This document shows, one piece after another, positions 1 through 60,980 of a stretch of DNA of 60,980 nucleotides. The DNA is from Synechococcus sp. GreenBA-s (GTDB lineage Bacteria > Cyanobacteriota > Cyanobacteriia > PCC-6307 > Cyanobiaceae), in assembly GCF_024345855.1 (NCBI RefSeq), contig NZ_JAGQBX010000011.1, forward strand, positions 1 to 60,980. Reading direction: 5' to 3'. The notes beneath the pieces are model-generated. The model saw nothing but the letters and a program-made list of their open reading frames with translations, had not been told where the DNA came from and did no database searches. Each line of letters opens with the position of its first letter. Position 1 is the first letter of the stretch. Made by a program: the position numbers and the translations under genes.

Positions 1-1851
1 CCGCCCGCCCAGGCCCCGGCCAAGCCCAAGCCGGTCGAGGCCCAGCAGGGCGGTCGGGGCCTGCTGCAGGGCCTGGTCCAGCAGGCTCCTGCCCCGAGCT
101 ACAGCCAGCTGCTCCAGCAGCTGCGCAGCGGCAGCGTGCGGGATCTGGAACTCTCCACCCGCCGCCGGGAGGTGCGGGTCACCTACACCGATGGGCGCAC
201 GGTCACCGTGCCGGTGTTCAGCAACGACCAGCTGCTGCTGCGCAGCGCCCAGGAGGCCCGCGTGCCCCTCACCGTGCGCGACGACCGCCGCGACGAGGCC
301 ACCGCCGGGCTGGTGTCCAACGTGCTTCTGCTGGTGCTGCTGTTCGGCGGCCTGGCGCTGCTGATCCGCCGCTCCTCCCAGGTGGCCAACCGGGCCATGG
401 GCTTCGGCCGCAGCCAGGCCCGCGTCCAGCCGGAGGGCAGCGTCACCGTGCGCTTCGAGGACGTGGCCGGCATTAACGAGGCCAAGGAGGAGCTCCAGGA
501 GGTGGTGACCTTCCTCAAGGAGCCCGAACGCTTCACCGCCGTGGGCGCCAAGATTCCCAAGGGGGTGCTGCTGGTGGGCCCTCCCGGCACCGGTAAGACC
601 CTGCTGGCCAAGGCGATCGCCGGCGAGGCCGGTGTGCCCTTCTTCTCGATGGCGGCTTCCGAATTCGTGGAGCTGTTCGTGGGCGTGGGCGCCTCCCGGG
701 TGCGGGATCTGTTCCGCAAGGCCAAGGAGAAGGCGCCCTGCATCATCTTCATCGACGAGATCGATGCGGTGGGCCGCCAGCGCGGCGCCGGCATCGGCGG
801 CGGCAACGACGAGCGGGAGCAGACCCTCAACCAGCTGCTCACCGAGATGGATGGCTTCGCCGAGAACTCCGGCGTGATCCTGCTGGCGGCCACCAACCGC
901 CCTGATGTGCTCGATGCGGCCCTGACCCGGCCCGGCCGTTTCGATCGCCAGATCCATGTGGACCTGCCGGACCGCAGGGGCCGCGAGGCGATCCTGGCGG
1001 TGCATGCCCGCAGCCGGCCCCTGGATCCCGAGGTGTCCCTGAGCGACTGGGCCAGCCGCACCCCGGGCTTCTCCGGCGCCGACCTCTCCAACCTGCTCAA
1101 CGAGGCGGCGATCCTCACGGCCCGCCGGGGCCGGCAGACCCTCGACGACCAGATGCTCAACGAGGCCCTGGAGCGGATCACGATGGGCCTCACCGTGGCG
1201 CCGCTGCAGGACAGCGCCAAGAAGCGACTGATTGCCTACCACGAGGTGGGCCACGCCCTGCTCACCACCCTGCTGCCCGCCGCCGACAAGCTGGACAAGG
1301 TGACACTGCTGCCCCGCTCCGGTGGTGTGGGGGGCTTCGCCCGCACCATGCCCGATGAGGATGTGCTCGATTCGGGCCTGATCAGCAAGGCCTACCTGCG
1401 GGCCCGGATGGTGGTGGCCATGGGCGGCCGGGCCGCCGAGCTGGTGGTGTTCGGCCCCAGCGAGGTGACCCAGGGCGCCTCCGGCGACCTGGAGCTGGTG
1501 AGCCGCATCGGCCGCGAGATGGTGACCCGCTACGGCTTCTCCAGCCTGGGCCCGGTGGCCCTGGAGGGGGATGGCCAGGAGGTGTTCCTCGGCCGCGACT
1601 GGCTGCGCTCCGAGCCCCACTACTCCCGCGAGACCGGCAACCGGATCGACGCCCAGGTGCGCGGTCTGGCGGTGGAGGCCCTGGATCAGGCCGTGGCGCT
1701 GCTCACGCCCCGCCGCGAGCTGATGGATGCCCTGGTGGAGCAGCTGATCGAGCAGGAGACGATCGACGGCGACCAGTTCCGCGCCATCGTCGAGCGCCAT
1801 GAGGAAGAGCCGGCCGGCGCTGCGGCCGGTCTCGTGGAGCTGCCCTGCTGA
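1..1851 (+). CDS. ftsH: FtsH-family membrane AAA+ zinc protease, 5' end cut by window
   Basis: This is an ATP-dependent membrane metalloprotease that degrades damaged membrane proteins; in cyanobacteria FtsH hexamers remove photodamaged PSII subunits. The frame is open from base 1, so the 616 visible residues lack the true start and first membrane helix. The visible N-terminus is the extracytoplasmic domain ([11 protein letters not shown] onward). A second membrane helix follows at about residues 102-120. Walker A is GPPGTGKT near residue 193 and Walker B is IIFIDEID. The zinc-protease motif HEVGH is at about residue 414, and GASGDLELV supplies the likely third zinc ligand. The GTG at base 136 is only an internal codon. 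Cyanobacteria carry several FtsH paralogues and I cannot say which one this is. Stand-alone gene on the plus strand, convergent with the next gene. Confidence 0.95.
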
Positions 1852-1896
1852 ATCCGGTGTCTCAGCTGAGCCCGCGCAGGCTCAGCCCGTGAAGGC

Positions 1897-2889
1897 TCAG
1901 CCCGCGAAGCGGATGTCCAGGCTGCGCAGGTAGGTGTGCAGCCCGGCGTCCTGGATCGGTAGCAGCAGGGCCGTGCGCCCGCTGGCGTTGATGTGGGCGT
2001 GCCAGTGGCCCGGAGGGGTCACGAAGGCGCCGCCGGCCTGCCAATCAACGCGGCTAGGGTTGCGGATCGTGCCGTCGGCGTCCAGCTCGGTGCCCACCAG
2101 GGTGTAGCAGCCGGGATCGCAGTCCACGATCAGATCGAGGGCCACGGACTGGTGGCGGTGCGGGGCCTGGACGGCACCGGCGGGCACCATGCCGAACATG
2201 GCCCAGAGGGTGTGGGTCACGGTGCGGCTGGCGGGCAGATCCGTGTTGGCTAGCAGCAGGCTGAGCCGGTTGCTGCGGGCGCTGCTGGGGTCGGCGGCGA
2301 GGGCGTCGAGCTCCTGGCGCAGCCAGCTGCCGGCGTAGTGGGTGGCCTGGAAGCGCGGCTCGCTGGCGCTCGCCCCCAGGTAGTGCAGCAGGGGGCCGTC
2401 GTGGACCCAGTAGAGAACGCTGCTGGTTTCCGCCTCCAGCAGGGCTGCTCCACCGGCCGGCAGCACGAACAGATCCCCCGTCTGCCAGCTGAGGCTGACG
2501 GCCGGTGACGACCCCTCGGCGCGGCGACGGCACAGCCCCCGGCCCTCCAGCACGAAGAAGAGGGAACTGGTGGCGTTGGCGGCGGCCGGCAGACCCTCGC
2601 CCGCCGCGATGCGCAGGAAGTGGGCGGCCAGGGCCGGGCTGGTGCTGGGGCCAGCGTTCCCGAGCTCCTGGCTCAGATCCAGGGGGATCACCCGGCTGGG
2701 ACCGCTGGCGTGCAGCTCGGGCCCCCACTGGTGGTAGGGGATCGGTTCGGTGAGTCCGTGGCGCACCGGATTGGCGGCCTGGCGATAGTCGAACAGCAGG
2801 GCCTTGGCGGCTGGATCGGACCTGCCGGCGCCAGCCGATGCGCCGGATTCCACAGGGCTGGAGGAGCGGATGTCAGGAGCCTGGGTCAT
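1897..2889 (-). CDS. Bicupin protein, gentisate 1,2-dioxygenase-like
   Basis: A 330-residue two-cupin protein. The C-terminal cupin keeps a metal-binding pattern (PHRHQSVAL near residue 240, then TPPGHWHAH near residue 293), which resembles the iron site of gentisate and 1-hydroxy-2-naphthoate dioxygenases. The N-terminal cupin (LFFVLEGRG, WQTGDLFVLPAGG) has lost an obvious histidine set, as is usual for one half of these bicupins. Family knowledge suggests oxygen-dependent cleavage of a hydroxylated aromatic acid, but no other aromatic-degradation genes lie nearby, so the substrate is unknown. The ATG start at 2889 is the first in frame. It is convergent with ftsH, 45 bases apart. Confidence 0.7.
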   Translation of the reverse strand: MTQAPDIRSSSPVESGASAGAGRSDPAAKALLFDYRQAANPVRHGLTEPIPYHQWGPELHASGPSRVIPLDLSQELGNAGPSTSPALAAHFLRIAAGEGLPAAANATSSLFFVLEGRGLCRRRAEGSSPAVSLSWQTGDLFVLPAGGAALLEAETSSVLYWVHDGPLLHYLGASASEPRFQATHYAGSWLRQELDALAADPSSARSNRLSLLLANTDLPASRTVTHTLWAMFGMVPAGAVQAPHRHQSVALDLIVDCDPGCYTLVGTELDADGTIRNPSRVDWQAGGAFVTPPGHWHAHINASGRTALLLPIQDAGLHTYLRSLDIRFAG

Positions 2890-2951
2890 GGCCTCTCTCC
2901 GGCGTCATCGTGGAATGGAGCCTATTGAGCCGATGCCGGCGCTGGGGGATG

Positions 2952-2972
2952 GCCGCCGTTGCTACCGGCGGC
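2952..2972 (-). terminator. Stem-loop after the MoaD-like gene, possible terminator without T-run
   Basis: GCCGCCG (2952-2958) pairs perfectly with CGGCGGC (2966-2972) around a 7-base loop, beginning 15 bases past the stop of the MoaD-like gene. No T-tract follows on the minus strand, so it may be a processing or weak termination signal rather than a classical intrinsic terminator. Confidence 0.35.
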
Positions 2973-2986
2973 GGAATGGGGGGTGC

Positions 2987-3262
2987 TCAACCACCGGCCA
3001 CGGCGGGCACGATGCTCACCTCATCGCCATCCTGGAGGGCCGTTTCCTGGTTCTGCAGGAAGCGGATGTCCTCGGAGTTCACATACACATTGAGGAAGCG
3101 GCGCAGCTTGCCGCCCTCATCACAGAGGCGCCCCTTGATGCCGGGATAGCGCTCCTCTAGGGCGTCGAGCATCCCATCGACGCTGGCGGCCGTGAGCGCG
3201 ACGCTGGCCTCCTCGTTGGTGAACTTCTGCAGGGGGGTGGGGATCAGAACCTGAACGGCCAT
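2987..3262 (-). CDS. MoaD/ThiS-family ubiquitin-like sulfur carrier
   Basis: A 91-residue beta-grasp protein ending in the di-glycine tail (IVPAVAGG) that MoaD, ThiS and CysO proteins use to carry sulfur as a C-terminal thiocarboxylate. The ubiquitin-like pattern is visible: a hydrophobic first strand (VQVLIPTPL), a central helix ([11 protein letters not shown]), and a final strand before GG (DGDEVSIVP). No moaE or thi gene is adjacent. Its only close neighbour is thrC, 55 bases upstream on the same strand, so the pair probably shares a transcript. That suggests a role in sulfur transfer in amino-acid synthesis (CysO-like) rather than molybdopterin or thiamine synthesis; this is inference. 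Confidence 0.85.
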
Positions 3263-3317
3263 GGAAGCGGTCGGAAGGGGATGAAAAAACGGAGGGGCTA
3301 AGGGGGGGACTGCGGCC

Positions 3318-4622
3318 TCAGGCCACCGGCTCCCAGCTGGCCCGATGCAGGGACTGGGCCCGCTCCCAGGCGGCGTTGAAGCTGTCGAGCTGGGCCTCGA
3401 TCAGGAACGGCTCGCCGATGGCGGAGCTCACGGCCTCGGTGGTCTTGAGGCCGTTGCCGGTGATGTAGGCCACGGTGGTCTCGTTGGGATCGATCTTGCC
3501 CTGCTCCACCAGCTTCTTGAGCACGGCGATCGTGGTGCCGCCGGCGGTTTCGGTGAACACGCCCTCGGTTTCGGCCAGCAGCTTGATGCCCTCAATGATC
3601 TCGGCGTCGCTCACGGCGGCGATGCTGCCGCCCGTTTTGTTGGCGATGTCGATGGCGTAGGGGCCGTCGGCTGGATTGCCGATGGCGATCGACTTGGCGA
3701 TGGTGTTGGGCTTCACCGGCGTGATGAAGTCGCGGCCCTCGGCGAAGGCCTGGGCGATCGGGCTGCAGCCCTCGGCCTGGGCGCCGCTGAAGCGCACGGG
3801 CTTCTCGTCCACCAAGCCCACCTTGATGAATTCATCAAAGCCCTTGCGGATCTTGGTGAACAGGGAGCCCGAGGCCAGGGGCGCCACGATGTGGTCGGGC
3901 AGTTGCCAGCCCAGCTGCTCGATCACCTCGTAGCCCAGGGTCTTGGAGCCCTCGGAGTAGTAGGGGCGCAGGTTGATGTTCACGAAGCCCCAGCCGTAGG
4001 TGTTGGCCACCTCCGAGCACAGGCGGTTCACCTGGTCGTAGTTGCCCTTCACCGCCATCAGGGTGGGGTTGTAGATCAGGGTGCCCAGCACCTTGCCCAG
4101 CTCCAGATCGCTGGGGATGAACACGCAGCACTCCAGGCCGGCGTGGGCGGCGATGGCGGCGGTGGAGTTGGCCAGGTTGCCGGTGGAGGCGCAGCTCACC
4201 GTGGTGAAGCCCAGCTCGCGGGCGCGGGTGAGGGCCACGCTCACCACCCGGTCCTTGAACGAGAGCGTCGGCATGTTGACGCCGTCGTTCTTGATGTAGA
4301 GGTTCTTCAGGCCGAGGCGGCGGGCCAGCCGGTGGGCCTTGAGCAGGGGTGTGAAGCCGGTGCCCACGTCGATCGGGTCGCCCTCGATCGGCAGGAACTC
4401 CCGGTAGCGCCAGATCGAGGTGGGGCCCGCCTCGATCGAGGCCCGGCTGACGCGGCTTCTGATCGCGTCGTAGTCGTAGACGACCTCCAGGGGGCCGAAA
4501 CAGACGTCCTCGCAGACGTGACGGGCTCCGGCCTCATAGCCATGGCCGCATTCCTTGCAGCGCAGGCCGGTGAAGGTGGAGCGGGAGAGGGTCGCGGTCA
4601 CGGGCACGCCCAGCAATTGCAA
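3318..4622 (-). CDS. thrC: Threonine synthase with N-terminal zinc ribbon
   Basis: A PLP enzyme converting O-phosphohomoserine to threonine. The Schiff-base lysine is in TLSFKDRVV; the phosphate/PLP-binding stretch [11 protein letters not shown] and the late ITGNGLK motif are present. The N-terminus has a small cysteine cluster ([11 protein letters not shown], then CEDVC) resembling a zinc ribbon, as in plant and cyanobacterial-type threonine synthases. The 434-residue frame begins at 4622. In-frame GTG codons a few residues later (VPVTATL) could equally be the start, because conservation is only expected from about TATLSRS. It is divergent from the UPF0182 gene across about 110 bases, which must hold both promoters. 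The sulfur-carrier gene follows. Confidence 0.93.
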
Positions 4623-4735
4623 GGACGCTAACAGCGGCGCTCTGCTGGCCTCAAAATAGCCGACCGAGGGGATCGGGTATGGGCTGTCGATGGGCTGGGC
4701 CTTGTCGCCAGCTGGGTTCTGCCTACGCTCGTGGG

Positions 4736-7594
4736 GTGAGCACCCTCCCCTCCCCGGCCCGGCGCCGCCGCTTGTCCGCGCTCCGTGCCGCGGCCATCGC
4801 TGCCGCTGTCCTGGCGGCGATCCTGCTGCTGGCCCGCATGGCGGTGGAGTGGCACTGGTTCGCGCAGTTCGACCTCCAGGGCGTGCTGCTGCGTCGCTGG
4901 GCCCTGCAGATCGCAGCCTTCACCCTGGTGTTCGGTGGCGGTTCGCTCCTGCAGCTCAAGCAGCTCCAGCGCTGCTGGCGCCTGCGGCAGGAGGCGGCCA
5001 CCAAGCCGCTGGGCCCCGAACCGCTGCTGCGGTTGGGTGGACGGGGCCTGCTGCTGGCCCTGGTGGCCCTGCTGCTGCTGCTGGCCACCGGCCTGGCCTA
5101 CCTCGTGCTGCAGGCCCGCGACCTGATCGGGGCCCCGTTCAGCGGCCAGGTGATCACGGGCTTCACCGTGCTGCTCGATCTGCCGCCTCTGCTGCCCCTG
5201 GGGCTGGCGGCCGGCCTGTTGATCCCCCTGCTGCTCCGACCCCTCGCCACCCTGCGCATCACCCTGGCGGCCGCTCTCGCCGCCTCCGCGACGGCGCTGG
5301 CCCGGGGCTGGAGCCTCTGGCTGCCGGCCCTGCTGGCGGCGCCCTTCGGCGAGCGGGATCCGCTGATGGGGCTGGATCTGTCCTTCACGGTGCTGCGGCT
5401 GCCCGCCCTCAAGCTGCTGCTGAGCGTGCTGCTGGCCCAGGGTGTGGTCGGGCTGGCCGGCTGCCTGCTGCTCTGTTTCAGCGAGGGCACCAGCCTCTCC
5501 GATGGCGCCTTCCCCGGCCTGAGCCGGGCCCAGCAGCGGGTTCTCCAGCCCCAGCTGGCCTTTCTGGCGGTGGTTGCGGCCCTGATCAGCGGCCTGGCGC
5601 CCTTCGATCTGATGGTGGAGGGCAGCGGCATCGCCTCCGGAGCCGGGTATGTCGATCTCCATGTGCGCCTGCCGCTGCGGCTGTTGCTGGCCCTGCTCCT
5701 GCTGCTCACGGCCCTGGGTCTGCTGGTGCCCCTGCCCAAGGGATGGCTGCGGCGCGGGGCCCTTCTTCCCCTCACCTTCACGGCCCTGCTGGTGCCGATC
5801 AGCGAGTGGCTGCTGGCCCCGCTGGTGCAGCGGCTCTGGGTCCAGCCGCGGGAGCTGGCCGTGGAGACGCCCTATCTGCGGCGCAGCATCCAGGGCACCC
5901 GCCGCGCCTTCGGCCTGGAGCGGGTGCGCACCATCACCCTGGAGCCCCGTCAGAAGATCACCGCTGCGGACCTCGCGGCCGCTCCCGGGACCCTGGCCAA
6001 CGTGCGTCTCTGGGACAGCCAGCCCCTGCTCGCCGCCAACCGCCAGCTGCAGCAACTGCGTCTCTATTACCGCTTCTCTTCGGCGGCCGTCGACCGCTAC
6101 CCCCTGCGGGACAAGACCGGACGGCAGGGGAGCCGTCAGGTGCTGATCGCGGCCCGCGAGCTCGACAGCAGCGCCCTGCCCCTGGGATCGCGCACCTGGC
6201 TCAACCGCCACCTGGTGTTCACCAACGGCCACGGCTTCACGGTGTCCCCGGTCAATGCCGCCGGACCCGACGGTCTGCCTCTCTTCTTCGTGAAGGATCT
6301 GGGGCGCAGCGGCCGGGTCCAGGGACTGCCCCAGCTGGGGGTGAGCGATGCCGAGGCGCAGGCCGCCCTGCCGGTGGGCCGGCCCAGCCTCTATTTCGCT
6401 TCGGCGCCTTCTCCCTACGCCATCGCTCCCACGAAGGTTCAGGAGTTCGCCTATCCCGACGGCGAACTGAACGTCTACACCCACTACGACGGCACCCGGG
6501 GAGTGCCCCTGGCCACGGCCTGGCAGCGGCTCTGCGCAGCCGTCTACCTCTTCGAGCCACGGGTGCTGTTCACCGGTTCCTTCACCCCCCGCTCGCTCCT
6601 GCTGCTGCGTCGCCAGGTGAACCAGCGCCTGGAGGCCCTGGCGCCCTTCCTGCACTTCGAGAGCGAGCCCTATCTGGTCACGGCCCGGGTGGGTCAGCAC
6701 AAGGGGTACCGGCGGGATCAGCACCAGTACTGGCTGCTGGACGGCTTCACCAACAGCCGCTCCTACCCCTACAGCGATCCCAATCCCCAGGGCCTGCGTT
6801 ACTTCCGCAACCCGGTCAAGGCCGTGGTCGATGCCCACGACGGCCGTCTGTGGCTCTATGTGAGCGACCCTTCTGATCCCGTGCTGCGCACCTGGCGTCG
6901 GGCCTTTCCCGAGCTGTTCCGTCCTCTGTCTGAGATGCCTGAGGCGCTGCTGCGCCACATCCGGGTGCCCCAGAGCCAGTTCACGATCCAGTCGGAGCGG
7001 CTGCTGCGCTACCACGTCACCGATGTGCGCACCTTCTACAACGGCGATGACGTGTGGTCGGTGCCCTTCGAGATCTACGGCAACAGCAACGTCCAGGTGC
7101 GCCCGTATCACCTCACCCTTCAGCTTCCGGGCCAGACCAGCACCGAATTCGTGCTGCTGCTCCCCTTCGCCCCGCTGAAGCGCACCAACCTGGTGGGCTG
7201 GCTGGCCGCCCGCAACGACCCTCCCCACTACGGCGAACTGCTGCTGGTGCGCTTCCCCCAGCAGCGCCTGCTGCTGGGTCCCCAGCAGGTGTCCGCCCTC
7301 ATCGACCAGGACCCCACGATCAGCTATCAGTTCGGCCTCTGGAATCGCCTGGGATCGCGGCTGTTCCGGGGCAACATGCTGGTGTTGCCCGTGGGATCGG
7401 GTCTGCTCTATGTGGAGCCCGTGTATCTGCAGTCGAAGGCCAACGATCTACCCACCCTGGTGCGGGTGGTGGTGACCGACGGCAGCACCTTCGTGATGGA
7501 GCGCAACCTCAGCGATGCCCTGAAGCGGTTGGCCCTTGGGGGCCAGTGGCCCGTGGCTGCCCTGCCGACTCCCGCCGCCCCCGTGCAGCCCTGA
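4736..7594 (+). CDS. UPF0182 family large integral membrane protein
   Basis: About 952 residues if started at the GTG at 4736 (VSTLPSPARRR), which places a short basic head directly before the first helix. An upstream ATG at 4679 is in frame, but its extra 19 residues look non-coding. By eye there are seven to nine membrane helices in the first 380 residues, for example the first at about residues 17-40 and a very leucine-rich one near 110-130. A large soluble domain of about 550 residues follows. The match to UPF0182, a family found in cyanobacteria and actinobacteria, rests on overall layout and recognisable stretches (VEWHWFAQF; NPVKAVVDAHDG). No biochemical role is established. The long opposite-strand frame here is a GC-driven shadow. 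Confidence 0.85.
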   Translation: MSTLPSPARRRRLSALRAAAIAAAVLAAILLLARMAVEWHWFAQFDLQGVLLRRWALQIAAFTLVFGGGSLLQLKQLQRCWRLRQEAATKPLGPEPLLRLGGRGLLLALVALLLLLATGLAYLVLQARDLIGAPFSGQVITGFTVLLDLPPLLPLGLAAGLLIPLLLRPLATLRITLAAALAASATALARGWSLWLPALLAAPFGERDPLMGLDLSFTVLRLPALKLLLSVLLAQGVVGLAGCLLLCFSEGTSLSDGAFPGLSRAQQRVLQPQLAFLAVVAALISGLAPFDLMVEGSGIASGAGYVDLHVRLPLRLLLALLLLLTALGLLVPLPKGWLRRGALLPLTFTALLVPISEWLLAPLVQRLWVQPRELAVETPYLRRSIQGTRRAFGLERVRTITLEPRQKITAADLAAAPGTLANVRLWDSQPLLAANRQLQQLRLYYRFSSAAVDRYPLRDKTGRQGSRQVLIAARELDSSALPLGSRTWLNRHLVFTNGHGFTVSPVNAAGPDGLPLFFVKDLGRSGRVQGLPQLGVSDAEAQAALPVGRPSLYFASAPSPYAIAPTKVQEFAYPDGELNVYTHYDGTRGVPLATAWQRLCAAVYLFEPRVLFTGSFTPRSLLLLRRQVNQRLEALAPFLHFESEPYLVTARVGQHKGYRRDQHQYWLLDGFTNSRSYPYSDPNPQGLRYFRNPVKAVVDAHDGRLWLYVSDPSDPVLRTWRRAFPELFRPLSEMPEALLRHIRVPQSQFTIQSERLLRYHVTDVRTFYNGDDVWSVPFEIYGNSNVQVRPYHLTLQLPGQTSTEFVLLLPFAPLKRTNLVGWLAARNDPPHYGELLLVRFPQQRLLLGPQQVSALIDQDPTISYQFGLWNRLGSRLFRGNMLVLPVGSGLLYVEPVYLQSKANDLPTLVRVVVTDGSTFVMERNLSDALKRLALGGQWPVAALPTPAAPVQP

Positions 7595-7662
7595 TACGCC
7601 GGATCGGAGCGGCGGGGAACGCCCAGGGACCAGGCCTGGAAAGCCGGCCATGACAAAGCCAT

Positions 7663-7686
7663 GAAAAAAGGGCCCCGCGGGGCCCT
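7663..7686 (-). terminator. Intrinsic terminator of the aldolase gene
   Basis: A perfect 18-base palindrome (7669-7686, core GGGCCCCGCGGGGCCC) is followed on the minus strand by six T residues (7664-7669 read as A on plus). It lies 55 bases beyond the fba stop and works in the minus direction. There is no T-run on the plus side for the UPF0182 gene. Confidence 0.88.
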
Positions 7687-7716
7687 GGTGTGCTGATGGT
7701 GTCGCTTCCCTCAGGG

Positions 7717-7746
7717 GGGAGAGACTCAGGCGGGAGAGACTCAGGC
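7717..7746. repeat. 15-bp tandem duplication at the end of fba
   Basis: GGGAGAGACTCAGGC occurs twice head to tail (7717-7731 and 7732-7746). The right-hand copy contains the fba stop codon, and the left-hand copy carries a second stop just beyond it in the same phase. It is a recent-looking slippage duplication with no evident function. Confidence 0.7.
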
Positions 7747-8814
7747 AGCCACGGCGGTCTTGGGGTCGAGTTCGCCCTTGGCGTACAGACCGGCGTAGTA
7801 GTTGATGTCGCGCTGCTTGATCTTGCTGGCGTTGCCGGCACACCAGAACTGCTGGTAACGATCGAGGCACACCTGCTTCATGTAGGCCCGGGCGGGCTTG
7901 TTGAAGTGGCGGGGGTCGAAGTTGGCGGGATCCTTGGCGGCGGCTTCACGGATGGCGGCGGTGAAGGCCAGGCGATTGTCGGTGTCGATGTTCACCTTGC
8001 GCACGCCGTTGCGGATGCCTTCCTGGATCTCCTCCACGGGCACGCCGTAGGTCTCGGGGATGGCACCGCCGAACTTGTTGATCATGTCCAGCCACTCCTG
8101 GGGCACCGAGGAGGAGCCGTGCATCACCAGGTGGGTGTTGGGGATGGCCTTGTGGATCTCGGCGATGCGGCTGATGGCCAGCACTTCACCCGTGGGCTTG
8201 CGGGTGAACTTGTAGGCGCCGTGGCTGGTGCCGATGGCGATCGCCAGGGCGTCCACCTTGGTCTTGGCCACGAAGTCGGCGGCCTCGGCGGGGTCGGTCA
8301 GCAGCTGGCTGTGGTCGAGCTTGCCCTCGAAACCGTGGCCGTCCTCGGCCTCACCCATGCCGGTCTCCAGGGAGCCCAGGCAGCCCAGCTCACCTTCCAC
8401 GCTCACGCCGATGGCGTGGGCCACATCCACCACTTCCTTGGTGACGGCCACGTTGTACTCGTAGCTGGCCGGGGTCTTGGCGTCGGCCATCAGCGAGCCG
8501 TCCATCATCACCGAGGTGAAGCCGTTGGCGGCTGCGCCGTAGCAGGTGGCCGGGCTGTTGCCGTGGTCCTGGTGCATCACCACCGGGATGTCGGGATAGG
8601 TTTCCACCGCCGCCAGGATCAGGTGGCGCAGGAAGTTCTCACCGGCGTACTGACGGGCACCGCGGGAGGCCTGCAGAATCACCGGAGAGTCGGTCTCGTA
8701 GGCCGCCTCCATGATCGACTGCACCTGCTCCAGGTTGTTCACGTTGAAGGCAGGGATGCCGTAGCCGTTTTCAGCGGCGTGATCGAGCAGCAGCCGAAGC
8801 GGAACGAGCGCCAT
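7741..8814 (-). CDS. fba: Class II fructose-1,6-bisphosphate aldolase
   Basis: A zinc-dependent aldolase of glycolysis, gluconeogenesis and the Calvin cycle; cyanobacterial class II enzymes also make sedoheptulose-1,7-bisphosphate. Its 357 residues match the cyanobacterial/proteobacterial Calvin-type class II length. Visible motifs are the metal-site stretch MHQDHGNS near residue 80, [10 protein letters not shown], the histidine in [11 protein letters not shown], and the phosphate-binding [12 protein letters not shown] near residue 270. The ATG at 8814 is followed at once by the conserved [13 protein letters not shown] start. About 190 bases of untranslated sequence separate it from the terminator of the small gene upstream, and an intrinsic terminator follows. 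Confidence 0.96.
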
Positions 8815-9008
8815 GGGAAAACCTCGGGGAGGGGTGGAGGGTGAAGTCAGGTGGTGCCGAAGGAAACACCTCGGCCAGCCGGGCCCAGGGCTGCGCCTCG
8901 CGAAGGAGGCCGTCTGCCCTGGCTTTGGACTGGGGGGGACTCTAGCGGGCCGTCAAGGGCGCTTCTGACCGGGCCGGATGGGGCGCTCGTCGTGCCCCGC
9001 CGCCCAGC

Positions 9009-9033
9009 AAAAAGCCCCGCCGGGGGCAGGGCT
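9009..9033 (-). terminator. Intrinsic terminator after the 37-residue gene
   Basis: AGCCC (9013-9017) pairs with GGGCT (9029-9033), with one mismatch and a further three-pair GCC/GGC extension. On the minus strand it is followed by TTTTT (9009-9013 on plus). It begins about 33 bases past the stop of the small gene, which supports that gene being a separate transcript. Confidence 0.8.
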
Positions 9034-9066
9034 TCAGCGGCGCAGCCGGATCCCCTGGCGGGTGGC

Positions 9067-9180
9067 TCAGTCGATCAGGTGCTGGCGACGCAGGGCGTGC
9101 ACGGCGTAGGCGTGCTCGCGGGCGTCGCGCCGGGCCTGTTCGGCCTGGCGCGCCAGCAGCTTGGCGGTGGTGATGGACAT
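9067..9180 (-). CDS. Small protein of 37 residues, unknown function
   Basis: An ATG-started frame encoding a basic, Arg/Ala-rich, probably helical peptide (MSITTAKLLARQAEQ at the start, RRQHLID at the end). There is no signal peptide or membrane helix. It is supported by a good Shine-Dalgarno sequence, GGAGG (plus-strand 9189-9193), eight bases before the ATG, and by its own terminator just downstream. A TACAAT element lies about 57 bases upstream. I do not recognise a family. Similar short basic helical proteins are common in picocyanobacteria and are often missed by gene callers. Confidence 0.7.
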   Translation of the reverse strand: MSITTAKLLARQAEQARRDAREHAYAVHALRRQHLID

Positions 9181-9237
9181 GGGACGTGCCTCCGGGGGAT
9201 GCCGCCGGCCAGGGCCGGTCGTGGTCAATGTTCCCGA

Positions 9238-9243
9238 ATTGTA
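9238..9243 (-). promoter_or_regulatory. Possible -10 element for the 37-residue gene
   Basis: TACAAT on the minus strand, 57 bases upstream of the small gene's ATG, in a short patch that is less GC-rich than its surroundings. No convincing -35 hexamer lies at 16-18 bases, so this is only a candidate. Confidence 0.25.
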
Positions 9244-9378
9244 GCCGTTGCTACGGAGTGATGGGGCCGAAGGTGATAATGGGCAGTCAATCTGTTCGGC
9301 CGTAGGCGCGACGCGGCCTCCCAGCTGCTCTGGCTCCGGGCTGGCCAGGCCGCTGGCGGTGCCCGTCCGGGGAGGGCT

Positions 9379-10503
9379 TCAGGGGGTCTGGCGCAGGCCC
9401 GTGGCGGCCGAGTCCAGGGCCAGGTCGGCGATCGCCTGGCTGTGCACGGCCTCCGCCAGCCCGGGCACCATCGGCCGGCCCGCCCGCGCCGCCTCGGCCC
9501 ACCAGCCGAGGATCCGCTGCACCGGCGCCACCCGCCCATCCACCCAGGTGCGCGCAAAGGCCAGGCCGGCATCGGGCTCCACGGGTTGCAGCGGTTCCCC
9601 GGGACGCGCCTGCCAGAGCTGGAAGCCGTGCACGTAGTCGGCCTGGTTGGAGGAGCCGAGCACCAGGGTGCCCTCGCTGCCATACACCTCGATCCAGTAG
9701 CCGCGCCCGGCCCGGGTCACCGCCGCCAGGCTCACCTGGGCCGGTACGCGGGCGCCGCCGGCGCTCTCCAGCTCCAGCTGCAGCAGGGCGATGTCCTCGG
9801 AGTCCACCGCCGCCAGGCGGCCGCTGCCATCGGCCAGCGGCCGCTGGCCGATGGCCGTGCTGCAGCTGGCGCTGACGCTGCGGGCCGGACCCACCAGCCA
9901 GTGCAGCGTGTCGAAGGCATGGGTGCCGAGGGATCCCAGCACGCCGCCCCCCTCGCTGCGCTGGGAGTACCAGTTCCAGGGCCGTCGGGTGTCGGCGCGG
10001 CTGCCCATCAGCCAGTCGAGCTTCACCAGCCAGGGGGTGCCGATGGCCCCCGCCGCCAGCAGGGCCGCCAGCTGCTGGAACAGGGGCACGGCCCGGTATT
10101 CGAAGTCCACGGCCACGGTCACGCCGGCCTGGAGCGCCAGCCGCTGCAGCTCCTGCACCTGGCTGGTCGCCAGGGCCACGGGCTTCTCCAGCAGCAGGTG
10201 CTTGCCGGCGGCGATGGCGGCGCGGGCCAGCGCAAAGCGGGGACCCGGCGGCGTGGCGATCACCAGGGCCTCGATGCCGGGCTCGGCCAGCAGGGCGTCG
10301 AAGTCGCTGAAGCCGCTCAGGCCGGAGCTGGCGCAGGCCTGCTCCAGGCGCTCGCTGCGGGGATGCCAGAGGGCCACGGGCTCGGTGGCGGGGCAGTCGG
10401 CCAGGGCCGGCAGGTGCACCGCCGCGCCGAAGCCCAGCCCCGCCACCGCCACCCGCAGGGGGGCGGATGGGGAGACGGGGGCGTTGGGGGTGGTCGGGCT
10501 CAC
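9379..10503 (-). CDS. Gfo/Idh/MocA family NAD(P)-dependent oxidoreductase
   Basis: 374 residues. The N-terminal Rossmann motif is VAVAGLGFGAAVH near residue 18, the family's EKPVAL lysine motif is near residue 106, and the C-terminal alpha/beta domain contains GGGVLGSLGTHAFD. The family mostly acts on sugars and polyols, but the substrate cannot be told from sequence; bilin-like substrates are also known in relatives. The start is a GTG that overlaps the TGA of the upstream gene (GTGA), which implies translational coupling to it and to accD beyond. Confidence 0.85.
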   Translation of the reverse strand: MSPTTPNAPVSPSAPLRVAVAGLGFGAAVHLPALADCPATEPVALWHPRSERLEQACASSGLSGFSDFDALLAEPGIEALVIATPPGPRFALARAAIAAGKHLLLEKPVALATSQVQELQRLALQAGVTVAVDFEYRAVPLFQQLAALLAAGAIGTPWLVKLDWLMGSRADTRRPWNWYSQRSEGGGVLGSLGTHAFDTLHWLVGPARSVSASCSTAIGQRPLADGSGRLAAVDSEDIALLQLELESAGGARVPAQVSLAAVTRAGRGYWIEVYGSEGTLVLGSSNQADYVHGFQLWQARPGEPLQPVEPDAGLAFARTWVDGRVAPVQRILGWWAEAARAGRPMVPGLAEAVHSQAIADLALDSAATGLRQTP

Positions 10504-10979
10504 CGGGAGGCCAGCAGGGGCCCCCCAGCCTCACAGACGGCCGCCACCGTCTCTTCGATCAGGCCATCGCCGCCCACGGCCTGCCACTGGGAGCCCCACT
10601 GGGGCAGGCCGTTGATGGAGGTGTCGCGGAACAGCAGCTGGTCGCAGTCGATCTCCATCACGTAGAGATCGCTGGGCCGGGGGCGTGGGGATCCAGCCGC
10701 CGTCTCGCCCGCCGCAGGCTTGGCATCGCCAGGGGCTGTGCCGATGGCCCCTGCCGGGGTTGTGGCTTCGGGGCCGCTGGGCTCGGGGGCGGGCTGGAAG
10801 CGGCTCAGCACCGAGAGGTTCCCGGATTTCGTGAGCCGCAGGCTGCCGGCATCCCACCACTGACGTCCGTCGGCGGTGGTGGGCAGTTCCTGCCAGTCCA
10901 CCGGCCCGGCCCAGGCGAGCGCCGGGGCCGCCAGGCCGACGGCGAGGGCCAGCAGCAGCGCCAGGGACCGTCGGATCAC
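10500..10979 (-). CDS. Uncharacterised exported cyanobacterial protein
   Basis: 159 residues with a clear Sec-type signal peptide ([22 protein letters not shown], cleavage expected after AWA near residue 24). A Pro/Ala-rich central linker (about residues 70-105) is followed by a conserved-looking C-terminal part ([16 protein letters not shown], then VAAVCEAGG) with two cysteines. Function unknown; location in the periplasm or thylakoid lumen is inferred. The ATG overlaps the accD stop by four bases, and its own stop overlaps the next gene's start, so it sits in the middle of a coupled three-gene unit. Confidence 0.75.
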
Positions 10980-11851
10980 GCGGCCACCGCCTGGCCGCAG
11001 CCGTGCAGGCGCAGCAGCGTGGCGAGGGTGGCGCGCAGGCGCGGCCGGGGCACGATCGTGTCCACGAAGCCGTGATCCTTCAGGTATTCGGCGGTCTGGA
11101 AGTCGTCGGGCAGCTTCTCGCGCAGGGTCTGCTCGATCACGCGCCGGCCGGCGAAGCCGATCAGGGCCTTCGGCTCCGCCAGGATCAGATCGCCCAGCAT
11201 GGCGAAGCTGGCGGTCACCCCGCCCGTGGTGGGGTGGGTGAGCAGGGGCAGGTAGAGCAGCTCGGCGGCGCGGTGGAGCTCCAGGGCGCCGGAGATCTTG
11301 GCCATCTGCATCAGGCTGAGCATCCCCTCCTGCATGCGGGCCCCGCCGGAGGCGCAGACGATCACCACGGGGTAGCGGCGGGCCGTGGCCTCCTCGATCA
11401 GGCGGGTGAGCTTCTCGCCCACCACCGAGCCCATGGAGCCACCCATGAAGCGGAAGTCCATTACCCCCAGGGCCAGGGGCATGCCCTCCAGCCGGCAGAG
11501 GCCGGTGATCACGCCATCCTTGAGGCCGGTGCTGCGCTGGGTGTCGCGGATGCGGTCGGCGTAGCTGCGGCGATCCTTGAAGGCCAGCGGATCGGTGGGG
11601 GCCAGATCCACGTCGAGGGGCTCGAAGCTGCCCTCGTCGGCGATCAGGCGGATGCGCTCCTCACTGAAGATGCGGTGGTGGTGGCCGCAGCCGGTGCAGA
11701 CGCTGGCGTTGGCCACCAGGTCCTTGCGGTACATCACCAGGCCGCACTCGGGGCACTTGCTCCAGAGGCCGTCGTCCTCGCTCACCTCCTGGGCATTGCG
11801 CACCGCCGGGGCGATCTTGCGGCGGTCGGCGAACCAGTCGAACAGCGACAT
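10976..11851 (-). CDS. accD: Acetyl-CoA carboxylase carboxyltransferase subunit beta
   Basis: The beta subunit of the carboxyltransferase half-reaction that makes malonyl-CoA for fatty acids; it partners AccA, which is not in this window. 291 residues. The N-terminal zinc finger has cysteines at residues 33, 36, 52 and 55 (CPECG and CTGCG). The crotonase-like core follows with [19 protein letters not shown] and [10 protein letters not shown]. First gene of a coupled unit with the exported protein and the oxidoreductase. A TAAATA element in the 71-base gap upstream may be its -10. Confidence 0.96.
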
Positions 11852-11922
11852 CGAGGCGGCGGCTCAGAAACGGGGCACGGGCGGCGGGCCCGGCGTCCCA
11901 GGGGTTGGCTCTATTTAAGGGT

Positions 11923-12798
11923 TCAGAGGGGGCCCCAACCGAACAACAGCGCCAGCTGCCGCAGCCACCAGCCGTTCCCCCCAAGCCACACCGCCACCCC
12001 ACCGGCGGCCAGGAAGGGGCCGAAGGGGAAGGGCTGGCCGCGCTTCAGGCGGCCACTGGCCAGGCCCAGCACCCCGAACAGGGCACCCGCGGCAATCGCC
12101 AGTACCACCGCCAGCCCCACCCCCGCCAGGCCCAGCCAGGCCCCCAGCAGGGCGGTGAGCTTGGCATCGCCGAGGCCCAGGGCCGGTTTGCCCATGGCCC
12201 GCTGGGCCAGGGCGCTCAGCCCCTCCAGGGTCAGCAGTCCCGCCGCCGCCGCCAGCAGGTGCTCGAGCAGCAGGGCGCGGCCGCTGGCCTCCCCCTGGCT
12301 GAAGCCGGCGATCGCCGTCACCAGCAGGCCCAGCAGCAGACCCCAGCGGCACAGGGATTCGGGCAGCCAGAGGTGGTCCAGGTCGATCAATGTGAGGGGC
12401 AGCAGCAAGCTCACCAGCAGCCAGCCGGCTCCGAGCAGCAGCCAGGCGGGCACGGCCGCCCCCAGGGCCGTCGTGCTGCCGGCCTGGACCGCCAGCAGCA
12501 CGGCCACCCACAGACCGGCGCTGAGCAGCTCCACCGCGGGGTAGCGCAGGGCGATCGGGCCCTGGCAGTGGCGGCAGCGGCCCCGCTGCAGCAGCCAGCT
12601 CAGCAGCGGCAGATTTTCGAACCAGCGCAGGGGCGTGCCGCAGTGGGGGCAGTGGCTGCCCGGGGTCACCACCGATTCCTCCCGGGGCAGGCGCCAGGCC
12701 ACCACGTTGAGGAAGCTGCCCACGCAGGCCCCCAGCACGGCGATGAGCAGGGGATCGGGGCCGGCCATGGCGGGAGCGAGCGGGTCGAGGGGGAGCAT
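11923..12798 (-). CDS. pilD: Prepilin peptidase (type IV leader peptidase)
   Basis: A membrane aspartyl protease that cleaves and N-methylates type IV prepilins, implying pili or a competence pseudopilus. It has the N-terminal CVGSFLNVVAWRLP signature and a four-cysteine cluster (CPHCG, then CRHC). The two catalytic aspartates are in the motifs LIDLDHLWLPE and GLGDAKL, and there are about eight hydrophobic helices. I start at the ATG at 12798 (291 residues). The frame stays open upstream to 12975, but that part overlaps the neighbouring gene and reads as Cys/Trp-rich non-coding sequence. A second ATG at 12768 is also possible. Confidence 0.9.
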   Translation of the reverse strand: MLPLDPLAPAMAGPDPLLIAVLGACVGSFLNVVAWRLPREESVVTPGSHCPHCGTPLRWFENLPLLSWLLQRGRCRHCQGPIALRYPAVELLSAGLWVAVLLAVQAGSTTALGAAVPAWLLLGAGWLLVSLLLPLTLIDLDHLWLPESLCRWGLLLGLLVTAIAGFSQGEASGRALLLEHLLAAAAGLLTLEGLSALAQRAMGKPALGLGDAKLTALLGAWLGLAGVGLAVVLAIAAGALFGVLGLASGRLKRGQPFPFGPFLAAGGVAVWLGGNGWWLRQLALLFGWGPL

Positions 12799-12820
12799 CG
12801 GCGGGAGGCGGAGCGGAGGG

Positions 12821-13231
12821 TCAGCCGCGCCAGCCGGGCCTGGAGCCGCGGGCCCGCTGGCCCCGGCCGCGCACCACCTCCAGGGGCACGTACTGCTCAT
12901 CGGGCAGCAGCACCGGCAGATCGAACACCACCCGGCCACCGGATCGGCCGGTGAGCACCACGCCGATCGGTTCAAGGCCGCTGGGACCCTGCTCGATGTA
13001 GAGGAAATAGACGCGGCGGGCCCGGGCGATCACCTCACCGCTGTTGATGCGATCCCAGCGCACATCCAGGTTGCGCGTCACTGGGTTGCGCTGGTCGGAA
13101 CTGCGGGGCTCGCTGCGGCGCGCGTCGGAGCGCAGGTCCGGGCGCTGCGGCTGACCGGAAGGTCCGGCGGCTCCCCTGATCTCAAAGGAGAGGGAACCGC
13201 CGGACGCAGGGGCGTCGGATTTTGGAGCCAC
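12821..13231 (-). CDS. Conserved hypothetical protein
   Basis: 136 residues starting from GTG at 13231. The first 50 residues are low complexity (Ser/Pro/Arg-rich). The later part reads as a folded domain (NLDVRWDRINSGEVI, VYFLYIEQGPSG, DLPVLLPDEQYVPLEVV) and ends in a basic Arg/Gly tail. No family recognised. An AGGCGG sequence lies just ahead of the GTG. It lies between prk and pilD on the same strand. Confidence 0.55.
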   Translation of the reverse strand: MAPKSDAPASGGSLSFEIRGAAGPSGQPQRPDLRSDARRSEPRSSDQRNPVTRNLDVRWDRINSGEVIARARRVYFLYIEQGPSGLEPIGVVLTGRSGGRVVFDLPVLLPDEQYVPLEVVRGRGQRARGSRPGWRG

Positions 13232-13246
13232 CGGGTCCGCCTGACC

Positions 13247-13286
13247 GCCCCAGACTAGAGGCTGGGGCTGATCGGGGACCGATCAG
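13247..13286 (-). terminator. Two tandem stem-loops downstream of prk
   Basis: Reading toward lower coordinates, CTGATCG/CGATCAG (13268-13286, 5-base loop) is followed immediately by GCCCCAG/CTGGGGC (13247-13268, 8-base loop). The two 7-bp hairpins share one base. They begin 10 bases after the prk stop and end 16 bases before the next gene. There is no T-run, so attenuation or 3'-end protection is as likely as termination. Confidence 0.5.
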
Positions 13287-13295
13287 AAGAAGGAA

Positions 13296-14198
13296 TCAGG
13301 CGAACGCCTTCTTCTCCTCGATCATGCGGTGGATGATCGGGGTGAGGATCAGCTCCATGGCGAAGCCCATCTTGCCGCCGTTCACCACGATCGAGGTGGG
13401 GCTGGACATGAAGGAGTCGTGGATCATGTCGAGCAGGTGGCGGAAGTCGATGCCCCACTTCTCACGGGCCCCCTTGCGGAAGTGGATGATCACGAACGAC
13501 TCATCCGGGGTGGGGATGTCGCGGATCATGAACGGGTTCGAGGTGTCCACGGTGGAGACACGCTGGAAGTTGATGTCCGTCTGGCTGAACTGCGGGCAGA
13601 TGTGGTTGATGTAATCCGGCATGCGGCGCAGGATCGTATCCACCGTGGCCTCGGCCGAGTAGCCGCGCTCCTTGTTGTCGCGGGCGATCTTCTGGATCCA
13701 CTCCAGGTTCACGACGGGCACCACACCCACCAGCAGGTCGGCCAGGCCGGCCACGTCGTAGCCGTCACCCTTCACGCCGCCGTGCAGGCCTTCGTAGAAG
13801 AGCAGATCGGTGCCGCTGGGGATGGCCTCCCAGGGGGTGAACTGGCCGGGCTCCAGGTTGGTGCCGAGGCGGGCGTTGTGCTCAGCGGCCTCCTCGACGG
13901 AGTGCAGGTAGTAGCGCTTCTGGCCACTGCCGGTCTCGCCGTAGGTCCTGAACAGCTCCTCGAGCTTGTCGAACAGGTTGGCCTCAGGGCCGAAGTGGGA
14001 GAAGTTCTCGCCATTGGCCAGGGCTGTTGCCATGGCCTCCTTCATGGGGCCGCGCTCGTAGCGGTGGTAGCTGTCGCCCTCCACCACCGCCGGAGTGATG
14101 CCTTCGCGCTTGAAGATGTGCTCGAAGGCGCGCTTGACCGTGCTGGTCCCTGCGCCGGAGGAGCCGGTGACAGACACAACCGGGTGACGCTTCGACAT
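13296..14198 (-). CDS. prk: Phosphoribulokinase, class I (proteobacterial) type
   Basis: Makes ribulose-1,5-bisphosphate from ribulose-5-phosphate for Rubisco. 300 residues from the ATG at 14198 (MSKRHPVVSVTGSSGAG). The P-loop is TGSSGAGTSTVK. PQFSQTDINFQRV, VDTSNPFMIRDIPTPDES and LILTPIIHRM match the roughly 290-residue class I enzymes of proteobacteria. The roughly 330-residue plant/cyanobacterial class II form (P-loop of the type GDSGCGKST) looks quite different. Only one cysteine is present (HICPQF), so the thioredoxin-switch cysteine pair is absent. The frame is open a further 46 codons upstream but without coding character. It lies downstream of leuB on the same strand. Confidence 0.93.
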   Translation of the reverse strand: MSKRHPVVSVTGSSGAGTSTVKRAFEHIFKREGITPAVVEGDSYHRYERGPMKEAMATALANGENFSHFGPEANLFDKLEELFRTYGETGSGQKRYYLHSVEEAAEHNARLGTNLEPGQFTPWEAIPSGTDLLFYEGLHGGVKGDGYDVAGLADLLVGVVPVVNLEWIQKIARDNKERGYSAEATVDTILRRMPDYINHICPQFSQTDINFQRVSTVDTSNPFMIRDIPTPDESFVIIHFRKGAREKWGIDFRHLLDMIHDSFMSSPTSIVVNGGKMGFAMELILTPIIHRMIEEKKAFA

Positions 14199-14290
14199 GC
14201 GCAGGAACCAGAAAACCGACCGTGAGTTTGGCAGGTCACCGGACCCGCCCTCCCTCGCTCCCTCGAGCGGACCCGCGCCCGCTTCGCCGA

Positions 14291-15373
14291 TCAGGCCTCC
14301 AGGGCCGCCAGCAGCTGCTCGCCCATGGCGCGGCAACCCAGCTGGCTGCAGCCCTCGGCCATCAGGTCGCCGGTGCGGAAGCCGGCCTCCAGGGTGCGCT
14401 CCACCGCCCGCTCCAGATCCGCGGCGGCCGCCTCCTGCTTCAGGCCCACCCGCAGCAGCATCGCCGCGCTGAGCACCATCGCCATCGGGTTGGCCTTGTC
14501 CTGGCGGGCGATGTCCGGGGCGGAGCCGTGGATCGGCTCGAACAGGCCCGGGCCGCTCTCCCCCAGGGACGCCGAGGGCAGCATGCCGATCGAGCCGCTG
14601 AGCATGGCGGCCTCGTCGCTGAGGATGTCGCCGAACAGGTTGCTGGTCAGCAGCACGTCGAACTGCCGGGGGGCCCGCACCAGCTGCATGGCGGCGTTGT
14701 CCACGTACATGTGGCTCAGCTCCACGGCCGGGAACTCGGCGTGGATCGCCTCGACCCGGTCGCGCCAGAGCTGGCTCACGTCCAGCACGTTGGCCTTGTC
14801 GACACTGCAGAGCCGGCCGCTGCGCTCGCCGGCCAGCTGGAAGCCCACCCGGGCGATCCGGTCGATCTCGAAGTCGGAGTAGGCCATGGTGTTGAAGGCC
14901 CGCACGTGGCCGTCGGCCTCGACGCGGCCCTTGGGGGTGCCGAAGTAGACGCCGCCGGTGAGCTCCCGCACCACCAGCAGGTCCACCCCCTCGATCACCT
15001 CGCGCCGCAGGGTGGAGGCCTCCACCAGGGCGGGGATGATCTTCACCGGCCTCAGGTTGGCGAACAGGCCCAGGCCGGCCCGCAGGGCCAGCAGGCCGCT
15101 CTCGGGCCGCTGCTGGCGGGGCAGGCTGTCGTACTGGGGCGAGCCGATGGCGGCCAGCAGCACCGCATCGGCGGCCCGGCAGGCCTCCAGGGTGCTGGCG
15201 GGCAGGGGCTCGCCGGTGGCGTCGATGGCGGCGCCGCCCATGGGCTGCTCGTCGTAGACGAGTGTGAAGCCGTGGCGGCGGCTCACCGCATCCAGCAGCT
15301 GGCGGGCCACCGCGGTGATCTCCGGGCCGATGCCGTCGCCGGGGAGCAGGGTGATCCGGTAGCTGGACGTCAT
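14291..15373 (-). CDS. leuB: 3-isopropylmalate dehydrogenase
   Basis: The NAD-dependent oxidative decarboxylase of leucine synthesis, cytosolic. 360 residues. Visible are the N-terminal [13 protein letters not shown], the substrate region [13 protein letters not shown], and the metal/NAD signature [17 protein letters not shown] followed by [15 protein letters not shown] start at 15373. It lies between lpxD and prk on the minus strand with roughly 90-base gaps on both sides. Confidence 0.97.
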
Positions 15374-15466
15374 AGGTCTGGAGGGGGCAGAAGCGCCGGG
15401 CGCGAGGTTCGGGGCCGGGCGCGAGGCTACGGCGCGGCCGGGCGGGGCTCCAGACCGGCGGACCCC

Positions 15467-16546
15467 TCAGCCCTCGCCGCGCGCCTCGGCCGCCTTTTCC
15501 AGCCGGCGCAGTCCCTTGGCGAGCTCCGGCAGCTTGTTGAAGGCGGCGGAGCAGCGCAGCCAGAGCCGGTTGGGGATGGCCGGATAGCCGCTCACCACCT
15601 CGCCGGCCGCCACCTCGCCGTGGATCCCCGACTTGGAGGAGGCGATGGCCCGGTCGCCGATGGTGGCCCGGTTGGCCACGCCCACCTGGCCCGCCAGGAT
15701 CACGCCGTTGCCCAGGCGGGCGCCGCCGGCGATGCCCACCTGGGCCGCCAGGGCGCAGCCGCGGCCGGTGCTGACGCCGTGGCCCACGTGCACCAGGTTG
15801 TCGATCTTGGTGCCGGCGCCGATGCGGGTCTCGCCCACCGAGGGGCGATCAATGGTGCTGCCACAGCCCACTTCCACGCCGTCTTCGAGCACCACCAGGC
15901 CGGTCTGGGGCATCTTGCGCCAGCCGCTGGCGGTGGGCACGAAGCCGAAGCCCTCGCTGCCGACCACGGCGTTGGAGTGCACCACGCAGCCGCGGCCGAG
16001 GCGGCTGCCGGGGTGGAGCACGGCGCCGGCGTGCAGCTCACAGCCCTCGCCCAGCTCCACGTCGTCGTAGATCACCACGCCGGGGTGAAGGGTGCAGCCG
16101 TCGCCGATCCGCACCTGGCCGCCGATCACCGCCCGGGCGCCCACGTGCACCCCTTCGCCGAGCCGGGCCTCGGGATCGACCACGGCGCTGGGGTGGATGC
16201 CGGCGGGCCTGGGCCGGCGCGGGTAGAGGGCCTCGAGAGCCTCGGCAAAGCCCAGGCGCGGATCGGCCAGGGCGATCCAGGCCAGGCCCCGCTCGGTGGC
16301 CTGCTGCTGCAGCGCGGCCGCCTCCTCGCCCCTGGCCGGGATCAGCACGGCACTGGCGCCGCTGGCGGCCAGGGCCGCCGCCAGGGCGTGGCCGGCCTCC
16401 AGGAAGCTCAGCTGGCCGGGGCCGGCCTGGTCGAGGGCGGCGGCGCTGCCGAGCTCGGGATCCTCAGCCAGGTGGCGGGCCGGTCCGACGCCCTCGCCAC
16501 TGGCCCTCACCTCACCCAGGTGGCTGAGCAGCTCGCTGAAGCGCAT
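15467..16546 (-). CDS. lpxD: UDP-3-O-acylglucosamine N-acyltransferase
   Basis: Transfers the N-linked acyl chain in lipid A synthesis at the inner membrane face. The N-terminal uridine-binding domain ([13 protein letters not shown] onward) is followed by a left-handed beta-helix of hexapeptide repeats ([23 protein letters not shown] and so on). The catalytic histidine lies in [12 protein letters not shown] use the ATG at 16546 (359 residues); the frame also has a TTG five codons upstream. Slightly longer than enterobacterial LpxD. Confidence 0.93.
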
Positions 16547-16617
16547 TCCCGGATCGCCCAATCGGCCGGATCGTAGGCGCGCCGCCCGGAGCCGGCGGCC
16601 GCCGGGCGGTGCGGGGA

Positions 16618-17751
16618 TCAGCCGGCGCCCGGGGCCTCTGCCGCGCTGGCCAGGGTGAGCACCAGGTGGTCGCGGTGGACCACGGCGCCACCGACGGGCC
16701 CGTAGCTCTGGCGCACCTCGGCGCTGCTGAGGCCCATCACCGCCCGCAGCTCCTCGCTGCTGAGGGCGCAGAGGCCCCGGCCCAGCTCGCGGCCATCGAG
16801 GCTGAGCAGGCGCACGGCATCGCGGCGGTTGAAGCTGCCCTCCACCTGGCGCACGCCCACCGCCAGCAGCGAGGCGCCGCGCTCCACCAGGGCCCGCTCG
16901 GCGCCGGCATCCAGCCGCAGGCTGCCCTTGGGCAGCAGGGCGTGGGCCAGCCAGCCCTTGCGGCCCTCCAGGGGGCTGGGGGAGGGCCGGAACAGGGTGC
17001 CCGGACTGCCGCCCGCCAGCAGCGCCTCCAGCACCGCCGGATCGCGGCCATCGGCCAGGCGCACCTGGATGCCGCTGGCGGTGGCGATGCGGGCCGCCGC
17101 CAGCTTGGTGGTCATGCCGCCGGTGCCCCAGCGGCCGCCCCCCTTGGCCACCCCCGCCAGGGCCTCCAGCTCCGCCAGGCTGCCCACCTCGCGGATCGGG
17201 CGGGCCTCGGCGTCGCTGCGGGGGTCGCCCGAGTAGAGGCTGTCGATGTCGGTGAGCAGCACCAGTTCATCGGCGCCGATCGCCACGGCCACCAGGGCCG
17301 AGAGGGTGTCGTTGTCGCCGAAGCGCAGCTCGTCGGTGGCGAGGGTGTCGTTCTCGTTGATCACCGGCGTCACGCCCCAGGCCAGCAGCTGCTGCAGGGT
17401 GCGGCAGGCGTTCTGGTAGCGGCGACGCGAGGCCAGATCGCCGCGGGTGAGCAGCACCTGGGCCACGCAGCGGCCGTGGCTGGCGAAGGCCTGGTCGTAG
17501 AGGGCCATGAGCCGGCCCTGGCCCACGGCGGCGGCCGCCTGCAGCGCCTCCAGCTCGCTGGGCCGCTGGCCGTGGCCGAGGGCGCGGCAGCCCAGGCCCA
17601 CGGCGCCGCTGGTCACCAGCGCCACGGGCTCGCCACGCTGCCACAGGCCGCTGAGGCTGGCGGCCAGGTCGGCGATCACCGCCTCGGTGCCGCGGCCCTC
17701 GCTGCCGCGCAGCAGGCTGGTGCCCACCTTGATCACTCGGCGCATCGGCAT
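16618..17751 (-). CDS. proB: Glutamate 5-kinase with C-terminal PUA domain
   Basis: The first enzyme of proline synthesis. 377 residues. The amino-acid-kinase fold has VIKVGTSLL at the N-terminus, [32 protein letters not shown] and the ATP region [14 protein letters not shown]. The last 80 or so residues form a PUA domain, as in E. coli ProB. Two ATGs two codons apart (17751 and 17745) could start it. It follows yqeG on the same strand, 69 bases away. Confidence 0.96.
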
Positions 17752-17820
17752 GGGGATCCGTTCGGTTGGGTTCGCTTCAGCTCAGTCGGTTCAGGTCGAT
17801 TGGGTTGCGCTGGGCGCTGA

Positions 17821-18360
17821 TCAGTGCAGATCGGCGCCGGCGAGCCGGGCCAGGCGCACCTCCAGCCGCTGCCAGCGGTCGTGGGGGCAGGGCTGGCCCT
17901 GGGGGTTCACCGGCCGCACCAGCACCGTGTAGAGCCCCAGGCGGTTGCCCCCGAGCACATCGGTGAACACCCGATCACCCACGATCGCCACCTGCGCCGG
18001 CGGGATCGCCAGCTCGGCCATCACCCGCCGCAGGGCGCCGCGGCGGGGCTTGGCGGCGCTGGTGGTGTAGTCCACCCCCAGCTGGCGGGCCACCGAGCCG
18101 ATGCGCTGGCGCGAGGGGTTGTTGCTGAACAGGTGCAGATGCAGCTGCTCGGCCTGGGCCCGCTGCAGCCAGTCCGCCACGGCGGCGGGCATCTGGTTGC
18201 CGCGCCGGGGCAGCAGGGTGCGGTCCACATCCAGCACCAGGGCGCGGATGCCCCGCTCCAGGAAGTGCTGCAGCGGCAGTTCGGCCACGGTGGCCTCGGG
18301 CTGCCAGTCGGGCTGAAGCAGCCGCTGCAGCTGGCTGGGGAGGGGGCGCGCGTCGCTCAA
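17821..18360 (-). CDS. YqeG-family HAD phosphatase
   Basis: 179 residues, HAD superfamily subclass IIIA, the family called YqeG in Bacillus. The catalytic DxD is in ALVLDVDRTLLP near residue 40. The lysine region is SAAKPRR, and the terminal acidic motif is IVGDRVFTDVLGGN. Plant and algal relatives include the mitochondrial phosphatidylglycerophosphate phosphatase PGPP1, so a lipid-phosphatase role is possible. It would suit the pgsA gene found elsewhere in the window, but that link is inference. The start is a TTG at 18360. Confidence 0.85.
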   Translation of the reverse strand: MSDARPLPSQLQRLLQPDWQPEATVAELPLQHFLERGIRALVLDVDRTLLPRRGNQMPAAVADWLQRAQAEQLHLHLFSNNPSRQRIGSVARQLGVDYTTSAAKPRRGALRRVMAELAIPPAQVAIVGDRVFTDVLGGNRLGLYTVLVRPVNPQGQPCPHDRWQRLEVRLARLAGADLH

Positions 18361-18422
18361 GGGCTCGGGGTTGGCTGGGGGTCCGCTCGGTCGTGCGTTC
18401 AGTCGCTCGGGCAGGGGCCGGC

Positions 18423-18995
18423 TCAGTCGTCCGCCGGCTCGCGGTCGTCGAGCTCGGCCTCGATGCGGGGCTGGATCCGCTCGAACTCCTCGCCTTCCAC
18501 CAGCACCCCCTCGCCGCCCTCCAGGCGGGCCACCACGAAGAAGGGATCGAGGGGGATATAGAGCCCGTATTCCTGGTCCTCGGCCCGGAACTGAATCAGC
18601 ATCTCGTAGAGGTCGCTGTCGTCGTCGTCCTCATCGCCCTCGAGGTCCTCCGGGTCCACCTCGTCGGGGTCGGGCTCCTCCAGTTCGCCGCTCACCGTGA
18701 GGGTCACGGCGGAGCGCACCAGGGTCAGGTCGTGCTCCTGCAGCACCACATCGGCCACCGAGAGGATCGCCTCCGCCCCGGCCAGCTCCTCGATCACCTC
18801 GTCCTCCTCGTCGTCGTCCTCGGCGATGCGCACCAGGCACACCGGGGTGTCCACCGGGGTGAGCAGGGCGTAGTCGTGGCCGTCGAGGGGGATCAGCTGC
18901 TCCAGGAAGCAGAGCAGCTGACGGCCCTGGCCGTCGCGGACGAGCACCGTGGGCACATCGCCGGAGCCGGAGGTGGAGGGGCCGTCGGAGCTCAT
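18423..18995 (-). CDS. DUF3727/DUF1292-type acidic protein
   Basis: 190 residues from the ATG at 18995, very acidic, with Asp/Glu runs in the centre (IAEDDDEEDEV; GDEDDDD). Two similar folded segments (VRDGQGRQLLCFLEQLIPLDG...YALLTPVDTP and FRAEDQEYGLYIPLDPFFVVARLEG) match the cyanobacterial DUF3727 pattern, which contains a DUF1292-like unit. Function unknown. It lies between ruvX, whose stop is 19 bases away, and yqeG, an arrangement I believe is common in cyanobacteria. Confidence 0.82.
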   Translation of the reverse strand: MSSDGPSTSGSGDVPTVLVRDGQGRQLLCFLEQLIPLDGHDYALLTPVDTPVCLVRIAEDDDEEDEVIEELAGAEAILSVADVVLQEHDLTLVRSAVTLTVSGELEEPDPDEVDPEDLEGDEDDDDSDLYEMLIQFRAEDQEYGLYIPLDPFFVVARLEGGEGVLVEGEEFERIQPRIEAELDDREPADD

Positions 18996-19014
18996 GGGGG
19001 AGAGGCAGATGCCC

Positions 19015-19530
19015 TCAGGATGCCTGGGCGCCGGACCCGGAGCCAAGCTCCGGTGCCCGACTGCCCACCGGAGCGGCCGGGCCGGGCGCAGGCGCGAGGG
19101 CCTGGGGCTCGGGCCCCTCGGCCAGCCACTGCTCCAGCAGCAGGGCGGCGGCGGCACTGTCGAGGGCGCCGCTGCGGTCGCCGTGGAGGCCGTGGCGCTC
19201 GCCGGCGGCCCAGCTGCTGGCGTGTTCGTTCACGAAGGCCAGGGGCAGCCCCAGCTGGCGGGCGAGACGCTCGCCGTAGCGGCGGCAGTGTTCGGCCTGC
19301 TCCGTGGGCTGCTGGGCCGCATCCAGGGGCAGCCCCACCACCAGCGCCTGCACCCGGCGCCGCTCGATCAGGGGCTCCAGCAGGGCCAGGTCGGTGGGGA
19401 AGCGGCCCCGCCGCAACGCGGCCAGCGGCGTGACGGTGACTCCGAGGGGATCGCAGCCGGCCAGGCCGATGCGGCGGCGGCCCACGTCCAGGGCCAGCAC
19501 CGAGCGCGGCCGGGGGCCTTGGGCGGCCAT
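19015..19530 (-). CDS. ruvX: RuvX/YqgF-family putative Holliday junction resolvase
   Basis: An RNase H-fold nuclease of 171 residues, implicated in rRNA precursor 5' processing and possibly recombination. The N-terminal metal motif is VLALDVGRRRIGLA, the middle motif VVGLPLDAAQQPTEQA, then FVNEHASSWAAGE, and the last acidic residue is in LDSAAAALLLEQWL. The roughly 28-residue C-terminal tail is Pro/Gly/Ser-rich and beyond the usual 140-residue core. It starts four bases after the stop of the preceding gene, so the two are probably cotranscribed. Confidence 0.9.
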   Translation of the reverse strand: MAAQGPRPRSVLALDVGRRRIGLAGCDPLGVTVTPLAALRRGRFPTDLALLEPLIERRRVQALVVGLPLDAAQQPTEQAEHCRRYGERLARQLGLPLAFVNEHASSWAAGERHGLHGDRSGALDSAAAALLLEQWLAEGPEPQALAPAPGPAAPVGSRAPELGSGSGAQAS

Positions 19531-19534
19531 GGCG

Positions 19535-20653
19535 TCAGCGCCCCAGTGGTGTGGGCAGGGGCCGCTGGCGGGGCTGGAGCTGGCCGAGCACCGCGTCGAG
19601 GCGGCGGGCCACCGCCGCGCTGGGCTGGGGTGAATGGCGCCGCCAGACGCTGCGGGCCATCACCACCTCCTCGCCCTCGGGGGCCATGCCCAGGCTCTGC
19701 AGCCAGCGGCTGCGCTCGCTGTCGCCCATGTCGCTGCGCACGATCAGCTGCTCGCAGCCGGCGGCGCTGCGCTCCAGCAGCAGCTGCAGCGGGGCCCCGA
19801 GCAGGTGCTGCCAGCCCGGGTGCAGGGTGAGTTCGAGTTCCGGCAGGCCCCGGCTGCCGGGCCGCAGGCGCCGGGCCCCGGCCACGGCCGTCTGGCGGGA
19901 GGCGTCCACCAGCATCAGGCTGGGGCCCTGGCTCTGGTCGAGCAGATCCTCGACGCGTCGGTCCAGCAGCTGGCGCAGCTGGGCCGGCAGGGCCGCCTGC
20001 TCCAGGTGCCACATCAGGCCGGCCGTGCGGCGGGTGAGGGGCTGCAGCTGCAGATCGGCCGGCAGGGCCTGCAGCTGGCATTCCGCCTCGCCGCCGCCGG
20101 GCTGGGGCTGCCAGCGCCAGAGGGTCTCGTGGCGCAGGGGCTGGAAGCCCTGCTGGCGCAGCAGGGCCAGGCGGGCGTCGTCGCAGCTGGAGCTGGTGGC
20201 GATCCAGCTGGCGGCGCTGCGGCTGCGCTGGATCGCCTCGCGCACCAGGGCCGACTCCAGGGCCATGCGGCCCGCTTCAGCGGCGGCCAGCACGGCTTCG
20301 CTGCTGCGCAGGTGCAGCAGCTGCCAGCAGCTGCCGCTGCGGTTGAGCCGCTCGCTCACGATCAGCCCCAGGGGCCGCTGCGGGTCGCGGTAGGCGAGCA
20401 GCACCGTGGGCGCCAGGGCACGGCGCGCCACCAGGCTGCGCAGCAGCCACTCGGGCCCCTGCAGCAGCAGGGACCGCTGCAGGAGCGGCTGTAGATCAAG
20501 GAAGGCGGGGTCGTGCAGCAGGGGCAGGTGCCAGCCCTGCAGGGGCTCGATCCGCAGCGGTGGCAGGGGGTCAGCGGCGGGCACGCCGGCCGCCCCGCCG
20601 GCGGGGCCGGCCGATGGCTGGCTGCTGCTCGGGACCGCTCGGGTGGTCGACAC
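19535..20653 (-). CDS. Uncharacterised cyanobacterial protein, acetyltransferase-like
   Basis: About 372 residues if started at the GTG at 20653; the open frame runs to 20809, but that would overlap the upstream gene. The N-terminal 20 or so residues are low complexity, and conserved-looking sequence begins at LRIEPLQGWHLPLLHDP. Two repeated segments (VLLAYRDPQRPLGLIVSERLNR and MLVDASRQTAVAGARRL) look like the central strands of GNAT folds, and the C-terminal half has LLERSAAGCEQLIVRSD. No catalytic assignment can be made, and the GNAT suggestion is tentative. Four bases ahead of ruvX. Confidence 0.65.
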   Translation of the reverse strand: MSTTRAVPSSSQPSAGPAGGAAGVPAADPLPPLRIEPLQGWHLPLLHDPAFLDLQPLLQRSLLLQGPEWLLRSLVARRALAPTVLLAYRDPQRPLGLIVSERLNRSGSCWQLLHLRSSEAVLAAAEAGRMALESALVREAIQRSRSAASWIATSSSCDDARLALLRQQGFQPLRHETLWRWQPQPGGGEAECQLQALPADLQLQPLTRRTAGLMWHLEQAALPAQLRQLLDRRVEDLLDQSQGPSLMLVDASRQTAVAGARRLRPGSRGLPELELTLHPGWQHLLGAPLQLLLERSAAGCEQLIVRSDMGDSERSRWLQSLGMAPEGEEVVMARSVWRRHSPQPSAAVARRLDAVLGQLQPRQRPLPTPLGR

Positions 20654-20723
20654 GCTTGCGCTCGGCAGGGGGTTACGGCCCCGCTCGACAGGCCTCACCC
20701 CCCATCGTATGGGGCCGGGCCGG

Positions 20724-21899
20724 CTATGGGCGCACCAGCACCAGCGGCGTGCGCTCGTTGGCGTTGCCGGCGGGGTTGGGCCTGAGGGCCCGCTGCAGCA
20801 GCGCCTCATCCGTGCCGGGGCTGGCGGCCAGCACCTTCACCCGGCCCAGGTCGTTCACATCCACCACGGCCACGGCCACCCCGAGCTCGGCGGCGAGCTG
20901 GGCGCAGATGGTGGCGGGCTGATCCGGGCCCAGCACGATGGTCTGGTCGTAGGGGGGCGTGGTGCCGGTGATGTCGTCGATCAGGCGGGCCTGATCCCCC
21001 GCCAGCCGGTAGAACCAGCCCTTGAGGCCCACCAGCTTGAGGCCGGTGCCCACCAGCCAGGCCACCAGCACCCGGGCCGGACCCGCCACATCGATCAGGC
21101 TCTGCAGGCCGCAGGCGGAGGCCAGGGAGCTGGTGGGGTGGAACACCCGGCAGAGCAGGCGCGCCAGGGCCGAGGGCTGCACCGTTTCCGGGTGGTGGTA
21201 GCGGCCCTGGATCACCGCCAGCGGCGTCTCGCCGATGGTGAGGATGTCGCCTGGCTGGAGCACGGCGCCGGCGTAGTGGCGCAGCACCTCCGCCGGATCG
21301 TCGAGCACGCCGAGCAGGTGGGTGCGGATCGGCAGCACCTGGCAGTGATCGCCCGCGCGCCACTGGGCATTGCCCGGGGTGGTGGCGGCGGGCCGGCGCA
21401 GGGGCACCAGAACCGCGTCGCGGCGCCGCAGTCGCCCGAAGGGCCCGTAGTTCATCCAGAGGACCTCCACCCAGAGGGTGTCCAGCAGCCCCTTGAGGTC
21501 CACATCGGCGGGGGCCGTGATCTTCAGGCGCACCTTGGCCTCGGTGCTCTTGCGGCCCTTGACGATGTAGGCGAACCAGTAGCCGTCGGCCCGCGCCGGT
21601 TCATCCGGATGGTTGGCGATGATCTCGCTGCTGATCCGCACGGCCTTGAGGTCGCCGCGGCCCAGCAGGGTGGGCTTCAGGCTGATCTCCGGCACGAACA
21701 CCTCCATGCGGGGATGGGGGTTGGCGATGGTGAGCGTGCCCTTCACCAGCACCCCGTCGTCCTGGCGCAGCACCTTCCAGGCGCCGGAGCGCAGCTCCAG
21801 GGGAGAGGCGGGCCGCAGCCGGTGGCGCAGTTCGAGCCAGAGCAGGCTCAGGCCGAACAGCAGCAGCGCGATCAGCAGAACGGAAAACAGCGGGGCCAC
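20724..21899 (-). CDS. F420-0:gamma-glutamyl ligase-like membrane-anchored protein
   Basis: 391 residues with a single N-terminal membrane helix (about residues 2-22), then a beta-rich domain (VLVKGTLTIANPHPRMEVFVPE). The C-terminal part resembles CofE-type ligases (HYAGAVLQPGDILTIGETPLAVIQGR, GLQSLIDVAGPARVLVAW, VDVNDLGRVKVLA). Proteins of this type in cyanobacteria are usually called F420-0:gamma-glutamyl ligase, but most cyanobacteria are not known to make F420, so the true substrate is open. Divergent from the PIN-PhoH gene across 133 bases. Confidence 0.75.
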   Translation of the reverse strand: MAPLFSVLLIALLLFGLSLLWLELRHRLRPASPLELRSGAWKVLRQDDGVLVKGTLTIANPHPRMEVFVPEISLKPTLLGRGDLKAVRISSEIIANHPDEPARADGYWFAYIVKGRKSTEAKVRLKITAPADVDLKGLLDTLWVEVLWMNYGPFGRLRRRDAVLVPLRRPAATTPGNAQWRAGDHCQVLPIRTHLLGVLDDPAEVLRHYAGAVLQPGDILTIGETPLAVIQGRYHHPETVQPSALARLLCRVFHPTSSLASACGLQSLIDVAGPARVLVAWLVGTGLKLVGLKGWFYRLAGDQARLIDDITGTTPPYDQTIVLGPDQPATICAQLAAELGVAVAVVDVNDLGRVKVLAASPGTDEALLQRALRPNPAGNANERTPLVLVRP

Positions 21900-22032
21900 G
21901 CCGGAGCTTCAGGGACCGCCGGAGCGTAGGCCGCGCCGCCGGCGGCGGCCCTGATTGCGGCGGTTGGTGGCGGGGGCGTTGCCGGCTGGATCAAGCGCCG
22001 TACGGTGCGATCAACGCCGCTGGAGCGGGCCC

Positions 22033-23451
22033 ATGCGCAAGACCTACGTTCTCGACACGAACGTTCTGCTGCACGACCCCCAGGCCCTCACCCGCTTCCA
22101 GGACAACGCGATCGTGATCCCCATCGAGGTGGTGGAGGAGATCGACCGCTTCAAGCGCGATCCGGCCGAGAAGGGGCACAACGCCCGGCAGGTGTCGCGG
22201 CTGCTGGACGCCCTGCGCGAGAAGGGCAACCTGGCCGACGGCGTGCCGATCGATGCGGACAGTGGCGGCACCCTGCAGGTGGTGTTCTGCCGGCGCGAGA
22301 CCCTCGATCAGCTGCCCCCGGAACTCAAGGGGGGAAACGGCGACAACAACATCCTGGCGGTGGCGCTGGAGCAGCTGCGCCAGGGGGTGATCGGCGGCGA
22401 CAAGCAGCCGGTGGTGCTGGTCACCAAGGACACGAACCTGCGCATCAAGGCCGATGCGGTGGGCCTGACCGCCCAGGACTACACCACCGACAAGGTGACG
22501 ATCGCCGACCTCTACCCCGGGGTGTGCGATCTGCCCGTGACCGCCCAGCAGATGGAGGCGATCAAGGGGGAGGGTGGACTGCCCCTTGCCGAGGTCCAGG
22601 CGGCGCTGGAGGCCACGGGCCTCTCCCTGCAGGCCAACGAGGGCGTGACCCTGGTGGATGAGCTGCAGCCGGGCCACACGCTGCTGGCCCGCTACGACGG
22701 CAGGCGTGGCGCCCTGGTTCCGCTGCAGCGGGTGCAGCGGGCGCGGCTGGGGCGGATCAGTGCCCGCAACCGCGAGCAGACCTTCGCCCTGGACCTGCTG
22801 CTGGATCCGGCGATCCAGCTGCTCACGCTGGTGGGCAAGGCCGGCACCGGCAAGACGCTGCTGGCCCTGGCGGCCGGTCTGCACCAGGTGGCCGATGAGC
22901 ACCTCTACGACCGGATGCTGGTGACGCGGCCGGTGATCTCCCTGGGCAAGGAGATCGGCTTCCTGCCTGGCACCCTCGAGGAAAAGATGGGCCCCTGGAT
23001 GCAGCCGATCGTCGACAACCTCGACTTCCTGCTGGGCCGCAGTGCGGAGGAGGAGGGGCGTACTGCGGGTCGCAGCGGCACTGCCGGCCGGCCCGGTGGC
23101 CATCGCGCGCCCCGCAGCAACTGGACCGACCTCAAGGGCATGGGCCTGCTGGAAGTGGAGGCGATCAGCTACATCCGCGGTCGCTCGATTCCGCGCCAGT
23201 TCATGGTGGTGGACGAGGCCCAGAACCTCACCCCCCATGAGGTGAAGACGATCGTGACGCGGGTGGGCGAAGGCACCAAGATCGTGCTCACCGGTGATCC
23301 CTACCAGATCGATAACCCCTACGTGGACGCCGAGAGCAACGGCCTCACCTGGCTGGTGGAGCGATTCAAGGGGCAGACCCTCGCCGGCCACGTGACACTG
23401 GTGCGCGGTGAGCGCTCCGAACTGGCGGAGCTGGCGGCGAATTTGCTGTGA
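22033..23451 (+). CDS. PIN-domain PhoH-family ATPase
   Basis: 472 residues from the ATG at 22033 (MRKTYVLDTNVLLHDP). The first 130 or so residues form a PIN nuclease domain with the acidic residues in LDTNVLLHDP, EVVEEIDRFK and VTKDTNLRIKA. The C-terminal PhoH ATPase has Walker [13 protein letters not shown] and Walker B VVDEAQNLTPHE, followed by KIVLTGDPYQID. Related PIN-PhoH proteins act as RNA helicase/ribonucleases. A roughly 25-residue Gly/Arg-rich stretch (EEGRTAGRSGTAGRPGGHR) sits in the ATPase domain at a variable loop. An in-frame extension upstream to 21955 is not convincing. Confidence 0.93.
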   Translation: MRKTYVLDTNVLLHDPQALTRFQDNAIVIPIEVVEEIDRFKRDPAEKGHNARQVSRLLDALREKGNLADGVPIDADSGGTLQVVFCRRETLDQLPPELKGGNGDNNILAVALEQLRQGVIGGDKQPVVLVTKDTNLRIKADAVGLTAQDYTTDKVTIADLYPGVCDLPVTAQQMEAIKGEGGLPLAEVQAALEATGLSLQANEGVTLVDELQPGHTLLARYDGRRGALVPLQRVQRARLGRISARNREQTFALDLLLDPAIQLLTLVGKAGTGKTLLALAAGLHQVADEHLYDRMLVTRPVISLGKEIGFLPGTLEEKMGPWMQPIVDNLDFLLGRSAEEEGRTAGRSGTAGRPGGHRAPRSNWTDLKGMGLLEVEAISYIRGRSIPRQFMVVDEAQNLTPHEVKTIVTRVGEGTKIVLTGDPYQIDNPYVDAESNGLTWLVERFKGQTLAGHVTLVRGERSELAELAANLL

Positions 23452-23508
23452 GCTCTGGCGCCACCTGCCCCTTGCGCCTACGGTCGCCTGACTTCGGCGG
23501 CTCCGTGC

Positions 23509-24840
23509 ATGCAGGTCCCCCTACTGCTGCTCGAGCTGGGCGGCCACAGCGTGGAGGTGGCCCACACCCTGATCGAGGTGGGGCGTTTCGGCCTGATCGT
23601 GCTGGCGGCCCGCGCCCTGGCGGAGCTGATGGTGCGGCTGCAGCTGCCCACGATCCTGGGCGAGCTGCTGGCGGGCGTGCTGATCGGCCTCTCGGGCCTG
23701 CACCTGATCCTGCCGCCCGAACTCGGGGCCCAGCTCAACGGTTCCCTGGTGGCGGCGGTGGCGGGCCTGTCGCACCTGGCGCCGGATCAGGTGAGTGCCC
23801 TCTACAACGACAGCTTCGCCAACCTGCAGTCGGTCTCGCGCCTCGGCCTCTATGCGCTGCTGTTCCTCACGGGCCTGGAGTGTGAGCTGGAGGGGCTGAT
23901 CGCCGTGGCGGCCCAGGCCATCGGCGTGGCGCTCACCGGGGTACTGCTGCCCCTGGTCCTCGGCACCGCCGGGCTGCACCTGCTGTTCCACGTGCCGCTG
24001 CTGCCGGCCCTGTTCGCCGGTGCCGCCATGACGGCCACCAGCATCGGCATCACCGCCAGCGTGTTCGGGGAGCTGGGGGTGCTCAAGAGTCGCGAGGGCC
24101 AGATCGTGATCGGCGCCGCCGTGCTCGATGACATCCTCGGCATCGTGATTCTCGCGGTGGTGGTGTCCCTGGCGGCGGGGGGCAGCATCAGCGCCGGCCC
24201 GATCCTGCAGTTGCTGGCGGCCGCCGCCGTGTTCGTGGCGGTGTCGCTGCTGCTGAGCCGCCAGGCGGCGCCGCTGTTCGACGGCCTGCTCGATCGGCTG
24301 CAGGCCCCGGGCGAGGCGGTGGCGGTGGCCTTCCTGGTGCTGTGCCTCGGCTGTTTCGCCGCCCAGGCCATCGGCCTGGAGGCGGCCCTGGGGGCCTTCG
24401 CCGCCGGACTGGTGCTGAGCAACTCGCGCCATGCCCATGCCATCGAGGCGGCGATCCAGCCGTTGGTGGCGCTGTTCGCCACCGTGTTCTTCGTGCTGAT
24501 CGGCACCACCATGGATCTGGCGGTGCTCAACCCGCTGGAGCCGGCCAACCGCGAGGGCCTCGTGGTGGCGGCCTTCCTGCTGGTGATCGCCGTGCTCACC
24601 AAGCTGACGGCGGGCTTCAGCTACCGCTCCGCCGAGCCCACCAACCGCTGGCTGGTGGGGCTGGGCATGATGCCCCGGGGGGAGGTGGGCCTGATCTTCC
24701 TGGGCCTCGGCAGCCAGGCGGGCCTGCTCAACCCGGCGCTGGAGGCGGCGATCCTGATCATGGTGATCGGCACCACTTTCCTGGCGCCGGTGCTGCTGCG
24801 GCTGGTGCTGCGTCCAGCTCAGCCGGCCGCCACCGGCTGA
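23509..24840 (+). CDS. CPA2-family monovalent cation:proton antiporter
   Basis: 443 residues, about twelve hydrophobic helices, of the KefB/NapA-like Na+(K+)/H+ exchanger family. Visible features are the early LPTILGELLAGVLIGLSGL, TATSIGITASVFGELG, and the acidic pair in AAVLDDILGIVIL (about residue 207), expected to be the ion-binding aspartates. The late GLGMMPRGEVGLIFLGLG is also present. There is no C-terminal RCK/TrkA-N domain. ATG at 23509, 57 bases after the PhoH-like gene. The last 22 bases overlap the convergent gene. Confidence 0.92.
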   Translation: MQVPLLLLELGGHSVEVAHTLIEVGRFGLIVLAARALAELMVRLQLPTILGELLAGVLIGLSGLHLILPPELGAQLNGSLVAAVAGLSHLAPDQVSALYNDSFANLQSVSRLGLYALLFLTGLECELEGLIAVAAQAIGVALTGVLLPLVLGTAGLHLLFHVPLLPALFAGAAMTATSIGITASVFGELGVLKSREGQIVIGAAVLDDILGIVILAVVVSLAAGGSISAGPILQLLAAAAVFVAVSLLLSRQAAPLFDGLLDRLQAPGEAVAVAFLVLCLGCFAAQAIGLEAALGAFAAGLVLSNSRHAHAIEAAIQPLVALFATVFFVLIGTTMDLAVLNPLEPANREGLVVAAFLLVIAVLTKLTAGFSYRSAEPTNRWLVGLGMMPRGEVGLIFLGLGSQAGLLNPALEAAILIMVIGTTFLAPVLLRLVLRPAQPAATG

Positions 24841-25340
24841 CAGCGGCCATCCATCATCACCTCCCCCGGCTGGCCTCCCTTCGTGAGGGCCTGCTCCCGG
24901 AAGGTGAGGCGATGGCGGTCGATCGTGGTGCGGTGCTCCACGTCGTGACGACGGTCGATATGGACCACCATCGGGGCGGCCACGGGAGGGATGCCCAGCT
25001 CCCGTTCTTCCCGGCTGCCCATCCCCAGGCCAGCCTCATCGCTGTCGTTGTCGCTGAGGTGGAAGCTGTTGGACTCCTTCTCCAGAAAGGTGATCTGATC
25101 GCGGGACGTCTCAACAGGCAGGGTCTGGCCATCGGCGAAGCGCACCCGATCCTCGCCTCGGCCCACGGTGACCCGGAAATTGATCAGCCCCTTGGGATCG
25201 TCCCGATGGCGACAGATCAGCGACTGGGGCCCCACGGGATCCCAGCTCCTCACGGCCAGCACCACCAGGGCGACGCCAGCGGTGATCAGCAGCAGGCCGG
25301 ACCTGCTGATCGTGAACTGCCGCAGATCCGGGATGGCCAT
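24819..25340 (-). CDS. Uncharacterised single-pass membrane protein
   Basis: 173 residues. One N-terminal helix (SGLLLITAGVALVVLAV, about residues 14-30) is followed by a soluble, charge-rich domain containing ICRHRDDPKGLINFRVTV and two His/Arg-rich stretches. I do not recognise a family. The sequence is notably less GC-biased in its third positions than the neighbours. It overlaps the 3' end of the antiporter gene by 22 bases in the opposite direction. An AGGATC element precedes the ATG. Confidence 0.6.
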   Translation of the reverse strand: MAIPDLRQFTISRSGLLLITAGVALVVLAVRSWDPVGPQSLICRHRDDPKGLINFRVTVGRGEDRVRFADGQTLPVETSRDQITFLEKESNSFHLSDNDSDEAGLGMGSREERELGIPPVAAPMVVHIDRRHDVEHRTTIDRHRLTFREQALTKGGQPGEVMMDGRCQPVAAG

Positions 25341-25421
25341 GCTGATCCTGCGGTCCCTCGCCCATGCTGCTTCGGCCGGGCGGCTCCTGGCAACGAGGCC
25401 AACGCCAGGCCCGCCCCTGCC

Positions 25422-26804
25422 TCACACCATCTGCTGGGGCTGCACCCACCGGTCGAACTCCTCGGCGCTGATCTCGCCGAGCACCAGGGCGGCTTCCTTG
25501 AGGCTGAGCTGGTGGTTGTGGGCGTGCTTGGCGATGGCGCTGGCCCGGTCGTAGCCGATGGCGGGGGTGAGCGCCGTCACCAGCATCAGGCTCTGATCCA
25601 GCAGCGTCTCGATGCGGGCCTCATTGGCCTGCAGCCCCTCGATGCAGTGCTCCCGGAAGCTGCGGCAGGCACCGGCCAGCAGTTCGATGCTCTCGAGCAC
25701 GTTGTGGGCGATCACGGGCTTGAACACGTTCAGTTCGAAATTGCCCTGGCTGGCGGCCAGTTGAACGGCGGTGTTGTTGCCCATGACCTGCACGGCCACC
25801 ATCGTGAGGCTCTCGCACTGGGTGGGATTCACCTTGCCCGGCATGATCGAGGAGCCCGGTTCGTTCTCCGGCAGCACCAGTTCCCCCAGGCCGCAGCGGG
25901 GGCCGCTGCCCAGCCAGCGGATGTCGTTGGCGATCTTCATCAGGCTGCCGGCCAGCACCGTGAGGGCGCCGTGGGCCATCGCCAGCCCCTCGTGGCCGGC
26001 CAGGGCCTGGAACTTGTTGGGGGCGCTGCTGAAGGCCGTGCCCAGCCGCTCGCCCAGCCGCTTCGCCACCAGCTCGCCGAAGCCCTTTGGGGCATTGAGG
26101 CCCGTGCCCACGGCCGTGCCGCCGATGGCCAGCTCGCGCACGGCCGGCAGGCTGGCGTCGATCGCGTCGAGCCCGAGGCGCAGCTGGGCCACGTAGCCGC
26201 CGAACTCCTGGCCCAGGCTCAGGGGCACCGCGTCCTGCAGGTGGGTGCGCCCGATCTTGATGATCTCCGCATAGGCCGTGGCCTTGGCCTGCAGGGCCCC
26301 CATCAGCCCCTGCAGCGCCGGCAGCAGCTGGCGCTCCAGCTCCAGCACCACCGCCACGTGCATCGCCGCCGGGAAGGTGTCGTTGCTCGACTGGCTCAGG
26401 TTCACGTGGTCGTTGGGGTGCACCGGCCGCTTGCTGCCGAGCTCGCCGCCGAGGGCCTCGATCGCCCGGTTGGCGATCACCTCGTTGGCGTTCATGTTGC
26501 TCTGGGTGCCCGAGCCCGTCTGCCACACCTTGAGCGGGAATTCGGCATCCAGGGCGCCGGCGGCCACCTCCTCGGCGGCGGCCACGATCGCCGAGCAGAG
26601 CTCAGGGTCGAGCTTGCCCAGATCGCGGTTCACCTCGGCGCAGGCGGCCTTGAGCTGGCCGAAGGCGTGCACCACCGGCAGCGGCATGCGCTGGCCGAAG
26701 GGGAAGTTGTGGATCGAGCGCTCGGTCTGGGCGCCCCAGTAGTGCTGGGCCGGCACCGCCACGGCGCCGAGGCTGTCGGTTTCGATCCGGGTGGCAGGGC
26801 TCAT
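25422..26804 (-). CDS. fumC: Class II fumarate hydratase
   Basis: Interconverts fumarate and malate; homotetramer, no iron-sulfur cluster. 460 residues. The family signature [15 protein letters not shown] is at about residue 318. [28 protein letters not shown] and [16 protein letters not shown] are all intact, covering the active-site regions of the superfamily. ATG at 26804. It stands between the thioredoxin-like gene upstream and an unknown membrane-protein gene downstream on the same strand. Confidence 0.97.
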
Positions 26805-26893
26805 GGCGGGCGGGTCGCTGGTGGGCGCCGTGGGTAGCAGCGGCTGGCGCGCTGGTGGAGGCGGCGTTGGGCGGCCGCTGGGGCCGGCTGGTT

Positions 26894-27466
26894 TCAGTTG
26901 GAGAACACGATCTCGCTGTTCAGCTCATTCACCTCGCGGCTGACGCTGGCCTTGGAGTCGCCCTGGGGTTTAAGGCCCGTCACCGTGGTGAGGGCGGCGT
27001 TGATCGCGTTGATGTCCACCGGCCCCGTGGCGTCGTACACCGGCTGGCCATCGCTGCCGAACACCAGCACCTGGGGAATCACCCCCTTCCAGTAGTGGCC
27101 TGGTTCGCCGGCGCCGGGGTCGGGGCGACCCTGCAGCGGGTCGGTGGTCACGAGGATCAGCTCGACGCTGCGACCCCAGAGGCGCTGCAGCTCGTTGAAC
27201 ACCACGGCGTTCTGCTTGCTCACCGCGGCGTCGTCGAGGAAGTAGGCCAGCACCACCGGCCTGTGTTCGGCCAGGGCATCAGCCAGGCTGCTGCGGGGCG
27301 GCACCAGCGAGCCGTTGCCGGCGTAGAGGGCGTAGATGTTGCCGTCGTAGCTGTTGGTGTCGCGGGCGGCCCAGGCCGGGGCCGCGGGCAGGGCCCAGCT
27401 CAGCACCAGGGCGAGGGCGATGCCGAGGACACGAACCAGGGGGCGAACCAGGAAACCGGGGATCAA
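26894..27466 (-). CDS. Thioredoxin-like exported/thylakoid protein
   Basis: 190 residues. A signal or membrane-anchor segment ([21 protein letters not shown], cleavage near residue 33) is followed by the stretch [19 protein letters not shown], which I associate with a cyanobacterial/plastid family annotated as a thylakoid photosystem I accumulation factor. The rest resembles a thioredoxin fold ([35 protein letters not shown]) without a CxxC active site. A lumenal or thylakoid chaperone-like role is plausible, not shown. Cotranscription with the downstream fumC gene is possible. Confidence 0.72.
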
Positions 27467-27525
27467 CGGGCCGAGCCGGAGGGTGGGGCCATTGTGACGT
27501 GCAGCCGCGGGGGGCTGGGCCGGGC

Positions 27526-29172
27526 TCAGCTGCGGCCGAAGCTGCGGCCCATCCCCTGGACGATGCCCCGGCCGATCAGGCCGATGGCCCGGCCGATCAC
27601 CTGGGTGAGCACCACCACCACCAGATCCCCCAGCCGGCGCAGGGCGCCATGCACCTGCGGGGCCAGGGCGTCGCGGGCCTCCAGGGCCAGGGTCACCAGC
27701 TGCTGGAGCCAGCCCAGCTGGCGCAGTTCCGCGTCGCGGGGTTCGGTGAGCTGCACGGTCACGATCGTGCCCCCCTCCAGCCGGTAGAGCAGCCGCTGGC
27801 TCTCGTAGAGCTGCACCGGGCGCTCGAACAGGCCGCTCCAGCGCTGCTGGGCGTTGAGCTGGTTGCGCAGCCGCTCCAGGTTGCGGGTGGCCAGCAGATC
27901 CGCGCAGAGCAGATAGCGGCGCAGCTCCGGCCAGGTGCTGCAGCAGGCCAGCAGCTCGGCGCTGATCAGTTCGGCGCTGCGGATCAGCCAGTTGGCGATC
28001 AGCGCCTCCAGCTGCAGCAGGGCCAGGGGCTCATCCGGCGCCAGCAGCCGCCCGTCCACCAGCAGCGGCTGGGCCTGCACCAGGGCCGCCAGCATCGGCA
28101 GCGGTGCGGGAAGCTCCGGATCGCTGAGCTGCAGGTCGGCGCTGGCGGTGAGGGTGTCGGCCACCGGCAGCAGGCTGCCCTCCTGGGGCAGCTGCACGTA
28201 TTCCCCCGCCATGGCCCTCAGGGCCAGGCGGCGCAGATCCGGCTGTAGCTGCAGCCAGCGCTCCTGCAGCTCGTCGCCCCGCAGCTGCTCCTGGCGCAGC
28301 CGCAGCACCAGCAGATCCAGCTGGCTGATCAGGGCCAGCAGCAGGTCGCGGCGGTGCGCGGGGCTGAGGCCCTCGAGGGCCAGCAGCTGGCCGCTGACGT
28401 TGGTGAGCTCGCCGCTGCTGGCGGCCACCAGCCGCTCCTGGATCGCCTGCCACACGCCCTCCGCGGTGCGCTGGCGCAGGGTGATCGCGGTGCTGGATGC
28501 CGCCTGCGGCCGGGGCAGGGGGGCGGCCGGGGCCGGGTCGGGCAGGCCCTCGGGCCAGGCCATCGCGATCGGGCCCCACAGCCAGAGCAGCAGGCGCCGG
28601 GCCACCGCCAGCTCCCGCAGCCGGCCCCGCAGCAGCAGCCGGGCCAGGCCGCCGCGATCGGCCAGCTCCAGCCACTGGTGGCAGCGTCGTCGCTCGGCCT
28701 CGATCTGGGCCAGGCCGCTCTGCAGCAGCCACTGGCCCAGGCCCACCGCTCCCGGCAGGGCCTCGGCGTCCGCCGCAGCGCGCGGACCCGCCAGCGGGCG
28801 CAGTTCCACCACGCGCCCGCCCGCCAGCAGCGTGGCGACGGCTCGGGTCAGCTCTTCCGGTTCACCCTGCTGCAGCAGGCCCTCCACCGGCAGCTGCAGC
28901 AGCCAGGTGCTGGGGTAGGGAGCATCGGCGGCCAGCAGCAGCAGCAGGCCGCTGCCGGGCCAGCGGCCCCGCAGCTGCTCCAGTTCCCGCAGCAGGGTGG
29001 CGGCCGGCAGGGTGGCGGCCACATCCCACACCACCAGGGCCGGTGTGCCCTCCAGGTCCTCGAGGCGGGAGGCGAGGCGGTAGCCCGCGCCGCCGAGCAG
29101 GCCGCTCAGGGCCTCGCGCACCAGCGGTTCGGCGAGCAGGAGCAGCTGGGGTGAGGCCGGGGCCTGGGGCAC
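27526..29172 (-). CDS. DUF3685-type cyanobacterial protein
   Basis: 548 residues. The N-terminal 110 or so look like a degenerate response-regulator receiver fold (LLLLAEPLVREALSGLLGGAGYRLAS, then ALVVWDVAA) in which the phospho-acceptor site is not convincing. The long helical remainder ends in a hydrophobic C-terminus (DLVVVVLTQVIGRAIGLIGRG) that could attach to a membrane. The combination matches my memory of the DUF3685 family of cyanobacteria; function unknown. It lies between the fur-type gene and the thioredoxin-like gene. Confidence 0.7.
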   Translation of the reverse strand: MPQAPASPQLLLLAEPLVREALSGLLGGAGYRLASRLEDLEGTPALVVWDVAATLPAATLLRELEQLRGRWPGSGLLLLLAADAPYPSTWLLQLPVEGLLQQGEPEELTRAVATLLAGGRVVELRPLAGPRAAADAEALPGAVGLGQWLLQSGLAQIEAERRRCHQWLELADRGGLARLLLRGRLRELAVARRLLLWLWGPIAMAWPEGLPDPAPAAPLPRPQAASSTAITLRQRTAEGVWQAIQERLVAASSGELTNVSGQLLALEGLSPAHRRDLLLALISQLDLLVLRLRQEQLRGDELQERWLQLQPDLRRLALRAMAGEYVQLPQEGSLLPVADTLTASADLQLSDPELPAPLPMLAALVQAQPLLVDGRLLAPDEPLALLQLEALIANWLIRSAELISAELLACCSTWPELRRYLLCADLLATRNLERLRNQLNAQQRWSGLFERPVQLYESQRLLYRLEGGTIVTVQLTEPRDAELRQLGWLQQLVTLALEARDALAPQVHGALRRLGDLVVVVLTQVIGRAIGLIGRGIVQGMGRSFGRS

Positions 29173-29274
29173 GGTGTGCTGCGGAGGAGATCGGTGGCGC
29201 CCAAGGTAACGAGCCCGCTGTCATTTCTCCAGACGGGGCCCAGGGGGCGATGGGCTGCCGCCGGCCCAGGCGGT

Positions 29275-29766
29275 TCAGCAGCCGGCGCGGGGGCGGCCGC
29301 TCAGGTGCAGGGTGTAGGTCTCGATCGTGAAGCCGGTCAGGTCCTCGATGCGGGCGATCAGGTCGGCGGGCAGTTCCACATCCAGGTCCTGGATGGCGCC
29401 CGTCGCCACGCAGGTGAGGTGGCTGTGGGGGTCGCTGCGGTAGCCGTAGAGGCGGCCGCTGGCGCGATCCAGGCACTCGATCACGCCGGCGCTCTGCAGG
29501 GCCTCCAGGTTCTGGTACACGGAGGTGTGGCCGATGTTGCGGCCCTGGGTGTTGAGCTTCTCGAAGATGTCGCGGGCGCTGAGGTGGGCCTTCTCCGACC
29601 ACAGCAGATCCAGCACCATGCGCCGCTGGCGGCTCAGGCGCATGCCCAGCTCGCGGCAGCGCAGGTAGGCGAGGTCGGCGCTACTCGTGTTGGCGCTGCC
29701 GGCACTGCTGGACGTGGGGTTCGCCTTGGCGCTGCCGGCAGCCGAGGGCAGGTGGGTGGCGGGCAC
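29275..29766 (-). CDS. Fur-family transcriptional regulator
   Basis: 163 residues. A winged-helix DNA-binding half (GMRLSRQRRMVLDLLW, HLSARDIFEKL, IGHTSVYQNLEALQSAGVI) is followed by a short dimerisation/metal half. The usual CxxC of the structural zinc site is altered: the text reads HSHLTCVATG, so only the first cysteine remains, and the only other late cysteine is the C-terminal residue. The family includes Fur, Zur and PerR; subtype not assignable. Starts at GTG 29766, 15 bases after hisA. A TATAAC element (29789-29794) on the same strand could give it its own promoter. Confidence 0.88.
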   Translation of the reverse strand: MPATHLPSAAGSAKANPTSSSAGSANTSSADLAYLRCRELGMRLSRQRRMVLDLLWSEKAHLSARDIFEKLNTQGRNIGHTSVYQNLEALQSAGVIECLDRASGRLYGYRSDPHSHLTCVATGAIQDLDVELPADLIARIEDLTGFTIETYTLHLSGRPRAGC

Positions 29767-29781
29767 GATGCTGCCGTCTCT

Positions 29782-30834
29782 TTACACCGTTATAGAACCG
29801 CTAGGCGGAATGACTGCGTCCTGGAGCCGCTCGGGCCCCACGGCGGCGATCGCCTCGGCCAGGTCCACGGCGCCGTCGTAGAGGGCCCGGCCCACGATCA
29901 CCCCCTCCACCCCCAGGGGCGCGATCGACAGCAGGGAGAGGATGTCCTCCAGGCTGCCGATGCCGCCGGAGGCGATCACCGGGATGCGGCTGGCCTCGGC
30001 CATGGCCCGCAGCGCCGCCAGGTTGGGGCCCGCCAGGGTGCCGTCGGTGGCGATGTCGGTGCTGATGATCGCCGCCACGCCGGCGTCCTCGAAGCTCCGG
30101 GCCAGCTCGGTGGCCTGCACGCTGCTCGTCTCGATCCAGCCGCGGGTGGCCACCAGGCCGTCCTTGGCATCGATGCCCAGCACGATCCGGCCCGGGTGCC
30201 GTGCCGCCAGCTGCCGCACCAGCTCGGGCTGCTCGATCGCCACCGTGCCCAGGATCACCCGGTCGAGGCCGCAGGCCAGCAGCTCCTCGGCCCGCTCCAG
30301 GCTGCGCACGCCGCCGCCCAGCTGCACGGGGATGGTGAGGGCCGCGGTGATCGCCTTCACCACCGCGTCGTTGACGGGCTGGCCCGTCCTGGCGCCATCG
30401 AGATCCACCAGGTGCAGGCGCTGGGCCCCCTGGCGCTGCCAGTCCTGGGCCTGGGCCAGGGGGTCTTCGCTGAAGCGGGTCACCTGGCCGTAATCCCCCT
30501 GGTGCAGCCGCACGCACTGGCCGCCGAGCAGGTCGATGGCGGGGATGATCTGCATGGGGATCGCTTGGCTGGATCCATCTTGAAGGCCCGTTGTCGGCGC
30601 TCCCTCGGCCTCCAGGCCGGCGAGGCGCTGCCAGCCCGGCTGCCACAGCCGGCGATCGCGCAGCTCCGCCAGGGGCACCAGCAGCCGGACGCCGCGCTCC
30701 AGCACCGCCTCCAGCTCCACGGCCCGCTCGCCGGCGCGGCCCCGCTGGCCCAGCAGCCGGAAGTGGCGGTAGCCGCCCGTGGCCTCGAGGGCGGCCGGTT
30801 GGGCGGTCCAGGCGTTGCCGAGGCGCACGGGCAT
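29782..30834 (-). CDS. hisA: HisA isomerase joined in frame to an N-terminal Trp-rich TIGR02450-like domain
   Basis: The C-terminal 257 residues (from the ATG at 30555, MQIIPAIDLLGGQ) are a complete HisA, the phosphoribosylformimino-AICAR ribotide isomerase of histidine synthesis, with catalytic aspartates in AIDLLGG and DIATDGT. Upstream, the same frame runs without a stop to an ATG at 30834. That part reads WTAQP...YRHFRLLG...VELEAVLE...LAELRDRRLWQPGWQ, which matches the small Trp-rich protein family TIGR02450. A 22-residue Gly/Ala/Gln linker joins them. Either a 350-residue fusion is made, or hisA is translated separately from 30555, although I see no Shine-Dalgarno sequence there. It starts four bases after the stop of the upstream Coq4-like gene. 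Confidence 0.85.
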   Translation of the reverse strand: MPVRLGNAWTAQPAALEATGGYRHFRLLGQRGRAGERAVELEAVLERGVRLLVPLAELRDRRLWQPGWQRLAGLEAEGAPTTGLQDGSSQAIPMQIIPAIDLLGGQCVRLHQGDYGQVTRFSEDPLAQAQDWQRQGAQRLHLVDLDGARTGQPVNDAVVKAITAALTIPVQLGGGVRSLERAEELLACGLDRVILGTVAIEQPELVRQLAARHPGRIVLGIDAKDGLVATRGWIETSSVQATELARSFEDAGVAAIISTDIATDGTLAGPNLAALRAMAEASRIPVIASGGIGSLEDILSLLSIAPLGVEGVIVGRALYDGAVDLAEAIAAVGPERLQDAVIPPSGSITV

Positions 30835-30838
30835 GGCC

Positions 30839-31549
30839 TCAGTTCTCCACCAACAATCCCTGGCTGCGCAGCCCGTAGACCTCCCGGTCCGCAGGCTCGG
30901 CGATGCCCAGCTCCCGCCGCCAGTCGGCCAGCGGCCGCTCCCAGCCCTCCTCCCAGCGCACGGCCGCAAAACACTGGGCGCTGCGGGTGATGGCCGCCCC
31001 ATGGGCCATCGCCCGGCTCAGGCCCTCGAAGCGCTCCAGCTGCAGGCGGAAGCTGGCCAGCTGGCTGGCGCTGGTGAGCAGCACGTAGGCGGGAAAGCCG
31101 ATCTGGGTGGCGGTGATCGTCAGCACGCCGCTCTCGCCGGCCGGTTCGGTGCCGAAGCCGCTCACCACGTGGTGGATGTCGTGGGTGGTGGCGATCCGCT
31201 GCGTCAGCCAGCTGGCCTCGCTGTCGATCGGGCGGGGGCGGAAGAATTCGGGGTCGTAGTTCAGCTGGCGGATCAGCTCGGCGTAGTGGCGCCCCAGGCT
31301 GCCGGCGGGCAGCTGGATCAGGGCGTCGATGTCGGGCTGGAAGGGCGGGTAGCGGCCCTCCAGCAGCGCGGCGCCACCGGGCACGGCGCGGAAGCGGCGC
31401 AGGCAGTCGCCCATCTGGGGGCTGTCGAGAAAGCTGTCCACCAGATCGGCCACGCTGGTCAGATCGCCACCGCTGCGGCCGATGGCGCCCAGCAGCTTGA
31501 GGTTGTTGAGGGAGCGCAGCAGCTCGCCGAAGCGCAGCATCGATCGCAT
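30839..31549 (-). CDS. Coq4-like protein
   Basis: About 236 residues from the ATG at 31549 (MRSMLRFGELL); a second ATG at 31540 is also possible. It carries the exact Coq4 metal-site pattern HDxxH followed eleven residues later by Glu (HDIHHVVSGF...E near residues 129-145), and has the family's helical make-up. Coq4 acts in ubiquinone synthesis in eukaryotes and some proteobacteria. Cyanobacteria make plastoquinone instead, so a role in prenylquinone chemistry is only a suggestion. Divergent from the CSP41-like gene, about 60 bases between starts, and four bases ahead of the TIGR02450-hisA frame. Confidence 0.78.
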   Translation of the reverse strand: MRSMLRFGELLRSLNNLKLLGAIGRSGGDLTSVADLVDSFLDSPQMGDCLRRFRAVPGGAALLEGRYPPFQPDIDALIQLPAGSLGRHYAELIRQLNYDPEFFRPRPIDSEASWLTQRIATTHDIHHVVSGFGTEPAGESGVLTITATQIGFPAYVLLTSASQLASFRLQLERFEGLSRAMAHGAAITRSAQCFAAVRWEEGWERPLADWRRELGIAEPADREVYGLRSQGLLVEN

Positions 31550-31611
31550 GGAGCAGATCGCTCCACTGTGGGCCGGCGGCTTGAATGGCGCCCAGTTCCT
31601 CAAGGGCCGGC

Positions 31612-32544
31612 GTGAAGATCCTGGTGATGGGCGGTACCCGCTTCGTGGGCAGGCCCCTGGTGGCGCGGCTGCTGGCGGAAGGTCACGACCTCACCCTGTT
31701 CACCCGCGGCCGCAACCCCGTGCCCGCCGGCGTGGAGCACCTCCAGGGCGATCGCGGCAGTGCCGAGGGCCTGGCCGCCCTGGCGGGCCGCCCGTTCGAT
31801 GTGATCGTCGACAGCTCCGGCCGCAACCTGGAGGATTCCCGCGCCGTGCTGGAGCGCACCGGGGCGCCGTCGCACCGCTTCGTGTACGTGAGCTCCGCCG
31901 GCGTCTACGCCGACAGCGCCCTGTGGCCCCTCAGCGAAGACTCCCCCACCGACCCCAAAAGCCGCCACAGCGGCAAGCTCGACACCGAGGCCTGGCTGCA
32001 CGCCGAGAAGATCCCCTTCACCAGCTTCCGGCCCACCTACATCGTGGGGGCGGGCAACTACAACCCGGTGGAGAGCTGGTTCTTCGATCGGATCGTGAAC
32101 GGCCGGCCCGTTCCCCTGCCGGGCGACGGCAGCACCATCACCCAGCTGGGCCATGTGGCCGACCTGGCCGAGGCCATGGCCCTGTGCATCGGCGTGGAGG
32201 CGGCCGCCAACCGCATCTACAACTGCAGCAGCGTGCAGGGCATCACCTTCCGCGGTCTGGTGCAGGCGGCCGCGCGGGCCTGCGGCAAGGATCCGGCGGC
32301 GGTGGAGATCCGCAGCTTCGATCCGGCCGGCCTCGATCCCAAGGCCCGCAAGGCCTTCCCGCTGCGGCTGGCCCACTTCCTCACCGATGTGACGCGGGTG
32401 CAGCGGGAGCTGGCCTGGACCCCCCGCTACGACGTGGAGCGCTCCCTGGCCGACAGCTACGCCAACGACTACGCCCGCCGTGAGCCCACGGCGGTGGACT
32501 TCAGCGGCGATGCGGCGTTGCTGGGATCGGTCTCAGCTGGTTGA
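31612..32544 (+). CDS. CSP41-like NAD-dependent epimerase family protein
   Basis: About 310 residues from GTG 31612 (VKILVMGGTRFVGR), a Rossmann-fold short-chain dehydrogenase/epimerase of the atypical group related to plastid CSP41 (chloroplast stem-loop RNA-binding) proteins. The dinucleotide motif is GGTRFVGR. The region of the catalytic Tyr reads VYVSSAGVYADS, and the usual YxxxK is replaced (SRHSGKLDTE), as in CSP41 proteins. FRPTYIVGAGNYNP and the late CSSVQGITFRGL fit this group. RNA binding or rRNA processing is a family inference. An upstream ATG at 31585 in frame would add nine residues. Confidence 0.8.
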   Translation: MKILVMGGTRFVGRPLVARLLAEGHDLTLFTRGRNPVPAGVEHLQGDRGSAEGLAALAGRPFDVIVDSSGRNLEDSRAVLERTGAPSHRFVYVSSAGVYADSALWPLSEDSPTDPKSRHSGKLDTEAWLHAEKIPFTSFRPTYIVGAGNYNPVESWFFDRIVNGRPVPLPGDGSTITQLGHVADLAEAMALCIGVEAAANRIYNCSSVQGITFRGLVQAAARACGKDPAAVEIRSFDPAGLDPKARKAFPLRLAHFLTDVTRVQRELAWTPRYDVERSLADSYANDYARREPTAVDFSGDAALLGSVSAG

Positions 32545-32602
32545 GCGGCCGATGGTCAATACCTAGAAATGGGTAGCATCTAGAGGACTGAGCGGTTCAA
32601 TC

Positions 32603-35164
32603 TTGCCGGCAGCTGCGTTCAAAACTCTCCGCTCCTGGGGGAAGGAAGAGCGCCGCGTTCTGGGCGTGCGGCCGCTGCGGTTCGTACTGGCCGTGGCGGG
32701 TCTGGTGCTTCTGCCCCTGGTCGCTCTGCTCGGCCGTGCCCGCCTTCAGGAGACGAAGGAATCCCTGGGCACCGAGCGGCGTGAGCCCCTGGCGGTGCTG
32801 CTCTCCTCCCTGACCGCCGCCAGCCGGGTGGCGCGGGACTGGGGCCAGTGGGATCACATGCGCGACTACGTGCGGCAGCTGGATCACAGTGTGCTCTCCA
32901 ACGCTATCGAACCCACCTCCGTGCTGGAGATCGGCCGCGTCATGGCCGTGGTGCACGAGAGCGGCCGCGTGCTGTTCATCCGCGGCGGCGACGGCGATCT
33001 GGCCGACCTGCACCGCTCGCTGCTGACCTGTGCCCGCCCCAACCTGACCGTGCTTCGCGCCGTGAATCAGGTGCAAATGCTGGCCTGCCGGGATGGTGCC
33101 GGCCGCGACTTTCTCGGCGCGGCCACCCGCGTGACCGACAGCGCCAAGACGGTGGTCTCCCCGGCCGTGCTGGTGTTCTTCCTGCCCCTGCACCATCTGG
33201 AGCTCGGCCCGGCGATCAATACCCAGGTGCGCCGACTGGCAAAGGATTTCGTGTGGGTGTCCGCAGCGCCGGTCCCGGGGGCGTCGGCGCCCGCTCTTCC
33301 CGCCGGGCTGGAGCCGCTCGGCTTCCCGGCGCCGGTCTACGGCACCGGGGGACAGCAGCTGGTGCTGCGCCAACCGTCGGCCCAGGGGCCCGCCCTGAAG
33401 CTGCTGGGGCGGGACCTGGCCCTGGCGGCGCTGGTGCTGGCCACGCTGCTCGGGCTGCGCCTGGTGCTGATGCTGCAGCGTCGTCGCTCGCGACTCGTCC
33501 AGCGCCAGGTGGAGCGCCGCGGCAACAGTCGCGTGCGCCAGCTGGGCGCCGAGCTCGAAGCCCTGCTCGACGGCACGGGCATCACCCCGCTGGCCGCCAC
33601 GCGTTCCGATCGGGTGCTGGCCCGGCTGATGCGGAGCCCTGCGACGGCCGCACCGGCAACCGGCGGCGACCAACAGGTCGTGGCCGGCTTCGAGCAGCGG
33701 ATCCAGCGGCTGGCCAGCCGCTTCCAGGACGTGTTGGAGCGGGCCTGGTCCCTCGCCCTGCTCGATCCGCTCACCGGTCTGCCCAACCGGCGTTACTTCA
33801 TCGAACACCTGCAGCTGCAGCTGGAGCACTGGAGGGGCCTGGCGGCCGCTGCCGACTTGGCCGGCGCCGGGGCCAAGCCGGCCAGGGGCTCCGCCGGGGG
33901 CGTTCCCTTTGCGGTGGTGCTGATCGACATCGATCGCTTCAAGATCATCAACGACAGCTATGGCCACCGCACCGGCGATGCGGTGCTCAAGGCCGTCGCC
34001 CTGCGCCTCCAGCAGCTCATCACCCCCGCCGACTTTCTGGCCCGCTACGGCGCCGACGAACTGGCCATCTGGGTGGATCTGAGTGGGGAGGACGACCCGT
34101 CGCCCCAGGGCCTGCTGCGGGCGCTGCAGCTGCGGGCCGATGCCCTGGCCGGTGCCTTCCGCACGCCGCTCAATCTCGAGGTTCTGGACCTCACGGTGAG
34201 CATCAGCCTCGGCGTTCACCTGCTCGCCACGGCCCAGGACGACGGCAGTGAGGCGCTCAAGTGCGCCAACCTGGCGATGGTGCGGGCCAAGGCGAAGCGC
34301 CACAGCGCCGTCGTCGTGTTCGATCCCGAGCAGGACGTGAGCGATCTCACCAGTTATCAGTTCTATCTGGAGCTGATCGAGGCGATCCGCGGCGATGACG
34401 ATCAGCTGCAGGTGCTGTTCCAGCCCATCTTCGGCACCAGCGGACAGGTGCGTGCCGTGGAGGCCCTGGCCCGTTGGACCCATCCCACCAGGGGCCTGAT
34501 CTCCCCGGACACCTTTCTGGCCCTGGCCGAGCAGCACCGGGCCATGGCGGCCCTGGGGGAGGCGCTGCTGCGGCTCACGCTGGAGGGCTTCGCCCCCATC
34601 CACCGCCGCAACCCGGACATCCGCCTCGCCCTCAACCTGCACCCCACGCAGCTCTCGGAGGTGTCGCTGGTGCGGCGTCTAACGGATCGGCTCGATCAGG
34701 TCGGCATCGCCGCGGCCTGCCTCACGGTGGAGCTCACCGAGCAGGCGCTGCTGGAGCCCGAGCCGGCGGTGAGTGCCAACCTGGAGCTGCTGCGGCAGAA
34801 CGGCATCGCCCTGTCGCTCGACGACTTCGGCACCGGCTACTCCTCGCTGGTGCTGGTGGGCAACCTGCGGCCCGATGAGGTGAAGATCGACCGCTCCTTC
34901 AGCCAGGCGATGCTCACCAACGCCTACGCGGCCCAGACCGTGTCGCTGATCGCCAGCATGGCCGGCAGCCTCGATCTGGCCCTGGTGGCCGAAGGGGTCG
35001 ACAGTGCGGAGGTGCTCCAGGCCCTGATGGCCCTGGGGGTGCGGCGCTTCCAGGGTTTCCTGCTGGCGCGCCCGATGCGGGCAGCCGAACTGATCGAGCG
35101 GCTCGACGGACGGGGTTTCGACTTCCCCGTCGCCTCAGCGCTGGCGCAGGTATCCCAGGGCTGA
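32603..35164 (+). CDS. CHASE4-GGDEF-EAL protein, probable c-di-GMP phosphodiesterase
   Basis: 853 residues from TTG 32603 (AGAGGA lies upstream, with wide spacing). One helix at about 27-44 is followed by a CHASE4-like sensor (DWGQWDHMRDYV near residue 79), a second helix near 270-290, GGDEF from about 388, and EAL from about 610. The GGDEF site reads GADEL, so cyclase activity is doubtful and a regulatory GTP-binding role is possible. The EAL site looks complete: EALARW, the Asn of LALNLHPTQL, ELTE, DDFGTGYSSL, VKIDRS, VAEGVD and FQGFLLARP. The last 30 bases overlap pgsA on the other strand. Confidence 0.88.
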   Translation: MPAAAFKTLRSWGKEERRVLGVRPLRFVLAVAGLVLLPLVALLGRARLQETKESLGTERREPLAVLLSSLTAASRVARDWGQWDHMRDYVRQLDHSVLSNAIEPTSVLEIGRVMAVVHESGRVLFIRGGDGDLADLHRSLLTCARPNLTVLRAVNQVQMLACRDGAGRDFLGAATRVTDSAKTVVSPAVLVFFLPLHHLELGPAINTQVRRLAKDFVWVSAAPVPGASAPALPAGLEPLGFPAPVYGTGGQQLVLRQPSAQGPALKLLGRDLALAALVLATLLGLRLVLMLQRRRSRLVQRQVERRGNSRVRQLGAELEALLDGTGITPLAATRSDRVLARLMRSPATAAPATGGDQQVVAGFEQRIQRLASRFQDVLERAWSLALLDPLTGLPNRRYFIEHLQLQLEHWRGLAAAADLAGAGAKPARGSAGGVPFAVVLIDIDRFKIINDSYGHRTGDAVLKAVALRLQQLITPADFLARYGADELAIWVDLSGEDDPSPQGLLRALQLRADALAGAFRTPLNLEVLDLTVSISLGVHLLATAQDDGSEALKCANLAMVRAKAKRHSAVVVFDPEQDVSDLTSYQFYLELIEAIRGDDDQLQVLFQPIFGTSGQVRAVEALARWTHPTRGLISPDTFLALAEQHRAMAALGEALLRLTLEGFAPIHRRNPDIRLALNLHPTQLSEVSLVRRLTDRLDQVGIAAACLTVELTEQALLEPEPAVSANLELLRQNGIALSLDDFGTGYSSLVLVGNLRPDEVKIDRSFSQAMLTNAYAAQTVSLIASMAGSLDLALVAEGVDSAEVLQALMALGVRRFQGFLLARPMRAAELIERLDGRGFDFPVASALAQVSQG

Positions 35165-35677
35165 GCTGAGGGCCAGCAGCAGCGACGGCCAGAACAGCAG
35201 CCAGCCCAATCCGTGCAGCAGCTCCACCAGGCCGGTGGCGCCGAGCGTCAGGGTGCCGCCCCAGCCGCTGGGCCAGAGCAGCAGCAGCAGCGCGGCGAAC
35301 TGCAGGATCGTCTTGGCCTTGCCGCTCAAGGAGGCCGGCCCGCCGCTGCCCTGGCCGGCGCGCCAGCCCGAGATCAGCAGCTCCCGGGCCAGCAGCAGCC
35401 ACACCGCCCACAGGGGCAGGCTGCCCTGGGCCGCCAGCCACAGCAGCGGCGCACTGATCAGGATCTTGTCGGTGAGCGGATCGAGTCGCGCCCCCCACAC
35501 CGAGCCGCCGCCGGCCCGGCGGGCCAGCCAGCCGTCGGCCGCGTCGCTGACGCCCCCCAGCAGCAGCAGCCACCAGGCCAGGCCCTGCCAGCCGGCCGCC
35601 AGGGCCAGCAGCAGCGGCAGGCCCAGCACGGCCCGTCCGATGGTGAGGGCATCGGCGCTGCGGCGGCTGATCGACAT
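35135..35677 (-). CDS. pgsA: CDP-diacylglycerol-glycerol-3-phosphate 3-phosphatidyltransferase
   Basis: A membrane enzyme making phosphatidylglycerol phosphate; phosphatidylglycerol is essential for cyanobacterial photosystems. 180 residues from the ATG at 35677. The CDP-alcohol phosphotransferase motif is complete: SDAADGWLARR then GARLDPLTDK, matching DGxxAR...GxxxDxxxD. About five hydrophobic helices. The frame continues upstream to 35911 without coding character, over the start of the CBS gene. Its last 30 bases overlap the phosphodiesterase gene convergently. Confidence 0.9.
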   Translation of the reverse strand: MSISRRSADALTIGRAVLGLPLLLALAAGWQGLAWWLLLLGGVSDAADGWLARRAGGGSVWGARLDPLTDKILISAPLLWLAAQGSLPLWAVWLLLARELLISGWRAGQGSGGPASLSGKAKTILQFAALLLLLWPSGWGGTLTLGATGLVELLHGLGWLLFWPSLLLALSSALGYLRQR

Positions 35678-35804
35678 CGGGGTTCGGAACGGCGAGGAGA
35701 GGGGCGGGCCCGGCCGCGCTGCCGGAGGAACGGCAACAGGGCCTTGCGCCGCCCATTCTTTCGCCCACCCCGCGGGCGAGAATGGCACCAGCAGCGGACG
35801 AGCG

Positions 35805-36272
35805 ATGGTGGTGGAACGGAGCGTGGCCGAGGTGATGACCGCGCCGGTGCTCAGCGTTGCCGTGGACACGCCCCTGCAGGAGGCGGTGAAGCTGCTCAGC
35901 GAGCACCACATCAGCGGCCTGCCGGTGGTCGATGCCAGCGGTTCCCTGGTGGGCGAGCTCAGCGAGCAGGACCTGATGGTGCGCGAGGGCGGCTTCGATG
36001 CCGGCCCCTACGTGCTGCTGCTGGATGCCGTGATCTACCTGCGCAATCCCCTGGAGTGGGACAAGCAGGTGCACCAGGTGCTCGGCAACAGCGTGGGCGA
36101 GGTGATGGGGCACCATCCCCACACCTGCAGCCCGGACACCAGCCTGCCGGCGGCGGCGCGCCAGCTGCACACCAGCAGCACCCAGCGCCTGTTCGTGCTC
36201 GATGGCGAGCGCCGTCCGGTGGGCGTTCTCACCCGTGGCGACGTGGTGCGGGCCCTGGCCGCCGCCGACTGA
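35805..36272 (+). CDS. Two-CBS-domain protein
   Basis: 155 residues from the ATG at 35805. Two CBS motifs form one Bateman module: VAEVMTAPVLSVAVDTPLQEAVKLL through HISGLPVVDASGSLVGELSEQDL, and VGEVMGHHPHTCSPDTSL through QRLFVLDGERRPVGVLTRGDVV. A longer than usual inter-motif helix region contains LLLDAVIYLRNPLEWDKQ. These modules sense adenine nucleotides; the target protein is unknown. It ends one base before the convergent unknown gene. Confidence 0.9.
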   Translation: MVVERSVAEVMTAPVLSVAVDTPLQEAVKLLSEHHISGLPVVDASGSLVGELSEQDLMVREGGFDAGPYVLLLDAVIYLRNPLEWDKQVHQVLGNSVGEVMGHHPHTCSPDTSLPAAARQLHTSSTQRLFVLDGERRPVGVLTRGDVVRALAAAD

Positions 36273-36273
36273 A

Positions 36274-37758
36274 CTACGGCGGCGGTGGCAGCCGTGGCGC
36301 AGGAGGCCGTGGCGCCGGCGGCGTGGGCGATGCGCCCGAGGGTGCGGTCGCCCCAGGGGCGCCGCTGCCGCTGTCCGGGGCGGGATCCTGGCCAGCCTCG
36401 GGGGTCTCTGCGCCCGGTTCGCCGCTGCCGGGCTGGGCCCCGGGTTCGGGTGTGACCGCCTCGGGATCCTCCGGCAGGCTCTCCCCCTCCTGCAGCACCA
36501 GCGGCGGCGGCAGATCCGGGGCCAGCGGCGCCTCCACCGGGCTGCGGTCCGCCCCCTGCTGCTGCAGTTCCCTCAGGGCCATCGGGTCGGCGGTGATCGG
36601 CGGCTCCCGCAGCGGCGAGCGCCCCCCCAGCCGCTGGGGGTCCTGGGGGCCCTCCGGCGCCCAGATCAGCCGCGCCACCGGCTGGATTCCCTCCTCCAGC
36701 AGCCGGTTGAAGCCCGCCAGGGCCCGATCGAGCAGCTGGCCGCCAAGGGTCTGGCCGCATTGCAGCGGGTTGCTACAGCTGCGGGCGCCGAAGCGGGGCG
36801 TGAGGCTGGCCAGCAGGTCGCCCTGCAGCGGCACGCTGCGGCGGCTCAGCCGCAGCAGGTAGGGCACGTGCACGAAGCTGGTGGCGCCACCGCTGATCCA
36901 GTTGGCGTCCGCCTCACTGAAGCCCTTCACCCCCGGGATGATCAGCCGGCTCTTGGAGGCGTGGTCGGGCAGGTAGGCGGCCCGCAGGCCCCGCTCGCGG
37001 GCCAGGGCCCTGGTCTGCTCCAGGGTCAGCCCCTCCCGGCTCATCAGCACCTCCAGGCGGCCGTCGTCGCGCAGGCCGACCACCATGCGGATCCGCGGCA
37101 GGAAATAGCGGATCTGCTGCCCCATCGAGATGCTGTAGGCGCCGCGATAGTCGCTGGGGGGCGATTCGAGGTCGTTGTAGAGGCTGTGCAGGCCGCCGAT
37201 GAAGCTGTCGTAGTCGGCGGCCCGCTCGGGGGTCAGTTCGCCATAGCCGAAATCCACCCGGCCGTCGTGGCGGATGCCGATGAAGGCCCGCTGGCGGGCG
37301 GCGGTGCGGTTGCGGCCCCGCCACACCCGTTCGCCGAGCTTGATGTCCCCCAGGGGAACGGTGATCTCCTGGCCGCTGTTGTTCACGTGCCGCTCGTACA
37401 TCGGCCCGCTCACGTAGGCCAGGGCGGCGCTGTCGGCGTAGGCGTCGCTCTCCCGGTCCCAGCCCTCCAGCAGGTCGAGGCGCACCTTGCGGGGATCGAA
37501 ATCCAGGGCGAACACGTCGTCGTCCGGGGCGTAGCGGAACACCTCCTCGCCGCTGGCGAGGGGCGTGGCGTCGGCCGGGCGCCGCTGCTCCGGCAGGGGC
37601 GGGGCGATCGCCACCAGCACCGCCAGGGTGCCGGCCGGAATCCCCAGGCTCAGCCAGCGCTTGCGCCGCCACAGGGGCCGGCGGCGGCCGGCGGTCTGCT
37701 TGGAGGGTGGGGCGGAGGGGGGCGGCGTGGTTCGATCCAGGGTGCTCGGTTGCGTCAC
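36274..37758 (-). CDS. Uncharacterised membrane-anchored protein with proline-rich tail
   Basis: 494 residues. A basic cytoplasmic head (GRRRPLWRRKRW) precedes one membrane helix (about residues 37-52), then a roughly 330-residue extracytoplasmic domain with FRYAPDDDVFALDFDPRKVRLD, YERHVNNSGQEITVPLGD and IIPGVKGFSEADANWISGGATSF. The last 95 or so residues are Pro/Glu/Gly/Ala-rich and probably disordered, perhaps spanning or contacting the cell wall. There are a few cysteines (RSCSNPLQCGQ). I do not recognise a family and assign no function. Confidence 0.7.
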   Translation of the reverse strand: MTQPSTLDRTTPPPSAPPSKQTAGRRRPLWRRKRWLSLGIPAGTLAVLVAIAPPLPEQRRPADATPLASGEEVFRYAPDDDVFALDFDPRKVRLDLLEGWDRESDAYADSAALAYVSGPMYERHVNNSGQEITVPLGDIKLGERVWRGRNRTAARQRAFIGIRHDGRVDFGYGELTPERAADYDSFIGGLHSLYNDLESPPSDYRGAYSISMGQQIRYFLPRIRMVVGLRDDGRLEVLMSREGLTLEQTRALARERGLRAAYLPDHASKSRLIIPGVKGFSEADANWISGGATSFVHVPYLLRLSRRSVPLQGDLLASLTPRFGARSCSNPLQCGQTLGGQLLDRALAGFNRLLEEGIQPVARLIWAPEGPQDPQRLGGRSPLREPPITADPMALRELQQQGADRSPVEAPLAPDLPPPLVLQEGESLPEDPEAVTPEPGAQPGSGEPGAETPEAGQDPAPDSGSGAPGATAPSGASPTPPAPRPPAPRLPPPP

Positions 37759-37826
37759 GGGACTACCGCTCGGGAGAGCCCCGGATCGGCCGCAATCCCA
37801 GGAATCTAGGAGCAGCCAGCAGGGCC

Positions 37827-38480
37827 CTAGACGCCGGCGGGCAGCTCCAGCACGGTGCCCTCCGCCACCACCCAGCGCCGCAGCCCCGGCGGGCAGGGGT
37901 GGCCGCCGGTGAGTCGGCCGAAGGAGGGCAGCAGCAGCCGCGGTGCCTGGGGGTCGAGGGCGAAACAGGGCAGCCGCAGCCGGTCGGCGCCGGGCCGGCC
38001 CGCCCTGCCGCCCCCCAGCAGCGCCACCGGGTGCAGGTGCCCGCAGACGTTGAGCAGGCCCGGCGCGCCCGGCGGCTCCGGTTCATGGCTCAGCCAGAGC
38101 GGGCCGCGCCGCTGGGAGGGCTGGGCCGGCAGCCCCTCGATCCAGCTGCCCCGCTCATGGTTGCCGCCGATCAGCCCGAAGCGGCAGCCCAGCAGCTCCG
38201 GAAGGGCCGCCAGCTTGGCGCGCAGCTCCGCCGTCAGGCCCAGGCGGCTGTGGATCAGGTCGCCGAGCACCAGCACCTCGGCCGGTCGCAGGCGGTGGGC
38301 CAGCTCCAGCAGGGGATTGAGGGTGGCGCCGTCGCCGTCGCTGGGCAGGGGCACGCCCTGGGCCTGGAAGCTCTCGGCCTTGCCCAGGTGCAGATCCGCC
38401 AGCAGCAGCAGGCGCTCGCCCGGCAGCCAGAGCGCCCGCTGCGGCAGCAGCTCCAGCGTGCTTTCCCCCCAGATCAGCAC
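37827..38480 (-). CDS. pdeM: Ligase-associated metallophosphoesterase/endonuclease PdeM (MPE)
   Basis: 217 residues, a calcineurin-like phosphoesterase. The five metal motifs are visible: LLLADLHLGK near residue 27, LVLGDLIHSR, GGNHERGSW, WLSHEPEP and CGHLHPVALL. The length and the HLGKAESFQAQG stretch mark the family encoded with Lhr-type helicase, ATP-dependent ligase and MBL exonuclease. The Pseudomonas member is a manganese-dependent single-strand DNA endonuclease. Here the partners are at 45.0-51.3 kb on the same strand, separated by unrelated genes. It follows the GST gene by 10 bases. Confidence 0.9.
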   Translation of the reverse strand: MLIWGESTLELLPQRALWLPGERLLLLADLHLGKAESFQAQGVPLPSDGDGATLNPLLELAHRLRPAEVLVLGDLIHSRLGLTAELRAKLAALPELLGCRFGLIGGNHERGSWIEGLPAQPSQRRGPLWLSHEPEPPGAPGLLNVCGHLHPVALLGGGRAGRPGADRLRLPCFALDPQAPRLLLPSFGRLTGGHPCPPGLRRWVVAEGTVLELPAGV

Positions 38481-38490
38481 GGCGGCGCGC

Positions 38491-39069
38491 TCAGGCCAGG
38501 CCCATCACCGTGCGGTAGGCGGGTCGGGCCTGGGTGGCGGCGATGGTGGCCTGCACGTGGGGCCAGGGGCTGAGGTCGATCTGGGGGAAGAAGATTGGCA
38601 GGTAGGCCAGGTGGGCGTTCACGGCGCAGTCGGCCACGCTCCAGCCATCGCCCAGCAGGGGCCCCTTGGCCAGCAGGGCGTCGAGCACCTCCATCAGGCG
38701 CGGGAATTCCCGCTCGCGGCTGCTGGGCACGAACAGGGCGGTGGCCAGGGTGGCGTTGGCGAACAGCACCCACTGCTGGGCCAGGGCCCGCTCGGCCGGG
38801 CCGACGAGCTCGCCGCCGTAGCGCTCCGCCAGATAGAGCAGGATCGCGCCGCTCTCGAACAGCTGCAGCCGGCCGCCCGGCAGGGCGGGATCCTCATCCA
38901 CCAGGGCCGGCACCTTGCCGAAGGGGTTGATGGCCGTGAAGGGCTCGGCGCGGTGCTCGCCGGCCTCCAGATCCAGCACGGTCCAGCTGTAGGCGATGCC
39001 CCGTTCCGCCATGTACCAGCGGGGCATCGAGGCGCGGCTGCGCAGGCCGCCGTAGAGGGTGAGGGCCAT
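38491..39069 (-). CDS. Glutathione S-transferase family protein
   Basis: 192 residues from the ATG at 39069 (MALTLYGGLRSRA). Thioredoxin-like N-terminal domain with the cis-proline/glutathione-binding region GKVPALVDEDP and ESGAILLYLAERYG; helical C-terminal domain with the capping motif WSVADCAVNAHLAYLP. No catalytic Ser or Cys is obvious at the N-terminus beyond Tyr/Ser candidates. Substrate unknown. The in-frame ATG at 39096 would add nine residues. Upstream are GC-rich inverted repeats (39120-39150) in the divergent control region. Confidence 0.9.
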   Translation of the reverse strand: MALTLYGGLRSRASMPRWYMAERGIAYSWTVLDLEAGEHRAEPFTAINPFGKVPALVDEDPALPGGRLQLFESGAILLYLAERYGGELVGPAERALAQQWVLFANATLATALFVPSSREREFPRLMEVLDALLAKGPLLGDGWSVADCAVNAHLAYLPIFFPQIDLSPWPHVQATIAATQARPAYRTVMGLA

Positions 39070-39119
39070 CGGGAAGCAGGGAAGCAACCCCATCATCCCG
39101 CCGCGGCGCGTGGGCCTGG

Positions 39120-39150
39120 AGCCCCCGGGGGCCTGGCGTCCAGGGGGGCT
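39120..39150. promoter_or_regulatory. Nested inverted repeats in the GST / AAA-ferredoxin divergent region
   Basis: AGCCCCC (39120-39126) can pair with GGGGGCT (39144-39150), enclosing CCTGG (39132-39136) / CCAGG (39140-39144). A 12-base palindrome GCCCCCGGGGGC (39121-39132) overlaps the left arm. It sits 39 bases before the fusion gene's ATG and 50 bases before the GST ATG. It could be a leader hairpin or operator; in such GC-rich DNA it could also be chance. Confidence 0.3.
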
Positions 39151-39188
39151 GGGGCCGAACAGTGCAGGGCGGCCATGGGTCCATCACA

Positions 39189-41447
39189 ATGGCGTTGAAC
39201 CGTGGGGTGCCAGTGCCGGAGCCGCAGCTGAGCACCACCGCGGCAGACGCCGCCGCCGCCACCAAGGCCCCCGCCGAGGCAACCCCCGCCGAGGCAAGCC
39301 CCGTGGAGGACGCCCCCGCCGAGCCCCGCGACACCGGCAGCTCCGCCGCCTCCGCCCTGCCCGAGGCCTTCCGCCGGCTGGCGCCCCATGCGGTGGGCCG
39401 CACCCGCCGCGGCGTGGTGGGCAGCAGCCGCTACGCCCGCAACCTGCGGGAGGCGATCCGCCGCGCCGCCGAGGATCCCGCCGCCGGCCCGGTGCTGCTG
39501 GTGGGGGAGCCGGGCCTGGAGAAGGACAACCTCGCCGCCCTGATCCACTTCGGCTCGCCCGCCCGCCACCAGCTGCTGGTGCGCTTCGATGGCGCCCTGC
39601 TCGACGCCGATGGCAGCGACCTGTTCGGCAGCGCCAGCGGCGCGGGCGACGATGCCCTGCTCGACACCCTCGGTGCCGGCTCGCTGCTGATCGACAAGCT
39701 CGACCAGGTGCCCCAGGCCCTGGTGCCCGCCCTGCTGGAGCTGGCCCGCAGCGGCCGCTGGACGTCGCCGGGCGGCATGGGCCCGGCGCGTCAGTTCCAG
39801 GGGCGGCTGTTCTTCACCAGCGAGGCGGCGCAGCCGAGCTTCGATCGGGTCTGCACCCTGATCCGGGTGCCGCCGCTGCGGGTGCGCCGCCAGGACCTGG
39901 GGGAGTGGATCCGCTACGGCGTGCGCCAGCGCAGCCGCAAGCTCGGCTGGGCGCAGCCGCCGGAGGTGCCCGAGGCCGCGGTGAAGCGCCTGCAGAGCTA
40001 CGACTTCCCCAACAACCTGCGCGAGCTGGAGGTGCTGATCTACCGGGCCCTGCAGCAGGCCCGCCAGGTGCAGCCCGAACTGCGCGAGCTGCCGGAGGAC
40101 GTGTTCTGGACCACCCCCCGCCAGCAGCGCCTGCGCTTCGACCTCTGGCGCTGGAAGCCCCAGCTGCGCGACTGGATGCGCTCGCCGCGGCTGTGGAACG
40201 GCCTGTTGTTCGGCCTGGTGAGCTGGGTGTTCGTGCTGGTGAATCTCTGGCTGTGGCTCGGCCCCCAGGACCGGTCCCACAACGGGGCCCTCAACCTCTT
40301 CTGGGCCTGGTGGTGGCCCCTGATCCTGTTCACCTATCCGCTGGTGGGACGGCTGTGGTGCTCCTTCTGCCCGTTCATGGTGTGGGGCGAGATCACGCAG
40401 CGCCTGGCCCGGCGCCTGGGCTGGCAGCCGGCGGCCTGGCCCCGGGGCAACAGCGACGTCTGGGCCTCGCCGATCCTGGCGGCGGGCTTCGCGGCGATCC
40501 TGCTGTGGGAGGAGACGGCGGACCTGCTCAACACGGCCTGGCTGAGCAGCTGCCTGCTGCTGCTGATCACCGCCGGCGCCGTGGTGGGCTCGCTGCGGTT
40601 CGAGAAGCGCTTCTGGTGCCGCTACCTCTGCCCGGTGGGGGGCATGAACGGCCTGTTCGCCAAGCTCTCGATCCTGGAGCTGCGGGCCCAGGCGGGCACC
40701 TGCAGCGGCAGCTGCAGCACCTATGCCTGCTTCAAGGGCGGCCCCGCCGATGGCGAGGGGATGGCCACCGCCGGCTGCCCGCTCGGCACCCATCCGGCCC
40801 ACCTGGCCGACAACCGCAACTGCGTGCTCTGCCTCACCTGCGCCCAGGCCTGTCCGCACCGCTCGGTGCAGCTGAGCCTGCGCCCCCCCGCCGCCGATCT
40901 CCAGCGCGACATGGCTCCGCCGGTCGGGGAGCCGGGCCTGATCCTGGTGCTCGCCGGCGACATCTGCCTGCACCACTGGTCGAAGCTGCTGGGCTGGCTG
41001 CCGCTGGCCCCCGAGAGCCTCAGCGCCGGGCCGCTGCTGCCGCGGCTGGCCTTGGCCACCCTGGCCCTGGCGATCCCCTCGGCCCTGTTCCTGCTGGCGC
41101 GGCTGGCCTTCTCCAGCGTGAGGCTGCGGCGCACCCTCTACGGCCTGCTGCCCCTGATCTGGGGCCTGTTGCTGGCGCGGCACCTGCCGGTGGGCATGGC
41201 CGAGGCCGGCAGCCTGCTGCCGGTGAGCGTGGCGCCGCTGGATCCGGCCTGGGCCGCCGGCCTGCCGGCCTGGCGTGCCGACCCCCACGTGATCGCCTTC
41301 TGCCAGAGCGCGGCGGTGCTCACCGGCCTGGTGGGGGCGCTGGTGGTGCTGCGCCGGCTGCTGCAGACGAGCCGGCTTGCCTGGGGCGGGGCGTCGCTGC
41401 TGGCGCTGCTGCTGGCCGCCGCCGGCCGCTGGCTGGTGGCGGTCTAG
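39189..41447 (+). CDS. Degenerate sigma-54-activator-type AAA+ domain fused to membrane 4Fe-4S polyferredoxin
   Basis: 752 residues from the ATG at 39189. Residues 1-60 are Ala/Pro/Thr-rich. Residues about 70-310 align with the AAA+ domain of NtrC-type activators: VVGSSRYARNLREAIRRAA, a Walker-A-like VGEPGLEKDNL (105-114) lacking GxGK, DLFGSASGAGDD in place of ELFGHxxGAFTGA, a weak Walker B LLIDKLD, and VPPLRVRRQDL and FPNNLREL. Residues 335-752 resemble NapH/NosR-type proteins: about six or seven helices, WCSFCPF (390-396), WCRYLCP (476-482), further cysteines at 505, 509, 514 and 530, and CVLCLTCAQACP (545-556). It probably relays electrons at the membrane; ATPase and sigma-54 contact look lost. 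Confidence 0.85.
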   Translation: MALNRGVPVPEPQLSTTAADAAAATKAPAEATPAEASPVEDAPAEPRDTGSSAASALPEAFRRLAPHAVGRTRRGVVGSSRYARNLREAIRRAAEDPAAGPVLLVGEPGLEKDNLAALIHFGSPARHQLLVRFDGALLDADGSDLFGSASGAGDDALLDTLGAGSLLIDKLDQVPQALVPALLELARSGRWTSPGGMGPARQFQGRLFFTSEAAQPSFDRVCTLIRVPPLRVRRQDLGEWIRYGVRQRSRKLGWAQPPEVPEAAVKRLQSYDFPNNLRELEVLIYRALQQARQVQPELRELPEDVFWTTPRQQRLRFDLWRWKPQLRDWMRSPRLWNGLLFGLVSWVFVLVNLWLWLGPQDRSHNGALNLFWAWWWPLILFTYPLVGRLWCSFCPFMVWGEITQRLARRLGWQPAAWPRGNSDVWASPILAAGFAAILLWEETADLLNTAWLSSCLLLLITAGAVVGSLRFEKRFWCRYLCPVGGMNGLFAKLSILELRAQAGTCSGSCSTYACFKGGPADGEGMATAGCPLGTHPAHLADNRNCVLCLTCAQACPHRSVQLSLRPPAADLQRDMAPPVGEPGLILVLAGDICLHHWSKLLGWLPLAPESLSAGPLLPRLALATLALAIPSALFLLARLAFSSVRLRRTLYGLLPLIWGLLLARHLPVGMAEAGSLLPVSVAPLDPAWAAGLPAWRADPHVIAFCQSAAVLTGLVGALVVLRRLLQTSRLAWGGASLLALLLAAAGRWLVAV

Positions 41448-41758
41448 GTGCCGCGGCAGAGGCGCTGCAGGTCGCCGAAGCGGTAGAGCTCCACGGGTTT
41501 GGAGGGGTCGGATTCGGCCAGCCGGGTGTTCTTGGTGAGCAGGTGCTCAGCGCCCAGCTGGTTGGCCACCGCGATGCGGGCGTTGCCGCTGGCACTGGCC
41601 CAGCGATGGCAGTCCTGGGTCAGGTCGCCGGCCCGCAGGGGCGGCGGGGTGAGGGCGCTGGCCAGGGCCACGGCGAGCCCGAGCGCGGCTGGCCCCAGGG
41701 CGGCACGCCTCCGGCGGCCTGCACCGTTCCATCCCCGCGCGCCACTGCTGTGCCCCAT
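41444..41758 (-). CDS. Small exported protein, unknown
   Basis: 104 residues. Basic head, hydrophobic signal (LGPAALGLAVALASALTPPPLRA, cleavage near residue 43), and a mature part of about 60 residues with two cysteines (DLTQDCHRWAS; LQRLCRGT) that may form a disulfide. The stop codon overlaps the stop of the AAA-ferredoxin gene (four bases, convergent). No family recognised, but the mature sequence looks like a real folded domain. Confidence 0.65.
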   Translation of the reverse strand: MGHSSGARGWNGAGRRRRAALGPAALGLAVALASALTPPPLRAGDLTQDCHRWASASGNARIAVANQLGAEHLLTKNTRLAESDPSKPVELYRFGDLQRLCRGT

Positions 41759-41800
41759 CGCCGCTCGGCTCCGTTCCGGCCGGCATTGTGGCCTGGCCGC

Positions 41801-42364
41801 TCAGGGCGGCATCCCGGCCCGGCCGCGCCAGCGGCCATCGGCCAGCAGCCGGGCATGGCGCACCTGCCGCGGCCGACCCAGGTACACCCAGGCATGGCTG
41901 CCATCCAGCAGCTGCAGCCAGTGGCGCCCATAGAGGCGGGGGCAGCCCTCCAGCCGATCGAGCTGCGCCAGGCCCCCGGCGCTGACGTGGTAGAGCTCGC
42001 CGTGGATCGGCGCGATGGCGCTGTCCGCCGCGGCCGCCAGGTCGTCGGCGTCGGCGGCGACGGCCATGGGGAAGGGCCCCAGGTCGAACAGCCGGGCGCC
42101 GCCCAGCTGCCGCTCGCCCACGAAGCCGGCCCCCGCCAGCCAGTGGTGGTTGCTGTGGCCCCGCTGGAGCGTGCCGTAGACGAACACCGGTTCACCTGCT
42201 GCCCCTGGACCTGCCGCCTGGACCAGGGCTGCGGGTTCGGCTTTGGGTTCCGGCTCCGGCTGCACCTCGGGCTCTGGCCCGGGCTCGTGGTCCGCGGGTT
42301 TGCGCGCCGTGGTGGCGACGGGCGCTGATGCATCTTCTGCATCCAGGTGCTGGTTGTGTGCCAT
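41801..42364 (-). CDS. Gamma-glutamylcyclotransferase (AIG2/GGCT-like) family protein
   Basis: 187 residues. The first 55 or so are a Glu/Pro-rich low-complexity head. The GGCT fold begins with VFVYGTLQRGHSNH, whose YGTL motif binds the glutamyl moiety. The expected catalytic Glu is in IHGELYHV, and LDRLEGCPRLYGRH follows. Members cleave gamma-glutamyl amines or act in glutathione turnover; the substrate here is unknown. One copy of the ATGCA-N5-TGCAT repeat lies inside its N-terminal codons. Confidence 0.8.
   Translation of the reverse strand: MAHNQHLDAEDASAPVATTARKPADHEPGPEPEVQPEPEPKAEPAALVQAAGPGAAGEPVFVYGTLQRGHSNHHWLAGAGFVGERQLGGARLFDLGPFPMAVAADADDLAAAADSAIAPIHGELYHVSAGGLAQLDRLEGCPRLYGRHWLQLLDGSHAWVYLGRPRQVRHARLLADGRWRGRAGMPP
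42328..42342. repeat. Inverted repeat ATGCA-N5-TGCAT, copy 1
   Basis: A perfect 5+5 inverted repeat with a 5-base spacer, inside the first codons of the GGCT-like gene and about 84 bases upstream of the small plus-strand gene. The surrounding 20 bases match copy 2 (44973-44987, opposite orientation) at about 18 positions. Confidence 0.5.
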
Positions 42365-42425
42365 CGGCTACCAGGATCCGACCGTGCTCGATCAGGATTC
42401 TCCAGGACCCAACGGGCACACCGCC

Positions 42426-42653
42426 ATGGCCCAGCGCCGCCAGCTTCACCAACTCCCTTCCGAGACCCTGTTCGGCATTGAGCAGCGGATCGAGAGCCTG
42501 GAGCGCCACCAGCTCTTCGAAGAGGCCTACGCCCTGCGCATGGAGATGGCCGAGTGGCTGCTGGCCGGCCCCGAGGCCGCCGATCCCCTGCTCACGGTGA
42601 GGGCGCTGCTGCGGCGCCGCAGCCCCGAGGCCGGCCCGCTGCCCCAGACCTGA
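42426..42653 (+). CDS. Small helical cytosolic protein, unknown
   Basis: 75 residues from the ATG at 42426. Predominantly helical by composition (ETLFGIEQRIESLERHQLF, EEAYALRMEMAEWLL), with a C-terminal Arg-rich stretch. No membrane helix. It has the look of a conserved picocyanobacterial small protein, but I cannot name a family. Divergent from the GGCT-like gene. Confidence 0.6.
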   Translation: MAQRRQLHQLPSETLFGIEQRIESLERHQLFEEAYALRMEMAEWLLAGPEAADPLLTVRALLRRRSPEAGPLPQT

Positions 42654-42708
42654 GCGTCCGGGTGAACACCTCCTCTGGGGATAATCAGGCCTTCGCCGCT
42701 GCGAGCCG

Positions 42709-42789
42709 ATGACCATCGCCCTGCTGATCGCCCTGGCCGGATCCCTGGCGCTGATGGCCTTGATCGTGCGCCGGCTCGAGCGCACCTGA
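42709..42789 (+). CDS. Possible 26-residue single-pass membrane peptide
   Basis: ATG-started frame whose product is one hydrophobic helix (TIALLIALAGSLALMALIV) with a basic C-terminus (RRLERT). The size and layout recall the tiny subunits of photosystems, cytochrome b6f and NDH-1, but the sequence matches none I can recall. An ATAAT-containing element (42680-42685) lies 24 bases upstream; no strong Shine-Dalgarno sequence is seen. It is 30 bases from the convergent cyclase gene. Confidence 0.4.
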   Translation: MTIALLIALAGSLALMALIVRRLERT

Positions 42790-42819
42790 GCCCCGGGCCC
42801 TCCGCAACTCCGCCCCGTT

Positions 42820-44877
42820 TCAGGCGGGCGGCTGCGGCAGCTCGGGGGCGACGTCGATGAAACCGGCCCCGCCGTGTTTGGCCCGGTACATCGCGGCGTC
42901 GGCCGCGTTGAGCAGCCCGTCGGCATCGAGGGCATGCTCGGGCCAGTGGGCAATGCCGATGCTCAGGGACACCGCCACCGAGCCGGGCAGTTCCGGGTAG
43001 GGCTGCGCCACCGCGTCCCGCAGGGTCTGGGCCAGCGTCACCAGCTGCGGCAGCTCGGGCGCCTGGGGAATCAGCAGCACGAACTCGTCGCCGCCCTGGC
43101 GGCAGAGGATGTCGGATTCGCGCAGCTTCTCCCGCAGCCGGTTCGCCACCAGCTGCAGCAGCTGGTCGCCGACGCCGTGGCCGTGGGTGTCGTTCACCGG
43201 CTTGAAGCCGTTGATGTCCATGAACATCACCGCCACCTGGTATTGGTAGCGCCGCGCCATGGCCAGGCCCTGCTCCAGCTGTTGCATCAGCAGGGCCCGG
43301 TTCGGCAGGCCCGTGAGGTAGTCGTGGGTGGCCTGGTGGCGCACCGCCTCCTGCTCCTCATGGCGCTCGGTGATGTCGCGCAGCATCCCCACGAAGTTGG
43401 TGATCTGCAGGTTCTTGTCGAGCACGGCATTGATGCTGAGCTCATGGCGCCGCAGCTGGCCGTTGCGGTGCCGGTTCCAGATCTCGCCGTGCCAGTGGCC
43501 CTGCTGGATGACGCTGTCCCAGAGGTCGCGGTAGAAGGCCTCGTCGTGCTGGCCCGACTTGAGCAGGTTGGTCTTGCGGCCATGGGCCTGCTGGCGGGAG
43601 TAGCCGCTGATCTCGGTGAAGGCCTCATTGCTGGCGAGCACGAAGCCGTTGGCGTCGGTCACCACGATCGCCACCGGGCTGTTCTCGAACACGGTGGTGG
43701 CCAGGGCCTGCTCCCGGCTGGCCCGGTCCGCCAGCTGGAGCGCCCGCTGCAGCCTGAGCTGGCTGTCCACCAGGGTGCGCAGGCCCAGGGCCGCCGCGAG
43801 GCTGATGGCGATGCCCAGCAGACCCGAGATCACGAGGGTGCTGCTGAATCCGTTGGGGCTGATCTGGTCGGGGGGCAGCTGGATGCCGATCAGCCAGTCG
43901 CGGTTCGCGACCCGCAGGGTTTGCCAGGTGGGGTGCTGCAGCCGCGGCGTTCCATGCACCTTCTGGCTGTCGAACAGCAGGGCGCTGGCCAGGGGCTTCG
44001 AGCCGTCGAAGATCAACACCGCACTGCGGGCCAGGGTGGGGTTCTGGATCGAGGCCAGGGTGGCGCGCAGCAGGTCCTCCATCCGCAGGGGCGCATAGGC
44101 CCATCCCTGCAGATGGCGCAGGCGATCGGCTTCGGATCGGGGCTCCTGGTGGTAGATCGGCAGGAAGAGCAGGCTGCCGGGCTGCACGCGCTTCCCCGCC
44201 TCCTGCATCAGCTTCACCGGGCCGCTGAGGGCGGGGCCCCCGGTGCTGGCTGCCCACTGCATCGCCTCGCGGCGGGTGGGCTCGGAATACATGTCGAAGC
44301 CGATGGCGCGCTGGTTGCGCCAGTCCAGGGGCTCGAGAAAGAGGATCGCGCTGGTGAGGGGGCGGTTGCCCGCCGGGCGCACCCGGAAATCCTGTAAACC
44401 CTGTTTGCGGGCCCGGGCCTCCAAGGCCGGGATGCCGCCCGGCGGGATCACCGCGGCGTAGCCCACCCCCTGCACCCCCGACAGGGTCGAGGGGGAGATG
44501 GAGAGGGACCGGTAGAACTGCTGGAACTCCGGTGACGTGACGTCGACTGAGCTGTGGAACAGGCCCACCACCGCCGAGAGCACGGCCTGGGTGCTGGTGA
44601 ACTTGGCTTCGATGGCGCTGGTGAGGTCCTCGGCCAGGTCGTGCTCGATCCGTTCGTGTTCGTCGCGGCCCAGGCGACGCTGGCCCTCGCACACCACCGC
44701 CGTGAGGCCCAGGCCCAGGCCCAGCATCAGCCACGGCAGGGTCTGGAGTGTCGGCCGGCGCAGCCGCTGGCTCCCCTGGGCGATGGCACCGCCGATGCCG
44801 CTCTTCAGCCGCGTCGGCCATGGGGCGCGCTGCCCCTGGGTTGGCTCGGAGGATGGCTTGGGGGGCGAGGCGGGCAA
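42820..44877 (-). CDS. CHASE-PAS-GGDEF membrane diguanylate cyclase
   Basis: 685 residues. The first helix is at about 47-65, and a CHASE-type periplasmic sensor (VQGVGYAAVIPPG, AIGFDMYSEPTRREAMQ) lies at about 80-320. The second helix is near 345-365. A PAS domain with PAC segment runs from about 395 to 510 (VFENSPVAIVVTDANGFVLASNEAF; MLRDITERHEEQEAV), and GGDEF from about 515. The cyclase site is intact (DYLTGLPNRALL; MDINGFKPVNDTHGH; RQGGDEFVLL). An RxxD product-inhibition site is present just before it (RESD). Stand-alone; a 148-base AT-richer leader precedes it, with copy 2 of the inverted repeat. Confidence 0.92.
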   Translation of the reverse strand: MPASPPKPSSEPTQGQRAPWPTRLKSGIGGAIAQGSQRLRRPTLQTLPWLMLGLGLGLTAVVCEGQRRLGRDEHERIEHDLAEDLTSAIEAKFTSTQAVLSAVVGLFHSSVDVTSPEFQQFYRSLSISPSTLSGVQGVGYAAVIPPGGIPALEARARKQGLQDFRVRPAGNRPLTSAILFLEPLDWRNQRAIGFDMYSEPTRREAMQWAASTGGPALSGPVKLMQEAGKRVQPGSLLFLPIYHQEPRSEADRLRHLQGWAYAPLRMEDLLRATLASIQNPTLARSAVLIFDGSKPLASALLFDSQKVHGTPRLQHPTWQTLRVANRDWLIGIQLPPDQISPNGFSSTLVISGLLGIAISLAAALGLRTLVDSQLRLQRALQLADRASREQALATTVFENSPVAIVVTDANGFVLASNEAFTEISGYSRQQAHGRKTNLLKSGQHDEAFYRDLWDSVIQQGHWHGEIWNRHRNGQLRRHELSINAVLDKNLQITNFVGMLRDITERHEEQEAVRHQATHDYLTGLPNRALLMQQLEQGLAMARRYQYQVAVMFMDINGFKPVNDTHGHGVGDQLLQLVANRLREKLRESDILCRQGGDEFVLLIPQAPELPQLVTLAQTLRDAVAQPYPELPGSVAVSLSIGIAHWPEHALDADGLLNAADAAMYRAKHGGAGFIDVAPELPQPPA

Positions 44878-44972
44878 GCGCCTACCTCTTCTGAGGTCTT
44901 GGTTTCGTTGTAGAGCAAGTCAGGGCAGTTTGGTGCCTGCCTATGAGACTTGTTGGCGAAAAACTGGCCTAG

Positions 44973-44987
44973 ATGCAAAAGATGCAT
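44973..44987. repeat. Inverted repeat ATGCA-N5-TGCAT, copy 2
   Basis: Second copy of the repeat at 42328-42342, lying 96 bases upstream of the cyclase ATG and 39 bases beyond the helicase stop, in the most AT-rich part of this intergenic gap. A DNA-binding site for a dimeric regulator is one explanation. Confidence 0.5.
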
Positions 44988-45025
44988 CAAAGTTGCACCG
45001 GGCCCCACTCCCTCAGCCCACTCCC

Positions 45026-47581
45026 TCAGCCCGTCCCCTCGGCCCGCTGGGCCTCCCGCACCAGCCGCTGCACCCGCTCCAGCAGCGATTCGTTGCTCAG
45101 CCGGCTGTTGAGGCGCTCCACCAGCAGCGGAAAGGCCAGGGGCCCGGGCCGCCGCGGCGTCTCCAGCACCCAGCGGCTCTCCGCCAGGCGCTGCAGGGCG
45201 GCCGCCAGCCGGGGCAGCTCCAGCTGCTGCTCGATCACCTCCCGCCGCGCCTGCTCCAGCAGCCGGTGACCGGGCTCGTGCTTCTCGAACACGTCGAACA
45301 GCAGGGCGGCACTGATCTGCAGCTGGCCTCCCTGCGACTGACCTCCCTGCCGCTGCCCGCCGCCCCTGGTCTGGCCGGGCAGGCCGTTGTGCACCAGGCC
45401 GCTGATCTGGGCGATGGCGCGGAAGCGGCGGCGGCAGAGCTCGGAGAGGTTCACCGCCTGCTCTAGATCGGCCTCCAGTTGCTGCTGATCCAGCAACGCA
45501 TCGCCGTGGAGCTCCAGCAGCTCGGCGAAGGGATAGCCCCTGGGCGCCAACAACTCAAAGCCGTAGTCGTTCACCGACACGGTGATCGTGCTGGGGCGGT
45601 GGCGCGCCAGGCGCCAGGCCCACAGGAAGCCCAGGCCCTCGTGCACGAAGCGTCCCTCGAAGGGGTAGGCGAACAGGTGGCTGCCCTCGCGGCTGCTGCA
45701 CACTTCCACCAGCAGCTCCTCGGCGCGGGGCAGGCGCGAGAGGTCGGCCTGGCGGCGCAGCAGCGGTTCGAGGGCCCGCAGTTCGGGGCTGTCGAGGTCG
45801 CCCTCGGCGCAGCGGTGCACCTCCTGGCGCAGCTGGCGGCTGAGCAGGTCCGAGAGGGCCAGCTGGCCCCCGGCCCAGGCCGGTACCGTGCTGCTCTTGC
45901 GGGTGGTGGCCTTCACCTGGGCCGTCATCTGCCGCAGCCGCACGAACTCCAGCTGGCGGCCCGCGAAGAAGAACACATCCCCCGGTTTGAGCCGGCCGAT
46001 GAAGGCCTCCTCCACGTGGCCCAGCACCGCCCCCCGCACGAAGCGCACCGTCACGGCCCGATCGGCGGTGATCGTGCCGATGTGGAGGCGGTGCAGGCGG
46101 GCGATGGCGGTCTCGCGCACCACGTAGGCGAAGGGCTGCCCCGGCTCCGGCGTGGCGTCGCGATCGAGGCGGCCGTCGGGCCTGAGGGCCGCCCGCTGCA
46201 GCTTGCGGTAGCGGGGGTAGGCCCCCAGGCACTCGCCGCCCTCCTCCAGGAAGCGCAGGCACCAGGCCCAGTCGGCGTCGCTCAGCTGGCGGTAGCTCCA
46301 GCAGCGCCGCACCACCCGCAGCTCCCGCTCCGGCACGAAGCCCGGCCCGCAGGCCAGGCTCACCAGGTGCTGCAGCAGCACATCCAGCGGCAGCCGCGGT
46401 GGCCGCCGCGTTTCCACCAGGCCCTCGGCCAGGCCCCGCCGCATGGCGCTCACCTCCAGCAGCTCCAGGGCGTTGGTGGGCATGAACAGCACCTGGGCGG
46501 TGCCGCCGGGGGTGTGGGCGCTGCGGCCGGCCCGCTGCAGCAGCCGCGCCAGGTTCTTGGCCGAGCCGATCTGCACCACCCGCTCCACCGGCTGGAAATC
46601 CACCCCCAGGTCCAGGGAGCTGGTGGCCACCACCCAGCGCAGCTGGCCCGCCTTCACGCCCGCCTCGATCGCCTCCCGCTCCCCGCGGTCGATGGCGCTG
46701 TGGTGCAGGGCCAGGGCCCCCTCCAGCTCCGGGCAGGCGTAGCGCAGGCACTGGTGCCAGCGCTCGGCCTGGTTGCGGGTGTTGGTGAACAGCAGCGTGG
46801 AGATCGCCGGATCGAGGGCGGCCACCAGCTCCTCGTACATGCGCAGGCCCAGGTGGCCGGCCCAGGGGAAGCCGTCGATGGCCTCCGGCAGCAGGCTGCG
46901 GATGGCGGTGCCGCGCCGCAGCGCCGCCGTGATCAGCGTGGGCACCGTCCCCACCCCCACGGCCACCTGGGCCGCCTCCTCGAGGTTGCCGATGGTGGCG
47001 CTGAGGGCCCAGGTGCGCAGCTCGCCCCGCAGGGCCCGCAGCCAGCCCAGGCACAGCTCGCTCTGGCTGCCGCGCTTGCTGCCCATCAGCTCGTGCCACT
47101 CGTCGAGCACCACCGCCTGCAGCTGGCCGAACAGCTCCGGCGCCTTCGGATTGCTGATCAGCAGGGCCAGCGATTCGGGCGTGGTGATCAGGATCTGGGG
47201 CGGCGTGCGCAGCTGGCGGGTGCGCTCGCTGCTGGGGGTGTCGCCGTGGCGGATGCCCACCCGGATCGGCCAGCCCATGGCCTCGATCGGCTGCTGCAGG
47301 GCCAGGGCCAGGTCGCGGCTGAGGGCCCGCAGGGGCGTGAGCACCAGCAGGCGGATGCCGGGGGAGAGCCCCCGCCCGCTGCCGCGCTCCGCCACCCCGG
47401 CCTCGGCCAGCAGGTCGGCGATCGGGCCCATCACGGCGGCGTAGGTCTTGCCGGAGCCGGTGGGCACCTGGATCAGGCCGCTCTCGCCGCGCAGGTGGGC
47501 GCGCCAGCTCTGGCGCTGGAACGGCAGCGGCCGCCAGCCCTGCTGGGCAAACCAGGCCTCGATCGGTGCCAGGCGCTTCAT
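45026..47581 (-). CDS. Ligase-associated Lhr-Core-type DEXH helicase
   Basis: 851 residues from the ATG at 47581. SF2 motifs: Walker A VPTGSGKTYAAV near residue 45, motif Ia TPLRALSRDLA, motif II VVLDEWHELMG, motif III LSATIGN, motif IV LLFTNTRNQAE, motif VI QRAGRSAHTPGG. The length and C-terminal domains fit Lhr-Core, a 3'-to-5' ssDNA-dependent translocase/helicase encoded with ligase, exonuclease and MPE. A Gly/Gln-rich insertion (GGGQRQGGQSQGGQ near residue 755) is probably lineage-specific. The start overlaps the LysR-like gene's stop as ATGA, so translation is coupled. Last gene of the operon. Confidence 0.93.
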   Translation of the reverse strand: MKRLAPIEAWFAQQGWRPLPFQRQSWRAHLRGESGLIQVPTGSGKTYAAVMGPIADLLAEAGVAERGSGRGLSPGIRLLVLTPLRALSRDLALALQQPIEAMGWPIRVGIRHGDTPSSERTRQLRTPPQILITTPESLALLISNPKAPELFGQLQAVVLDEWHELMGSKRGSQSELCLGWLRALRGELRTWALSATIGNLEEAAQVAVGVGTVPTLITAALRRGTAIRSLLPEAIDGFPWAGHLGLRMYEELVAALDPAISTLLFTNTRNQAERWHQCLRYACPELEGALALHHSAIDRGEREAIEAGVKAGQLRWVVATSSLDLGVDFQPVERVVQIGSAKNLARLLQRAGRSAHTPGGTAQVLFMPTNALELLEVSAMRRGLAEGLVETRRPPRLPLDVLLQHLVSLACGPGFVPERELRVVRRCWSYRQLSDADWAWCLRFLEEGGECLGAYPRYRKLQRAALRPDGRLDRDATPEPGQPFAYVVRETAIARLHRLHIGTITADRAVTVRFVRGAVLGHVEEAFIGRLKPGDVFFFAGRQLEFVRLRQMTAQVKATTRKSSTVPAWAGGQLALSDLLSRQLRQEVHRCAEGDLDSPELRALEPLLRRQADLSRLPRAEELLVEVCSSREGSHLFAYPFEGRFVHEGLGFLWAWRLARHRPSTITVSVNDYGFELLAPRGYPFAELLELHGDALLDQQQLEADLEQAVNLSELCRRRFRAIAQISGLVHNGLPGQTRGGGQRQGGQSQGGQLQISAALLFDVFEKHEPGHRLLEQARREVIEQQLELPRLAAALQRLAESRWVLETPRRPGPLAFPLLVERLNSRLSNESLLERVQRLVREAQRAEGTG

Positions 47582-48483
47582 CGGTCCGCCGGCGGCGATG
47601 TGATCACCAGTTCGCCATGGGCGGCGGCCCAGGGCTCGAGCCGCTGGCGCAGCAGCTCCGCCAGGGCCAGGGTGCGCGGGTGCTCGGCCCACTCACGCCG
47701 CACCACCAGCGCCTCGCCGCTGCGGATCGGCAGCTGCAGCGGCAGCCGCACCAGCTGCCCCGCCACCTGCTCGCTGAGCACCGTGGCGTAGCCCACCTGC
47801 AGCTCCTGTTCGCTCTTGCCCTCCCAGCGCTGGCGCTGGTAGCGGGCCATGCGGATGGGGCTGCTCCACAGGCCCAGGGCCCGCAGGCTGGCCTCCACCT
47901 TGGGGTAGGTGCCGGGCGGCAGGGCCAGCGAGGGGAAGGCGGCCACATCGTCCCAGTCGAGCGGCCCCCTCCGCTCCAGCTGCTGCAGCAGCGGATGGCC
48001 CGGCGCCACCACCAGATGCACGGGCATCGTGCACACCTCAAGCGTGCGGAAGGTCGGGTCGTCGGGCTCGGGCCAGTCGGGGCCCCCGGTGAGCCAGGCG
48101 TCGATGACGCGATCGTTCAGCCACTGCAGCGGCCGCTGCACGCCCACGGTGTCGTGGCGGCCGCCCAGCCAGCCCTCCGGCTCCGGGGTGAGCAGCAGCG
48201 GTCCGCTCCAGTAGGTGCCCTCGATCCGCAGCAGCCCCTGGCCCAGCCAGCGGGCCGTCTGGTGCACGTGGCGCTCCAGGGCCAGCAGCGTCAGGTTCGG
48301 CTCCGGGCCCTCGACCTCCCATTCCTGCTCGCGCTTCAGCAGCTTCAGCTCGAACAGCCCCAGGGCCTGGTTCACCCGCCGGCTCACGTTCGACTGGTTG
48401 AGGACCAGCCGCTCGCCGGCCTCCTGGCCGGAGCGCAGCCACAGGCTCAGGTCCAGGGCGGCGAGTCTGTCGAGGCTCAGCAT
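47578..48483 (-). CDS. LysR-type regulator-like protein inside the DNA-repair operon
   Basis: 301 residues from the ATG at 48483. The N-terminus reads as a divergent winged helix-turn-helix (LDLSLWLRSGQEAG, recognition-helix-like NQSNVSRRVNQAL, then FELKLLKREQ). The rest resembles a LysR effector domain (MPVHLVVAPGHPLLQQ, DVAAFPSLALPPGTYPKVE, SGEALVVRREWAEHPRTLALAELL). It overlaps the ligase stop by 7 bases and the helicase start by 4, so it is made together with the repair enzymes. A longer open frame to 50859 is the ligase shadow. Regulator role is inferred from fold only. Confidence 0.8.
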   Translation of the reverse strand: MLSLDRLAALDLSLWLRSGQEAGERLVLNQSNVSRRVNQALGLFELKLLKREQEWEVEGPEPNLTLLALERHVHQTARWLGQGLLRIEGTYWSGPLLLTPEPEGWLGGRHDTVGVQRPLQWLNDRVIDAWLTGGPDWPEPDDPTFRTLEVCTMPVHLVVAPGHPLLQQLERRGPLDWDDVAAFPSLALPPGTYPKVEASLRALGLWSSPIRMARYQRQRWEGKSEQELQVGYATVLSEQVAGQLVRLPLQLPIRSGEALVVRREWAEHPRTLALAELLRQRLEPWAAAHGELVITSPPADR

Positions 48484-50246
48484 CCAGGCGCCCCGTCGCC
48501 GCTGGCCTGGGCCCCGTCCGCAACCTGCAGCAGGGCCAGGGCCGAGGCGAGCGTGTCGGCCTCGCGGGCGGGCTTGTCGCGGCGCCAGCGGGCGATGCGG
48601 GGAAAGCGCACGGCGATGCCGCTGCGGTGGCGCCGGGAGGGCTGCAGCCCCTCGAAGGCCAGTTCGAACACCTGCAGGGGCTCCACCGCGCGCACCGGCC
48701 CGAAGCGCTCGATCGTATGGCTGCGGATCCAGCGATCGAGCTCCGCGATCTCGGCGTCGCCCAGGCCGGAGTAGGCCTTGGCGAAGGTCACCAGCGCCGG
48801 TGCGGGCGCCTCCGGCGGGGGCGCTTCGCTCCAGAGGGCAAAGGTGTAGTCGGTGAACAGGTTGGCGCGGCGGCCGCTGCCGGCCTGGGCATACACCAGC
48901 ACCGCATCGAGCCGCAGGGGCTCCAGCTTGTGCTTCCACCACGCGCCGCGGCGCCGGCCCACCCCGTAGGGGGAGGCGGCGGCCTTGAGCATCAGCCCCT
49001 CGGCCCCGGCGCTGCGGGCCTGCTGGCGCAGGGGCTCCAGCCCGTCCCAGGCGGGCAGGGGCAGCTGCGGGGAGAGGCGCAGGAGCCCGGCTGCGGGAGT
49101 GGCCGCCGCCGCCGGGAGCTCCTGCAGCAGCGACTCCAGGGCGGCGCGGCGCTGGCTCAGGGGCCGGGGGCGCCAGTCCTCGCCGTCCCGTTCGAGCAGG
49201 TCGTAGGCCACGAACACCGCCGGACACGCCGCCAGGAGCGCCCGGCCCGGGGCCCGGCGGCCCAGGCGGCGCTGCAGCTGGGCGAAGGGGGCCGGCCGCT
49301 CGGCCCCCTCGGGCCACACCAGCACCTCGCCATCGAGCACGCTGCCGTCCGGCAGGGCGGCGGCGGCGGCGATCAGCTCGGGGAAGGCGGCGTTGATCAG
49401 CTCCTCGCCGCGGCTCCACAGGAAGCCCTCGCCGCCGCGGCGGATCAGCTGGCCGCGGATGCCGTCCCACTTCCACTCCGCCAGCCAGGCGCCGGCCGGG
49501 CCGGGCAGGGGCGGGTCGCCGGGGTCGTCCGGGGGCTCCAGGGGCGAGGCCAGGCAGAAGGGGTAGGGGCGGCTGATCGGGCCGTCCTCGCCGCCGGCGG
49601 GGGCCAGCAGCGCGTGCCAGGCCGCCGCGGCGGGGTGGCGGCTGTCCCGCTCGGGGCCGGCGAGCTGCAGGCCGCCCATCAGCCGGTGGGCCAGCAGCGA
49701 CGGCTCCAGGCCGCTCACCTGGCTGAGGGCGCGCAGCACCAGGCCCTGGGCCACCCCCACCCGGAAGCCGCCCGTGAACAGCTTGTTGGCCACCAGCAGG
49801 GCGCCGGGCTCCAGGCCCCGCCAGAGCCGGCGCACCGCCTGGGCCTGCTCGGCTCCCTCCAGGGCGGCGGCGGCCGGCAGCAGCTCCGCCATCCAGCGGT
49901 GCAGGGGCTGCTCCAGCAACGGCTCCGGGAGGGAGCCATCCGCCGCGGGCCGGCCCTGCTCGGGCTCCAGCTGGCGCCAGAGCAGGGCGATGGTCTCGGC
50001 GGTGTCGCCCACCTGGGCGTAGCAGTCGTCGAACAGCCACTCGGGCAGGGTGCTGCCCTCCAGGGCGATCTGGCGCAGGCGGCGGCCGGTGATCAGGCGC
50101 CGGCGCTGCTTGCCCAGGAGCAGATGCAGGGCCCAGGCGGCATCGGCGGGGGCGGCGGCGGCGAAGTAGGCGGCCAGGGCCTCCACGCGGGCGCTGGTGC
50201 CGCTGCAGGCATCGAGCTCGCCGAACAGGGCGGTGAAGCGGCGCAT
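48477..50246 (-). CDS. ATP-dependent DNA ligase
   Basis: 589 residues. The adenylation motif is AEWKWDGIRGQL near residue 232, where the lysine of KWDG takes the AMP. Motif III is VLDGEVLVW, motif IIIa VFVAYDLLE, motif IV EGLMLKA and motif V WWKHKLEPL. An N-terminal helical DNA-binding domain and C-terminal OB domain complete it. Cyanobacteria use NAD-dependent LigA for replication, so this is a repair ligase. It starts three bases after the exonuclease stop, and its stop overlaps the LysR-like start. Confidence 0.95.
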   Translation of the reverse strand: MRRFTALFGELDACSGTSARVEALAAYFAAAAPADAAWALHLLLGKQRRRLITGRRLRQIALEGSTLPEWLFDDCYAQVGDTAETIALLWRQLEPEQGRPAADGSLPEPLLEQPLHRWMAELLPAAAALEGAEQAQAVRRLWRGLEPGALLVANKLFTGGFRVGVAQGLVLRALSQVSGLEPSLLAHRLMGGLQLAGPERDSRHPAAAAWHALLAPAGGEDGPISRPYPFCLASPLEPPDDPGDPPLPGPAGAWLAEWKWDGIRGQLIRRGGEGFLWSRGEELINAAFPELIAAAAALPDGSVLDGEVLVWPEGAERPAPFAQLQRRLGRRAPGRALLAACPAVFVAYDLLERDGEDWRPRPLSQRRAALESLLQELPAAAATPAAGLLRLSPQLPLPAWDGLEPLRQQARSAGAEGLMLKAAASPYGVGRRRGAWWKHKLEPLRLDAVLVYAQAGSGRRANLFTDYTFALWSEAPPPEAPAPALVTFAKAYSGLGDAEIAELDRWIRSHTIERFGPVRAVEPLQVFELAFEGLQPSRRHRSGIAVRFPRIARWRRDKPAREADTLASALALLQVADGAQASGDGAPGC

Positions 50247-50249
50247 GGG

Positions 50250-51341
50250 CTAGGCGAGCGGAGGCGCCACAGCTGGCGGCGCCGGTTCCGCGCCGTCCGG
50301 GTCCTCGCCGCCGCGCTCGGCGCTGAATCCCCCCTCCAGCGGCTCGGCGCTGATCGCCTCCACCTCGCGCAGGTAGCGGGCCAGGCCGTCGCTGTTGCCG
50401 TGGGTCACGTACACCTGGCGGGCGCCGCTCTGCCGCACGCTCTGGAGCAGCCCCGGCCAGTCGGCGTGGTCGGAGAGCACGAAGCCGCGCTCGATGCCGC
50501 GGCGGCGGCGGGCGCCGCGCACGGCCATCCAGCCGCTCACGAAGGCCGTCTGCGGCCGCTGGAAGCGGCGCATCCAGGGCGCGCGCTGGGCCGCGGGCGG
50601 TGCGATCACCAGCCGCCCGGCCAGCGACTCTCCCCGTGCCAGCTCGCTGACGGGCCGCGTGGGTGGCAGGGCTACGCCGGCCTCGCGGTAGGGCTCCATC
50701 AGGGCCTGCACGGCCCCGTGCAGCAGGATCTCGCCGCCCTCGGCCCCGGGCTGGCCCGCCTGGCCCACCCCGAGGGCCGCCAGCTCCGCCAGCACCCGCT
50801 GGGCCTTGCCGAAGGCGTAGCAGAAGAGCACGGAGGTCTGCTCCGGCGCCGCCTGCCACCAGGCCAGGATCTCCTGGGCCACCGCGGTGCCGCCCTGCCA
50901 GCGGTAGATCGGCAGGCCGAAGGTGGCCTCGGTGATGAACACATCGGCGCCCACCGGCTCGAACGGCGCGCAGCTGGGGTCGGCGCAGCGCTTGTAGTCG
51001 CCGCTCACCAGCCAGCTCTCGCCGCCGGCCTCCAGCCGGATCTGGGCACTGCCCAGCACGTGGCCTGCTGCATGGAACGACACGCGGGCGTCGCCGATGC
51101 GATGCGCCTGGCCGTAGTCCACCGGGATCAGGTTGATCGTGGCGCCCAGGCGCTGGCGCAGGATGCCCTCGCTGCTGCCGATGGCCCAGTACTCCCCGCA
51201 GCCGGGGCGGGCGTGGTCGGCGTGGGCGTGGCTGATCAGGGCCCGGGGCACCGGGCGCCAGGGGTCGATCCAGGCCGCCGCCGCCCTGCAGTAGAGCCCC
51301 TGGGGGGTGAGCTCCAGCAGGCTGCCGGCGGGGAGGGGCAT
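50250..51341 (-). CDS. Ligase-associated metallo-beta-lactamase-fold exonuclease
   Basis: 363 residues, MBL/beta-CASP type related to SNM1 and CPSF nucleases. The metal motif is LISHAHADHARPGC near residue 37, VSFHAAGHVLGSAQI supplies a later histidine, LVSGDYKR the aspartate, and VLSDHADWPGLL and VYVTHGNSDGLARYL the C-terminal motifs. Acts with the ligase and helicase in the ligase-associated repair set. ATG at 51341 preceded by GGAG seven bases away; probably the first gene of the operon. Confidence 0.93.
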   Translation of the reverse strand: MPLPAGSLLELTPQGLYCRAAAAWIDPWRPVPRALISHAHADHARPGCGEYWAIGSSEGILRQRLGATINLIPVDYGQAHRIGDARVSFHAAGHVLGSAQIRLEAGGESWLVSGDYKRCADPSCAPFEPVGADVFITEATFGLPIYRWQGGTAVAQEILAWWQAAPEQTSVLFCYAFGKAQRVLAELAALGVGQAGQPGAEGGEILLHGAVQALMEPYREAGVALPPTRPVSELARGESLAGRLVIAPPAAQRAPWMRRFQRPQTAFVSGWMAVRGARRRRGIERGFVLSDHADWPGLLQSVRQSGARQVYVTHGNSDGLARYLREVEAISAEPLEGGFSAERGGEDPDGAEPAPPAVAPPLA

Positions 51342-51377
51342 GGGAACGCTCCGGTGATCAGGCGGCGCCCTCTGGGC

Positions 51378-52334
51378 TCAGGGCCCATCCCAGAGGGTCT
51401 GCAGCGTCCAGGGGCTGCCCTCCAGCAGCCAGAACGTGCCATCCACCAGGCGGAGGTGCTGATCCAGCTGTGCGATCCGCTCGAGATCGGCCGCTGGGAG
51501 CTCGATCGCCGCCGCCGCCAGGTTCTCCCGCAGCCGCGCCGGGCTCACCGACTTGGGAATCGTGGAGATGCCGCTCTGCAGTTGCCAGGCGATCAGCACC
51601 TGGGCGGGGCTGCAGCCCTGCTCCGCGGCGATGGCGCCGATCACCGGGTTCTCCAGCAGTACCGGTTCATCGGCGCCCTTGAGGGCAGCCGGCCGGTCCT
51701 GGGAGCCGAGCGGCGAGTAGGCGGTGATGTGAACGCCCGCGGCCGCGCAGTCGGCCACCAGGGCCGGCTGCTGCAGCAGGGGGTGCCGTTCCACCTGATT
51801 CACCTCCGGACGGATCCGGCCGTGGGCCAGCAGCTCGTGCAGCTTGCGGCTGGAAAAGTTGCTCACGCCGATGTGGCGTGTGAGCCCGGCCTCCAGGGCC
51901 GCTTCCATCCCCTCCCAGGTGGAGCTGAGCGGAACCTGCGCGGGGGGCAGCAGATCGCTGCCGCTGGCGGGAAAGGCCACGCCAGGCTTGATCGGCACCG
52001 GCCAGTGGATCAGGTAGAGATCCAGCCACTCCAGGCCCAGATCCCCGAGGCTGCGGCGCAGCGCCGCCTCCACGTTGTCGCGTCCATGGGCGTTGCACCA
52101 GAGCTTGGAGGTGATCCACAGCTCCTCGCGCCTCACCTCACCGGCCGCGATGGCACTGCGGATCGCCTGGCCCACCTCCGGCTCGTTGGCGTAGACGCTG
52201 GCGCAGTCGATGTGGCGATAGCCCAGCCGGATGGCTTCCCGCACCGCGGCCCCCACCTCACCCGGAGCCGATTTCCAGGTGCCCAGCCCCAGCAGGGGCA
52301 TGCGGTCGCCATTGGCGAAGGCAACGGTGCGCAT
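51378..52334 (-). CDS. Aldo/keto reductase
   Basis: 318 residues from the ATG at 52334 (MRTVAFANGDRMPLLGLGTW). The catalytic tetrad is visible: Asp and Tyr in HIDCASVYANE, Lys in LWITSKLW, His in LYLIHWPVP. The NADPH-binding tail is IPKSVSPARLRENL. A TIM barrel acting on aldehydes or ketones; physiological substrate unknown, with detoxification of carbonyls plausible. The frame extends upstream to 52412 without coding character. Confidence 0.93.
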   Translation of the reverse strand: MRTVAFANGDRMPLLGLGTWKSAPGEVGAAVREAIRLGYRHIDCASVYANEPEVGQAIRSAIAAGEVRREELWITSKLWCNAHGRDNVEAALRRSLGDLGLEWLDLYLIHWPVPIKPGVAFPASGSDLLPPAQVPLSSTWEGMEAALEAGLTRHIGVSNFSSRKLHELLAHGRIRPEVNQVERHPLLQQPALVADCAAAGVHITAYSPLGSQDRPAALKGADEPVLLENPVIGAIAAEQGCSPAQVLIAWQLQSGISTIPKSVSPARLRENLAAAAIELPAADLERIAQLDQHLRLVDGTFWLLEGSPWTLQTLWDGP

Positions 52335-52439
52335 GGATGGCGAAAACCCTGGTGGGCGCACCCTAGGGCTTGCGTCCAACCAGGGTTGGCCAGCTCTGGC
52401 GGCCGGCCTCAAGCCGGTTCCGGGCGCTGGCCGGATCGG

Positions 52440-52679
52440 TCAGGACGTCGGGGCGTCAGGGGCCAGGGCCTGGCTGAGCCGCTCCATCAGCGGCAGCCGC
52501 TGCTCTGGATCGCCCACCAGCTGCAACACCCCGGTCTGGGGCCACCAGTTGAGCTTGAGGTTGCTGACGCCGTCGTCGATCACGGCCACCTCAAAGGCGC
52601 CCTTGTGCTCCCAGTGGCACTGAACGTCCAGGCCCGCCAGGAGCTCCTGCAGCGCGCTCAGGCTTCCGTGGAACTCCAT
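52440..52679 (-). CDS. Small conserved hypothetical protein
   Basis: 79 residues, ATG at 52679. Compact alpha/beta composition (LSALQELLAGLDVQCHWEHKG, FEVAVIDDGVSNLKLNWWPQTG, VLQLVGDPEQRLPLMERL) reads as a real globular protein with two adjacent tryptophans in a strand. No family recognised. It lies between nadA and the aldo/keto reductase on the same strand. Confidence 0.65.
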   Translation of the reverse strand: MEFHGSLSALQELLAGLDVQCHWEHKGAFEVAVIDDGVSNLKLNWWPQTGVLQLVGDPEQRLPLMERLSQALAPDAPTS

Positions 52680-52757
52680 CGGGGGTGCATTCAGTTTTTG
52701 TGATGGTAGCCGGATTTCAAACGAATCTGGCTATACACAGCGCCGAACGATTCTCCC

Positions 52758-53804
52758 TCAGCGGCTCATCTCCAGCATCTTCTGGATCGGTGCCAGGGCC
52801 CGCTGGCGCAGCGTTTCATCCATCACGATCTCCGGCTGCATCGTCTGCAGGCAGCGCCACAGCTTCTCGAGGGTGTTGAGCCGCATGTAGGGGCAGGCGT
52901 TGCAGCTGCAGCCGTCGGCGCCCGGCACCTCGTAGAAGTGTTTCTCCGGCACCGCCTTGCGCATCTGGTGCAGGATTCCGGGCTCGGTGAGCACGATGAA
53001 GCTGGGGGCGGGGCTGGCCTCGGCCCGGTGCAGCAGCTTGCTGGTGGAGCCGATGAAGTCGGCCAGGTCGAGCAGGTGCTGCTGGCATTCCGGGTGGGCC
53101 AGCACCTCGGCCTGGGGGTGCTCGAGCTTCAGTTGCAGCAGCGCCTGCTCGCTGAAGGTCTCGTGCACGATGCAGCTGCCGGGCCAGAGGGTGAGCGCGC
53201 GGCCGCTCTGGCGCTGCACCCAGCGGCCCAGGTTCTGATCGGGGGCAAACAGGATCGGCCGGTCTGCGGGCAGCTGCTGCACCAGATCCACGGCGTTGCT
53301 GCTGGTGCAGATCAGGTCGCTCTGGGCCTTCACCGCCGCTGAGCAGTTGATGTAGCTCACCACGATGTGATCGGGATGCTCGGCCCGGAAGGCGGCGAAG
53401 CCATCGGCGGGGCAGGCGTCGGCCAGGGTGCAGCCGGCCTCGAGATCCGGCAGCAGCACCGTTTTCTCCGGGCTGAGAATCTTGGCGGTCTCCGCCATGA
53501 AGTGCACGCCGCAGAACACGATCACGTCCGCATCCGTGGCGGCGGCCTTGCGGGAGAGTTCCAGGGAGTCGCCGATGAAGTCGGCCACGTCCTGAATGGC
53601 GGGGTCCTGGTAGTAGTGCGCCAGGATCACGGCGTTGCGCTCGCGCTTGAGGGCGGCGATGGCGGCGGGCAGCTCAGGAGCTGGCGGGCAGGGCGGCGTG
53701 GCCGGCCCAGCTGCTCCCAAAGCGCCGTTGAGGGGGCCATCGTCAGCCGGTGCGCCGCTGCCGGCAGCACGGTCCGGGGTGTTCTGGGCTGCCGCGAAAA
53801 CCAA
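52758..53804 (-). CDS. nadA: Quinolinate synthase A
   Basis: A 4Fe-4S enzyme condensing iminoaspartate with dihydroxyacetone phosphate in NAD synthesis. 348 residues from a TTG at 53804 with AGAGGG about seven bases ahead. The first 47 residues are Ala/Pro/Gly-rich and the conserved part begins at [17 protein letters not shown]. Cluster ligands expected: the Cys of [17 protein letters not shown] or of the nearby SYINCSA, then the later Cys in the WPGSCIVHE region, and the C-terminal SCNACPYM. Ligand choice is not certain from sequence alone. Divergent from the metallophosphoesterase gene with only 15 bases between starts. Confidence 0.93.
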
Positions 53805-53819
53805 TCCGGACCCTCTGCG

Positions 53820-54776
53820 ATGCAGGATGGGGCAAGCCTAGGGATCGGGTTGGCGGCGAGCGGCACAGCAACCGAACCGGGACCCGACCCACGCCCCGCG
53901 CCCTGCCGGCCGATCCAGATCGCGATCGCCGGTGATCTGCACGGCCAGTGGGATGCCAGCGACGAGACCCTGCTGGAGCTGATCGCCCCCGATGCCCTGC
54001 TGGTGGTGGGCGACCTCAGCGACGGCCAGCAGCGCATCCCCGCCCGCCTGGCGCGGCTGCCCCTGCCCACCGCCTGCATCCTCGGCAACCACGACACCGG
54101 CCGCGACCCCACCGGCCACACCCTGCGCCGCCAGCTGGATCTGCTGGGCGACCGCCACTGCGGCTGGGGCCTGCGGGAGCTGCGGCCGCCGGGGCTGGCC
54201 GTGGTGGGCGGCCGCCCCGCCAGCGCCGGTGGCGGCTACAACCTCAGCCACGGCGCCCATGCGGTGTTCGGCCCCGTGACCCTGGAGGACTCGGTGGCGC
54301 GCATCACCGCGGCGGCCCTGGCGGCCGATCCGCTGCTGCCGCTGGTGCTGCTGGCCCACTGCGGCCCCAGCGGCCTGGGCAGCGGCCCGGCCGATCCCTG
54401 CGGCCGCGACTGGAAGGCCCCCGCCCGCGACTGGGGCGACCAGGACCTGAGCCTGGCGATCGACCGGATCCGCCGGGTGCGGCCGGTGCCGCTGGTGGTG
54501 TTCGGGCACATGCACCACCGGCTGCGGCGCGGCCAGGGCGACCGGCTCAGCTTCTGCCGCGACCGGGCCGGCACCTCCTATCTCAATACGGCCTGCGTGC
54601 CCCGCCACGACCAGGACGACCGCGGCCGCAGCCTGCGCCACTTCAGCTGGGTGGTGATCCAGGGCGGGGAGCTGCTGGAGGTGAGCCACCGCTGGTATTC
54701 CCCCGCCGGTGACCTGCTCTACCGCCAGCTGCTGCACGAGCAGCGGGCGCCGCTGCCGGCCCTGGCGCCCTGCTGA
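53820..54776 (+). CDS. Metallophosphoesterase, TIGR04168-like
   Basis: About 318 residues from the ATG at 53820; a TTG at 53849 would remove an uncertain head. Calcineurin-fold motifs are in order: [44 protein letters not shown] and [11 protein letters not shown]. The set matches the cyanobacterial/plant family TIGR04168. Unlike PdeM it has no link to the repair operon. The substrate is unknown. The downstream glycosyltransferase-like gene starts 12 bases later, so the two are probably cotranscribed. Confidence 0.85.
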
Positions 54777-54788
54777 GGTGCCGCCGCC

Positions 54789-55856
54789 GTGATCCTCTAC
54801 GCCTGCATCAGCGGCCACGGCTATGGGCATGGCTCGCGGGTGGCGGCGGTGCTCACCGCCCTGCATGCCCGCCGCCCCGACTGGCGCCTGGTGCTCTCCA
54901 CCCCCCTGCCGGAGCCGTTCCTGGCGACAGCGTTCGGCCCGGTGCCCCACGAGCGGCGCGTCTGCCGCTGGGAGGTGGGGGTGATCCAGGCCGATGCCCT
55001 CGGCGCCGACGGTCCCGCCACCCTGGCGGCCCTGGCGGAGCTGGAGGGCAGCCTGCCGGGCCAGATCGCGGCGGAGGCCGCCTGGCTGCGCCAGCAGGGC
55101 GAGCCGGTGCTGGTGCTCGCGGATGTGGGCCCCGCCGCCGCCGAGCTGGCCGCTGCGGTGGGGGCGCCCCTGGTGTGGATGGGCAACTTCGGCTGGGATG
55201 CCATCTACGGGCCCATGGGTGCTGCCTTCGCGGCCTGGGCGGAGCGCTGCACCGCCCTCTACCGGCGCGGCACGGCCCTGATCCGCTGCCCCTTCGCCAT
55301 GGCGATGCCCTGGGGGCTGCCGGAGCACCCCGTGGGGCTCACCGCCGGGCAGCCCCGCGGCGACCGGGAGCTGCTGCGGCGCCAGCTCGACCTGCCCAGC
55401 CAGCGGGAGGCGGTGGTGCTGGTGGGCTTCGGTGGCCTCGGGTTCCCCCTCGAGGCGGCCCTGTTCGCCCGCTGGCCCGAGCACCGCTTCCTGGTGGCCG
55501 ATCCCCAGCTCGCCGGCCAGGCGGCCAACGCCATTGCCCTGCCGCCGGGGCTGCGCCCCCTGGATCTGCTGCCCCTCTGCGGCCGCCTGCTCACCAAACC
55601 GGGCTACAGCAGCTTCTGCGAGGCCCTCACCCAGGGGGTGGGCATTCATCTGGTGGAGCGCGATGGCTTTGCCGAGGCCCAGGTGCTGCGTGGGGCGCTG
55701 CAGCGCCATGGCCCGCACCGGCTGCTGAGCCGGGAGCAGCTGCTGGCGGGCGACTGGCAGCTGGACCAGCCCCTGATCCCGCCGTCGGAGGGGCCCCTGG
55801 CGGCCGGCGGGGAGGGGGAAGCGGCCGATGTGTTGATCGCTTACGCACCTGAATGA
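54789..55856 (+). CDS. MurG-like GT-B glycosyltransferase family protein
   Basis: 355 residues from GTG 54789. The N-terminus (ILYACISGHGYGHGSRVAAVL) is the glycine/histidine-rich acceptor-side motif of GT-B proteins similar to MurG and the glycosyltransferase-like half of plant arabinokinases. The C-terminal half has a donor-side pattern (LVGFGGLGFPLEA; LLTKPGYSSFCEALTQGVGI). Donor and acceptor sugars cannot be told. It follows the metallophosphoesterase gene by 12 bases. Confidence 0.8.
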   Translation: MILYACISGHGYGHGSRVAAVLTALHARRPDWRLVLSTPLPEPFLATAFGPVPHERRVCRWEVGVIQADALGADGPATLAALAELEGSLPGQIAAEAAWLRQQGEPVLVLADVGPAAAELAAAVGAPLVWMGNFGWDAIYGPMGAAFAAWAERCTALYRRGTALIRCPFAMAMPWGLPEHPVGLTAGQPRGDRELLRRQLDLPSQREAVVLVGFGGLGFPLEAALFARWPEHRFLVADPQLAGQAANAIALPPGLRPLDLLPLCGRLLTKPGYSSFCEALTQGVGIHLVERDGFAEAQVLRGALQRHGPHRLLSREQLLAGDWQLDQPLIPPSEGPLAAGGEGEAADVLIAYAPE

Positions 55857-56262
55857 TCAGCATTACTGAATTGACCCCGAAAGATGGCCGCGAAGCCATC
55901 GAAAACTCCGCTGCAGCCAGTGACCTGAATCCACTTTCGTAGTTTTGAATACATGTGGACACTTGTGTGACTGTCACTAACTAGATTCCTCTGGCGGGTT
56001 GATTTGACAAACTCTCCGCAACCAATTGATTAATTCGGCACGGCTGATCTTTCACTCGCTGTCTGACGGGTCCACCCCGCCTGACCGCCGCTTGAACTTC
56101 AGCTCTGCTGCAGCTCGGTCTTTTGGTTCCATCGCCCGCTGAGGTGGGTGACTCAGGCCCCGGCCCTTCTTTTCAAGGCCTGCCTGTCGATCCCGGCTCC
56201 CCCATGTGCTTCCCATTGCGGTGCCAATTCCTGGTGCCGGCTTTGGCCTGACGCTTCGCGGA
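55857..56262. other. AT-richer intergenic region before the lysozyme-like gene
   Basis: About 400 bases without a convincing gene. The left half is much less GC-rich than the rest of the window. It holds a short hairpin GATGGC/GCCATC (55883-55901 area) after the glycosyltransferase, with no T-run. A nested inverted repeat AGTGAC (55919-55924) / GTCACT (55973-55978) encloses TCCAC (55930-55934) / GTGGA (55955-55959). A TTGACA-type promoter follows at about 56004. A small RNA or a long regulated leader is possible. No tRNA or known RNA family recognised. Confidence 0.5.
56004..56033 (+). promoter_or_regulatory. Candidate sigma-70-type promoter upstream of the lysozyme-like gene
   Basis: A consensus -35 TTGACA (56004-56009) is followed after 17-18 bases by TGATTA/GATTAA (56027-56033), a fair -10. 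It points toward the gene at 56263 and would give a leader of over 200 bases. This is the best promoter-like sequence I see in the window. Confidence 0.45.
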
Positions 56263-57126
56263 ATGTCCTCTGCTTCGAACGGTTTGCGATCCCTCCTCTC
56301 CTGCGCCCCCATCACCCGTGCCCGTGGTGCTCGACTGAGCCGTGCCGGACTGATCGGAGGCTGCGCCGCCGCCCTTGCCCTGCCCCTGGCAGCTCCCGCC
56401 CAGGCCGCAACGGAGGCTGCCCCCCAGGAGCAGATCCATTCCAGCTTCCAGCTGCAGACCCCGGCCCCCCGGCTGGCCATGCTCGAGGCCGGCCCGGATC
56501 CCTCGGCGCCGCCGGTCTCCCTGCCCACCACCGGCAGCCGCTTCAGCGGGCCCTACCCGATCACGCCCGAGCGCCGGGCCCTGCTCAACACGATCCGCTA
56601 CGCGGAGGGCACCTGGGCCAATGGCCAGGACATCGGCTACCGGATCATGTTCGGCGGCGGCCTGGCCCCCGGCCTGGAGCGCCACCCCGACCGCGTGATC
56701 CGCTCCGGCGGCTACGCCAGTGCCGCCGCCGGCGCCTACCAGTTCATGCCGTTCACCTGGTCGATGGCCAGCCGCATGCTCGGCCTGCAGGGCTTCGGCC
56801 CCGACGTGCAGGACCAGGCCGCCCTGCTGCTGGTGCATCGCCGCGGCGGCCTGTCCCTGGCCGACCAGGGCACCTTCACCCGTGAGCTGGCCGCCAAGCT
56901 CGCCCCCGAGTGGGCCTCCTTCCCCACCCTGGCGGGCCACAGCTTCTACGGCCAGCCGGTGAAGCGCTACGACGGCCTGCGCCGCTTCTACGAGAACAAC
57001 CTCGCCCAGCTGCGGGCCGGCCAAGGCCTGGTGGATCCCAGCGTGGCCTCGGTTCCCACGCCGCCGCCGGCACCCCCCTGCAGCGACGGCAGCCTCGAGT
57101 GCGCCCTGCGTCAGGTCGCCAACTGA
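56263..57126 (+). CDS. Exported lambda-lysozyme-like (GH104) glycoside hydrolase
   Basis: 287 residues from the ATG at 56263; an ATG at 56206 is also in frame. A signal peptide (LIGGCAAALALPLAAPAQA) ends near residue 48, then a Pro-rich linker. The lysozyme domain has the catalytic-Glu region LLNTIRYAEGTW near residue 109 and the SAAAGAYQFMPFTW and DVQDQAALLLVHRRGG motifs seen in phage lambda endolysin relatives. The tail is Pro-rich with two cysteines (PPCSDGSLECAL). Probably a periplasmic peptidoglycan-cleaving enzyme of the host rather than a phage endolysin, since no phage genes surround it. Confidence 0.85.
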   Translation: MSSASNGLRSLLSCAPITRARGARLSRAGLIGGCAAALALPLAAPAQAATEAAPQEQIHSSFQLQTPAPRLAMLEAGPDPSAPPVSLPTTGSRFSGPYPITPERRALLNTIRYAEGTWANGQDIGYRIMFGGGLAPGLERHPDRVIRSGGYASAAAGAYQFMPFTWSMASRMLGLQGFGPDVQDQAALLLVHRRGGLSLADQGTFTRELAAKLAPEWASFPTLAGHSFYGQPVKRYDGLRRFYENNLAQLRAGQGLVDPSVASVPTPPPAPPCSDGSLECALRQVAN

Positions 57127-57156
57127 GCGCTTGCTAATCGAGTGAGGGGCGGGGGC

Positions 57157-58062
57157 TCAGCCCTCGCCGCCCCCATCGGCGAGCCGCGCCTTGCCCACGG
57201 TGTTCTGGGCGATCAGGTAGGCCACGGCGATGGCGCCGGCGAAGCCCAGCACGTTGCGGGCCACCGGCAACAGGTCGCTGGTGCGCGTCACCACCGGGCC
57301 GAGGCCGAACACGCCGAAGAGGATCACCCACAGTGGTGAGAGCAGCAGCACCCAGGCCCACTCCACCTTGTGCTCGGGCTTGCGCGGGTAGGCGGCGAAG
57401 CCCACCACCAGGCCGCCGATCATCGAGGTCACCAGGGTGAGCAGCCACTGCTCCTGGGGCAGGCCCGGCACCACCTGGCAGCCGCCGCGATCCAGGCAGA
57501 TCGCCACGGCGTCGAGGGCGTCGGTGATGGCGCCGTCCTCGCCGTGGTCGCGCACGTAGTACTGGTTGCCGAAGCGGGTCTGCAGCTCCACCCAGTAGGT
57601 GCGCGGCATCAGGGCGAACAGGGCATCGCCCACGTTGAAGTTGAGCAGGTTGCCGCCGCGGGGATCGGCGATCAGCACGAGGCTGCGCTCATCCAGCCCC
57701 CAGAACTCCCGGATCGCCAGCCCCGGCGTGCGGTCGTACTGGGTGAGCACCCGCAGCTTCCAGCCGGTGTCGGCCTCGATGGCGTTGAGCTTGGTCTCGA
57801 GGGCGGCGCGCTGGCCGTCGGTGAGGGCCTTGGCCAGGTCGATCACCGGGGTGGGGTGATCGGGCAGCAGGTCAGGGTTGTCGTAGGCGTAGGCGGGGCC
57901 ACCGGGCAGGCCGGGGCCGGCCGGGGCGCCCAGCAGCAGCGCCAGGGCCAGGGCCAGGCCGAGCACCAGGGACCGGGCGCCATGGCTGAGGCGTCGCAGG
58001 CCTCCCCAGGCTCCGCCCCCTGGCCCGGCGTGCTGCTCCCGGTCCTGTTCCCGCGGGGCCAT
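57157..58062 (-). CDS. psb32: TPM-domain protein, Psb32/TLP18.3 homologue
   Basis: 301 residues. The N-terminal signal (LVLGLALALALLLGAPAGPG) is followed by a TPM domain (about residues 60-200: NPDLLPDHPTPVIDLAKALTDGQ, GWKLRVLTQYDRTPG, SLVLIADPRGGNLLNFNVG). Two or three C-terminal membrane helices follow (about 210-285). In Synechocystis and plants this family (Psb32, TLP18.3) protects PSII and helps its repair in high light. The two cysteines in ICLDRGGCQVV may form a disulfide in the lumen. ATG at 58062. Divergent from the methyltransferase gene. Confidence 0.88.
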   Translation of the reverse strand: MAPREQDREQHAGPGGGAWGGLRRLSHGARSLVLGLALALALLLGAPAGPGLPGGPAYAYDNPDLLPDHPTPVIDLAKALTDGQRAALETKLNAIEADTGWKLRVLTQYDRTPGLAIREFWGLDERSLVLIADPRGGNLLNFNVGDALFALMPRTYWVELQTRFGNQYYVRDHGEDGAITDALDAVAICLDRGGCQVVPGLPQEQWLLTLVTSMIGGLVVGFAAYPRKPEHKVEWAWVLLLSPLWVILFGVFGLGPVVTRTSDLLPVARNVLGFAGAIAVAYLIAQNTVGKARLADGGGEG

Positions 58063-58112
58063 GGCGACTGTTCCAGAGTGGCCAGCATTCTCACCGAGCC
58101 CGCCGCGCCGCC

Positions 58113-59351
58113 GTGGAGTTCCCCAGCCCCAGCCCCGCGCCGGATCCGCCGGCCGCCGTGCCCGCCTGGCTGGCCGAGCGCCTGGCGGCGGCCGGCGGTT
58201 CGGTGCCCTTCGCCACCTACATGGCCTGGGCCCTGCACGACCCGGAGCACGGCGCCTACGGCAGCGGCCGCCTGCAGGTGGGCCCCGGCGGCGACTTCGC
58301 CACCTCCCCCTCCCTGGGGCCGGATTTCGCCGCCCTGCTGGCCCCCCAGATCGCCCAGTGGCTGGGTGAGCTCGCCGCTGATGGCCCGCTGGCCCTGATC
58401 GAGGCCGGCCCCGGCGAGGGCAGCCTGGCCCGCGACCTGGCCGAGCAGCTCGCCGCCGGCTGGCCCGAGCTGGCCGCCCGCACCGAGCTGGTGCTGGTGG
58501 AGCCCAACGCGGGCATGGCGGCCCGCCAGCGCCAGTGCCTCGCCGACTGTCCGCTGCCCTGCCGCTGGAGCAGCTTCGAGGCGCTGGCGGCGGCGCCGCT
58601 GCGGGGGGTGGTGCTGGCCCATGAGGTGCTCGATGCCCTGGCGGTGGAGCGCATCACCTGGGACGGGGCCCTCTGGCGCCGCCAGCGGGTGGCGCTCCAC
58701 CAGGGCGCCCTGCGGCTGGAGCCCGGCGAGCCCCTGGAGCCGCAGGCCAGCCCGCAACTCGAAGCCCTCGGGCTCCTGGGCCCCGGCCCCCAGCGCCCCG
58801 TTGGCTGGAGCACGGAGCTGCACCCGGAGCTGGAACCCTGGCTGGCCGCCTGCGGCGCCGCCCTGGCCTGCGGTCCGCTGCTGGTGATCGACTACGCCCT
58901 GGAGGCCTGGCGCTACTACGCCCCCTCCCGCGCCGACGGCACCCTGATGGCCTACCGGGGCCAGCGGGCCAGCGGCGACCCCCTGCGGGAGCCCGGCCAC
59001 TGGGACCTCACGGCCCACCTCTGCATCGAGAGCCTGCAGGCGGCGGCCCACGCCAGCGGCTGGGAGCCGATCGGCCAGTGCCGCCAGGGGGAGGCGCTGC
59101 TGTCCCTGGGGCTGGCCCAGCGGCTGCATGGGCTGCAGCAGGTGCAGGCGGCCGGCGCTGCGGCGGCGGGGCCGGCGGTGCTGCAGGAGCTGAGCCTCGG
59201 AACCCTGCTGGCCCGGCGCGAGGCCCTGCTGCGGCTGGTGGATCCGGCGGCGCTGGGGGATTTCCGCTGGCTGGCCTTCCGCCGCGGGCCCGCCTCCGCC
59301 CTGGCCGATCCCGCCCTGCCGCTGTTCCTGCGGGAGCCGCCGCTGGCCTAG
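58113..59351 (+). CDS. MidA/NDUFAF7-like SAM-dependent methyltransferase
   Basis: 412 residues from GTG 58113. Family hallmarks: FATYMAWALHDPEHGAYG, the FATSPSLGPDFAALLA segment, the SAM-binding glycine motif ALIEAGPGEGSLARD near residue 94, and VVLAHEVLDALAVERI. Mitochondrial NDUFAF7 methylates an arginine of complex I. A comparable NDH-1 target is conceivable here but unproven. Fifty bases divergent from psb32. Confidence 0.88.
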   Translation: MEFPSPSPAPDPPAAVPAWLAERLAAAGGSVPFATYMAWALHDPEHGAYGSGRLQVGPGGDFATSPSLGPDFAALLAPQIAQWLGELAADGPLALIEAGPGEGSLARDLAEQLAAGWPELAARTELVLVEPNAGMAARQRQCLADCPLPCRWSSFEALAAAPLRGVVLAHEVLDALAVERITWDGALWRRQRVALHQGALRLEPGEPLEPQASPQLEALGLLGPGPQRPVGWSTELHPELEPWLAACGAALACGPLLVIDYALEAWRYYAPSRADGTLMAYRGQRASGDPLREPGHWDLTAHLCIESLQAAAHASGWEPIGQCRQGEALLSLGLAQRLHGLQQVQAAGAAAAGPAVLQELSLGTLLARREALLRLVDPAALGDFRWLAFRRGPASALADPALPLFLREPPLA

Positions 59352-59404
59352 CGGCAGCGGCTGGAACGGGGTGGGCACTGGTGAGCTGCGTTGCGGCTCC
59401 CCCC

Positions 59405-59776
59405 ATGGCCCCCGGTTCCCTGCACAGCTTCCACGGCTTCCCCGGTGGGGCGCCGCTGCACCTGCACCTGCCGCACGTGGTGGATCCGCAGGCAGCCGCT
59501 TGCTGCTACGTGGAGGCCCTGGAGCTGGCGGGCGCTCCGGCTGCGCTGCTGGAGGGCTTCCGTCTCTGCCAGCCCCAGGCCCAACCCGTGGCTGCCCCGG
59601 AGCAGGACACCCTGGCCCTGTATCGGTATCGCCTGCGCCACTGCCCCCGGCGCCGGCAGGCCCTGGAGCTGGAGTGCTGGCGCCTCTACCCCGGCTGCGG
59701 CGGCTGGCAGCGCCGCTGCGGCCCGATGCCCCTGGCGGCGTTTCTGGAGGCGTTCCTGCCGGAGCTGGACGACTGA
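59405..59776 (+). CDS. Conserved hypothetical protein
   Basis: 123 residues from the ATG at 59405 (MAPGSLHSFHGFPGG). The central part has YVEALELAGAP, then TLALYRYRLRHCPRRRQALELECWRLYPGC, a strand-helix pattern with several cysteines; it ends in an acidic tail. Unknown function and no family recognised. It is convergent with aroB, with only two bases between stops, and 53 bases after the methyltransferase. Confidence 0.55.
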   Translation: MAPGSLHSFHGFPGGAPLHLHLPHVVDPQAAACCYVEALELAGAPAALLEGFRLCQPQAQPVAAPEQDTLALYRYRLRHCPRRRQALELECWRLYPGCGGWQRRCGPMPLAAFLEAFLPELDD

Positions 59777-59778
59777 GC

Positions 59779-60980
59779 TCAGGCCAGCCGGGCCAGCACC
59801 TGGCGGATCGTGGCCGCCTCCACGTCGTCGCGGATCACGACACTGCCGTAGACCGTGCTGCCGTAGACCGTGCCGCCGTAGACCGTGCCGCCGTGCACCG
59901 TGCCGCCCGGCTGGGCGGGGGCGCCGGTGCCGAGGGGCAGCACGAAGCGCACCTTGCCGTCGCGCACCTTCTTGTCGCCCTGCAGGCAGGCGAGCACGGC
60001 CTCGGGATCGAGGGCCGGCCAGGCCAGGGGCAGGCCGGCGGCGGCGATCAGGCGCAGCTGCCGGTCGTGGTCGGCCTGGCTCCAGAGGCCCAGGGCCAGG
60101 CTGAGTTCGCCGGCGGCGCGCATGCCCAGGCCCACGGCCTCGCCGTGCAGGTAGGTGCCGTAGCCGCAGAGGGTTTCCACCACGTGGCCGAGGGTGTGGC
60201 CGTAGTTGAGGATCGCCCGCAGGCCGCCCTCGCGCTCATCGGCGGCCACCACCTGGGCCTTGGCGGCGGCCGAGCGCTCCAGCAGGGTCTGCAGCAGCGC
60301 CGGCCCCACCGCCGCCTGGCTGGCGAGGCCGGCGGCCGGGTCTTGCTCGGCGGCGGCCCCGAGGTCGGCCAGCAGGGCCGCATCCCCGATCACCGCATAC
60401 TTGATCACCTCCGCCATGCCCGCCCGGAATTCGCGCTCCGGCAGGGTGGCCAGGATGTCTGGGTCGATCAGCACCAGCCTGGGCTGGTGGAAGGCGCCGA
60501 TCAGGTTCTTGCCGCCGGGGTGGTTCACGCCGGTCTTGCCGCCGATGGCGGCATCCACCATCGCCAGCAGGGTGGTGGGCACCTGCACCACGGCGATGCC
60601 CCGCAGCCAGGTGGCGGCCGCGAAGCCGGCCATGTCGCCCACCACGCCGCCGCCGAGGGCCACGATCAGCGAGCCGCGCTCCAGCCGGCGCGCAAAGGCC
60701 GCGTCGTGGATCAGGGCCACGGTGGCGGGGGTCTTCTGGTCTTCGCCGGCCTCGATCACCAGGGCGGAGGCCTCCAGGCCCGCGGCGCTGAGGCTCTGCA
60801 GGGCGGTGGCGCCGTAGTGCTCGTTCACCACCGGGTTGGTGACCACCAGCACCTTGGTGCCGGCCTTGATGCCCTGGGCGCGGATCTGCTCCCCCAGCTG
60901 GGCCAGGCTGCCGGCGCCGATGGCGATCGGGTAGGGGTTGGCGCTGAGCTCCACCCGGATGGTGCGGATCGCGGTGGGGG
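59779..60980 (-). CDS. aroB: 3-dehydroquinate synthase, 5' end cut by window
   Basis: The second step of the shikimate pathway, NAD- and metal-dependent. The frame is open to the window edge ([17 protein letters not shown]), so the true start lies beyond 60980; the GTG at 60954 is internal. The NAD region is [17 protein letters not shown], then [24 protein letters not shown]. The metal ligands are Glu in GMAEVIKY and His in NYGHTLGH and YLHGEAVG. Near the C-terminus is a Gly/Thr/Val/Tyr pentapeptide repeat, encoded by the 15-bp tandem repeat at 59843-59902, absent from typical AroB. Confidence 0.95.
59843..59902 (-). repeat. In-frame 15-bp tandem repeat in aroB
   Basis: Four consecutive 15-base units, plus-strand consensus CYGCCGTAGACCGTG, at 59843, 59858, 59873 and 59888, the last with two changes. 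Each encodes one five-residue step of the form GGTVY. The reading frame is kept, so copy number can vary without breaking the gene. Confidence 0.85.

Follow-up and report, generated by a model that had tools for sequence, protein, structure and literature searches.

In the 60,980-nucleotide stretch of Synechococcus sp. GreenBA-s DNA that we analysed as a whole (the window), one gene joins an NtrC-type AAA+ domain, stripped of the motifs of a working sigma-54 activator, to a NapH-like membrane polyferredoxin. The fusion recurs in many Cyanobacteriia, always with the same motifs missing and the same cysteines kept among the members aligned, and the gene family probably encodes a membrane electron carrier and not the regulator as which it is labelled, some public records annotating its members as nitrogen-assimilation or sigma-54 regulators. 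Correcting this label opens a component of the quinone/ferredoxin network to study, and the family would exemplify a transcription motor that has become a structural component in a redox protein. Full-text searches of open-access literature turned up no paper whose title or opening abstract lines describe the fusion, subscription journals being mostly outside that coverage. The gene, designated P0001, has the following parts:

39189..41447, + strand: whole gene P0001, 752 aa, a pseudo-AAA+ / lid / NapH-like membrane polyferredoxin fusion of subfamily I (open reading frame, Pfam, family conservation)
39189..39362, + strand: Ala/Pro/Glu-rich N-terminus, residues 1-58, where a Crp-like cNMP_binding domain stands in other lineages (alignment)
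39417..39878, + strand: NtrC-type AAA+ core, residues 77-230, by motif a pseudo-ATPase (Pfam, PDB sequence matches, model against DmpR 6iy8)
39504..39530, + strand: altered Walker A GEPGLEKDN, residues 106-114 (alignment of 166)
39687..39701, + strand: Walker B region LIDKL, residues 167-171, with the Asp retained and Lys replacing the catalytic Glu
39870..39899, + strand: PPLRVRRQDL, residues 228-237; the preceding bEBP segment with the FRxDL arginine-finger motif is absent
39879..40124, + strand: AAA lid, residues 231-312 (AAA_lid_14, E 7.6e-9)
40005-40028, + strand: FPNNLREL, residues 273-280, within the lid (motif)
40176..40667, + strand: NapH-like four-helix membrane module, residues 330-493 (Fer4_5, NapH profile below cut-off, AlphaFold2 helices, loop charges)
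40701..40856, + strand: predicted cytoplasmic cysteine domain with C505, C509, C514, C530, C545, C548, C551 and C555 (invariant in 166/166; Fer4 match at 542-557 below cut-off)
40926..41444, + strand: C-terminal membrane part, residues 580-752, with about five further predicted helices (AlphaFold2 model m358322488337, hydropathy peaks)

The frame runs on the + strand from an ATG at 39189 to a TAG at 41447 through 752 residues and no internal stop, so that the single AAA+/polyferredoxin frame of the preliminary description is borne out, with every motif quoted there present and GAFTGA absent. Pfam recognises Sigma54_activat (E 2e-6, residues 77-196) and AAA_lid_14 (residues 231-312), both over the curated cut-offs, and Fer4_5 (PF12801, E 2.9e-8) in two stretches, the best at 457-493 with 34 bits against a cut-off of 22. 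NCBIfam profiles divide the protein in the same way, matching bEBPs in its first half and NapH/MauN in its second (379-562), with every score far under its cut-off; NapH/MauN TIGR02163 is the best match that is not a transcription regulator (E 1.5e-12, 47.6 bits against a cut-off of 213.05). The proposed NapH/NosR type therefore holds as a profile resemblance of the membrane part to NapH, but at a score that stays under the cut-off. A frameshift or assembly join was considered and rejected, because the fusion is one open frame in most long matches in the 292 genomes of the phylum sample and in the 165 other distinct frames aligned. The exceptions with an in-frame TGA among the phylum matches listed are G201, G272, G257, whose match is split across two frames, and the second match of G116, and six more matches listed in the class search carry one stop (G314, G295, G446, G365, G470 and G159).

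The alignment holds 166 distinct members, namely the window gene, 78 named loci of close relatives and 87 other loci, chosen as open frames of at least 640 aa and first classed as 129 rows of subfamily I and 37 of subfamily II. Not one of the 166 has a GAFTGA-type motif, even when the pattern is relaxed, or a Walker-B Glu, which is replaced by Asn, Gln, Lys, Cys, Gly, Arg, His or Asp, or the FRxDL-type motif that forms the arginine-finger segment of bEBPs, while all twelve cysteines are present in 166/166. By motif, the AAA+ domain is thus a pseudo-ATPase throughout the family and did not decay freshly in the window gene, and the contrast drawn earlier between an intact cluster domain and a decayed ATPase extends, in this survey of the domain pair, to the family as a whole. 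The alteration of Walker A, which had also been pointed out, is real but partial. The bEBP Walker A is GESGTGKE; the GEPGLEKD of subfamily I retains the Lys and the acidic residue that follows, and Glu mostly takes the place of the last Gly. GEPGLEKDN itself is found in 101/129 subfamily I sequences as first classed, the Gly before the P-loop Lys in 20/129, and the P-loop Lys in all 166 rows, chosen as these were by length. Judged from these residues, subfamily I has likely lost nucleotide binding. Subfamily II, as first classed, has a canonical GKTF P-loop in 37/37 members, with the Walker B Asp in 17/37 and Asn replacing the Glu in 34/37. The idea that the AAA+ part has been co-opted is consequently supported as far as a pseudo-ATPase by motif under purifying selection is concerned, but the term 'nucleotide-free' goes further than the motifs do, subfamily II keeping its canonical P-loop.

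Modelling still gives the AAA+ half the fold of a bEBP domain. Its sequence matches in the PDB include NifA, PspF and NtrC1, and the AlphaFold2 model of 694 residues (mean pLDDT 79.5) superposes on DmpR 6iy8 with Z 19.2 (rmsd 3.7, 230 aligned) and on NtrC1 1ny5 with Z 18.9 (rmsd 3.8, 228 aligned), so that the modelling proposed at the outset recovered the bEBP AAA+ fold. The fusion shares with the bEBPs (NtrC/PspF/NifA AAA+, PF00158) this fold, the lid and the PPLR and FPxNLREL elements, and differs from them in lacking GAFTGA, the Walker-B Glu, FRxDL and a DNA-binding domain and in being joined to a membrane protein. That the protein might be a functional sigma-54 activator, as its profile match to bEBPs could suggest, is a reading that we reject with near certainty: besides the absence of GAFTGA, the loop that contacts sigma-54, in 166/166 members, no DNA-binding domain was seen, and the rpoN domain PF04552, said beforehand to be lacking, has no match in the organism's own genome (99.84% complete), whereas 4/14 control genomes, including E. 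coli and B. subtilis, match. In the class, PF04552 is matched in 5/388 genomes at E <= 0.001, with two matches over the cut-off, both of them short frames, the stronger being a lone 202-residue frame in G125. An excerpt of an earlier survey states that sigma-54 and its activators are missing in all 29 cyanobacteria studied (PMC3162934).

The twelve cysteines of P0001 stand at positions 391, 394, 477, 481, 505, 509, 514, 530, 545, 548, 551 and 555 and make up WCSFCP, WCRYLCP, four further cysteines and CxxCxxCxxxCP, each confirmed. In the AlphaFold2 model, four helices form the NapH-like module and about five follow the cluster domain; WCSFCP and WCRYLCP lie close to those ends of helices 2 and 4 that are predicted to face the cytoplasm. 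Loop charges, evaluated on one sequence, weakly favour a cytoplasmic position for both Cys pairs and for the eight-Cys domain, on the same side as the AAA+ domain. The four-helix membrane module, the two Cys-pair-Pro motifs and CxxCxxCxxxCP are shared with the polyferredoxins NapH/MauN and NosR. Unlike these, the fusion has Cx2CP instead of Cx3CP as its first pair, an additional C-terminal membrane part and cytoplasmic AAA/Crp modules, it matched no FMN domain, and it reaches only 47.6 of the 213.05 bits of the TIGR02163 cut-off.

The explanation that we tentatively prefer, at a little less than an even chance, is that of a membrane polyferredoxin that links the quinone pool (or ferredoxin) to a cytoplasmic partner by electron transfer in one direction or the other, with the pseudo-AAA+ domain as a docking or oligomerisation platform. 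Helices 1-4 with the two Cys pairs would constitute the NapH-like module, and the eight further cysteines a cytoplasmic domain with two [4Fe-4S] clusters, to which a third would be added if the Cys pairs bind one. Excerpts of work on NapH and NosR propose quinol oxidation for the membrane part of NapH, with the CX3CP motifs mattering, and report at most 8 Fe per NosR and a disulfide favoured for its CX3CP pairs (PMC5928378), which, as far as these excerpts go, speaks against a third cluster. The AAA+ domain, derived from a bEBP, would have lost sigma-54 remodelling and the usual ATP hydrolysis and would persist as a folded module in the cytoplasm, serving to oligomerise the protein and/or to dock and gate its partner, as the retained fold would allow. 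Transfer of electrons by the membrane and cluster part is favoured because that part never varies. The cysteines are invariant not only in the alignment but also in a relative of the membrane half that stands alone, and the loop charges lean towards placing all of them in the cytoplasm. Several observations go against this explanation. When the membrane half was modelled alone (mean pLDDT 80.0), model residues 189-237, the Fe-S segment, fell below 50; Foldseek found no significant match for this half in the PDB (best E 0.18), and the NapH profile is under its cut-off. VIA gave the membrane half a best Z of 5.8 (rmsd 3.2, 110 aligned), a score that is meaningless for helical proteins, and NosR, NapH and CcoG are absent among the structure matches listed, which does not exclude them. 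Moreover, the enzymes that NapH and NosR serve are periplasmic, whereas the fusion protein showed no periplasmic domain.

The stand-alone relative is WP_027463891.1 of Deinococcus ficus, which is 31% identical to the membrane half (97/313), aligns with 12/12 cysteines and, unlike the fusion, has neither an AAA nor a Crp domain; the cluster part can therefore do without the AAA domain. The gene preceding that of WP_027463891.1 has no Pfam match. More distant relatives of the membrane half that also lack AAA+ occur in haloarchaea, where one of them has a metal-dependent regulator, a metal transporter and P-type ATPases as neighbours.

The two halves are under different degrees of constraint. In each of the three groups, the NapH-like core exceeded the AAA core in mean pairwise identity, taken over up to 400 random pairs per group (0.85 vs 0.60, 0.80 vs 0.58 and 0.82 vs 0.57), in agreement with electron transfer as the function. 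Against it, the C-terminal membrane part is conserved no better than the AAA core in the subfamily I groups (0.61 vs 0.60 and 0.56 vs 0.58); in subfamily II its mean identity of 0.68 is above that of the AAA core. Relative to the nearest relative, L035, dN/dS is 0.16 in the AAA core, 0.175 in the lid, 0.076 in the NapH-like core, again as expected for electron transfer, and 0.188 in the C-terminal part; relative to five more distant relatives it is 0.38-0.53 in the AAA core, 0.14-0.20 in the NapH-like core and 0.33-0.55 in the C-terminal part. The AAA core is under purifying selection and retained, yet less constrained than the NapH-like core. This lower conservation, the deletion of the segment after LFG in some members (e.g. 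L010 and L011) and the existence of the D. ficus protein could all be taken to mean that the AAA+ half has become functionless and that the membrane part alone matters, a relict status that is quite improbable given purifying selection on the AAA core over the whole dN/dS range of 0.16-0.53 and a P-loop Lys that, in rows chosen by length, has never been lost.

Outside the family to which the window organism belongs, most members are longer, with frames of about 840-900 residues and a Crp-like domain at the N-terminus, a domain that the window by itself could not have revealed. A cNMP_binding domain was found over the Pfam cut-off in both subfamily I members scanned (L015 and L020) and in 5/6 of subfamily II, and has no Pfam match in P0001, to whose N-terminus that of L035 is similar. 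The phosphate-binding cassette motif of cyclic-nucleotide binders is FGE. Among members with a long N-terminus, an FGE-like motif occurs in 2/52 of subfamily I and 0/37 of subfamily II, and an RSA/RTA-like motif in 14/52 and 18/37, respectively; because FGE is nearly absent, binding of cyclic nucleotides in the usual way seems doubtful. On the tree the long or short N-terminus changes 10 times, so that the Crp-like domain was lost, or start codons were misplaced, more than once. In the organism's own genome, two other membrane Fer4_5 proteins carry a C-terminal Crp-like cNMP_binding domain and thus pair, like the longer members of the family, a membrane polyferredoxin with a Crp-like domain, but in a different domain order and without an AAA+ match (the one that was compared with the fusion is only weakly similar to it, E 7e-5).

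These N-terminal domains bear on the main rival to electron transfer, namely that the protein is a one-component membrane redox sensor whose clusters sense the quinone pool, oxygen or sulfide and relay what they sense to the Crp-like/AAA+ modules, these in turn binding a regulatory partner, with electron transfer as the input only. The best-known Crp-like and bEBP modules have regulatory roles, the two Fer4_5 proteins of the same genome repeat the combination, subfamily II has a P-loop that is competent on paper and often lies near low-oxygen or sulfide genes, and an Fe-S sensor, too, would be expected to keep invariant cysteines. On the other hand, an HTH or other output domain is absent in the nine members scanned by Pfam, and it is the regulatory modules that are decaying or lost. 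We regard a sensor as a serious possibility, though on balance an unlikely one. If the protein is an electron carrier, as we prefer, the Crp-like domain would, where present, provide an additional regulatory input.

The gene neighbourhoods differ between the subfamilies. In 25 distant subfamily I loci with mechanical ORF calls, a comparison that omitted L123, which is another paralogue in G054, and loci L125-L130 of the Cyanobiaceae, no gene family was present in more than five loci; named close relatives (80) and another 22 loci, checked solely for recurring window genes, gave local synteny only. The absence of a recurrent subfamily I neighbour means that no link to nitrite, nitrate, nitrous oxide, copper or iron, which the preliminary description had suggested looking for, emerges there. 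In subfamily II, a cysteine synthase gene (cysK) occurs in 19/29 fetched stretches, compared with 0/25 for subfamily I (Fisher p 1.9e-7, only a guide because some of the 29 loci come from related genomes). Eighteen of these 19 cysK genes lie downstream of the family gene and on its strand, 11 of them overlapping it or at a distance of 50 bases or less and none more than 1,125 bases away; the one in L173 is 6.8 kb upstream. At least one of ten micro-oxic or sulfide markers (psbA, SQR, ArsR, AcsF, heme oxygenase, HemN, CydA, NrdG, HdrB and PetC), a set picked after the neighbours had been viewed, occurs in 19/29 subfamily II and 2/25 subfamily I loci (p 1.6e-5). Each marker is non-significant by itself (p 0.11-0.49), significance being reached by cysK and the pooled set only, and four of the 29 loci (L119, L121, L179 and L180) have neither cysK nor a marker. 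NCBIfam, applied to ten neighbour proteins, placed cysK (one representative, TIGR01139), psbA, AcsF, ArsR and CydB over a cut-off and NrdG, CydA, an SQR-type protein, HdrB and a thioredoxin-reductase-like protein under theirs; visual inspection supplied the names heme oxygenase and HemN, and PetC was taken from plasmid annotation. On plasmids of Aulosira laxa and Pseudanabaena galeata, a cysteine synthase gene adjoins the family gene, with PetC and a photosystem Q(B) protein nearby. Excerpts of published studies count the chlAII-ho2-hemN cluster and psbA1 among the micro-oxic genes (PMC4500134) and describe sqr together with arsR in cyanobacteria (PMC5061849).

The cysK linkage fits electron transfer if subfamily II performs the same role in sulfur or low-oxygen metabolism, in which case subfamily I, including the window gene, would be a further version of the same electron carrier. 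The linkage would also fit an assembly or maturation factor, in which the pseudo-AAA+ domain would be a scaffold that assists the delivery of sulfur, Fe-S or metal to a client, the membrane part supplying the electrons. Remodelling is a common task of AAA+ proteins, and the metal-related surroundings of the haloarchaeal relative point in the same direction. Nevertheless, the catalytic Glu and FRxDL are missing in 166/166 members, and ATP-driven remodelling is therefore unlikely; nor does any client gene recur beside subfamily I in the 25 distant loci. Altogether we consider such a factor improbable. A more far-reaching version of the electron-transfer reading, which we put forward as speculative and rather unlikely in its full form, is that of an undescribed cyanobacterial redox device, a conduit between the plastoquinone pool and a cytosolic carrier that is gated by the pseudo-AAA+ and Crp-like domains, one paralogue serving normal growth and the other sulfidic or micro-oxic conditions together with cysteine synthase. 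It would supply a ferredoxin-quinone or sulfur-linked route beside NDH-1, with flux or assembly gated by modules recycled from a sigma-54 activator. The link between subfamily II and cysK offers a direct experimental handle on adaptation to sulfide and low oxygen.

With a subfamily II query, 295/388 sampled genomes of the Cyanobacteriia matched at E <= 0.001; setting aside 34 whose best E was weaker than 1e-50, and which may represent other AAA+ proteins, leaves the family in 261/388 (about two thirds) at E <= 1e-50, two candidates having been scored per genome. In the phylum sample 121/292 genomes match at E <= 0.001, and the matches listed from other classes cover the polyferredoxin part only, except for G106 with two AAA-part matches. 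The nearest named relative of the window gene, among the best 80 of 564, is in Vulcanococcus limneticus LL (94% identity), while the other two sampled genomes of the genus, G181 and G525, have no strong match. At 80% coverage the window protein has no match among 72,556 plasmid records, and a subfamily II query retrieves two, its source record and another cyanobacterial one. The 22 pattern matches in viral contigs yielded no relatives by tblastn. In a tree built by quick search on membrane columns only, AAA traits excluded, one branch with an SH-aLRT of 100 separates the rows of subfamily I (88) from those of subfamily II (26), the program warning that long branches meet. The window gene belongs to subfamily I, and the subfamily II sequences of the first set are 32-38% identical to P0001. 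Judged by identity, both subfamilies are matched within single genomes, G294 and G338 being examples. Among the genomes sampled, the simplest reading is that the fusion arose in an ancestor of the Cyanobacteriia.

The pairing of a membrane polyferredoxin with a Crp-like domain recurs in the genome of Synechococcus sp. GreenBA-s, where two more large membrane Fer4_5 proteins carry a cNMP_binding domain at the C-terminal end:

L213:7407-10328, contig C12, Fer4_5 with C-terminal cNMP_binding domain
L214:6316-9153, contig C54, Fer4_5 with C-terminal cNMP_binding domain

The gene on C12 is preceded by nitrate-transporter-like genes (NrtA-B-C-D, named by eye).

Around the window gene itself lie the following:

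38491-39096, minus strand, glutathione S-transferase, adjoining the window gene
42820-44877, minus strand, CHASE-PAS-GGDEF protein
45026-47692, minus strand, Lhr-type helicase
48477-50246, minus strand, ATP-dependent DNA ligase

When 102 further loci were compared for recurrence of the window's genes, 49 had frames matching the glutathione S-transferase gene. The helicase and the ligase, together with the frames at 37827-38480 and 50250-51341, for which a Pfam search at E 1e-4 returned no match, perhaps form a ligase-associated DNA-repair cluster.

A sigma-54 DNA-binding domain (E 7e-17) was detected in another cyanobacterium, G125, in a lone frame of 202 residues (L215:1459-2067) in which no further parts of RpoN were seen.

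At L014, in genome G257, the family gene occupies two frames instead of one, with the break near the cluster domain, and represents either a pseudogene or a sequencing error. Within subfamily II, heterodisulfide-reductase-subunit-like genes lie near the family gene at two loci (L118:5064-10333 and L120), the HdrB-like neighbour at L118 scoring below the cut-off, and no cysK is present in either fetched stretch. Another subfamily II member (L121:5138-7291) is short, lacks the Crp-like domain and is followed by a possible cobalamin-related gene, named by eye.
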